Positions 1 to 36,037 of a stretch of 36,037 nt of DNA are shown here, piece by piece (the stretch's first letter is position 1; every line of letters begins with the position of its first letter). The notes beneath the pieces were generated by a model. That model was not told the origin of the DNA, did no database searches, and saw only the letters and a list, made by a program, of their open reading frames with translations. Where the stretch lies: the NCBI GenBank assembly GCA_039961635.1, contig JABRWB010000057.1, positions 1 to 36,037 of the forward strand, given 5' to 3'. A program made the translations under genes and the position numbers. The stretch comes from a bacterium (GTDB lineage Bacteria > 4484-113 > JAGGVC01).

Positions 1-660
1 CCCCTGCCCTTTGCAGGAAACGCTTTTGCCGTTTTCGATCGGCCACAGCGTGATCAGCCCGAAGCCGCAGGTCAGCTGCGACGGAACCGCGGGCACGTTT
101 TCGCGCACAAGAAGCTCCGCGCCGTCCACGAAAAACCGCACCGACGCGCCCGCGCCGTCGAATTCGACCGCGACTTCGTGCTCCCTCATCGGTACGGTCG
201 GCACGCCCAAATCAACCACCTCGGTGAACGCCTGCTCCGGCGTCGTCGCCCCGGGTATCAGCAGCCGCTCGTATATCGCCCAAATCCTGTGCCCGTTCGT
301 GACGATGTCGAAAACCATCGCGCTCTCGAAATCCAAAACGTTGAACGAGGCGAATCCGTCGCGGTAGTCGTCCGGGTCGCCCGTCACGCTGCCCGCAAGC
401 ACGCACGAAAACCGAGCCGGCCCGCCGCCCGTCGGCCAGCTCATGTTGGCAAGGTAAAGGTGCTTCGGATTGTCGAATATCTGGACAATGTCGTTGTTCG
501 AGCTGAATTTGGGGATGTCAATCGAAAACCGCCCGCCCGCCTGCGTTTCGATAGCGTTCACGTCCCGCCAATACCAGAACGAGCCGTCGCCCAGCGGCGC
601 GGCCGCGATGGTCCATTTGAACGGGTCGAGCGTAGAGCCTGAAAAGTCGTCGTAAAGCAA
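1..660 (-). CDS. DUF6081-like beta-sandwich protein (3' end missing)
   Basis: This frame stays open for 220 codons and runs off the left edge, so the C-terminus is missing. The start is a TTG at 660: an in-frame TGA lies three codons upstream, and an AGGAG sits nine bases before it. The protein starts LLYDDFSGSTLDPFKW and has no signal peptide. It contains DGFASFNVLDFESAMVFDI and, a little further on, RIWAIYERL; these resemble the DUF6081 family, which has a concanavalin/laminin-G-like look, although I am recalling this and could not search it. A later VRFFVDGAELL strand pattern fits a jelly-roll lectin fold. Function is unknown; carbohydrate binding is only a possibility. No partner gene is visible because the downstream side is outside the window. 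Confidence 0.7.
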   Translation of the reverse strand, partial: MLYDDFSGSTLDPFKWTIAAAPLGDGSFWYWRDVNAIETQAGGRFSIDIPKFSSNNDIVQIFDNPKHLYLANMSWPTGGGPARFSCVLAGSVTGDPDDYRDGFASFNVLDFESAMVFDIVTNGHRIWAIYERLLIPGATTPEQAFTEVVDLGVPTVPMREHEVAVEFDGAGASVRFFVDGAELLVRENVPAVPSQLTCGFGLITLWPIENGKSVSCKGQG

Positions 661-837
661 TGATGTTCACTCCTGAAAATGTGAATTCCCGAGCCGCACC
701 TTGGTACCGCCGAAGGCGCGTGATTATTAGGAAGCGAAAGGCGAGTTCGGTGGTCGGAAAAGGAGCAGTATGAACGGTGGATTTAACATATTCGCCCCAG
801 TGCTATTTACGAGAGATGGTTATTTGAAATGCCGTAG

Positions 838-1059
838 GGGAGCAGGAACCCGGCCAAGATTCTGATATACGCAAACAAGGCGGCGAGCATAACCCCCGGC
901 AGCGCGATGAACCACTTCGCGCTCGCCCGCGCGCACCTTGCGCTCGGGAACGCCGAGCACGCGAGAAGGCACGCGGAAAGGATGCTCGCGCTATATCCGG
1001 AGTACGCGGCGACGAGCGAGAAGGTCGCGGAGCTGGTGGGGAGGGTGGGGGAAAAGTAA
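838..1059 (+). pseudogene. 3' remnant of a TPR-repeat gene
   Basis: In plus frame 1, between a TAG at 835 and a TAA at 1057, the DNA encodes a clear tetratricopeptide-type helical pair: A..A..ITPGSAMNHFALAR, then HLALGNAEHARRHAER and LALYPEYA. The first ATG (907) has no ribosome-binding site and the TPR match begins upstream of it, so this is the tail of a longer gene that is no longer present. An AAAAGGAG followed by ATG at 770 opens a 31-codon frame in another phase that ends at 865; it could be a shifted piece of the same gene or chance. The rest of 661-837 shows nothing I can name. The gene abuts the end of the large PKD gene tail to tail. Confidence 0.55.
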
Positions 1060-1065
1060 GTTAGT

Positions 1066-2060
1066 TTAATTTGGTAATCCATACCAAGCATGTTTTAGAT
1101 TAGCGTTGGATCCATCGTAATAAGCAAAATGGGGATAATTGTCCGAATCTAGCGCAATTGAACATCCATACAGCCCGATTTCCCCGGCGCCATCAACAAC
1201 AACATTATTCCAGCCAGGATCAGTGAATCTCGCATATTTAAGATCTTTATTCCACTCATCGCGATAACCAACGCGAGCATTACCCGCAGAATCCAGTTCC
1301 ATCGAAACCCAAAAACCGGTACCGCCTTGTTCGTCAATAATATCAAAGGACCACTGCTCACCGTTATTCCATGCGTATTTTAAGCGCTCCGTTGATGTTC
1401 TGTCTAAATACGCGATATGAGGTCGGTCTGTGCTGTCCACCGCGATAGCCGTAAATTCGCCGAAATCACCATCGCTATCCACGGTTTCTTTTATCCAAGA
1501 TGAACCGTTATAAAACGCATATTTCAGGTCCTTCGCATCGTAAAAGTGATAACTAATATGTGGTCGATTCTGAGAGTCTAGGGCTAAGCTATTGCCTTCA
1601 CCTACGATTCCGGTGCTATCAACTGTAGTAATATTCCAGGATATACCATTGTAATGCGCATACTTTAGGTCATCTGTCGTTCGGTTCTGATAGCTAATAT
1701 GGGGATAGTTATCGCTATCAATTTTAATTGATTTTTGTCCGCCAACATCTCCTGCGCTGTCTATGGTTTCAATATTCCAAGAAGCACCATTCCATTTGCA
1801 ATATTTAAGGTCAAGATTTGTATTGTCTGTATAACAAATATGGGGATAACCAAGCGAGTCTACGGCAATTGAAGTATAATAGCCAACATCTCCGTTTGTA
1901 TCGACAGAAGTGATATTCCAAATCACTCCGTCAAAGTATGCGTACTTGAGATCTCCATTTGTTCCGTCATCATAACTTATATGTATTCGATGATTGGAAT
2001 CTATTGCAATAGAGGCAAAACCGCCAACATCGCCTACGCTGTCAACAACTTCATTATTCA
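1066..2060 (-). repeat. Seven tandem ~48-residue repeats (probable beta-propeller)
   Basis: Seven consecutive protein repeats of about 48 residues (about 144 bases) fill the C-terminus. Each follows the pattern DSxGDVG, SIAxDS, PHISYxD, DLKYAxxNG, W. The repeats are diverged, with repeats 6 and 7 the weakest, and the DNA is not identical from copy to copy. The count of seven, and four short strand-like segments per unit, fit a seven-bladed propeller; this is inference from pattern only. Confidence 0.8.
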
Positions 2061-5000
2061 TACCATAAACTGCAATATTAACATTGTCGATAGAACCAGC
2101 GAAATTGAAATCTGTTACCCTTAGAGTTGCGGTAAAGGACCCTCCCGTGTCATAGGTATGTTGAGCAGTGGCCTGAGTCCCAGAATCAAAATCATACGTC
2201 CCATCCCCCTCCCAATCCCATTCGTATTTGACGATGGTTCCGTCCGGATCATAACTCCCGCTTGCGTCGAAGTTCACCGTCAGTGGTGGGTCGCCTTCCG
2301 TCGGATCCGCGGTAAGAACCGCCACCGGAGGCGCGTTGACGTGGATTGCCACCGTGTCCGTCCCCGTCGCGCCATTGTCGTCCGTCACGCGCAGCTTTGC
2401 TGTGAAGTCGCCGTGGTTCGTGTAAGTGTAATTGGTCCCGCCGCCGGAATTGCTTTCCCAGTCGTACGTCCCGTCGCTCGTCCAGTCCCATTCCCACTTG
2501 ACGATCGTACCGTCGGGGTCGCCGCTTCCGGTCGCGTTGAAACCGACAAGCAACGGCTTCGTCCCACTCGTCGGATTCGCGTTAGCTTCGGCGACCGGCG
2601 GCTTGTTGGTAACCGTGATCTGCACCGAGTCGTACGCAACCTTACCCGTTGGGATGGAGTCGTCGGTAACCTTCAGCGTCGCGGTGTACGTTCCCTTCGC
2701 GTTGTACGTGTGCGCAGCGTCACCGCCCTGCGGCGTGTAGTCGTGCCAGTCGTCGCCCGCGAAAAACTGCCACTCGTACTTGATTATCTCGCCGTCGGCA
2801 TCCGAACTCCCCGTCGCGGTGAAGTTGACGGTGAGTGGCGCAAATCCCGATTGGGGATTCGCGTTAGCGACCGAGGTGGGCGCGCCCGGAACCGTGCTTA
2901 TCGTCGCGCCCGTGTAATCGTCCATCGCGCCTTCCTCGTCGGTGACTGTGAGTGCCGGCGTGAATTCGCCTTCGTCCTCGTAGGTGTGCGAAGGCGTCGC
3001 CCCCGTCCCGTGCGCGGTGCCGTCGCCCCAGTCCCAGTCGTAAGTGAGCGGCCGTCCGTCCGGATCGCCGGACGCCGGACTGCCCGTCGACGCGTTGAAC
3101 TGCACCGTCAGCGGCGCGGCGCCTGATGTCTTGTCGACGACGAAGCCGGCCGTCGGAGCGGTGTTGAAAGGATCCGCGGTCACCGGCCCGGCCTTGCCGG
3201 AGTACAAGCCCGCGCGAACCGCCTCGACCCACAGGTTGTACTCCTTGCTGTTCAGAACCGGCGAGCCGCCGCTGTTTGTAATCGTATACGAACGCGCATC
3301 CCCGGTCGTCTCGAACAGCTTGATGTTGCCCGGATCGTCGGTCGGCGAATAGCTGACGCGATACCCGCTCACGCCCGCAGATGGGCTTGCCTCCCAGTTC
3401 ACGCGGATGTACCTGTATCCCGCGCTTGAGGTCAAATTCTTCGGCGGCTGCGGCGGAGTAGTCGGCTGCCAGACGACTTCGTTACTGCGCCCGCTCGTCC
3501 TGCCGCCGTCCGCAACCGTGCGCGCGAAAAAGTAAAGCACTTCCTCGCCCGGCTCAGGAATGTACGTGTACGAAGTCTGCGTGGACGGCAGGGGATCGGG
3601 CTGGGAAACAAGCACCGGATTGGGATCGCCAAGCTCCAAGCCCTTGTAAACGCGGTATCCAGTGACGGTGTAATCCTGGCCGTCGGGAACGGCCGCCCAG
3701 GACAGATCGACGCGGGTTTCGTTTGACGTGCCGAGAAGCGTAAGGGGATTGGGCGCGGGTATACCCGACGGCGGCCACTTGACCTCGTTGGAGAACGAGC
3801 TTTCGGCATCGTTGCGCTCACAGGTTACGGCGAAGAAAATGCTCATCCCGCCCATAAGCTGCTCCGTAATCGGCGTGTCGAACGTGTTGCCGGATGTGAG
3901 ACCGAGGAAAGTCGGACGGGAATCCCACCGGCGCAGCGAGTAGTAGACGCGGAATACGTCCTCGGGGGTGGCGTTCGGATCGTCGCTTCCCCAGCTCAGG
4001 TGCACTCCCGTCTCGGTGGGATCGACGCGCAGATCGGTAGGCGCCCAGGGTAAGTTCGAATCGACATGCACCGGCGGCGCTTCCTGGATGACAAATACAA
4101 TGGCGGACTGGCCTTCAGGTATCCCCTGCACCGTGACGACGGGAACGAACTTGCCGGATTGGGTAAAGGAGTGAGTGAACTCGTGCGTGAATTGCGAGGA
4201 TGCCGCGCTGTCCGTAGCACTGTCCCCCCAGTTGATTCCGTACGAGACAGGGGTTACGTCCCCGAATACTTCGATACCGAGCGTCACATCCTGGCCGGAG
4301 TCGATATGGAACGGCCCGATGTACTTCGCATGCACGTTGAACTTGGGCGCGGAAGGAGGATTGGGCGCGGACTCCTGTTTGGAATTGCGCTTCGCGATGT
4401 AGTAGTACCAATCCCCGTTGCCCCATCCGTCTCCGTCCTCGGTGATAGTGGAAGCGGATCGCAAACTGGACGGCTGCGCGGGCAGCGTGTCCACGTAGGA
4501 GTATGTCTTGGGTGTTCCCTGGTTGAAGTCGGGAGTGCGCACTACAGTGGGCGCGTCGCTGTCGGTGGGGTTTGGTATCCGCTCGGGTATCCCGCCCGAA
4601 AGCGGTATACGCCAGATGTCGTATCCCCACGGCCCGGTGTAAAGGTAATTCAGCGCAATCGTCGTGATGTCGCTCACCCCGATTTCGGTCTCCGGCTCGG
4701 AGGCCGCGGCCGCCGTCTGGTATCCCTGCGCGTAAAGCAGCATCCGGTCGGATTCTTCGTTGGCTCCGTTTCCGTATCCGGCGCCGTACATCGTCAGGTA
4801 ATTGAGCGCGATCGGGGTGATGTCCGATACTCCCACTTCGAAGTTGCCGTCGAAGTCCCCCGCAAGCGTCTCGTTCCAAACAATCTCGTTCTTCCCGTCC
4901 AGACGCGGGATGACGAAGACGTCTCCAATCGTCAATCCAACCTCGTCGTCACGGTCGCCGGAAGATGCCGTGCGGATGGGGAAGCTCGATACATTGCGGG

Positions 5001-5301
5001 ACGATGCGATTTCCTGCACCTTTGCAAGAAGCTCCGCGCGGAGCGTCTCGAACAAACCCTTGTCAACATTGGCCGATGCGGGTGGCTCGTACGCCTTGAT
5101 TTCGGCGATCACCTCGTCAACGGAGCGCGAAACCTGGGGCGGGATTCTGTTTTGAGTCGTGATGGCTTGTCCGCCTCCGGGCTCCGTCCTTCCGCCAAGC
5201 CGAGACTTTCCGCGCCCGCAGGACGCAAGTGTTACGGCAAGAACTAAGGCAATCAAAGCTATGGCAATTGCCCAGACAATCCAGCCGCCCTTTCCAGTCA
5301 T
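1066..5301 (-). CDS. Large PKD/FN3 lipoprotein with dockerin-like pair and seven C-terminal repeats
   Basis: Predicted 1411-residue surface lipoprotein. Residues 1-28 form a signal peptide ending in the lipobox LASC (Cys28). A module with LFETLRAEL (83-91) precedes two dockerin/EF-hand-like repeats, GVSDITPIALNYL (about 157-169) and GVSDITTIALNYL (208-220). There follow a PKD-like domain (about 320-400), about three fibronectin type III domains (415-705), and four PKD domains (about 720-1070) with the usual DPDG and YEWDW patterns. Residues from about 1080 to the end are seven tandem repeats (separate entry). The ATG has AGGAG six bases upstream. Likely role is adhesion, scaffold or ligand binding outside the cell; no catalytic motif is seen. 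The 5' two thirds are GC-rich while the repeat region is clearly AT-richer, suggesting a composite gene. Confidence 0.9.
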   Translation of the reverse strand: MTGKGGWIVWAIAIALIALVLAVTLASCGRGKSRLGGRTEPGGGQAITTQNRIPPQVSRSVDEVIAEIKAYEPPASANVDKGLFETLRAELLAKVQEIASSRNVSSFPIRTASSGDRDDEVGLTIGDVFVIPRLDGKNEIVWNETLAGDFDGNFEVGVSDITPIALNYLTMYGAGYGNGANEESDRMLLYAQGYQTAAAASEPETEIGVSDITTIALNYLYTGPWGYDIWRIPLSGGIPERIPNPTDSDAPTVVRTPDFNQGTPKTYSYVDTLPAQPSSLRSASTITEDGDGWGNGDWYYYIAKRNSKQESAPNPPSAPKFNVHAKYIGPFHIDSGQDVTLGIEVFGDVTPVSYGINWGDSATDSAASSQFTHEFTHSFTQSGKFVPVVTVQGIPEGQSAIVFVIQEAPPVHVDSNLPWAPTDLRVDPTETGVHLSWGSDDPNATPEDVFRVYYSLRRWDSRPTFLGLTSGNTFDTPITEQLMGGMSIFFAVTCERNDAESSFSNEVKWPPSGIPAPNPLTLLGTSNETRVDLSWAAVPDGQDYTVTGYRVYKGLELGDPNPVLVSQPDPLPSTQTSYTYIPEPGEEVLYFFARTVADGGRTSGRSNEVVWQPTTPPQPPKNLTSSAGYRYIRVNWEASPSAGVSGYRVSYSPTDDPGNIKLFETTGDARSYTITNSGGSPVLNSKEYNLWVEAVRAGLYSGKAGPVTADPFNTAPTAGFVVDKTSGAAPLTVQFNASTGSPASGDPDGRPLTYDWDWGDGTAHGTGATPSHTYEDEGEFTPALTVTDEEGAMDDYTGATISTVPGAPTSVANANPQSGFAPLTVNFTATGSSDADGEIIKYEWQFFAGDDWHDYTPQGGDAAHTYNAKGTYTATLKVTDDSIPTGKVAYDSVQITVTNKPPVAEANANPTSGTKPLLVGFNATGSGDPDGTIVKWEWDWTSDGTYDWESNSGGGTNYTYTNHGDFTAKLRVTDDNGATGTDTVAIHVNAPPVAVLTADPTEGDPPLTVNFDASGSYDPDGTIVKYEWDWEGDGTYDFDSGTQATAQHTYDTGGSFTATLRVTDFNFAGSIDNVNIAVYGMNNEVVDSVGDVGGFASIAIDSNHRIHISYDDGTNGDLKYAYFDGVIWNITSVDTNGDVGYYTSIAVDSLGYPHICYTDNTNLDLKYCKWNGASWNIETIDSAGDVGGQKSIKIDSDNYPHISYQNRTTDDLKYAHYNGISWNITTVDSTGIVGEGNSLALDSQNRPHISYHFYDAKDLKYAFYNGSSWIKETVDSDGDFGEFTAIAVDSTDRPHIAYLDRTSTERLKYAWNNGEQWSFDIIDEQGGTGFWVSMELDSAGNARVGYRDEWNKDLKYARFTDPGWNNVVVDGAGEIGLYGCSIALDSDNYPHFAYYDGSNANLKHAWYGLPN

Positions 5302-5333
5302 ATGAAACTCCTGAGGACGAGACGAACAGGCTT

Positions 5334-5339
5334 ATTATA
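5334..5339 (-). promoter_or_regulatory. -10 element for the 1411-residue lipoprotein gene
   Basis: A perfect TATAAT on the minus strand lies 32 bases before the ATG at 5301, between the end of the ROK gene and this gene. No good -35 hexamer is seen at 16-18 bases, so the promoter rests on the -10 element alone. It implies that the lipoprotein can be transcribed separately from the purine operon upstream. Confidence 0.5.
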
Positions 5340-5371
5340 CCCGGAAATTTAAAACGCGTATATGGCGTTAG

Positions 5372-6304
5372 TCACGCGCCCAGCGCGCAGGCCGCGCCCA
5401 GCAAATTCGCCCTGTTCTGCAGCTCGCTCCAGAGAAGCTCCGCGTTCGCGCGCACCGAAATAAGCGTGCCGGCCTCCAGGTGGCTGCGAAGCATCGGCTC
5501 GATGAACTCCCGCGCGCCGCTTATCCCGCCGCCGATGACGACGGCGTCCGGATTGAGCATGTTGCACATCCCGGCGATCCCGATTCCGATGCGCATCCCG
5601 ATGCGGCGGAACGTGCGCAGCGCGGCCTCCTCGCCTTCCTCCGCGCGCCGCTTAATCGTTTCGACGGTGATTCCCGGCTCCGCCTTGCCGCCTTTTTCGA
5701 TGTAGGTCCAGATAATCCCTTTCGCGGCGGCGCCGGCCTCCAGGCAGAATCTTCCGCCGCAGCCGCACGGCGGCCACTCCATATCCTGCGGAATCTTGGA
5801 ATGCCCCGGCTCGATTCCGTAGCCCTGGCCGCCGTGGAATAATTTGCCGTCCTTTACGAATCCGCCTCCGATGCCGGTTCCGAGCGTCAGCCCCAGCACG
5901 CTGCGGCAATCCTTCGCGACGCCGTACTTCCATTCGCCGAGCGTAAAGCAGTCCGCATCGTTTTCGACGGCGACCTTCGCCGCGATTCCGTCCGATGAAA
6001 GCGCGTCGGATGCAAGCCTCGCAAGGGGCGCGTCGAACCACTTTAAATTCGGCGCTTCGGCCACGATGCCGTCCCTGCAAAGCCCCGCGACGCTGATCCC
6101 GACGCCCGCGATCTCGTCGCCTTCCGCTCCTTCCAGGAGAAACCGCACCAGCGCGGGCAGCCCCGCCGCGAATTCCGCGGGATTATCCGTGCCGATTTCG
6201 ACGCGGCCCACGAACGAAACCAGCTCCCCCGACGAAGTGTCCACAAGCCCCGCCTTCACCGCGCTTCCGCCGATATCGAGTGCTACCGCAAGTTTCGCGC
6301 TCAT
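5372..6304 (-). CDS. ROK family sugar kinase (glucokinase-like)
   Basis: A 310-residue ROK-family protein, the usual length. The N-terminal phosphate loop is LDIGGSAVKAGLVD (9-22). The catalytic-base region is ENDAD (114-118), followed by LTLGTGIGGGFV (139-150). The ROK zinc site is present: His168, Cys180, Cys182 and Cys187 in the CxCGxxxC motif. The family phosphorylates hexoses such as glucose, N-acetylglucosamine or N-acetylmannosamine with ATP; the exact sugar cannot be read from the sequence. No helix-turn-helix is fused, so it is a kinase rather than a ROK repressor. Its ATG overlaps the TGA of the DHH gene by four bases (ATGA) with AGGAG upstream, so the two are translationally coupled. 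Confidence 0.9.
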   Translation of the reverse strand: MSAKLAVALDIGGSAVKAGLVDTSSGELVSFVGRVEIGTDNPAEFAAGLPALVRFLLEGAEGDEIAGVGISVAGLCRDGIVAEAPNLKWFDAPLARLASDALSSDGIAAKVAVENDADCFTLGEWKYGVAKDCRSVLGLTLGTGIGGGFVKDGKLFHGGQGYGIEPGHSKIPQDMEWPPCGCGGRFCLEAGAAAKGIIWTYIEKGGKAEPGITVETIKRRAEEGEEAALRTFRRIGMRIGIGIAGMCNMLNPDAVVIGGGISGAREFIEPMLRSHLEAGTLISVRANAELLWSELQNRANLLGAACALGA

Positions 6305-8091
6305 TGCCTGCTCCTAATATTGTTTTTGCCGTCCCCGCCGTCGGGAAAAACGGCTTCCATGAATGCGTTTACGCGTTTGACCACAAGATTGATAAGCCTT
6401 TTTTCGCTTCCCTGACGAACGTCCAGCCAGAACGCACGCGGGTGACCTATCCACCTGGTCTGGTACGATTGCGGCAAAAACAGCCTGATATCCGGCGCGC
6501 TGTTGGCCTCGTGGTGGGTAAGAAACAATACGTTCGCTTTGCCGTTCTCCAGTATCCGCGTCGCGACCGCGTACGGGGTGCGAAGCAGGCCGTTTCCGTA
6601 TTTTCCGAAGGAGGACATCGCGTCCTCCATTATTTCGTACCAGAACCGGCCCGCGCCCGGCGGACGCTTGGTGAAAACGATAATCCTGCCCATCGGTTCG
6701 AAAAGCGGCTCCAGCCCTTCTACCGCGGCCCCCGGATAAAGCCCCCAGGCCCCGGAATGGCTGTTCCAGTATTCCGCCAACTCGGGATTCTCCTCGATAA
6801 GCGCGGCCGGCGGCGATGATACGTCAGCAAGCGTAAGCGGACTTTCCTTGGCTTTTTTTCCAAGCTCGATCAAATATTCCCGGTCGAGCCGCATTATCCG
6901 GTCCTTGACGGATGAAAACAAATCGAGCGATTGCTTGCGCAATATTTTTCTTAGCTGTCGCGGCGGGGGAGTGACCGAATCGAGCGCAGACTCGACGCCG
7001 TTCAAAATCAAAAACAAATCCTTCATCTTGCCCGATTCGCGCCACAGCTTCGCCGCCCACATCGCGTACGGATCTTTATCCGAAACCGCGCCCACCGTCA
7101 GCAATTCTATTTCGCGCATCGGAAGGCTCTGCGCAAGATGCGTGCCCAGAACCCCGGTCAGATGCAGCGTCACCTTCGGTCCGGCCAGCTTGGACGCCGC
7201 CAGGAGCGTGTCGCGGTGATGGTCTATCCATAGTATCGGTTTTTCTCCGGCATTGGCTTTCGCCGCGAATTCGAAGCAGCGATCGGGATTGCGGCTGTCT
7301 ATAGAAAGATCGAGAAGGACGAGCGCCCCGATATCCGGTTTCTCGTAAAGCTCTTTGATTATCCTTTTCCAAAGCCTGGCGTAATCGCCCGTGGTGTCAT
7401 AGCTCGATACTATTCTGGAAGCAAGCCCCGACTCCCTGAGAGTCCTGACCGTCGGAATCATCGCCGTCAGTCCGTGAGGATCGAAATGAGCAACCACGGC
7501 GACTTCAGTCCCCGCCTTGACATGGCTTAGCGGATCGAGAACGTTGGCGGTTATCGGAATATTTAATCCGGACGTTTCAACCAGCGCTGCAAGCTCTTCG
7601 CGGACTCGATATCCGTCCGGGCCGGAAACGGGGGATACCGACACGCTTCCGTCGAACCGCAGGACGACTCTCGGCCAAAGAGGGGGCAGGCCGTTTTCGG
7701 ATTCCGCCATCTCGATGGATGCCAGGCCGCGGGCGAACCTGACCAGCGCGGGCAGCCGGCCTTCCCAAGCAGTCCCCGCGGCGAACGCCTCGGCGGCCTC
7801 TTCGGGCATACCCTTTGAGGATGCCGAAAAAGCGCCTCTCAAGGGATGAGACACCGGGAGCTTCGTGCAATCAATCGTCGTGAACGAAAGCCGGGCGACA
7901 TCAACAAGCGGCAGCCGAAGGGATATCGGCACACCAGACAGCACGGCGAGCCTTTCCAGCCAATCGGCGAAAAGGGCTGCCCGCGCGCGCGCGCGCGCGA
8001 CTCCGCCCGTGATTTCCACGGACCAGTCCGCAGCTGCCCAAAGCTCAAGAAAGCGCGCGGGCCACGTCGCTTCGGTTGTGGATGCGGCCAC
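6301..8091 (-). CDS. DHH-family phosphoesterase-like protein
   Basis: A 596-residue protein with the metal-site motifs of the DHH superfamily (RecJ, NrnA, pyrophosphatase): AHFDPHG at 201-207 (His202, Asp204), LLDLSID at 259-265 (Asp261, Asp265) and the DHH triad at 290-292. The first motif has His206 where the usual HxDxDG has Asp. The first 190 residues and the C-terminal half are not recognised; the C-terminus contains VLFLTHHE and ends in a short helical segment. The family cleaves phosphodiester or phosphoanhydride bonds, but the substrate here is unknown. The GTG start has no ribosome-binding site; a TATAAT ends seven bases before it. A run of GC dinucleotides at 7979-7999 encodes ARARARA. 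It is coupled to the ROK kinase downstream. Confidence 0.8.
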   Translation of the reverse strand: MAASTTEATWPARFLELWAAADWSVEITGGVARARARAALFADWLERLAVLSGVPISLRLPLVDVARLSFTTIDCTKLPVSHPLRGAFSASSKGMPEEAAEAFAAGTAWEGRLPALVRFARGLASIEMAESENGLPPLWPRVVLRFDGSVSVSPVSGPDGYRVREELAALVETSGLNIPITANVLDPLSHVKAGTEVAVVAHFDPHGLTAMIPTVRTLRESGLASRIVSSYDTTGDYARLWKRIIKELYEKPDIGALVLLDLSIDSRNPDRCFEFAAKANAGEKPILWIDHHRDTLLAASKLAGPKVTLHLTGVLGTHLAQSLPMREIELLTVGAVSDKDPYAMWAAKLWRESGKMKDLFLILNGVESALDSVTPPPRQLRKILRKQSLDLFSSVKDRIMRLDREYLIELGKKAKESPLTLADVSSPPAALIEENPELAEYWNSHSGAWGLYPGAAVEGLEPLFEPMGRIIVFTKRPPGAGRFWYEIMEDAMSSFGKYGNGLLRTPYAVATRILENGKANVLFLTHHEANSAPDIRLFLPQSYQTRWIGHPRAFWLDVRQGSEKRLINLVVKRVNAFMEAVFPDGGDGKNNIRSRQ

Positions 8092-8097
8092 CGCCGC

Positions 8098-8103
8098 ATT
8101 ATA
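8098..8103 (-). promoter_or_regulatory. -10 hexamer six bases before the DHH gene GTG (leaderless)
   Basis: TATAAT on the minus strand is followed by six bases and then the GTG at 8091, so transcription would begin at or within a base or two of the start codon. No Shine-Dalgarno sequence is present and no clear -35 is seen. Four other genes in this window share the arrangement. Confidence 0.5.
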
Positions 8104-8163
8104 ACTTGCACAATTGCGACAGTCCTTTGGAGCGAGGCACTTCCCCTCGCATTCGAAGGGAAT

Positions 8164-9996
8164 TTATCGCTTTTTTGTGCGCCTCGGCTGACGCGCGCCG
8201 GGTCGTTTGAAAGCGGTGTCAACAACGCTTTTGGCGGGATTGCGCCAATCTTCAAGCTGCGCCGGCTGATAGTCTTCGTACTCCGGTTCGTCACGCCTGT
8301 TCCCCGGCGGAATAAGCGGCTGCGCGGGACCGAGCGCGGGCGCGGCGGGACGGGTGCGGCGCGGCCTTTTGCGGCGTTTGCGGCGGGCGGCTTCACTGTC
8401 CCTGTCGTCCTGCAGAGGAACCGGAGCGATCTGCCTTGCGGGAATGTGCCGCGCTGGATAAGGATCGCTTTGTCCGAACCGCACGGAGCGGATTATCGGA
8501 TCGGGCGCCGCCAGGTGCGCGGCGAATGCGTCCGCGGGCTCTTCGACCACCACCATCGGCGCAGGCTTCGCGGGCGGCTCCGGGGGCTTGGCAGGCTCTT
8601 GTTTGCGCTGCTGATTGCGGGACGAACTCCGCGATGCGGGCTTTGCCTTTTCCGGCGCCTTCAGCTCCGCCGCGTCGGGCTTAAGTTTGGCGCGGCCGGC
8701 ATCCAGCACTCCGGCTCTCTCAAGGATATAATCAACATACCGCGTGAAGTGCTTGTTGGAAAAGCATTCGGCGAGCTCGGTCCTGTCAAGAACTTTTGTC
8801 ACTTCCGAATCTTTCAGCAAATTGTCGTAGAAGGGAATTCCTTCCTTGTGAGTCTTCATTGCGTTGCGTTGGACGATTTCGTACGCCCGCTCGCGCAAAA
8901 CGCCCTTTTCCACCAGCTTAAGCAGCACGGTCTGGCTGAAGTAAAGTCCTTTGGTCGCTTGAGTGTTCAACTCCATCCTGCGCACGTTTACTTCCAGGTT
9001 TTTGAGCACGTACGCAGTTTTGTCCAGTATGTAATCCGCGATTGTCAGGCTGTCCGGCAGTATCACGCGCTCGACCGAGCTGTGGCTTATGTCGCGCTCG
9101 TCCCATAGGGCTTGGTTTTCCGCGGCCGCCAGCGCATTGGCGCGCAGGATTCTCGCGAGCCCCGTAATCCGCTCCAGCGTGACCGGATTGCGCTTGTGAG
9201 GCATCGCGGAAGAGCCTTTCTGGCCGTGTCCGAACGGCTCCATCACCTCGCCGATTTCGGTGCGCTGCAAGGTGCGCAAATTGATTGCGATTTTTTCGAG
9301 CGTGCCGCCCAGAAGCGCGAGGGCAAACATCAAAAAAGCATGCCGGTCGCGCTGGACGACCTGGCTTGAAACCGGATCGCAGGAAAGGCCGAGCTCCGAC
9401 ATCACCTTTTCTTCCAGCTCCGGCGGAGTGTGCGCGAAGTTTCCAACTGCGCCGCTCATCTTTCCGACCGCGATTTCCTCTCGCGCGGCCCGGAGGCGCG
9501 CTATCGCGCGTTGCATTTCCGCGTGCCAAACCGCGACGCGCAGCCCGAAAGTCGTCGGCTCTGCGTGCACTCCGTGGGTCCGCCCTATGGTTACGGCATC
9601 CTTGTACCGGATCGACAAATCCTTAAGCAGACCCAACACGGTTTCCGCTCCCGCGACAACTTCATCCACCGCCTCCACCAGGATAAGAGCCTGCGCGGTG
9701 TCCACCACGTCGCTGGATGTCAGCCCCAAATGGATCCATTTGGAGTCCTCTCCAACGTACGACGCGACGTTCGTCGTAAAGGCAATCACGTCATGATTCG
9801 TCGTTTTTTCGATGTCCTCGATGCCCTTGACGGTGAACTTCGCCTTCTTCTTTACTCGATCGTAGGTTCCCTTGGGAACCGTGCCCAGCTCTTCCCATGC
9901 TTTAAGTGCGGCGAGCTCCACGTCCAACCACCGTTTGAACTTGTTCTGATCGCCGAAAATGCGTTTCATGGACGAGCGCGTGTACCGCTCAATCAT
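8164..9996 (-). CDS. purB: Adenylosuccinate lyase with long basic C-terminal tail
   Basis: PurB splits SAICAR to AICAR plus fumarate and adenylosuccinate to AMP plus fumarate in purine synthesis. The catalytic core is residues 1 to about 430, the normal bacterial length: TSSD at 93-96, the general-acid region GRTHGVHAEP (138-147, His141), and the fumarase/lyase signature GSSAMPHKRNP (261-271) with the catalytic serine loop. Residues 431-610 are an extra tail rich in Pro, Ala, Arg and Lys, including KAPEKAKPASRSSSRNQQRK and RRKRRKRPRRTRP, with no predicted fold. The ATG at 9996 has AGGAG six bases before it. It lies 59 bases behind purE in the same operon. Confidence 0.96.
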   Translation of the reverse strand: MIERYTRSSMKRIFGDQNKFKRWLDVELAALKAWEELGTVPKGTYDRVKKKAKFTVKGIEDIEKTTNHDVIAFTTNVASYVGEDSKWIHLGLTSSDVVDTAQALILVEAVDEVVAGAETVLGLLKDLSIRYKDAVTIGRTHGVHAEPTTFGLRVAVWHAEMQRAIARLRAAREEIAVGKMSGAVGNFAHTPPELEEKVMSELGLSCDPVSSQVVQRDRHAFLMFALALLGGTLEKIAINLRTLQRTEIGEVMEPFGHGQKGSSAMPHKRNPVTLERITGLARILRANALAAAENQALWDERDISHSSVERVILPDSLTIADYILDKTAYVLKNLEVNVRRMELNTQATKGLYFSQTVLLKLVEKGVLRERAYEIVQRNAMKTHKEGIPFYDNLLKDSEVTKVLDRTELAECFSNKHFTRYVDYILERAGVLDAGRAKLKPDAAELKAPEKAKPASRSSSRNQQRKQEPAKPPEPPAKPAPMVVVEEPADAFAAHLAAPDPIIRSVRFGQSDPYPARHIPARQIAPVPLQDDRDSEAARRKRRKRPRRTRPAAPALGPAQPLIPPGNRRDEPEYEDYQPAQLEDWRNPAKSVVDTAFKRPGARQPRRTKKR

Positions 9997-10055
9997 TCTT
10001 TGCTCCTGAGAATATTAAAATCTTCGGGACGAATAAGCTGCCGCGGCGCCAAGTT

Positions 10056-10538
10056 TCAGCGGCCGAGTGCGGCGTCGTCCTCGCGCGCCTTTTCCCGCTC
10101 GGCGCGCCTGTAATCGGAAATCCTGGCGGCAAGGTCTTTGTCGCCCAGCGCGAGTATCTCCGCAGCCAGAACCGCGGCGTTTCCAGAATTGTCCACGCCG
10201 ACCGTCGCAACGGGAATACCCGGCGGCATTTGGACAACGCTTAATAGAGAGTCGAGACCGTCGAGGGCCGCGTTCAACGGAAGCCCTATTACAGGCTTGG
10301 TTGTCAACGACGCGGTCACGCCCGGTAGGTGCGCGGCGAGCCCTGCCGCAGCTATAAAAACGCCAACTCCATCGGCTTCCCAAGCCGCGACGGTTTCCTT
10401 GAGCCTGTCCGGATCCCTGTGCGCGCTGCATATAGCCAACCTGTACGGGATGCCGAATTTGTCCAGGAGCAAAAGCCCCTTTTCAAGCTTGGGAACGTCG
10501 CTTTTCGAGCCGACGATCACACCGATCGAATGAATCAA
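10056..10538 (-). CDS. purE: N5-CAIR mutase PurE
   Basis: A 160-residue class I PurE, which converts N5-carboxyaminoimidazole ribonucleotide to CAIR in purine synthesis. Motifs are GSKSD (10-14), CSAHR (37-41, with catalytic His40), AGLAAHLPG (65-73), KPVIGLPL (81-88) and MPPGIPVATV (104-113). Length is normal. The start is a TTG at 10538 with AGAGG seven bases upstream. PurK, the ATP-dependent partner, is not in the window. purE is the first gene of the operon purE-purB-DHH-ROK and has its own promoter and a leader hairpin. Confidence 0.95.
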   Translation of the reverse strand: MIHSIGVIVGSKSDVPKLEKGLLLLDKFGIPYRLAICSAHRDPDRLKETVAAWEADGVGVFIAAAGLAAHLPGVTASLTTKPVIGLPLNAALDGLDSLLSVVQMPPGIPVATVGVDNSGNAAVLAAEILALGDKDLAARISDYRRAEREKAREDDAALGR

Positions 10539-10556
10539 TCAGCCGCCTCTCCGACA

Positions 10557-10574
10557 AAAGGGCAAAAGCCCTTT
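10557..10574 (-). promoter_or_regulatory. Hairpin at the predicted 5' end of the purE mRNA
   Basis: On the minus strand AAAGGGC and GCCCTTT form a perfect seven-pair stem with a TTTT loop. With the promoter at 10583-10611 the transcript would begin at about 10576, so the stem starts at +2 or +3. It could be an operator for a purine regulator or an RNA element protecting the 5' end. The tract after it is too short in T to be a convincing terminator. Confidence 0.5.
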
Positions 10575-10582
10575 CCAATTCA

Positions 10583-10611
10583 ATTATACCCCCGCTGCAG
10601 CCGAACGTCAA
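10583..10611 (-). promoter_or_regulatory. Sigma70-type promoter of purE
   Basis: The -35 TTGACG (10606-10611) and -10 TATAAT (10583-10588) are separated by exactly 17 bases. The predicted start of transcription is near 10576, about 38 bases before the TTG start of purE. Confidence 0.8.
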
Positions 10612-10665
10612 CATGTTTGTGAAAGTTCGGCCGCCAATGAAATTTGCCGGAGGCCGCCCCGGTTT

Positions 10666-10694
10666 TTGCGCGAATGCAGCCGCGCTGATATAAT
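10666..10694 (+). promoter_or_regulatory. Promoter of the cytochrome c gene
   Basis: TTGCGC (10666-10671) and TATAAT (10689-10694) with a 17-base spacer. Transcription would begin near 10701, giving a leader of about 32 bases that carries AAGGAGG before the GTG at 10733. It is divergent from the purE promoter. Confidence 0.65.
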
Positions 10695-10732
10695 TTCGCC
10701 GTCAGCCATCCGGCTGCAAGGAGGAACGATTC

Positions 10733-11242
10733 GTGAAACGTTTTCTTTCGATTTTCTTGCTGGTCGCCGCAATTGGGGCATTTACCTACACGCTTACTTT
10801 TGCCGAGGACGCACCCAAGGGGCCCGTATACGTCGGCGACAACGCCAACAAGTGCAAAATGTGCCACCCGAACCAGATAAAGGCGTTCGAGAATTCCGGC
10901 ATGTTCCACAAGGCCTGGGGAGTTCTCGATGCGGAGGCTCAAAAGAAAGACGAATGCATCAAGTGCCACGTCACGGGATACGGCGCGGAAGGCGGATGGG
11001 TGAGCTTCGAGAAAACTCCGCTTCTGGTCAACGTCCAGTGCGAAGCATGTCACGGTCCGGCATCCGATCACATCAAGAGTCCGGCGAAGGTGAAACCAGC
11101 CGGCGATCCCAAGGCGAACTGCACAACCTGCCACGATGATGCGGTTCTCAAGCCGATGATGGGCGACAAGTTCAAGCCATTCAACCTAGAAGAATCGCTC
11201 AAGGCGATCAAACATTGGAAGGACGCCGAAGCCGCTTCGTAG
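10733..11242 (+). CDS. Secreted tetrahaem cytochrome c (c554-like)
   Basis: A 169-residue protein with an N-terminal signal peptide (about 1-24) and four CxxCH haem-binding motifs: Cys41-His45 (CKMCH), Cys75-His79 (CIKCH), Cys103-His107 (CEACH) and Cys130-His134 (CTTCH). Spacing and the CEACHGPASDH segment resemble the cytochrome c554/c' group of periplasmic multihaem electron carriers. The start is a GTG with a strong AAGGAGG seven bases upstream. No oxidoreductase or maturation gene is beside it, so the redox partner is unknown. It could also be a decaheme-family fragment, but the gene looks complete. Confidence 0.92.
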   Translation: MKRFLSIFLLVAAIGAFTYTLTFAEDAPKGPVYVGDNANKCKMCHPNQIKAFENSGMFHKAWGVLDAEAQKKDECIKCHVTGYGAEGGWVSFEKTPLLVNVQCEACHGPASDHIKSPAKVKPAGDPKANCTTCHDDAVLKPMMGDKFKPFNLEESLKAIKHWKDAEAAS

Positions 11243-11288
11243 CGGTGTCCGGGCAGAGAATTAATTACCTTCAGGCGCGTTTGCGTGC

Positions 11289-11294
11289 TAAACT
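11289..11294 (+). promoter_or_regulatory. -10 hexamer six bases before the ABC exporter GTG (leaderless)
   Basis: TAAACT is followed by TCGCCC and then the GTG start at 11301. There is no Shine-Dalgarno sequence. A weak TTACCT at 11265-11270 is the best -35 candidate. Confidence 0.4.
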
Positions 11295-11300
11295 TCGCCC

Positions 11301-13100
11301 GTGAGCAAACGCTCCGGTGCGGATTTGCCCGGCCAGTCCACCACTGCAATAGTTAAACGTCTGTGGGACGGCCACCTGTCGCCTCACAGGCGCAGGCTTG
11401 CGCTCGCGCTTGGAGCGACGGCGGTTTACGCGGCTATCCAGCTTGCAATACCGCCGGCGTTCAAATATATATTCGACGAGATACTTCCTTCGAAGAGCCT
11501 GCAGAGATTCCTCGACTTCCTGGGAATCCTGTTGGCGCTTCTTGTTGCGCGCAGCGTAGCGGCCTATTTCCGCACCACGCTTTCGTCGAACATCGCCTTC
11601 CGCACTTGCACCGAATTGCGCAACCGGCTGTTCGAGCATCTCCAGCGCCTTCCCTACTCGTTTTTCGACAGGAGCCGCACGGGCGATTTGATGGCGCGCA
11701 TCACGAACGACGTCATCAAGCTCGAAACTTTCATTCACAACTCGCTTGAGGATTTTTTCATAGCGCCGGTCATGGTCGCGGGCGGGCTGGTGATACTGTT
11801 CGTACTCAACTGGAGGATCGCCAGTGTCGTTCTGCTGACAAGCATCGTAGTGGGAATGCTGCTGCGTCATTTCGGCATCCAGCTACGCAACATGAACCGC
11901 GCGATACAGCGCCTCGGCGCGGACATGACGACCGTTCTTTCGGAAGGCATCGTCACCATCCGCGTAGTTCAAAGCTTCTGCCAGGAAGAGACACAGGCTG
12001 CGAAATTCAGAAACGTGAGCGGCGAAAACCTCCGGGAGCTGATGCGTGTCTGGCGTCTTACGGCTTTCTTATTGCCGACGGTCGAATTCATCAGCATCCT
12101 CGGACCGTTCACTATCATTCTCGTATGGGGTTGGCAATTCATCCTCGGCAAGGGCACGATAGGGGACTTTTTCGCAATCGTCGGTATGGCCGCGCTCGTC
12201 ACGAATCCGCTGGCGAAGCTGTCCCGCGTGCTTGTTACGCTGCACGGCGGAACCCAGGCAGCTGCTCGGATTTTTCAAATTCTCGACGAGCCGGTGGGCA
12301 TCACCGATTTGCCGGGGGCGACTGAACTTCCCCCGGTCGACGGTCGAATCGTCTTTGAACACGTCGACTTCAGCTACCAGGGCGGCGAAGAGGTCTTGCA
12401 GGACTTCAACCTCGAAATATCGCCGGGGGAAACGGTTGCGCTTGTGGGAGGTTCGGGAAGCGGCAAAACGACGGTCGTAAATTTGATTCCGAGATTCTAC
12501 GAGCCAACCGGCGGATTAATCACGATTGACGGCCACGACATCCGCAAGGTCAAACTGCGCAGTCTGCGCGACCAGATCGGCATCGTATCGCAGGAAAACA
12601 TCCTCGTCCACGGCACGATCCGCGAGAACATCGCATTCGGCTGCCCCGGAGCGGACGAGGTGGAAATACTGGACGCGGCGCGCTCCGCGGGCGCGCACCG
12701 GTTCATCATCGAGTTTCCCAACGGTTACGACACGATAGTTGGCGAGCGTGGCGTGACGCTTTCCGGCGGCCAACGGCAAAGAATCGCGATTGCAAGGGCG
12801 CTGCTCAAAGATCCGCGCATACTGATCCTGGACGAAGCTACCGCGAACATGGATACGATAACCGAAGCGCAGGTGCAGGACGCGCTGAACAAGCTCATGT
12901 TCGGGCGCACGACGATAATCGTGGCGCACAGGCTTTCGACCGTGCGCAAGGCCGACCGGATAGTCGTCCTTAAGCACGGCAGGATAATCGAACAGGGGAC
13001 GCACGACGAACTGATGCGCCTCGGCGGCGAGTACGCGGAGCTGCAGAGCTTGTACGGGGAGGATATGGGGAACCATAGGGGCGGCGCGGGAGCGGGATAA
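11301..13100 (+). CDS. ABC exporter, fused permease and ATPase (MsbA type)
   Basis: A 599-residue half-transporter. The membrane domain (about 30-325) has six predicted helices, for example around 35-55, 70-90, 155-190 and 255-300, and contains the family motif SFFDRSRTGDLMARITND (120-137). The ATPase domain has Walker A GGSGSGKTT (383-391), the signature LSGGQRQRIA, and Walker B RILILDEATANMD, then the H-loop AHRLST. It acts as a homodimer in the inner membrane and probably exports lipid, glycolipid or drug; the substrate cannot be told. The GTG start lacks a ribosome-binding site and may be leaderless. The DNA methyltransferase follows after 14 bases. Confidence 0.93.
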   Translation: MSKRSGADLPGQSTTAIVKRLWDGHLSPHRRRLALALGATAVYAAIQLAIPPAFKYIFDEILPSKSLQRFLDFLGILLALLVARSVAAYFRTTLSSNIAFRTCTELRNRLFEHLQRLPYSFFDRSRTGDLMARITNDVIKLETFIHNSLEDFFIAPVMVAGGLVILFVLNWRIASVVLLTSIVVGMLLRHFGIQLRNMNRAIQRLGADMTTVLSEGIVTIRVVQSFCQEETQAAKFRNVSGENLRELMRVWRLTAFLLPTVEFISILGPFTIILVWGWQFILGKGTIGDFFAIVGMAALVTNPLAKLSRVLVTLHGGTQAAARIFQILDEPVGITDLPGATELPPVDGRIVFEHVDFSYQGGEEVLQDFNLEISPGETVALVGGSGSGKTTVVNLIPRFYEPTGGLITIDGHDIRKVKLRSLRDQIGIVSQENILVHGTIRENIAFGCPGADEVEILDAARSAGAHRFIIEFPNGYDTIVGERGVTLSGGQRQRIAIARALLKDPRILILDEATANMDTITEAQVQDALNKLMFGRTTIIVAHRLSTVRKADRIVVLKHGRIIEQGTHDELMRLGGEYAELQSLYGEDMGNHRGGAGAG

Positions 13101-13114
13101 AGGGGGAGAAAAAA

Positions 13115-13966
13115 GTGGCAGCAACCAAAAAAAGCGGAAAAAGGCATTCGGAGTCGGACGGATTCAGCGAGATAAATGGTGAGAATTGGCGGGAATTCGA
13201 CGAAGTTCTGACCGATTCTCTATGGTTGCTGGGCAAGCGCGACTCCTCGGGCGCCCATACTGGAAGCTATCACGGCAATTTCGTCCCGCAGATTCCGCGT
13301 CAACTTCTGCTGCGATTTTCCAAAAAGGGCGATTGGGTGGTCGATCCATTCTGCGGAAGCGGCACAACGATGATCGAGTCGAAAAGACTGGGCAGAAATT
13401 GCATTGGAATAGATTTAAACAGGGCGCTTGTTGAATCCGCGATTAAGGCGACCGAAACGGATCCGGAGGCTGCCAATTCCATAGCGGTCGTCAATGCCTT
13501 TCCAGGCGACTGCAAAAAGAAAACGGCTTGGGATTTGGCTGCGAGCATGCTTCCAAAATCGAAAAACGGATTTTTCGATTTGGCCATTTTGCATCCGCCC
13601 TATCACGACATTATTAAATTCAACGATGACCCTGCTTGCCTTTCCAATTGCAAATCACTGGAAGATTTTTTTGCGGCGTTTTCTGGAGTGCTGAAACTTG
13701 CGGTCTCCCATCTTGCGCATGGAAGGTTTCTCGCAATCGTCATCGGTGACAAATACGAAAAGGGCGAGTGGATTCCGCTTGGTTTTAGATGCATGCAGCT
13801 TGGGCTGGACCTCGGCCTTTCGCTGAAAGGGATAGTGGTCAAGGACATTCAGGACAACCGCGCGAAAAGAAATCTGGAAAACCTATGGCGCGTGCGCGCG
13901 CTTAAGAGCGGATTCTATATTTTCAAGCATGAGTACATTTTGGTATTTAGAAAGCCGAGCAAATAA
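13115..13966 (+). CDS. DNA methyltransferase (N6-adenine/N4-cytosine type), solitary
   Basis: A 283-residue DNA methylase. SAM-binding motif I is DPFCGSGTT (77-85), preceded by YHGNFVPQIPRQLL (52-65), and followed by the acidic motif II region IGIDLN (97-102). The catalytic motif IV is HPPY (160-163). The family methylates the amino group of adenine or cytosine. No restriction endonuclease or specificity subunit is next to it, so it is a solitary enzyme here. GTG start with GGGGGAG six bases upstream. Its DNA is clearly AT-richer than the exporter before it, which hints at transfer. Confidence 0.88.
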   Translation: MAATKKSGKRHSESDGFSEINGENWREFDEVLTDSLWLLGKRDSSGAHTGSYHGNFVPQIPRQLLLRFSKKGDWVVDPFCGSGTTMIESKRLGRNCIGIDLNRALVESAIKATETDPEAANSIAVVNAFPGDCKKKTAWDLAASMLPKSKNGFFDLAILHPPYHDIIKFNDDPACLSNCKSLEDFFAAFSGVLKLAVSHLAHGRFLAIVIGDKYEKGEWIPLGFRCMQLGLDLGLSLKGIVVKDIQDNRAKRNLENLWRVRALKSGFYIFKHEYILVFRKPSK

Positions 13967-13969
13967 TTT

Positions 13970-14743
13970 TCAAACCCCCGCCTCCTCCAGCGCCATTTCC
14001 GCCGCTTCGTAGCCGGCCGGCTCCATTTTGTGCAGCTCCTTCAGGTTGAACGGATCGATCGCGGCCAGCCGCGGCTCGATCCTGATCACGGGATGCGCGC
14101 ACTCGCTTGGAATGCGCGTGGTCGCCTTCAAGCTGATCAGAAACGTTTGGAGCAGCACCTTGTACATGTTGTCCGGCCGCGGATTAAGCTCGCAGTGCGT
14201 CACTGGATCGCTCGCTATCACGAAATCCAGGCTGCGGAAGTCGTCGAGCGCGCCCAGCGGCAGGTTTCCGTTCAGCCCTCCGTCCACGTGCATCCGGCCG
14301 TCAAGCTTCACGGGCGAAAAAATCCCCGGAATGCTGCAGCTCGCCGCGAGGGTTTCGCCAAGCCGCCCCTTTCGATGAACGACCGGCCGTCCGGTGGCCA
14401 AATCCGTGGTCACGATCCGCATCGGCAAAGGCAGTTTTTCTATGTTATCTGCGCCCGTCCGCTCTTCGACATATTTGCCCATTTTGTCCAGCCGGAGCAG
14501 CCCCGGGGCGCGCAACGCGGGGGATACAAGCCTGCGCCAGCGCACCTGCGCGGTCGCATCCAGCAGTTCCTCATGCGACATACCGGCCGCGATAAGCGAG
14601 CCCACGATCGCGCCGGCGCTTACGCCGGCAATCGCCACGGGTTTCATTCCCCGTTCCTCGAGCGCGCGGAACACTCCGATGTGGGTAAGGGCAAGGCTCG
14701 CGCCGCCGGCAAGAACCAATCCGAATCGTTTCGGTTTCGACAC
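13970..14743 (-). CDS. Patatin-like phospholipase (RssA/YchK group)
   Basis: A 257-residue patatin-family hydrolase. The nucleophile elbow is GVSAG (40-44) with Ser42, and the dyad aspartate is in DGG at 154-156 (Asp154). The glycine-rich oxyanion loop reads LAGGASLALTHIG (11-23), lacking the usual GGGxRG arginine. The family hydrolyses phospholipid or other acyl esters; the substrate is not known. Length is typical of bacterial single-domain members. The GTG start has no ribosome-binding site; a TAAAAT ends seven bases before it. It converges with the methyltransferase gene, with only three bases between stop codons. Confidence 0.9.
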   Translation of the reverse strand: MSKPKRFGLVLAGGASLALTHIGVFRALEERGMKPVAIAGVSAGAIVGSLIAAGMSHEELLDATAQVRWRRLVSPALRAPGLLRLDKMGKYVEERTGADNIEKLPLPMRIVTTDLATGRPVVHRKGRLGETLAASCSIPGIFSPVKLDGRMHVDGGLNGNLPLGALDDFRSLDFVIASDPVTHCELNPRPDNMYKVLLQTFLISLKATTRIPSECAHPVIRIEPRLAAIDPFNLKELHKMEPAGYEAAEMALEEAGV

Positions 14744-14749
14744 GCGCCG

Positions 14750-14755
14750 ATTTTA
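14750..14755 (-). promoter_or_regulatory. -10 hexamer six bases before the patatin GTG (leaderless)
   Basis: TAAAAT on the minus strand, then CGGCGC, then GTG at 14743. ATGACG at 14775-14780 is a weak -35 candidate with a 19-base spacer. No Shine-Dalgarno sequence is present. Confidence 0.45.
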
Positions 14756-14779
14756 GCGCGGCGCGGCATTATTCCGTCA

Positions 14780-15670
14780 TCAAACTACCGGAATATCCAG
14801 TGGAATCAACTCGACCGGCTTTCCGTCCCCGCCGCTTGCGGAAGCCGCCAACGCTTTTTCGCGCGCGGCTTCGTGGCGTTCCTTTTCATCCTCCGCCGAA
14901 AAGCCCGAAAGAAGCGCGCCGAGCATTTCCGCGCCGAGGAAGTCGGCCTTTTCAACGTCGGTTTCGCGGATATCGCATTCGATCATACGGGCGCCTCTGA
15001 ACGTCGTGCCGTCGAAAACCGCCGTCCGGAAATCGGAAAACGAGATGTCTGCATTTGTAAAGTCGGTCATGGTCAGCAAAGCGCCGGTAAACGTGGAATG
15101 CGGCATTTGGGCCGATGTGAGGATGCAGCCAGTCAGCCGGGCAAACCGGAAATAGGATTTGCGCAGCGAAGCCGAGGAGAAATTCGCGCCGGAAAGATCC
15201 GCGGCCGTGAAAAACGCAGCCTCGCCTTTCGCTCCTGCAAATTCGGCCCGGGACATTTGCGCGCCGGTCAAATCGGCGCGCGCCAAACTGCAATTCGAAA
15301 AATCGCCGGATTCGGCAGCCGCGCGAAACAGGTTCGCATCGGAGAAATCCGCGCCGGCCGCAACAAGGCCGTTTGCAACAATATGCGCCAACGACGCGCC
15401 CGTAAGATTAGAGCCGGAAAGGTCGCACCAATCGAATCTTGCCCCCCGGAAAAGCGAGCCCGACAGGTTCGCTCCGGAGAAATTGCACCTGCGGAAAACC
15501 GCCTGGGAAAAATCGCAACCGGACAAATCAGCCCCGGTGAAATCCCGCCCTTCCGCCTCTACGCGGTGCAGCCGGACGCGGCTCTTGTTTCCCGCCGCGA
15601 ATTCCCGTTTTGCGGCCGAAAAGGCCTCAATGTCTGTCGTGAATAACAATGCGACGTTTTTTTCATCCAT
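14780..15670 (-). CDS. Pentapeptide-repeat protein
   Basis: A 296-residue protein. From about residue 35 it is almost entirely pentapeptide repeats of the A(D/N)LxG type, such as GADLSGCDFS, GANLSGSLFR and GSNLTGASL, which fold as a right-handed quadrilateral beta helix. The first 35 residues (MDEKNVALLFTTDIEAFSAA) are a separate cap. The ATG at 15670 has GGAGG nine bases upstream; the open frame continues further upstream but that part has no repeats and would reach into the start of the citryl-CoA lyase gene. Function is unknown; such proteins serve in DNA mimicry, membrane targeting or as scaffolds. No membrane segment or signal peptide is seen. Confidence 0.88.
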   Translation of the reverse strand: MDEKNVALLFTTDIEAFSAAKREFAAGNKSRVRLHRVEAEGRDFTGADLSGCDFSQAVFRRCNFSGANLSGSLFRGARFDWCDLSGSNLTGASLAHIVANGLVAAGADFSDANLFRAAAESGDFSNCSLARADLTGAQMSRAEFAGAKGEAAFFTAADLSGANFSSASLRKSYFRFARLTGCILTSAQMPHSTFTGALLTMTDFTNADISFSDFRTAVFDGTTFRGARMIECDIRETDVEKADFLGAEMLGALLSGFSAEDEKERHEAAREKALAASASGGDGKPVELIPLDIPVV

Positions 15671-15837
15671 TCGGTTGTTCCTCCGGACCTCGGATAGCCG
15701 CGGAAATCCGGCCCCGCCGTCCGAAACGGTTATCGGCGGACGGGAGGATTTTCTTGAACGGCAATGGACAAGCACTTTTCCGACATAACCAATCCGCCAC
15801 AAGCAAGCGAAGCGACGCGTATTGCGCCCGCCGCGCA

Positions 15838-15843
15838 TATACT
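15838..15843 (+). promoter_or_regulatory. -10 element for the citryl-CoA lyase operon
   Basis: TATACT lies 20 bases before the ATG at 15864, leaving room for the GGAGG site in the leader. No convincing -35 is visible. The stretch 15671-15837 otherwise holds only the divergent leaders. Confidence 0.4.
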
Positions 15844-15863
15844 CATATCGTCCGGAGGAAATC

Positions 15864-16643
15864 ATGGGCGAACACCACTGGAAAACTGCGATTACCGAAA
15901 TCAAACCGAACGAGGTCCGCCTTCGCGGCTACCGCATAGACGAGCTGATGGGCAGGACCGGATTCGCGGAAGCGATCTGGTTGGCGCTGACGGGCGAGCT
16001 GCCGTCACGGGAAGTCGGCAGACTCATCGAAGCGATTTTCGTTTCGAGCATAGACCATGGAGCGACTCCGCCTTCCGCGCTGGCCGCGCACACGGTCGCG
16101 AGTACCGGCGCGCCGATAAACGCAAGCGTCGCCGCGGGCGTACTGTCCATCAACAAATGGCACGGCGGAGCTATCGAGGACGCGATGCGGATGTTCTACG
16201 CGGGCGTCGAGCGGATGGATGCCGAAGGGCTGACGTTCGACGGCGCGGCGGGCGCGATTCTGGATTCGCTCAAGGCGAAAGGCGAGCGGGCTATGGGATA
16301 CGGTCACCGCGTGCATACGAAAGATCCGCGCACCGCGCGTCTTTTCGAACTGGCAAAGGATGCGAAGCTTGAAGGAAAATTCCTGAATCTGGCGCTCGCG
16401 ATCGCCGAAGCGATTGAAAAACGCTCGGGCAAGCCGCTTCCTCTTAACGTGGACGGCGCGATAGCCGCGGTGCTTTGCGAGCTTGGAATCCCGCCGGAGC
16501 TTGCGAACGCGTTCTTTATAATCTCCCGCGTGCCGGGGCTTGTCGCGCACGCGCACGAGGAGGTGACGCGCCAGAAACCGATGCGTGTGGTGGATCCGAA
16601 GGATCACGAGTACGACGGTCCGTCGGCGCGCGAATTGCCTTAA
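15864..16643 (+). CDS. Citryl-CoA lyase / short citrate-synthase homologue
   Basis: A 259-residue protein matching the citrate synthase C-terminal core, about 150 residues shorter than citrate synthase and the size of bacterial citryl-CoA lyases. The three catalytic residues are present: His100 in HGGAIED, His148 in GYGHRVHTKDPR and Asp197 in NVDGAI. Citryl-CoA lyase splits citryl-CoA to acetyl-CoA and oxaloacetate, and in some reductive TCA cycles works with citryl-CoA synthetase; the reverse condensation or another 3-hydroxyacyl-CoA cleavage is also possible. The ATG at 15864 has GGAGG five bases before it, and the conserved sequence begins there. It heads a run with an HD hydrolase and an aconitase-family protein. 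Confidence 0.85.
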   Translation: MGEHHWKTAITEIKPNEVRLRGYRIDELMGRTGFAEAIWLALTGELPSREVGRLIEAIFVSSIDHGATPPSALAAHTVASTGAPINASVAAGVLSINKWHGGAIEDAMRMFYAGVERMDAEGLTFDGAAGAILDSLKAKGERAMGYGHRVHTKDPRTARLFELAKDAKLEGKFLNLALAIAEAIEKRSGKPLPLNVDGAIAAVLCELGIPPELANAFFIISRVPGLVAHAHEEVTRQKPMRVVDPKDHEYDGPSARELP

Positions 16644-16717
16644 AGGGGGGCGGAAGAATGGATGGAGATTCGGGAGCGGTTTGAATTAACAATTGCAGCC
16701 ACGGAGGATTTAGATAA

Positions 16718-17269
16718 ATGCTTACACCGCAGGAAATGATGATCGCGAAGCTCTTCCCCGAGATCGAGAAGATCGGCTCGGAGGATTTGAAAAAGAAAAC
16801 CATCCGCTGCGTCCAGATGGCGATGGACGAGGGCAAGTGGAAGATGGAAGACCTGATGCAGATGCCGTTCACGCTTCTGGTCTTGCCCTGCCCCGTCAGC
16901 TTCGTCCAGCACACGCGCGCGGTCAGCGCGACCGCGCGCGCGATCGGACTCGCGCTCAAGGAGCAGTATCCCAACGAGCCGCGGATGCAGCCGGATATGG
17001 ACACATTGCTTTCGGGCGCGGTGCTGCACGACATCGGCAAACCGCTCGAATACGCGCGCGGCGCGGACGGAAAGTGGACGACGAGCGAATGCGGCAAGGC
17101 GCTGCGCCATCCGGTCAGCGGCGCGGCGCTGGCGCGCGAGGCCGGGCTGCCGTATTCGGTGCAGCACATCATCGCCGCGCATTCCTGGGAGGGAGACAAG
17201 TGCAGGCACGGAGTCGAAGCGATAATCGTCCACCACGCGGATTTCATCAACTTCGAGCCGATTCATTAG
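16718..17269 (+). CDS. HD-domain metal-dependent hydrolase
   Basis: A 183-residue HD-domain protein with the metal ligands in order: His65, the HD pair His104-Asp105 in VLHDIGKP, His131, His155, and HHAD at 172-175. HD enzymes hydrolyse nucleotides or other phosphate or ester bonds; the substrate is unknown here. The N-terminal 50 residues are helical and not recognised. The ATG has GGAGG about ten bases upstream. It stands between citryl-CoA lyase (74 bases before) and the aconitase-like gene (8 bases after), so it is probably in the same operon. Confidence 0.88.
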   Translation: MLTPQEMMIAKLFPEIEKIGSEDLKKKTIRCVQMAMDEGKWKMEDLMQMPFTLLVLPCPVSFVQHTRAVSATARAIGLALKEQYPNEPRMQPDMDTLLSGAVLHDIGKPLEYARGADGKWTTSECGKALRHPVSGAALAREAGLPYSVQHIIAAHSWEGDKCRHGVEAIIVHHADFINFEPIH

Positions 17270-17277
17270 GTTGAAGG

Positions 17278-18543
17278 ATGGAGAATATGGGAAAAACGTT
17301 TTCGGAAAAGGTTCTTTCGGAGAAGTCGGGAACGGACGCACGCGCCGGGCAAATCGTGACCGCGGTTCCCGACCTGTACCTGTCCCATGACAACAGCGCG
17401 GCGATTTCGTCGCACTTCGCAAAGCTAGGGTGCGCGCGCGTCAAGCATCCGGAGCGCGTGCTCATCGTGCTCGATCATTGCGTGCCCGCGGCCGACCACA
17501 AGCATGCGACGAACCATCAGACAATCCGCAAATTCGTCGCGGAGCAGGGAATCGAGCACTTCCACGACATAACCGACGGCGTGTGTCACCAGGTGCTGGC
17601 CGAGTTCGGATATGCGCGGCCGGGAATGCTGATCGTCGGCAGCGACAGCCACACGACGTCGCACGGCGCGCTGGGCGCGTTTGCAGCAGGCATAGGACGC
17701 ACCGAAACCGCGGCTGTATGGGCGACGGGAGACTTGTGGCTGCGCGTGCCGGAAACGATGCGGATAGAGTTGACCGGATATTTCAATCCGGGAGTGACGG
17801 CTAAAGACCTCTCGCTCGCGATAATCGGCAAAATCGGGGCGGACGGCGCGGATTACATGGCGGTCGAGTTCGCCGGGCCGGGCGCGGCCGCGTTGCCGAT
17901 GAACGACAGGCTGACACTGTGCAACATGACGGCGGAGATGGGCGCGAAATGCGGGTATTTCGAAGCGGACGAAATTACGCGGGAATACCTGGCCGCAACC
18001 GGCATTGCGCCGTCCGATTTCGACTGCGTTCATTCCGACGAGGACGCTGCGTATGCGTCCCGGCTTTCGTTCGACCTTTCCGAAATCGTCCCGATGATCG
18101 CGAAGCCGCACACCGTGGATAACGTAGTCCCCGCATCCGAGCTGGCCGGAACGAAAATCGATCAAGTCGTGCTTGGAACCTGCACGAACGGAAGGCTTTC
18201 CGACCTTGCCGCGGCCGCGGCGGTGCTTGACGGCAAGAAGGTTGCGAAATCCGTGCGCCTGCTCGTTTTCCCGGCGTCGAAGCGCGTATTTCAAGAAGCG
18301 CTCAAAGCGGGGATAATCGAAAAGCTGTCGGACGCGGGCGCGGTGATAATGAATCCCGGATGCGGGCCGTGCCTGGGGGCGCACGAAGGCGCGCTGGCGC
18401 CGGGCGAGGTGTGCCTGTCCACGTCCAACCGCAATTTCAAGGGGCGGATGGGCAACCCGGACAGCTTCATCTATTTGTGCAGCCCGATCACCGCCGCGGC
18501 GAGCGCGATCGCGGGGAAGATTTCTTCAAATTGGATAAATTGA
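17278..18543 (+). CDS. Aconitase/3-isopropylmalate dehydratase large-subunit homologue
   Basis: A 421-residue protein of the LeuC/homoaconitase large-subunit class, the length typical of the two-subunit type. The 4Fe-4S ligands are Cys302 (GTCTNGR), Cys362 and Cys365 (NPGCGPCLG). The GSDSHTTSHGALGAFAAGIG segment (121-140) is the family substrate and cluster region. Members isomerise 2-hydroxy tri- or dicarboxylates through dehydration. The small swivelling subunit (LeuD type) is not in this cluster, so it must be elsewhere or the partner differs. The ATG at 17278 is eight bases after the HD gene stop; an ATG at 17287 is an alternative. Confidence 0.9.
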   Translation: MENMGKTFSEKVLSEKSGTDARAGQIVTAVPDLYLSHDNSAAISSHFAKLGCARVKHPERVLIVLDHCVPAADHKHATNHQTIRKFVAEQGIEHFHDITDGVCHQVLAEFGYARPGMLIVGSDSHTTSHGALGAFAAGIGRTETAAVWATGDLWLRVPETMRIELTGYFNPGVTAKDLSLAIIGKIGADGADYMAVEFAGPGAAALPMNDRLTLCNMTAEMGAKCGYFEADEITREYLAATGIAPSDFDCVHSDEDAAYASRLSFDLSEIVPMIAKPHTVDNVVPASELAGTKIDQVVLGTCTNGRLSDLAAAAAVLDGKKVAKSVRLLVFPASKRVFQEALKAGIIEKLSDAGAVIMNPGCGPCLGAHEGALAPGEVCLSTSNRNFKGRMGNPDSFIYLCSPITAAASAIAGKISSNWIN

Positions 18544-18582
18544 ATACATGTAATTAGATTTTCGCGCCATGCGCGCGAGCGA

Positions 18583-18768
18583 ATGGAGGAGCGCAAAATT
18601 AACGCGGACGACGTGATTCGCGCTATTGAAAACGGCGATGAATCTGAATGTCTCGCGGAAAACGTTTATATGGTGCAAACTTCTGTGCGTCATAGGAAAT
18701 TGGCAGCGGTTTTTGTGGACAGGCACAGCTTTTTGCTGGTAATTACGGTATACTGGGTGGGTGAGTGA
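18583..18768 (+). CDS. DUF4258 protein, possible non-standard start
   Basis: A small protein of the DUF4258 family, 61 residues from the first ATG. Family members usually begin with RFSRHARERM followed by the segment seen here. That conserved sequence (IRFSRHARERMEER) is encoded in frame upstream, from ATT at 18553, but no ATG, GTG or TTG lies between the aconitase stop (18541-18543) and the ATG at 18583. Either an ATT or ATA start is used or the gene has lost its start. Such proteins often sit beside DUF2283 proteins, as here. Function is not established; toxin-antitoxin-like behaviour is sometimes suggested. Confidence 0.65.
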   Translation: MEERKINADDVIRAIENGDESECLAENVYMVQTSVRHRKLAAVFVDRHSFLLVITVYWVGE

Positions 18769-18769
18769 T

Positions 18770-18979
18770 ATGCGAATCACTTTCGATAAGGAAGCCGATG
18801 CAGTCTACATCTACCTGAAAGAGGGGCCGGTTGCGCGCACGAAGGACGCCGGAGATGGAATTCTCCTGGACGAGGATGATAATGGCGAAATCATCGGCAT
18901 TGAACTTCGGAGATTTTCAACAAGGCGGCATCCGGACAAGGCAAACGGGCTGTCCGTAACTGTGGAAGTCGGGAGCTAA
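18770..18979 (+). CDS. DUF2283 protein
   Basis: A 69-residue protein starting MRITFDKEADAVYIYLKEG, the standard DUF2283 opening, with EIIGIEL in the middle. I chose the ATG at 18770, one base after the DUF4258 stop, because the family starts at that methionine; a GTG at 18761 would add three residues and overlap the previous gene. It is probably translated together with DUF4258. Function is unknown. Confidence 0.75.
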   Translation: MRITFDKEADAVYIYLKEGPVARTKDAGDGILLDEDDNGEIIGIELRRFSTRRHPDKANGLSVTVEVGS

Positions 18980-19035
18980 TCCTTACGCCACGCAGGTCGC
19001 CTCTACTCGTCCCTTCCGGTATAACAGCTTCTGCC

Positions 19036-19327
19036 ATGACCGCACGCGAAAAACTGGCGCTTCACCGCTCGGCGATTCTCGAAATCGCGGAGCGACACGG
19101 CGCGGAAAATGCAAGACTGTTTGGCTCCCTCGAAAGAGGAGACGACGGTCCGCAAAGCGACGTGGATGTATTGGGACATATGGCTAAGGGCAGAAATTTT
19201 ATTGATTTCGTTGCATTCCGGCAAGACGTCGAAGAACTGCTTGACGGCAAAGTAGATGTTGTTTCGGATGGGGGAATAAAACCCCCAGACAAAGGATCAT
19301 GTGCTTGAGGAAGCCTTAGCACTGTGA
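19036..19327 (+). pseudogene. MNT-type nucleotidyltransferase with a C-terminal frameshift
   Basis: The N-terminal part is a minimal nucleotidyltransferase: FGSLERGDDGPQSDVDVLG contains the GS motif and the DxD metal pair (MntA/MNT family). The frame opened at ATG 19036 ends at 19308 with an unrelated tail after IKP. Dropping one C from the CCCCC at 19282-19286 restores KPQTKDHVLEEALAL and a stop at 19325-19327, which is the normal family ending. The gene is therefore frameshifted, or the run has a read error. GGGGG, seven bases, CCCCC make a small hairpin at this spot. MNT antitoxins usually pair with a HEPN toxin; none follows here. No Shine-Dalgarno sequence is visible. Confidence 0.7.
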
Positions 19328-19444
19328 ATCGGGATTTACTTTTCCTGTTGCTTATTTGGAATGACTAATTAGAACTGTTTTTTGTTTTTTCGATTAGAGA
19401 AATCAACCTATCATGCAATTCCTTGGACCGCTCTCTTGGTATTA

Positions 19445-20020
19445 TCAAGTGTGCTGCCGATTCATCGCCAAAGATATGGGTCTTTCGAGCAAATTGTTAC
19501 ATCCAAAACCATGTTCGGCAGCTAATTTAAGAAAATCGTTTTCGTATTTTTCAGGCTCCAAAAGTGCGAGCCACAATAGGGCTATGGGTTTTGGCCGCTG
19601 GTCATCGCCATTCGCAACATTTCTTGGCGCTTCCCTTCCAGGTTCGCCCAAGTTCCAAAGTTCAACATCTGCGATGCTTCTGTATGTAGCACCCAAGGCT
19701 CGATTGCCATCCCACGCGAGCGCTTCGACAAGCGCAGGAATGGCCTTTTCATTCAATTCAGGAATTTTTTCCGGTCCGGTTATTAAGTCATACCCATTCA
19801 TGCAATTTCCGCATCCGCTTGATGCCTTTGTCATAATCGCTACTTTGCTCTTTGTCGGCGAAAGGCAATATTGAATGTATGCAAATGGGGCCATTACTGA
19901 TGCTGGAGCGACAAACAATGCCAAAGCCAAAATAATAACAGCTGCTGGAATCCATCCGGGAATATTGTTCGCCCAAAACGGCTTTTTCGAAACAGATCCA
20001 CCTTTGCTATCGGTTGTCAC
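19445..20020 (-). CDS. Unknown single-span membrane protein
   Basis: A 191-residue protein I do not recognise. One membrane helix lies near the N-terminus (about 24-50, WIPAAVIILALALF), followed by a CGNC pair and a helical region with LNEKAIPALVEALAW that has a weak HEAT-repeat look. The C-terminal part would be outside the cytoplasm if the helix acts as a signal anchor. The GTG start has GGGAG seven bases before it, and a TATAAT lies 18 bases upstream, so it appears to be a real expressed gene. Its base composition is AT-richer than its neighbours, which fits the accessory character of 18544-20020. The stretch 19328-19444 is AT-rich with T runs and shows nothing else. Confidence 0.65.
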   Translation of the reverse strand: MTTDSKGGSVSKKPFWANNIPGWIPAAVIILALALFVAPASVMAPFAYIQYCLSPTKSKVAIMTKASSGCGNCMNGYDLITGPEKIPELNEKAIPALVEALAWDGNRALGATYRSIADVELWNLGEPGREAPRNVANGDDQRPKPIALLWLALLEPEKYENDFLKLAAEHGFGCNNLLERPISLAMNRQHT

Positions 20021-20056
20021 TCAGTAACTCCCGATCAAATTATACCGAAAACTGCA

Positions 20057-21079
20057 TTACTCCCTCGCGTCCTCTTCAAGCAAGCCCAGCGCTTCTTCCT
20101 CGTCCGGAACCGGAAGCGACAGCGGATCGAGTTTCGCGACGTCCGCGACGTCCTCCGCAATCTGCACCTTGAGCGACGCAAGGTCAGGAAACCGCCGTTC
20201 CGGGCGCAGCCGTCTCACGAAATCCATGTGAATCGTTTTGCCATACAGGTCGCCGTCGAAATCCAGCAGGTGCGCCTCGATAAGCTGCCGGTCGGGCAGC
20301 TCCCCGCCGTACACCGCTTTCACGCGCGCGGGCATTATGTTAATCGCCGCGTTGAACGGCCGCGGCCACTCCTCGCCGTTTTCGATGCGCGCGATTCCGG
20401 CATACACCCCCGCGGGCGGGCCGAGCTTTTCGTCCGGCAATAGCACGTTCGCGGTCGGGCAGGCAAGCGCCGCGCGTCCGATCCGCTCGCCGGGAATCAC
20501 GACGCCGCTCACGCGGTGGTACCGTCCCAGCAGCGCCGCGGCCGCGCGCATCCGCGCGTCGCGGATCATCCGGCGCACTAGCGACGACGAAACCGTGTGC
20601 CGCCCGATCAGCTTGCGCCCGATGCGCGAAAAGCCGATTCCCACTTCGTCGCAAATCCGGATGTAATCCACGTCCTTGTAAATCCGGTCACTGCCGATCC
20701 GGTGGTCGTAGCCGACAAGCAGCCCCTGGATGTCGAAATTCACATTTACCTTATCCAGAAATTCCCGCGCCTTCATTTTGGAAGTCGCCGCGTCGAAGTT
20801 GAGTTCGAGAAGGATTTGCACGCCTCGCGCCTCGAGCAAGGACACGCGCTCGCGCGGAAGCGCGATCAGCTCGCGCGGCAGGTGCGGATTGAAAAATATC
20901 GCGGGCGGGTAGTCGAACATCGCAACCATCGGAGCGGCGCCGACCGATTCCGCCAGCTTGGCGAGTCCATCCAGGATGTGCCAGTGGCCGCGGTGCACGC
21001 CGTCGAACGTCCCTATTGCGATCGCGACGCGCGGGCGCGCCGCCGGAAGCACTGCCGGGCTGTAAACCTCAAGTGCCAC
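20057..21079 (-). CDS. ribF: Bifunctional riboflavin kinase/FAD synthetase
   Basis: A 340-residue RibF, which phosphorylates riboflavin to FMN and adenylates FMN to FAD. The N-terminal adenylyltransferase domain has GTFDGVHRGH (23-32) and later GRHTVSSSLVR. The C-terminal kinase domain has CPTANV, AGVYAG, and the EAHLLDFDGDLYGK segment with RLRPERRF. It runs about 25 residues beyond the usual end with an acidic tail. The GTG start has no ribosome-binding site; a TACAAT ends eight bases before it, so the mRNA may be leaderless. It is divergent from the M42 peptidase. Confidence 0.95.
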   Translation of the reverse strand: MALEVYSPAVLPAARPRVAIAIGTFDGVHRGHWHILDGLAKLAESVGAAPMVAMFDYPPAIFFNPHLPRELIALPRERVSLLEARGVQILLELNFDAATSKMKAREFLDKVNVNFDIQGLLVGYDHRIGSDRIYKDVDYIRICDEVGIGFSRIGRKLIGRHTVSSSLVRRMIRDARMRAAAALLGRYHRVSGVVIPGERIGRAALACPTANVLLPDEKLGPPAGVYAGIARIENGEEWPRPFNAAINIMPARVKAVYGGELPDRQLIEAHLLDFDGDLYGKTIHMDFVRRLRPERRFPDLASLKVQIAEDVADVAKLDPLSLPVPDEEEALGLLEEDARE

Positions 21080-21086
21080 GGGGCGT

Positions 21087-21092
21087 ATTGTA
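21087..21092 (-). promoter_or_regulatory. -10 hexamer seven bases before the ribF GTG (leaderless)
   Basis: TACAAT on the minus strand is followed by seven bases and GTG at 21079. No Shine-Dalgarno sequence. The divergent M42 gene has the same arrangement 50 bases away. Confidence 0.45.
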
Positions 21093-21139
21093 TATCAGCG
21101 CGATTCCGGCAATGTTCCGCATCAAATCCGGCTTTCGTG

Positions 21140-21145
21140 TAATAT
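21140..21145 (+). promoter_or_regulatory. -10 hexamer six bases before the M42 peptidase GTG (leaderless)
   Basis: TAATAT, then CAACCG, then GTG at 21152; an overlapping TGTAAT (21138-21143) is an alternative hexamer. No Shine-Dalgarno sequence. Confidence 0.4.
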
Positions 21146-21151
21146 CAACCG

Positions 21152-22213
21152 GTGGAAACCGAACGGCTTTTCGAACTGCTTTCCGATTTGATCCTCGCGC
21201 CAGGCGTTTCGGGCAACGAAGGTGCGGTGGCATCCGTCGTCGAGGCGCGGCTTGCCGCCGCGGGAATAGCACATGACAGAATCCAGCGCGACGGATTGGG
21301 AAACCGCTGGATCCGGCTCGGCCCGGCGGGCGAGCCGAAGCGCGTGCTTATCGCGCATATGGACGAGATCGGATTCCGCATCACCTCGATCAGGCCGGAC
21401 GGCAACTGCCGCGTCGTCGCGGTCGGCGGGATCGACGCGCAGCTTTACGAGGGCGCGCCGGTCGTCGTGCACACCGCGGGCGGGCCGGTGCCAGGCGCGT
21501 TCGCCCCGGTCAGCCATCATGTCACATTCAGGACGGGCGCTTTCTCGGACAGGCGGCTTACCGCGGAGGATTTGATTCTCGACGTCGGCGCTCGCTCGCC
21601 GGAGGAACTCTCTGCGCTCGGCGTGAGGCTTCTCGATACCGTGACGTTTCCGAAGCGGATCGAAAAGCTCGCGGGCGGGCTTGTGCAGGCGCGCAGCCTG
21701 GACGACAGGTTCGGATGCGCGGCGCTAGTCGCGGCGGCGTCAAAGCTCGCGGAAAGCAAGGCGGAAGTGCCGGTTCCGACGGTTTTCGCGTGGAGCGTCC
21801 AAGAAGAGGTCGGGCTGCGCGGCGCGCGCGCGCTTGCGCACAGGTTCGCGGCCGCGGAAGAAGTAATCGCGATCGACAGCTTCACGGTTGGCGCGGGGCC
21901 GCGCGACAACAAACAATTCGATTCCGCGAAGCCGGGCGGCGGGCCGGTGCTGCGCGCGTTCGACGGGACGACGCTGGTTCCGGACGCGGCGCGCGATGCG
22001 CTTCTGGAAAAGGCGCGCGGCCTGGGATTCGAACTTCAGTACGGATACATGCCCGGCGGAAACGACGCGTCGATGTTCGAGTCCTCGGGCTCGCGCGTGT
22101 TCGGACTGAGCGTGCCGGTCGTTTACAGCCACACCGCCGCTGAGCGGATTCAAATGGGCGATTTGGCGCGGCTGGTGGATTTGATCGCCGCGTGGTGTGT
22201 CACCTGGTTTTAA
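21152..22213 (+). CDS. M42 family aminopeptidase
   Basis: A 353-residue metallo-aminopeptidase of the M42 (FrvX/YsdC, TET) family, which forms large cytoplasmic assemblies and trims peptides. Metal ligands and catalytic residues are visible: AHMDE (68-72, His69), SLDDR (182-186, Asp184 or Asp185), QEEVG (217-221, with catalytic Glu218 and Glu219), AIDS (240-243, Asp242), and the final His in SHTAAE. Length is typical. The GTG start lacks a ribosome-binding site. It ends 27 bases short of the convergent CapK-like gene. Confidence 0.93.
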   Translation: METERLFELLSDLILAPGVSGNEGAVASVVEARLAAAGIAHDRIQRDGLGNRWIRLGPAGEPKRVLIAHMDEIGFRITSIRPDGNCRVVAVGGIDAQLYEGAPVVVHTAGGPVPGAFAPVSHHVTFRTGAFSDRRLTAEDLILDVGARSPEELSALGVRLLDTVTFPKRIEKLAGGLVQARSLDDRFGCAALVAAASKLAESKAEVPVPTVFAWSVQEEVGLRGARALAHRFAAAEEVIAIDSFTVGAGPRDNKQFDSAKPGGGPVLRAFDGTTLVPDAARDALLEKARGLGFELQYGYMPGGNDASMFESSGSRVFGLSVPVVYSHTAAERIQMGDLARLVDLIAAWCVTWF

Positions 22214-22240
22214 TTATAAAGTATTTTTAATAACAGTTTT

Positions 22241-23626
22241 TCAGCTTACTTTCATATTTTCCGGACGAGACCGCGCGCGGGCTTTTCGATTCTCATCGCA
22301 CAGGTTGATCACCTGGCGCCTCTTGCCAGTTCCGGATGGATCTGAAAGCGCGCGCGGAATTTCATCAACCAATTCAGGAACTACGTTCACTCGCCCTTTT
22401 ATCCAAGTCTCCAGCTTAACGAGTGCTTTGCGAAGACAATCGTCCGTGAACTCCGGCCTGGGCACGATGTAAAATCGGCACAATGTCTCGCTTTCCTGAA
22501 CGAAGACGAATTCCTCCGCCGGCAGACCTCGAAGGGACTCCGCAACGCACAATCCGTGCAGCGTGCTTCCGTCGCTGAATCTTATCGAATCAACATCCCT
22601 TCCGATTAGTTTCCTCATCACGGGATAGCTACGGCCGCATTCGCATTCGACTTCCCCGGGCAGACACAGCTCCACACGGTCCTCGACGTCGTATCGCACA
22701 AGGGGCATTATCCTGTTATTGAGCTTCGTCAAAAGCAGTCTGCCTTCGCCGGAACGCGCGATTTTTCCGTCGTCCCTAAGGACCTCGGGGAAAACATGCG
22801 GAGAAAAAACATGCCAAGCTCCGTGCTCGCACTGGAACGCGATTCCGCCCGCTTCCCTGCATCCGTAGCGCTCGCGTATCGGCGCATCGAAAAAAGAAGA
22901 AATCTCGTCACGTGACGCGGCATCCAGCGCTTCCGCGGTCGGCACCACTTTTTTGGCGCGGATTTTTTTCAGACCAAGCTCAAGTGAATACCTGGCGAAC
23001 AGCTTGAGATTCGTGACATATCCCATTACCACATCCGGCGCCAGCGCTTCGATTTCCCGATGGATACGTATCGCGTCTTCTTTTGGGAACAAATAGCATC
23101 CGAATATCTTCTGCCTTAGCAAGGCATCGCGCATCCGCCTTCGGAGCTTGTATATTCCTCCCGTTTTAAGCTCGCTCGCTCCCCAAAGGCTTGCCGTTCC
23201 GGAGCACAGCGGAATGTTCGACTCTCCGGGATTGCCCGGAACGCTACGTCCGTACCATGCCAGCGCAATGCGCCAACGGCGCTCCAGTGAATCGAAAAGC
23301 ACTTTCAGCCGCCTGCCCGTGCTGCCGCTCGTGAATATCTCCGTACCTTCGTCCGATTTCGCGGTGTCCGCTCGCATTAAATCGTAATTGTCCCAAATAT
23401 CCCGCTTTGTCAACACGGGAAAGTCGTCAATCCCTTCGTAGCCCTTGCCGCGAAAATAGGGGACCGAGGAGGCTGCGTGCGACAACGCACGCTCGAGCTT
23501 GCATTTAACCGCATCGTTCATTTCCTCCACCGGCGCTCTCGCGAGCCTGTCCAGCTCCGCGATATGGCCGAAAACCGGCATCCGGGCCGATGCAAAATAA
23601 GTCCGTACTAATGCTTCCCGAATCAA
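22241..23626 (-). CDS. CapK/PaaK-like adenylate-forming enzyme
   Basis: A 461-residue member of the phenylacetate-CoA ligase/CapK branch of the AMP-forming superfamily. The phosphate loop is FTSGSTGRR (about 98-106), and RYGCREAGGIAFQCE plus YDVEDRV match the adenylate-binding motifs. CapK-like proteins are found with capsule and surface polysaccharide genes and probably activate a carboxylate; the substrate is unknown. A CECGR segment is also present. The start is a TTG at 23626 with AAGG close by. No glycosyltransferase or acyl-carrier gene is adjacent, so context does not narrow the role. Confidence 0.85.
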   Translation of the reverse strand: MIREALVRTYFASARMPVFGHIAELDRLARAPVEEMNDAVKCKLERALSHAASSVPYFRGKGYEGIDDFPVLTKRDIWDNYDLMRADTAKSDEGTEIFTSGSTGRRLKVLFDSLERRWRIALAWYGRSVPGNPGESNIPLCSGTASLWGASELKTGGIYKLRRRMRDALLRQKIFGCYLFPKEDAIRIHREIEALAPDVVMGYVTNLKLFARYSLELGLKKIRAKKVVPTAEALDAASRDEISSFFDAPIRERYGCREAGGIAFQCEHGAWHVFSPHVFPEVLRDDGKIARSGEGRLLLTKLNNRIMPLVRYDVEDRVELCLPGEVECECGRSYPVMRKLIGRDVDSIRFSDGSTLHGLCVAESLRGLPAEEFVFVQESETLCRFYIVPRPEFTDDCLRKALVKLETWIKGRVNVVPELVDEIPRALSDPSGTGKRRQVINLCDENRKARARSRPENMKVS

Positions 23627-23673
23627 CTCGCCTTAAAATATCGCCGCAAATAACGCAGCGGCGACTTGCCGCA

Positions 23674-23781
23674 TCATTTTACAGCTTCCGCAGAACCGAA
23701 CTGCCGAAACGTCAATTCGTTCCCGTCCGGGTCCGCGGTCGTGGGAAATTTCAGCCCGTTCACGCCTTCTCGAAGCTCGCG
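23674..23781 (-). pseudogene. C-terminal remnant of a VOC/glyoxalase-family gene
   Basis: The minus-strand frame ending at the TGA at 23674 encodes LREGVNGLKF followed by DPDGNELTFRQFG, the typical last strand of vicinal-oxygen-chelate proteins with its metal-ligand Glu. The upstream part of the domain is not recognisable in any frame. The remaining parts of the 23627-24027 gap contain only this and an inverted repeat. Confidence 0.5.
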
Positions 23782-23986
23782 CTGTTCGCCATGCGGCATT
23801 GCGCCGCTTTCTCGCAATACGCGCAGGCGGCATTCGCGGCATAGTAAAGCTCCTGCATACCCAACCAAATTAAAATCTCGATTCGCTCCCGATTCTTAAG
23901 CGCAAAGGGATTTCCCGACAAGCCTAAGAATTGCGGATGTATCTTCTTGAACTAAAACGCGCCTCCTTCCGGTACTAGCTATGCAT

Positions 23987-24002
23987 TGCGCGCAAGCGCG
24001 CA
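23987..24002 (+). repeat. Inverted repeat upstream of the PKD lipoprotein gene
   Basis: TGCGCGC and GCGCGCA are perfect arms separated by two bases, 26 bases before the ATG at 24028. It could be an operator or a leader hairpin. GC-rich dyads of this kind also occur by chance here. Confidence 0.35.
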
Positions 24003-24027
24003 TTAGTAAACATTCCAAGGAGCTTGC

Positions 24028-24825
24028 ATGAAACGCACTTACAGTGTTTTAATCGCGCTGTCGGGGATTTTGCTCATTGCATCCTGCAGCGGCGGGGGAA
24101 TCGAGCCTTCCCGTACGCCTTCCGCGCGCGACATTATCGTGGTCAGGCCCGGAACATCCACCGGCATGGCCGGCTCGCCTTGCCTTATTTACTTCTACGA
24201 CGACGGCTCCAGTTCCAGCAACGGCCCGATCGTGAAGTACGAGTGGAATTTCGGCGGCGGCTGGGAAGACTGGACGAGCACGGACGGATTTGCATACCAC
24301 AGCTACGACGCGCCCGACACGTACAACGCGCACCTGCGCGTCACCGATTCAACAGGCAGGAAGGCCGTCGGGAAGGTCAAGGTCGTCGTTGTACAGGGCT
24401 ACGACTCGGATATCGTGAGAATGTACTGGGGCGCCGACGAAAGCGACGAGTTCCGGCCCGGCGCCGACGGGAAAAGTTACCGCTACCACGAATGGCGCTG
24501 GCGCTGCCTGGCGTATGATCCCGAAGATTCGAAATACGGCGAAAATCACGTCCTCGCAGTATCTCCGGGAGATCCCGACTTCGACATGCTGGTCGTTTAC
24601 AGCGAAGGTTCCGAAAAGGATTTCGTCGTGGCCGACCTTGACGGCGACGGCGTGGGCGACGATCCGAGCGTAAAGCGCACGTTCGTGCTGCCGCATGTTT
24701 TGGAAGTATCCGGCTCATGCCTGGGCCGCGGCAAGCAGGATGTGTACGTGTGGAAGATTACTTCATTCAGCAAGACATATGGCAAGGCACATGAGCTCAA
24801 AGGTCATGTAACTTTGATCAAGTAG
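24028..24825 (+). CDS. Small PKD-domain lipoprotein
   Basis: A 265-residue lipoprotein with signal peptide and lipobox IASC (Cys20). Residues about 40-130 form one PKD-like domain (GPIVKYEWNFGGGW, then HLRVTDSTGRKAVG). The second half is not recognised; it contains a calcium-loop-like DLDGDGVGDDP near residue 210. The ATG has AAGGAG six bases before it. It shares the PKD style of the two giant proteins in the window but lacks their N-terminal module and repeats. It is a single-gene unit, ending in a strong terminator. Confidence 0.88.
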   Translation: MKRTYSVLIALSGILLIASCSGGGIEPSRTPSARDIIVVRPGTSTGMAGSPCLIYFYDDGSSSSNGPIVKYEWNFGGGWEDWTSTDGFAYHSYDAPDTYNAHLRVTDSTGRKAVGKVKVVVVQGYDSDIVRMYWGADESDEFRPGADGKSYRYHEWRWRCLAYDPEDSKYGENHVLAVSPGDPDFDMLVVYSEGSEKDFVVADLDGDGVGDDPSVKRTFVLPHVLEVSGSCLGRGKQDVYVWKITSFSKTYGKAHELKGHVTLIK

Positions 24826-24846
24826 CAGACGTAGCAGGCGACATTT

Positions 24847-24897
24847 CGGGGCGGAGCGCGCAATCGTATTCGATTCGGCTTCGCCCCGTTTCACTTT
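24847..24897 (+). terminator. Rho-independent-type terminator after the PKD lipoprotein
   Basis: An 11-pair stem (24847-24857 with 24878-24888, one G-T pair) encloses a second small stem AATCG/CGATT, and is followed by TTTCACTTT. It lies 22 bases after the stop codon and separates this gene from the convergent tRNA operon. Confidence 0.7.
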
Positions 24898-24931
24898 CGG
24901 AGATGAAGCGCACTGCGAGGCAAAGAAAAAA

Positions 24932-25003
24932 TAGCCCCAACGGGAATCGAACCCGTCTTTTCACCTTGAAAGAGTGATGTCCTAACCGATAGACGATGGG
25001 GCC
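24932..25003 (-). tRNA. tRNA-Glu (anticodon TTC)
   Basis: A complete cloverleaf on the minus strand with anticodon TTC in CTTTCAA, the GGTTCGATTCC T-loop region and a seven-pair acceptor stem whose first pair is G-T rather than G-C. No encoded CCA. A run of six T follows within a few bases and may end the transcript. It is three bases behind tRNA-Lys. Confidence 0.93.
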
Positions 25004-25006
25004 ATG

Positions 25007-25078
25007 TGGGTGATACAGGAATCGAACCTGTGACCACCTGATTAAAAGTCAGATGCTCTACCGCTGAGCTAATCACCC
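25007..25078 (-). tRNA. tRNA-Lys (anticodon TTT)
   Basis: Cloverleaf on the minus strand with perfect acceptor stem GGGTGAT/ATCACCC, D-arm TAGCTCAGCGGTAGAGCA and anticodon TTT in CTTTTAA. No encoded CCA. First gene of a two-tRNA unit. Confidence 0.96.
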
Positions 25079-25121
25079 GATTGAACGTGCATCCCGAGCG
25101 CCAGCCCAGGGCGAGCCGGAT

Positions 25122-25149
25122 ATTGTAGCCGGGATTGCCCCAAAGTCAA
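25122..25149 (-). promoter_or_regulatory. Promoter of the tRNA-Lys-tRNA-Glu unit
   Basis: TTGACT (25144-25149) and TACAAT (25122-25127) with a 16-base spacer on the minus strand, about 44 bases before the tRNA-Lys 5' end. Confidence 0.75.
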
Positions 25150-25277
25150 TCACATCGGCGCGTCGAGTCGAAGCAAATACAAAAAGGCGCAAACAGATTA
25201 GCACGCGACGTCTAAGCAAACCGTAAGCGGAAGCTGCGGAGATTGAATGCATCAAGCGCCGCGGCCGAAAAGGCCTG

Positions 25278-25592
25278 TCAGGATGCGGGCGGAGCTTTCT
25301 TGATTTCATTTTCTTCCAGCGCGGCGAGCGCGAAATCCAGAAGCTCCGGAAGCGGCTCGAACCGGCCGATCTTCTTCTGAATTTCGACGCCGCTTGAAAA
25401 GAAGTCCGACGCATCGCCGAAAATAGCGATATATCCGTCGCCTAGGTTTTTCATGATCTCGCCGCCGCGGCTGCGAACCGTAGTTTCGACTTCGTCATTG
25501 TGGCGCTCGAGCATCTTCCCGAAGTCCCGTCCGCAGCTTTCCCAAAGCTGCGTTGAGCGGTGTTTGTCCGTGAAAGGAATGAATGCAGTGCG
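25278..25592 (-). pseudogene. Truncated class III adenylate/guanylate cyclase domain
   Basis: The frame from just after a TAA (25593-25595) to the stop at 25278 encodes FTDKHRSTQLWE, LLERHN-like MLERHNDEVE, and NLGDGYIAIFG, the first half of a class III cyclase domain with both metal aspartates (FTD and GDG). The second half of the domain (the usual substrate-binding and dimer part) is absent, and the frame has no standard start before the conserved FTD segment. It is therefore a decayed or truncated gene; an internal ATG at 25514 exists but would remove the first metal site. The remainder of 25079-25277 holds the tRNA promoter, and 25593-25747 shows nothing else. Confidence 0.65.
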
Positions 25593-25747
25593 TTAGTTCG
25601 TGTGTGTAGAGGTTCCTCCGGTGGCGGGCATAACCCAAATAAATACCGCTCAATGACAAGTTTTACTTTGCTGAACAGGAACAACAAACAGCCGCTTTCG
25701 TTTCTGAATGGATTGCGAATTAAGTATTATCGGCAGCGAATCAGTTA

Positions 25748-26512
25748 TCAGCTTTCCACCGCCGCTGCATCCGGAACGGCCCTGTCCCTCACCGGCTCGT
25801 CGCGCTCTATCCTGCCGTCGCGGAACCGCAGTATCCGTTTGGCCTGGCGGGCGATGTCTTCCTCGTGAGTGACGAGCACAATCGTAATCCCCGAATTGTT
25901 GAGCTCGTGGAAAACGCGCATTATCTGGTTGCCCGATTTCGTGTCGAGGTTTCCCGTCGGCTCGTCCGCGAGTATCAGCGCGGGATCGTTGACGAGCGCG
26001 CGCGCGATCGCGACGCGCTGCTGCTGGCCGCCGGAGAGCTCGCTCGGCTTGTGGTGCACGCGGTCGGCGAGCTCGACGCGCGCAAGCGCGTCCATCGCCT
26101 TCTTGCGGCGGTTGCGCACCCCCCCCGCGTAAATCATCGGAAGCTCCACGTTCTCCAGAGCGCTCGTGCGCGGAAGAAGGTTGAAAGTCTGAAATACGAA
26201 TCCTATTTTCTTGTTGCGGATTCGGGCGGCGTCGTTGTCCCCAAGGTGCGCGACATTTTGGCCTTCGAGAAAATACTCCCCGGAAGTGGGACGGTCCAAG
26301 CAGCCGATTATGTTCATCGCCGTGCTTTTGCCGCTTCCGGACGGCCCCATTATCGCGACGAATTCGCCCGGCTCTATTTCGAAACTGACATCGTCGAGGG
26401 CGCGGACTTCGTGCGTGCCCATACGGTAAATCTTGACGATGTTGCGGAAAGAGATCATCGAGCCGCTCGCTCCGCCGGAATTTCCCTGGCCGAATCTGGC
26501 TGGCTTCATCAT
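25748..26512 (-). CDS. ABC transporter ATPase (MacB/LolD type)
   Basis: A 254-residue ATPase of the MacB/LolD/FtsE class: Walker [10 protein letters not shown], the Q-loop [19 protein letters not shown], signature LSGGQQQR, Walker [13 protein letters not shown] and H-loop VTHEED. These power efflux or lipoprotein-release pumps together with an FtsX-like permease. Its ATG overlaps the TGA of the TolC gene (ATGA), so the two are coupled; an ATG 18 codons later would also give a complete domain. No permease or membrane-fusion protein is in the window, since only the cyclase remnant follows. A run of eight G at 26119-26126 lies in frame. Confidence 0.92.
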
Positions 26513-28053
26513 GGCACCAGTCCCGCCAGAACCTTGAATTCGTATTCCGACCGCAAATGCTGGACAACCGCGGCTAGATAGGACAATCTCGCCTGCTTCA
26601 GCCTGTTTTCGGCGTCCAAAACATCCAGCGTCGTCGCGAGACCGACGCGCTGCCTTTCGCGAAGTATGGACGCGTTTTCATTCGCCACATCAACGTTGCT
26701 TGACGCGAGCCTGACCTGTTCGTAAGTCGTTTCAAGCGCCCTGGCCAGCGACTCGTAACGCGTGCGAAGCGCCTGCACCGCGGAGCGCCGCGATTCCGCA
26801 AGCTCCGCCGCCTGTATCGAGTTTTGCTGCAGCTTGCTTTTAATGTCGCGCTTTCCCCAGGGCAGCGAGTATGTAAGCGTCAAAGAATAGCTTTTCGCGT
26901 CGGTGATGCTGTCAAGCGCGCCGCCGAAATCCTCCTCTTCGCCCTGCATGCTCATACGCGCGGTCAAGTCGAAATCCGGCAGCAGCTGGTTGCGCAAATA
27001 CGCGTCAGAAATGTCGAGGTTTGCAAGCTGCGATTCGATTTGTTTGAGCGCGAAGCTTGCTTCGAGCACCCTGTTCCAATGATCCTTGCCGATCAACTCG
27101 GAAGGCGCGAATTCGAGGACGTTGAAAGGCTCGACATCCAAAGGCGCGCCCTCTTCGTATCCGATCGCATCCACAATCGCGCGCATCGCGTCGGCAAGTT
27201 CGGAGCGTCTCTGGACGACCGCGCTTTCCTGGCTAATCTTCGCGTTTTCCGCCTGCAGGATGTCGCTTTTCAGTCCAAGCCCGACTTTGTAGCGCTCGAC
27301 GTTGCGGAGCAACAGCAGCTCGTAATATTCAAGCGCCTCTTCCTCGACGCGGACCGCTTCCTTCAGGTACGCCGCGTTGAAATACGCGGCGGCGATGCGC
27401 CCCGCCAGAGCCCGCGTTTCATCCTCTATCTGCGCGGACAAAAGCGAAAGAGAGTTATCGGCGGTGTAAAAGCCGAGGTACGTCGCGACCTTGCCGCGAT
27501 CCTTGAAAAGCTGCCAGGTGTAGGATGCCGACAGACTGCCGCCCCAGGACGTCGGAATTTCCGCGCCGGACACGTTCACATCCGTCGTATAAAGCGAATT
27601 CGAAATATTGAAAACGTCGCCAGAGGCAAGGGGCTTCGTGAACGAAATGTCGAAATTCATTCCCTCGGTTTCGGAAACGCCGCTTTGGGTTGCCGTGCTC
27701 GCCCGGCCTGCGGTTTCGCGATGCGAGGCCGTCAGGCTCAGGTCGAGCCTGGGATCGGTGAAAAACAGGTTCGCGTCCCTCGCAAGTTCCTGCCTGTCGC
27801 GGCTGCGCTTGAGCCGGGAGATTTCGGGATTGTGCCTGACGCCGTACAGGATAAGCTCGTCGAGTGTGAAAACGACCGGAATCCCTTCGCTTTCCGCGGA
27901 TAACGCTTCCGCGGGTGCGGCGGCGGGATTTGCCGATGGAGTTGCGCCTGCCTGTCCCCCCGCGGCCACTACGACAACGTCGCCCGAAGCGGCGTTTGCG
28001 GCGGACGGAGCGAGGGCGGCGGCGACAATCAGGATGGCGGCTGCAAGCTTCAT
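26509..28053 (-). CDS. TolC-family outer-membrane efflux protein
   Basis: A 514-residue outer-membrane channel subunit with a signal peptide (about 1-22) and an Ala/Pro-rich linker. Two related halves follow, each with a long coiled-coil region, including [17 protein letters not shown] early on and [25 protein letters not shown] near the end, the family's typical C-terminal motif. It would form a trimer that carries substrate across the outer membrane for a periplasmic pump. No clear ribosome-binding site precedes the ATG. It is coupled to the ABC ATPase and follows the Yip1-like gene by 73 bases. Confidence 0.92.
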
Positions 28054-28126
28054 GACTACTACATGATTGCCTCGGCGGCCCGCAAGTTCGATTCTAAAGC
28101 CGTCGAGGCCGAAATTCCTTTCAATC

Positions 28127-28972
28127 CTAAACGCTTCCCCTGGAAGGATCGTAGGCGTTTATTTCGCTCCAGTAGTCGTTCCAAGCCGGCAATCCCCACT
28201 GATACATTACCAAGTATCCGATTCCGGCTATTATGGCGAGCGCGATCACCACACTAACTATGATGCCGATCGGCGCGAGGTCGAGCCCCTGCATGAACGA
28301 TATGACAAGATGAATCACGGCGTAAATTCCGAGAATCAAAGCGACCGGAGTAACCCAACCAGGAATTTCGGTTCCCGCGATGCCAGCGGTCTGATAATAA
28401 AACATGGCGCCCGCCCCGGCGCCGAAGATCAGCCCGTTATAACCCATCGTGCGCATGAAATGCGCATAAGTAATCGGCGTGTGGAACAGCTTTGCGATGA
28501 GCCAGGTCAAGGACATGAACAAAATCCAGAAGACAACCGGAACAAGCGGCAGGACCAGGATGTTGGTTTTGAATATCAATTCGTAATCGTTGCGTAAGTC
28601 GTCCTCCGCCTTGGCTTGGGCAACGTCCTTGTAGTTGCTGGATGAGGAGCTGGTCTCATTTTGGACGGTCTGCACCACCCATTCCTCCGCAATTTTGTCC
28701 ATCGCGGGATGCGACATCGAAAGTCCAACCACAAAAAGCGCGGAGCCGGCGAAAACCAGCGCGAGCGAGTAAAAGAAATGCTCCTCCTCCGCCAGGCGCC
28801 GCAAACTCAAATGCGGAAGGAAATACGCCTGGAAGAAACAGCGGAAGAACCTCAACCCCGCGCCGATGATGCAAAGGAGCGCGACGGCGAGCAGAATCCA
28901 CGTGGGCGAAACAAGTTGGCCGGCCTCCGGCTCTGCAGCCTGAAACAAAAGAAAAATCGATCCCGGTGTCAC
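28127..28972 (-). CDS. Yip1-like multi-span membrane protein
   Basis: A 281-residue integral membrane protein with about five predicted helices: around 24-42, 68-86, 139-160, 180-200, 205-225 and 232-255 are the candidate spans. The last two thirds resemble the Yip1 family fold. A soluble stretch with a serine run (about 105-130) lies between helix pairs. Function is unknown. GTG start with AAGGAG six bases upstream. It is 14 bases behind the RDD-domain gene, so both are probably one unit with TolC and the ATPase. Confidence 0.7.
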   Translation of the reverse strand: MTPGSIFLLFQAAEPEAGQLVSPTWILLAVALLCIIGAGLRFFRCFFQAYFLPHLSLRRLAEEEHFFYSLALVFAGSALFVVGLSMSHPAMDKIAEEWVVQTVQNETSSSSSNYKDVAQAKAEDDLRNDYELIFKTNILVLPLVPVVFWILFMSLTWLIAKLFHTPITYAHFMRTMGYNGLIFGAGAGAMFYYQTAGIAGTEIPGWVTPVALILGIYAVIHLVISFMQGLDLAPIGIIVSVVIALAIIAGIGYLVMYQWGLPAWNDYWSEINAYDPSRGSV

Positions 28973-28986
28973 TGTCCTCTCCTTGG

Positions 28987-29820
28987 CTACATTTCGATCG
29001 CTACAGTCTCGTTGGGATCTATTTCTTTGATTCCGCTGTAATTGATGACCACCAGCTGTGCGATCCAGTCGTGAAGCGCCTGCCTTTTGGGCGAGAAGAA
29101 CGCGAACAGAAGCGTCACATTGGCCGTGGCCATCATTACAAGCGTGCGGATCAAGACCTGGGTGATCCCCACGAAATCCCCGTAAATGGTGACAATCCTA
29201 AGGTTGAACCAGCTCATCGCAAGGGTGCGGTTCCGCATCGCAAGAAACGAGAAAAAGTAAAGGAAATCGCCGATTAAAAACAGATACCATGGCGAGTATT
29301 GGATGACCGCCGGCCAGTACAATTTCACCTTCAATCCGAAGTCGTACAAATTGAATTTGCCGGAAATCGAAAGGATGATGAAAGTCCAGAAAAAATAAAG
29401 CACGAAGTAAAAAACCCGCGCCAGAGCCACGTCGAAAATGAAAGCGAATATACGCTTGAGCGGATTGGCGAAGCTCCCCTCGTTGTGGACGGCTGCGCCG
29501 TATGGATTGAAATCGGGCGGACGCTCCGGCTTGATCTGCTCCTCCAGCGACGGCTCTTCGCCGATGACGATTTGGTCGTCTGGCACGGCGAATTCCACCT
29601 CGGCGCAGGTTTTGCACATCAGCTTGCCCTTGCGAAGGGTCATGCACTCGGAGCAGTAGTAGATGCTGCACTTGGGGCAAATGGCGGAAGCACGGCGATC
29701 GGGATGGTGATAGCAATTGACCGCAATTTCGTGGTACGCCGCCTCCGGCGCATGCGCTTGGGCGGTGTCCGGAGCGGATTTGCGTTCCTCTTCTTCGTAC
29801 TCCCAGAATCCTTTGCTCAT
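28987..29820 (-). CDS. Zinc-finger plus RDD-domain membrane protein
   Basis: A 277-residue protein. Residues 36-72 form a B-box-like zinc-binding region (Cys36, His39, Cys48, Cys51, Cys56, Cys59, Cys69, Cys72). Residues about 125-260 are an RDD-type membrane domain with RIFAFIFDVALAR, the LRIVTI..G segment and a late FFSPKRQALHDW, the family's typical ending. Function of RDD proteins is mostly unknown (some act in ion or osmolyte transport). I chose the ATG at 29820 (AGGAG four bases upstream); the frame continues upstream but that part is the tRNA-Ala gene. It starts 21 bases behind tRNA-Ala. Confidence 0.85.
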   Translation of the reverse strand: MSKGFWEYEEEERKSAPDTAQAHAPEAAYHEIAVNCYHHPDRRASAICPKCSIYYCSECMTLRKGKLMCKTCAEVEFAVPDDQIVIGEEPSLEEQIKPERPPDFNPYGAAVHNEGSFANPLKRIFAFIFDVALARVFYFVLYFFWTFIILSISGKFNLYDFGLKVKLYWPAVIQYSPWYLFLIGDFLYFFSFLAMRNRTLAMSWFNLRIVTIYGDFVGITQVLIRTLVMMATANVTLLFAFFSPKRQALHDWIAQLVVINYSGIKEIDPNETVAIEM

Positions 29821-29841
29821 GCTGCTCCTGGCTGTATCTCG

Positions 29842-29916
29842 AATGGAGATGGACGGACTCGAACCGACGGCCTCCTGCGTGCAAAGCAGGCGCTCTCCCA
29901 ACTGAGCTACATCCCC
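29842..29916 (-). tRNA. tRNA-Ala (anticodon TGC)
   Basis: Cloverleaf on the minus strand with anticodon TGC in CTTTGCACG. Acceptor stem GGGGATG/CATCTCC contains the G3-U70 pair that marks alanine tRNAs. No encoded CCA. It follows tRNA-Ile by 20 bases, the order normally found inside an rRNA operon spacer, yet no rRNA gene is near. Confidence 0.95.
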
Positions 29917-29936
29917 AAAATAGGCGCTGACCTAAA

Positions 29937-30010
29937 TGGGTCGACCTGGATTCGAACCAGGGACCTCGTCCTTATCAGGGACGCGCTCTAACCAACTGAG
30001 CTACCGACCC
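29937..30010 (-). tRNA. tRNA-Ile (anticodon GAT)
   Basis: Cloverleaf on the minus strand with anticodon GAT in CTGATAA, D-arm TAGCTCAGTTGGTTAGAGC, and acceptor GGGTCGG/TCGACCC (last pair G-T). No encoded CCA. First gene after a consensus promoter. Confidence 0.96.
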
Positions 30011-30019
30011 GCCGATGCG

Positions 30020-30048
30020 ATTCTATCTCAACGGCCATTGAGTGTCAA
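30020..30048 (-). promoter_or_regulatory. Promoter of the tRNA-Ile-tRNA-Ala unit, with a palindromic spacer
   Basis: TTGACA (30043-30048) and TAGAAT (30020-30025) with a 17-base spacer on the minus strand. Sixteen of the spacer bases (30027-30042) form a near-perfect palindrome, CTCAATGG/CCGTTGAG with one mismatch pair, which could be an operator between the two boxes. Confidence 0.75.
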
Positions 30049-30164
30049 TTGTGAACGGGCGAATTGCAACTGCGCGCAATCCCCCACATTGGAATCCCCC
30101 CTGGCTTTCCAACACACACAAAGCATCACGCGGGGACGCGCGGCGTCTTCCGCATCCAGCGAGC

Positions 30165-30194
30165 TTGACAATCGAGCCGCCTTTAAAATATACT
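30165..30194 (+). promoter_or_regulatory. Promoter of rpmF-acpP
   Basis: TTGACA (30165-30170) and TATACT (30189-30194), spacer 18 bases. Transcription would begin near 30201, 35 bases before the rpmF ATG. The gap 30049-30164 shows nothing else. Confidence 0.7.
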
Positions 30195-30235
30195 CCTGTT
30201 TCAAGTTTTGCTGGGTGCAAACCCGGGAGCTTCAA

Positions 30236-30442
30236 ATGCCGTTACCAAAGCAAAAAATAAGTAAAACCAAAAGGGCCAAGCGGCGCGCCAGCTGCTTTAT
30301 GCCCATCAAGCACCCCGCGCTCGTGCGCTGCCCGAACTGCGCGGGATACAAGCTTTCACATTTTGTCTGTCCGCACTGCGGATGGTACAAGGGCAGCGAG
30401 GTTGTCAAGATAAAGGTTAAGAAGGAATCATCGGCTGCCTAG
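30236..30442 (+). CDS. rpmF: 50S ribosomal protein L32
   Basis: A 68-residue L32. It begins MPLPKQKISKTKRAKRRA, the conserved basic start, and has the zinc site Cys32-Cys35-Cys45-Cys48 (CPNC, CPHC), so it is the zinc-binding form. The ATG at 30236 has GGGAG six bases before it; the open frame continues upstream through tRNA-Ile but that part is not protein-coding. acpP follows after 24 bases. The usual neighbours plsX and fab genes are not between them. Confidence 0.96.
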   Translation: MPLPKQKISKTKRAKRRASCFMPIKHPALVRCPNCAGYKLSHFVCPHCGWYKGSEVVKIKVKKESSAA

Positions 30443-30466
30443 CCGTCGCTTAAGGGGTATTCAGGA

Positions 30467-30700
30467 ATGAGCACATTCGACGAATTAAGGGCACTGGTGG
30501 CGTCAAAGCTTGACGTACCGGAAGAGAAGATCACCGAATCGTCGCACTTCGTTGACGATCTGGGCGCTGACTCGCTCGACCGGGCGGACCTCGTGATGGA
30601 GATCGAGGAGAAGTTCAACGTCAGCTTCGCCGACCAGAACGCCGAGGAATTCGCCACAGTCGGCGACGTCTTCAAGGCCATCGAGGCCATCAAGGGCTAA
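30467..30700 (+). CDS. acpP: Acyl carrier protein
   Basis: A 77-residue acyl carrier protein of fatty-acid synthesis. The 4'-phosphopantetheine attachment site is Ser36 in GADSLDRADLVMEIEE. The protein is strongly acidic, with the usual four-helix pattern and ending TVGDVFKAIE. The site reads DSLDRADL where most have DSLDxVEL, a mild departure. It shares the rpmF promoter. The stretch 30701-30776 is GC-rich and unremarkable. Confidence 0.95.
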   Translation: MSTFDELRALVASKLDVPEEKITESSHFVDDLGADSLDRADLVMEIEEKFNVSFADQNAEEFATVGDVFKAIEAIKG

Positions 30701-30776
30701 CCGCCTCCATTTGTTTCAAAATCCCGGCCCGAACGCGCACGCGCGCCCGTCCGCGCTTTTCGCGACGCGGCCGCGC

Positions 30777-30805
30777 TTGACATTCCCCCTAGAAATACTT
30801 ATCAT
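30777..30805 (+). promoter_or_regulatory. Promoter of the LexA-like repressor gene
   Basis: TTGACA (30777-30782) and TATCAT (30800-30805), spacer exactly 17 bases. Transcription would begin near 30812; the ATG at 30834 has GGAG nine bases upstream. If the repressor controls itself, its operator should overlap here, but I see no clear dyad. Confidence 0.75.
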
Positions 30806-30833
30806 CGGTATAGCTTAACTTGGAGCAACGCCG

Positions 30834-31658
30834 ATGAGCGAACTTGGAGCAGCAATCAAAATCGCCAGGCTGGGCGCCGGGCTGACCGCCCGCGAGCTAG
30901 GCAGGATGGTCGGGCTCAGCCACAGCTATATTTCGCAGCTCGAATCCGGTACGATCCGCATCCCCAGCCCCGCGGTATTGAAAAAACTCGCCGCCGCGCT
31001 CCCCATGCTCGATTACCGCAGGCTGCTCGTCCTGGCCGGATACCTTTCGACGGTCGACGAGTTCGGCCCCGCGGACTCCGCTGCGGGCGGAGCCGTTTCG
31101 CGGCTTTCGGGCGAATCGGGCGCGTATTCCGCCGCGCCGGGCCCGTCTCTCGTGCCTCCGTCCGACCCGGAGGCGGCGGCGCGCGTGCTTTCCGCGGTGC
31201 AATCCGCAGCGGGCGCGGATTCGGACTTGCAGCCTGCGGCGTTCCGCGCCGTGAAAGTCAGGCGGATTCCCCTACTCGGCGCGATTCCCGCGGGATACGG
31301 CCCGGTCACTGCGGTCGCGGACGCGGACGGATTCCCTGCCGTGGAGCTGCCGTCAGGCGTCTCGGGGCGCGGGCCGTTCGCCGCGCTCGTCGTGCGGGGC
31401 GATTCGATGTCGGGCGCGGGAATCCTCGACGGCGACACCGCGGTGATCGACCGCGGCGCGGAAATCCGCGACGGCGACATCTGCGCGGTGTCCGTCGAGG
31501 GCGAGGACCCGACGCTCAAGAGAGTTCTATTCGAATCCGACGCGGTTGTTCTGGAGCCGGCCAATCCCGCATTCCGCCCGCTCGTCGTACGCCGCGGCGA
31601 CCTTGGGCGCACCGTGCACCTGATCGGCCGGCTTGTGCATGTGGCGAGGCGGTATTAG
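30834..31658 (+). CDS. HTH/S24 peptidase repressor (LexA/CI type)
   Basis: A 274-residue regulator. Residues 6-60 are an XRE helix-turn-helix (LTARELGRMVGLSHSYISQL). A linker rich in Ala, Gly, Ser and Pro (80-135) leads to an S24 autopeptidase domain: the probable cleavage site Ala153-Gly154 in AIPAGYG, nucleophile Ser191 in GDSMSGAGI, and base Lys229 in DPTLKRVL. Such proteins repress stress, SOS-like or prophage genes and inactivate themselves by self-cleavage when triggered. No phage genes are nearby, so it is probably a host regulator. Its targets are unknown. Confidence 0.92.
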   Translation: MSELGAAIKIARLGAGLTARELGRMVGLSHSYISQLESGTIRIPSPAVLKKLAAALPMLDYRRLLVLAGYLSTVDEFGPADSAAGGAVSRLSGESGAYSAAPGPSLVPPSDPEAAARVLSAVQSAAGADSDLQPAAFRAVKVRRIPLLGAIPAGYGPVTAVADADGFPAVELPSGVSGRGPFAALVVRGDSMSGAGILDGDTAVIDRGAEIRDGDICAVSVEGEDPTLKRVLFESDAVVLEPANPAFRPLVVRRGDLGRTVHLIGRLVHVARRY

Positions 31659-31739
31659 CCAAGCGACGGGGACGCCTCGGCTGGAAATGGATCTTCAACT
31701 GAATTCGCCGCAATTGCCCGGCCAATATCCTCTGACGGA

Positions 31740-34412
31740 TTACCGCCAGAATCCTCCCGATACGCCTTCCGTCGGCCGAATGTCGCCAAGGCTCTGATAG
31801 TAGTATCGATATACGGCGATAGGCGCGCCCTCGAATTCGGTCACGGACAATCCGCCGTTGCAAACTCCCGCGTTTTTCACCCAGCCGCTCCATTGCGAGC
31901 CATTTTCATCGAGCGCAACCGAGTAATAAACCGACCCGCCGCTGTAAGAACCGCTCTGGACCATCACCAGCGGAATCCCGTCCACCGACGACAATTGCGG
32001 CCGCGGCTTGTCGTCGAAGTAACCCCAGTAGTTAATGTCCACCGGGATAAGAACGGGAGCGCCCCAGGAAGCTCCTTCCGCGTCGTTGGCTCGAGAAAAC
32101 CAGAACTCCTTGTCGTCGTAACCGTTGTCTCCGGCCACTATGCAAGGTATCCCATCAATAACAAGTATGTCAAACCACGCCGCAGTGCCGTCAAATCCCG
32201 GATTTAAGGCCTGCATTGGCTCGCCCCATTCGGTTCCTTCTTGGTTTAGCGAATGAATGATTTTAATGGAGCAGATATCATTGCTTTTGTTATAGCCGTA
32301 TACGATGGCGGGTTTGCCAATTAGACTCACCGCCATGATTTGATTAATTGCTTCTCCTTCCAGCACGGTTGTTGGTTGTCCCCAATAATTTCCCAGTTCA
32401 TCATCGGCCTTAATATACATAAGCGCTTTTGTATTTTTATCCCTATACGCAAATGCGGGAATACCATTCGATACAAAGAGGCCGCTTGCAGTACCAATAT
32501 GGTCCAAGGATATTACCGGTGAAGGATTTGCCCATTCATCGCCTATTGAATCTGCGGCGCGAATAAAACAATACAATCCGTTATTTGAGTCTGAATAGAG
32601 AAAGGCAGGATTTCCGGCAATCTCTTTCAATTGTCCGGCACCAATACCATTTGGCAGCCTTATCGGTGCATTCCATTCGCGTGCAAAAATATCGATAGCA
32701 CGGGCGTATTTTGTTTTCGATTCGATTGAATAAAGGACGGCGGGGGTATCGGAAATCACGGCCAATGACGCGAATGTCCCCACCGAAGGACCTTCCTCGA
32801 TCACCGGCCAGCCATAGTCGTGCCAGCCGTGGACATTGATCGATGCAAATGCTATCGCCGATGCCCCTGCATCGTCCGTCACGCGTACCTGGCAAGTGGT
32901 CTGTGGATGGGCAATATTGTATGTATACTCCTGCGCCGGCCCCCCGTCTAGAACGTCCCACAGACCTCCGTCGAAGTTCCAATCGTAGCGTACAATCGTC
33001 CCGTCCGGATCGAAGCTTCCCGAAGCGTCAAACGAAACCGTCAGCGGCGCGTTGCCCTCCTGCGCGCTTGAAACGAGCGACGCAACGGGCTGCTTGTTGC
33101 CTCCGGTAAAAGTCTGTACGGTTAGTTTTTTTGAAGTTGCGTCGGTCGCCCCCTCCCCGTCAGTGACCCGCAGCGAAACATAATTCGTACCGGGTGTATC
33201 GTATGTGTGCTGCAAAAGCCCGATGTTTCCGTTGTCCGTTTCGTACAGCCCGTCGCCGTCCAGGTCGAACTGGTATCGGACTATGGTTCCGTCGGGATCG
33301 TTGCTTCCTGTCGCATCCACCATGACCGAAAGCGGCGCTGGACCAAACGACGGATAAAGTCCCAGGACCGCGATTGGCCGGCTGTTGTAGTTCTCGACCG
33401 AAATCGTGAACGGAAATTCCGCCTCTCCCGCGGCGTTTGACACGATTAGCCGGCAGGAATATTTGCCCGCCGCGCCAAGCACAACAACCGGGGATTCCGA
33501 TTCCGAAATCGGCGGAAGCGTCCCCCCCCCGAAATCCCAATAATAGTGCAAAGGTTCTGTTCCGGACACAACCGGCGCAAACGTAACCTGCGCGCCGTCG
33601 TTGCCCGACAGCGGCGAAACCGATTCCACTTCGGGCGGATAAACAGCCGCCGTCCGTTCGACGGCTTCGCTCATCGTCCCAATATTTCCTTGCGAATCCA
33701 CCGGCGCGACCTTTAAATATTTCAGCATCGCAAACGGCGCATCCACGGTGAAAGTCTTCGGGAAAACTCCCGGTTCGCCGAATGGAACGTCCGCTCCAAC
33801 GCGGTAAAACTCGCCGTCGATCGATTGCGAAGTGAAAAAACGGTACGCCTTGAGATCGCACTGCCAGTTATTAGCGATCGGAGTCACGTCGCCCACTCCA
33901 ATCTCCCCATTGCCGTCTCCGTCAATCCATGCTTCGAGAGGATCGTTCCCCAGCGAGTCACTGGTGCGCGCGAGGTAGTGCTGCGCAATGGGGGTCAAAT
34001 CGGAAATACCCACATCGCCGCTTGTATCGTAATCGCCCTCATTTTTGTAAGTCCAGGAAAGCTTTTTATAGAATGGATCGTATGCCAAATCCTCCACCAA
34101 TCGCGTCCCCCATGCAATTCCGGCCGATGCGCCGCGGTTCTTCAGCGCAGATGCAAGCTCGTTTCTGAGCGCTTCGAACAGCTCCTGGTCGGTACCGGCC
34201 GGGGGCGGGAACGCGCGGATTTCTTCTTCGGCAAACCAGATCCCCTCAATGCCGGCGCCTTGAATCGCCCGCGCCCGTCCCGACTTGCAGGTAGAGGATA
34301 ACAGCAAAATGAAAACCAAAACCGAGGCCATGCCCAGCTCCGCGGCGACTCTGATAATCGCGCCGCTCCCATTGCCGTGTTGCATTTTCTTTCCGTTCAT
34401 CTTGTCGTACAT
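31740..34412 (-). CDS. PKD surface protein with dockerin-like pair and seven-fold C-terminal repeats
   Basis: An 890-residue secreted protein. A hydrophobic segment (28-42) ends at Cys42, but SSTC is a poor lipobox, so it may be lipid-linked or membrane-anchored. LFEALRNEL (78-86) precedes two dockerin/EF-hand-like repeats: GDVGISDLTPIAQHYL (132-147) and DGDGNGEIGVGDVTPIA (164-180). An FN3-like region follows, then about three PKD domains (roughly 265-545). From about 550 to the end there are seven diverged repeats of about 55-60 residues with GxPA, YxD and W patterns, AT-richer than the rest. A run of nine G (33522-33530) encodes three glycines in frame. Role is probably binding outside the cell. 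The ATG sits just after a long hairpin. Confidence 0.87.
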   Translation of the reverse strand: MYDKMNGKKMQHGNGSGAIIRVAAELGMASVLVFILLLSSTCKSGRARAIQGAGIEGIWFAEEEIRAFPPPAGTDQELFEALRNELASALKNRGASAGIAWGTRLVEDLAYDPFYKKLSWTYKNEGDYDTSGDVGISDLTPIAQHYLARTSDSLGNDPLEAWIDGDGNGEIGVGDVTPIANNWQCDLKAYRFFTSQSIDGEFYRVGADVPFGEPGVFPKTFTVDAPFAMLKYLKVAPVDSQGNIGTMSEAVERTAAVYPPEVESVSPLSGNDGAQVTFAPVVSGTEPLHYYWDFGGGTLPPISESESPVVVLGAAGKYSCRLIVSNAAGEAEFPFTISVENYNSRPIAVLGLYPSFGPAPLSVMVDATGSNDPDGTIVRYQFDLDGDGLYETDNGNIGLLQHTYDTPGTNYVSLRVTDGEGATDATSKKLTVQTFTGGNKQPVASLVSSAQEGNAPLTVSFDASGSFDPDGTIVRYDWNFDGGLWDVLDGGPAQEYTYNIAHPQTTCQVRVTDDAGASAIAFASINVHGWHDYGWPVIEEGPSVGTFASLAVISDTPAVLYSIESKTKYARAIDIFAREWNAPIRLPNGIGAGQLKEIAGNPAFLYSDSNNGLYCFIRAADSIGDEWANPSPVISLDHIGTASGLFVSNGIPAFAYRDKNTKALMYIKADDELGNYWGQPTTVLEGEAINQIMAVSLIGKPAIVYGYNKSNDICSIKIIHSLNQEGTEWGEPMQALNPGFDGTAAWFDILVIDGIPCIVAGDNGYDDKEFWFSRANDAEGASWGAPVLIPVDINYWGYFDDKPRPQLSSVDGIPLVMVQSGSYSGGSVYYSVALDENGSQWSGWVKNAGVCNGGLSVTEFEGAPIAVYRYYYQSLGDIRPTEGVSGGFWR

Positions 34413-34420
34413 TTTATCCG

Positions 34421-34458
34421 CCCCGGGGAGCGCGGATCAAACATCCGCATCCCCGGGG
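34421..34458 (-). promoter_or_regulatory. Long hairpin directly upstream of the 890-residue protein gene
   Basis: Outer arms CCCCGGGG (34421-34428 and 34451-34458) and inner arms GCGGAT/ATCCGC (34432-34437 and 34443-34448) with a five-base loop and a small internal bulge. It ends eight bases before the ATG at 34412, and the only SD-like G-run (34421-34424) is inside the stem. It could control translation. There is no T run, so it is a poor terminator for the gene before it. Confidence 0.55.
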
Positions 34459-34569
34459 AAAAACACCATTGGCAATTGCTTACTGCAGTTTCAATGCCAG
34501 GCGTCGCATTGTTTCAAGCTGAATACGAACTGCCTGGAATCGAATTGGCGGGTGCCGCTGGCTGCAATT

Positions 34570-35919
34570 CTAATCAGCTTCAACCGATACTTCGATGCCC
34601 GTCGCACTCACGGTATCGAAATACTCGATGTCCTGCGAGCTATTGCTGTAAAGGTACCAGCATTTCGGCTCGTACGGGGGCGTAGGATCAAGGCCTTCCA
34701 GAAATACGGTGAATTGCACCTCCTCGTCAACGGCGTTGGTGGGTATGTCGATGTATCCGAAATAGCCGATGGTCCCTTCCGAGACGCCGTAGGAAGGATC
34801 AGGCGTTCCGAAAATGAAAGGCATATCCGCGGTCCGCTCGTCCGCCTGGTCGCGCAACGGAGGCGTCCAGGTGATTGCGCCCGCGGCGAAATCGCATCCC
34901 TGGTCGTACAACTCCTGGCAGAACGGCAGCGGATTGGTTGCACTGAAATCGGAGTATGTCACGCTGTCCCAGTCTATCGCGTCCGAACCGGTATCCTGAG
35001 TAATGCGCACCCTGCAAGCTGGCATGTGGAAAAGATCTGCCTCGTTTTCGGTGATCCAGATCTGAATTCGCGCCGTTTCGCCGCCCTTGATAGTCGTATC
35101 CAGACACTCGATGCGGAGCGTGTCGCCAAGCGGATCGGAATCGGCGAGAGTTGTTTGCCATCTTGAGCTCTCCGTGCCCACGTCCTGTCCATCGTACGGA
35201 GCGACGGAGATGTACCAGGTGCCCTCGTCAATCCAACTCTGGCTGTCGTCATACGTCAAAGTGCAGACGTAGCCCACCGCGCCGTTTTCGGTCCAGTAAT
35301 AGCCGCTTGGCTTGTACAGCAAGGGATTCTCGGGATCGGGCTCCGAGTTTTCGTCGTAGAGGAATTTGGACGTTCGCATGGCGTAACTCGGACCGGGAAC
35401 CGTTACCGTGTGAATCACCTGGCCCAAATAGCTGTAACGGAGGTAAACCTTGTAGCCGTCTATCGCATGCCAAGCCGTCCACGCGTCGGTCCAGACTTCG
35501 TAATCACCATCCTGGTAGCCGTATTCGATTTCGTCGTCATCATCATAATCTACAGGGTCTTTCATCGGCCATGATGGACTCCCCCCCGCTATTTTGTCTC
35601 CATTGAAATCCTGCAATGGACCACCGTCGCCCGAATTGACTACTCCGTCACGGTTTCCATCGCCCCGCATAACTTCGCCCCATGAAATGCTGCGATTGCC
35701 AATCTGATCGAAATCGAAAACCGCGTCCTCGGCAAAATCGGGGGCATTGGATACCGAGCGGTCAGGCGTTTCTTCGGGGCCGGGCGGAATCTGCATGCCT
35801 TCGGCACGATCCGAAGGCGTTTGCGAGGCTCCGCTCGACAACCGTCCGTCCTTGTCGCAACCGCCAAGCGATGCAAACAAGGCGTTAACCAATACGAAAC
35901 TTAAAACAACGACAACCAT
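34570..35919 (-). CDS. Lipoprotein of unknown function; frame depends on a G12 tract
   Basis: From the ATG at 35919 the product has 449 residues: a hydrophobic stretch, then lipobox LGGC (Cys21), then an acidic extracellular region. Residues about 85-110 hold EF-hand-like loops (GDGNRDGVVNSGD, DFNGD). The remainder, with VYLRYSYLGQV and IGYFGYIDIPT, is not recognised; it may include FN3 or cohesin-like beta domains. The ATG at 35919 has no ribosome-binding site. A better start, ATG at 35981 with GGGAG seven bases upstream, encodes MRSSTSKYKFRR and would give a proper charged signal peptide, but the 12 G between them put it one base out of frame. A thirteenth G would join them. This gene lies 157 bases upstream of the 890-residue gene. 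Confidence 0.8.
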   Translation of the reverse strand: MVVVVLSFVLVNALFASLGGCDKDGRLSSGASQTPSDRAEGMQIPPGPEETPDRSVSNAPDFAEDAVFDFDQIGNRSISWGEVMRGDGNRDGVVNSGDGGPLQDFNGDKIAGGSPSWPMKDPVDYDDDDEIEYGYQDGDYEVWTDAWTAWHAIDGYKVYLRYSYLGQVIHTVTVPGPSYAMRTSKFLYDENSEPDPENPLLYKPSGYYWTENGAVGYVCTLTYDDSQSWIDEGTWYISVAPYDGQDVGTESSRWQTTLADSDPLGDTLRIECLDTTIKGGETARIQIWITENEADLFHMPACRVRITQDTGSDAIDWDSVTYSDFSATNPLPFCQELYDQGCDFAAGAITWTPPLRDQADERTADMPFIFGTPDPSYGVSEGTIGYFGYIDIPTNAVDEEVQFTVFLEGLDPTPPYEPKCWYLYSNSSQDIEYFDTVSATGIEVSVEAD

Positions 35920-35935
35920 CGCAGAAAGGGGACTA

Positions 35936-35947
35936 CCCCCCCCCCCC
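35936..35947 (-). repeat. Run of 12 G in the signal-peptide region
   Basis: Twelve uninterrupted G on the minus strand (C on the plus strand). The next longest single-base GC runs I noticed in the window are nine and eight. It separates an SD-preceded ATG (35981) from the lipoprotein reading frame. Confidence 0.95.
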
Positions 35948-36017
35948 TGCGAAACTTGTACTTCGAGGTGCTGCTTCTCATCTTACTGCTCCCTAAACAA
36001 TATTTTGCTGAAGCGCC

Positions 36018-36037
36018 ATCCCGTCACATGGCGGGAT
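36018..36037. repeat. Short inverted repeat at the right edge
   Basis: ATCCCG (36018-36023) and CGGGAT (36032-36037) are six-base arms with an eight-base loop, cut by the window end. There is no adjoining T run inside the window. It may belong to a terminator or operator of the next gene. Confidence 0.3.

Follow-up and report, generated by a model that had tools for sequence, protein, structure and literature searches.

Close to one end of contig C57, a run of twelve G residues separates a well-formed gene start from a lipoprotein signal peptide, and as assembled the two are out of frame. The question is whether such a run is an assembly error, the scar of a dying gene, or a switch. The window analysed here is the whole of this contig (36,037 bp), part of a draft genome of 2.78 Mb in 100 contigs. 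Judged from sequence, and at a probability of about 0.86, the tract would be the slipped-strand switch of a phase-variable surface lipoprotein gene, one of a family of such lipoproteins in the class.

Start, tract and lipoprotein frame of the window gene

All features described in the window lie on the minus strand. A Shine-Dalgarno-like AGGGAG (35989 to 35994) stands 7 nt upstream of an ATG at 35981, which opens a basic n-region, MRSSTSKYKFR (35948 to 35981, 34 nt before the tract). The G12 tract follows at 35936 to 35947, and at this length the frame is closed by a TAA at 35901 to 35903. The hydrophobic core of the signal peptide, MVVVVLSFVLVNALFAS, is encoded at 35869 to 35919. It leads to the lipobox LGGC (35857 to 35868), with the predicted lipidated cysteine, by motif, at 35859 to 35857. 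LGGC, with G at its second position, is a tolerated lipobox variant. The lipoprotein ORF is intact over 449 codons (34570 to 35919) and has its first in-frame ATG at 35919; upstream of that point its frame holds no ATG, GTG or TTG back to its TAA.

Recomputation shows that the ORF downstream is in or out of frame according to the length of this coding repeat. The frame is open at 10 or 13 G, stops after 15 codons at 11 G and after 26 at 12 G. At 13 G the gene has 470 codons, including n-region, core and lipobox. Only from the ATG at 35981 and with 10 or 13 G is the n-region joined to the core and LGGC, giving the basic n-region, hydrophobic core and lipobox ([LVI][ASTVI][GAS]C) by which the product was recognised as a lipoprotein. 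An earlier note on this DNA had described the start with its ribosome-binding site (RBS) and basic N-terminus, the position and length of the tract, the stop after 26 codons and the rescue at 13 or 10 G, and each of these is correct.

The tract would be irrelevant if translation began at the ATG at 35919 and the upstream ATG were spurious. MVVVVLSFVLVNALFASLGGC could serve as a minimal signal peptide, and a methionine occurs at the equivalent point, without an RBS, in the leader type that the window shares with contigs C79 and C26; other leader types lack it. As the note had also observed, the ATG at 35919 has neither an RBS nor a charged n-region. C79 shares the upstream RBS, ATG and n-region (32 of 34 nt identical from ATG to tract), although its mature protein is an unrelated subtilase. 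Six further leaders (C76, C9, C11 and C78 of the same genome, G006:C4 and G004) lack any in-frame ATG, GTG or TTG in the stretch that links the upstream ATG to the core. The ATG at 35981 is most likely the genuine start, given that the homologous leader of C79 has an RBS and ATG at the equivalent position. Initiation at 35919 is thus very unlikely to be the normal route; at most, this ATG allows a low level of leaky expression while the gene is OFF.

The mature window protein is poorly characterised by homology. It matches no Pfam family at E 0.01, Peptidase_S8 included, and no NCBIfam family, and it appears to bear a dockerin-like Asp/Gly motif. A PDB sequence profile search gave one irrelevant match (E 0.043), and AlphaFold run without an alignment gave no useful structure (pLDDT 40). 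The genome holds just two paralogues, at C76 (55%) and C83 (37%). No homologue was found among 59 relatives, nor any match with the protein as a single query against genome contigs. The downstream neighbour in the window is a gene of 890 aa with three PKD domains by Pfam (31740 to 34412), and the C76 paralogue has a neighbour resembling it.

Recurrence of the leader

Length alone does not make the tract a switch. It exceeds every other run in the window, and only one other G/C run in the 2.78-Mb genome reaches 11 or more. About 0.4 runs of at least 12 would be expected genome-wide by a rough estimate, so its length is by itself only mildly unusual. Runs of at least 9 G are found at 70 distinct places on either strand (46 of 9, 22 of 10, none of 11 and 2 of 12). 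Most of them are glycine codons mid-way in long intact ORFs, and run length alone was rejected as proof. GGG makes up 18% of glycine codons, so codon usage does not account for the runs.

Position is a different matter. The genome, of which the stretches around tracts were read, was scanned for an RBS (GGAG), an ATG, 12-42 nt and then G8 or more, with the reversed pattern as control. There were 16 raw matches, at 9 places of which 7 are lipoprotein leaders, and a single match for the control. Because of this excess, and because the arrangement recurs in paralogues and relatives, the position of the tract, unlike its length, is far from chance. The pattern and its control were also scanned in 134 genomes outside the class. 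Some unrelated genomes, such as G100 and G049, likewise show an excess, so the bare pattern is unspecific; lipobox and frame decided each case.

Several matches stand apart from the lipoprotein leaders. RBS-ATG-G8 matches in G001 (C72) and G003, and several G6-7 matches in G001, G005, G006, G007 and G009, were rejected on inspection as non-lipoprotein or ordinary GC-rich coding sequence. In G049, a conserved start, ATGTATTTT...CTTAATACCTCTTC, runs into G8-G13 at C3:319, C10:30410, C22:86912, C23:972 and C60:37610; these genes form another family, probably an independent set of poly-G contingency loci. In the window's own genome, the one other G/C run of 12 bases (G000:C68, tract 1510-1521, L067) lies just 3' of an RBS and ATG (MEQQIEFESGKVN then C12). 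It is out of frame, and 11 or 14 C would open a small helical-looking protein for which neither Pfam nor PHROG gave a confident match. C68 is a candidate for a second ATG-proximal switch, one outside the lipoproteins.

At least nine such leaders are present in the genome: the window, C79, C51, C76, C9, C19, C32 and the split loci C47/C56 and C11/C78. Apart from the window's own, their runs are G7, G9, G10 or G4-A-G6, at the same site in at least eight lipoprotein genes, mostly subtilases. The seven found by pattern are the window, C51 (MYKFNFLSKP-G9), C9 (MVKRLTNLVM-G9), C19 (as C9, but with G10), C32 (MRSNLSKLA-RGG, G9), and C47 and C56, each with G9; in all of them the run falls between n-region and core. 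C47 and C56 lie at contig ends and probably continue in the contig starts C11 and C78. The leaders of C79 (G7) and C76 (G4-A-G6) have no run of 8, and C26 starts directly behind the tract, so that its gene is cut there. Many contigs (C47, C56, C11, C78, C26, C9, C19, C57 and C83) end within a few hundred bases of leaders. The leaders are near-identical repeats, and the family is probably larger than counted.

The proteins behind these leaders differ. C11, C78, C32 and C79 encode lipoprotein subtilases, while the window, C51 and C76 encode dockerin-like Asp/Gly repeats; the C51 protein has no Pfam match. Peptidase_S8 (PF00082) was found by Pfam in C32 (E 2.1e-31) and in G006:C4 (E 1.4e-25). It is possible, though doubtful, that the 5' leader (RBS, n-region codons, repeat and core) is a cassette copied among unrelated lipoprotein genes, making its recipients stochastically expressed.

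Similar leaders occur elsewhere in the class. Lipoproteins with G7-G9 at the equivalent site occur in G004 and G006, from one other family, and in G005, from yet another. Those of G004 and G006:C4 are subtilases, and that of G005 is an orthologue of the subtilases in the window's genome. In the orthologous subtilase of G002 the leader carries (TC)7.5, found by TRF, and reads MRMVTFKRAVSLSL then stop. That of G007 carries an 8-bp unit in 2.8 copies. Poly-G, TC and 8-mer repeats are all placed between n-region and core. The assembled repeats of G002 and G007 break the frame, which losing or gaining one unit would restore. G001, the nearest relative, counts against a switch: its three subtilase orthologues have plain signal peptides, and the repeat is absent. 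Two very short predicted lipoproteins of G006, C84 (51 codons) and C104 (34 codons), are in frame behind an MKK..HVRGG/YVRGG poly-G leader and may be stranded copies of the leader.

Comparing tract lengths in related genomes had been proposed in the earlier note as a check on the switch. Across related genes and genomes, lengths of 7, 8, 9, 10 and 12 were found, as well as interrupted runs, and orthologues carry different repeat types. Near-identical leaders have unequal tracts (G9 in C9 and G10 in C19; G12 in the window and G7 in C79), the copies compared here and among the relatives with G7-G9 being paralogues or different species rather than strains. This comparison and the start position in C79 both came out in favour of phase variation.

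Reading frames and selection on out-of-frame copies

The start with an RBS is in frame as assembled at 4 of 17 loci, against one third expected at random phase, in a sample that is small and non-independent. In the window's genome C32 is the only one of nine in frame. Among relatives, G006:C84, C104 and C34 are in frame (C34 being an interrupted run at a contig end), and G006:C4, G004, G005, G002 and G007 are not. When three neighbouring lengths were compared in each of 13 poly-G leaders, a single length yielded basic n-region, core, lipobox and a long ORF in 12 of them; the exception is a gene of 34-40 codons in G006. One more G is required in the window, C51, C19 and G006:C4, and one less in C79, C76, C9, C11, C78, G004 and G005.

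Out-of-frame tracts could be produced by assembly or sequencing error, as the earlier note had allowed; the true tract of the window would then have 10 or 13 G, and the gene would be permanently on. Homopolymers this long are error-prone, the G12 comes from a metagenome assembly and lies about 90 bases from the end of a window that is a whole contig, and all the genomes are draft MAGs. Tracts interior to genes provide a control. The two flanks of all 70 tracts were scored with a model of codon usage built from 17 window genes, and in 59 cases (40 G9 and 19 G10) they agreed in best strand and phase. An example is the G9 at 33522 to 33530, within the neighbouring PKD gene. Ten tracts were discordant: five leader tracts, C68, and four spanned by an open frame (C8:20537, C8:43314, C64:93 and C95:30230). 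One was too close to a contig edge for the model. At the same lengths of G9-10, C32 has the only leader tract in frame, those of C51, C9, C19, C11 and C78 being out of frame, so assembly error alone is insufficient. Repeats other than homopolymers, namely (TC)n and the 8-mer, are likewise out of frame, and independent MAGs (G002, G004-G007) show the same pattern. Error is thus weakened to an improbable account of the locus, by a control that spans G9-10 and falls short of G12; the window's exact count is less certain and may be off by one.

Runs of G9-10 recur in the W-x-F-G-G-G motif of apparent PKD-type domains (window 33522-33530; L020, L039 and L066). These runs, in frame here, could be mutation hot spots.

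Polymerases and ribosomes can also slip on repeats. If the G run caused programmed frameshifting or transcriptional slippage, each OFF copy would yield a fixed share of full-length protein, and most copies are indeed out of frame as assembled. Such a mechanism needs one direction, but the shift required is +1 in some loci and -1 in others. Tract lengths vary, the large gene C32 is in frame, and the TC and 8-bp repeats of two orthologues are non-slippery codons. There is very little probability left for this account.

A further possibility is decay, in which ordinary inactivating frameshifts gather at hypermutable runs of pseudogenes. The G005 orthologue (G005:C100, with a G9 leader) has two in-frame TGA codons, which count against a switch; it may be a pseudogene, an assembly problem or a case of read-through. 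Elsewhere, wherever a copy has long sequence, the ORF beyond the tract runs intact for 432-740 codons. The lesion is the repeat every time, at one fixed place. Between OFF copies, pairwise dN is 0.44-0.58 and dS is 2.3-3.3 where computable and otherwise saturated. Because dN is far below dS, these silent genes are selected for protein sequence: the OFF copies are under purifying selection, as expected with part-time expression. Alleles that are OFF and yet keep intact, selected coding sequence characterise a contingency locus, and such alleles were found here, with G005 as an exception. Mixed shift directions and purifying selection on out-of-frame copies argue against both decay and fixed-direction frameshifting, and decay has the slimmest chance of all.

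A proposed switch for surface lipoproteins

The reading preferred here is phase variation. Translation would begin at the ATG at 35981, build the basic n-region and pass through the tract, where slipped-strand mispairing during replication would gain or lose G. A tract of 3n+1 (10 or 13 G) would bring the core, the lipobox and the mature protein into one frame with the start (ON). At any other length translation would end after about 15-26 residues, ahead of any export signal (OFF), and the assembled contig would represent this state. Across loci, the two wrong phases would end translation within about 11-40 residues, with the export signal incomplete. Lipoproteins of this genome and of its relatives in the class, S8 subtilases for the most part and otherwise of dockerin/PKD type, would be under the same control, and cells would stochastically display differing subsets of surface lipoproteins. 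We infer slippage within populations, switching of expression, surface location and biological role from the anatomy of these starts, their recurrence, the differences in repeat length and type, and the selection on OFF genes, all of which are observed. That the repeat may be G, TC or an 8-mer is consistent with selection acting on instability as such. Against the switch, all ten genomes encode MutS, which leaves no obvious reason to expect elevated slippage.

Poly-G contingency loci in Campylobacter, Helicobacter and Treponema have frame-shifting tracts of about 8-13 G. The tracts described here share this feature in other gene families and lineages.

A close parallel in design is Neisseria Opa, with coding CTCTT pentamer repeats in the leader-peptide region (PMC3960869). 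Both have a coding repeat in the signal-peptide region of a multi-copy family, and repeat number sets the frame, ON or OFF for each copy. The repeat here is mononucleotide G (TC or 8-mer in orthologues) rather than CTCTT, and the switching, proposed here, would concern lipobox lipoproteins of an uncultured lineage, not outer-membrane barrels. The subtilases resemble NalP of Neisseria meningitidis, a subtilisin-like lipoprotein of the cell surface whose phase variation depends on a poly-C tract in its coding region (PMC5472700): a surface lipoprotein with an S8 subtilase domain, proposed to be switched by a coding G:C homopolymer. Unlike NalP, an autotransporter, the two subtilases scanned here have no autotransporter domain by Pfam. 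The tract also lies within the signal peptide and occurs many times over, and the lipoprotein encoded in the window is no protease. Orsi et al. proposed 5' homopolymers as general reversible inactivators, for example the poly(A) of Listeria inlA, and found poly(A) and poly(T) over-represented in their survey (PMC2831843). As with inlA, the homopolymer is close to the 5' end of the coding sequence and the OFF product is a very short peptide; the tracts here differ in being poly(G) at a defined signal-peptide point in a lipoprotein gene family.

Less usual among these systems are the single leader common to unrelated lipoproteins and the differing repeat types at one orthologous site. No account of such a system in lineages represented only by MAGs was found in the open-licence full-text literature.

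One consequence is practical. Gene callers place the start of such genes too late, omitting the proper signal peptide, or break them, so that they will be mis-annotated or missed. The other concerns the biology of the class. If the cassette reading is true, leader shuffling together with slippage would give a free-living, uncultured class a combinatorial repertoire of surface lipoproteins. Most known cases of repeat-driven phase variation come from host-associated bacteria. Its apparent presence in a MAG-only lineage, with varied repeats at one fixed point of the signal peptide, suggests strong, recurring selection for random surface switching outside the classical pathogens, for which phages, predators or competitors are candidate drivers.
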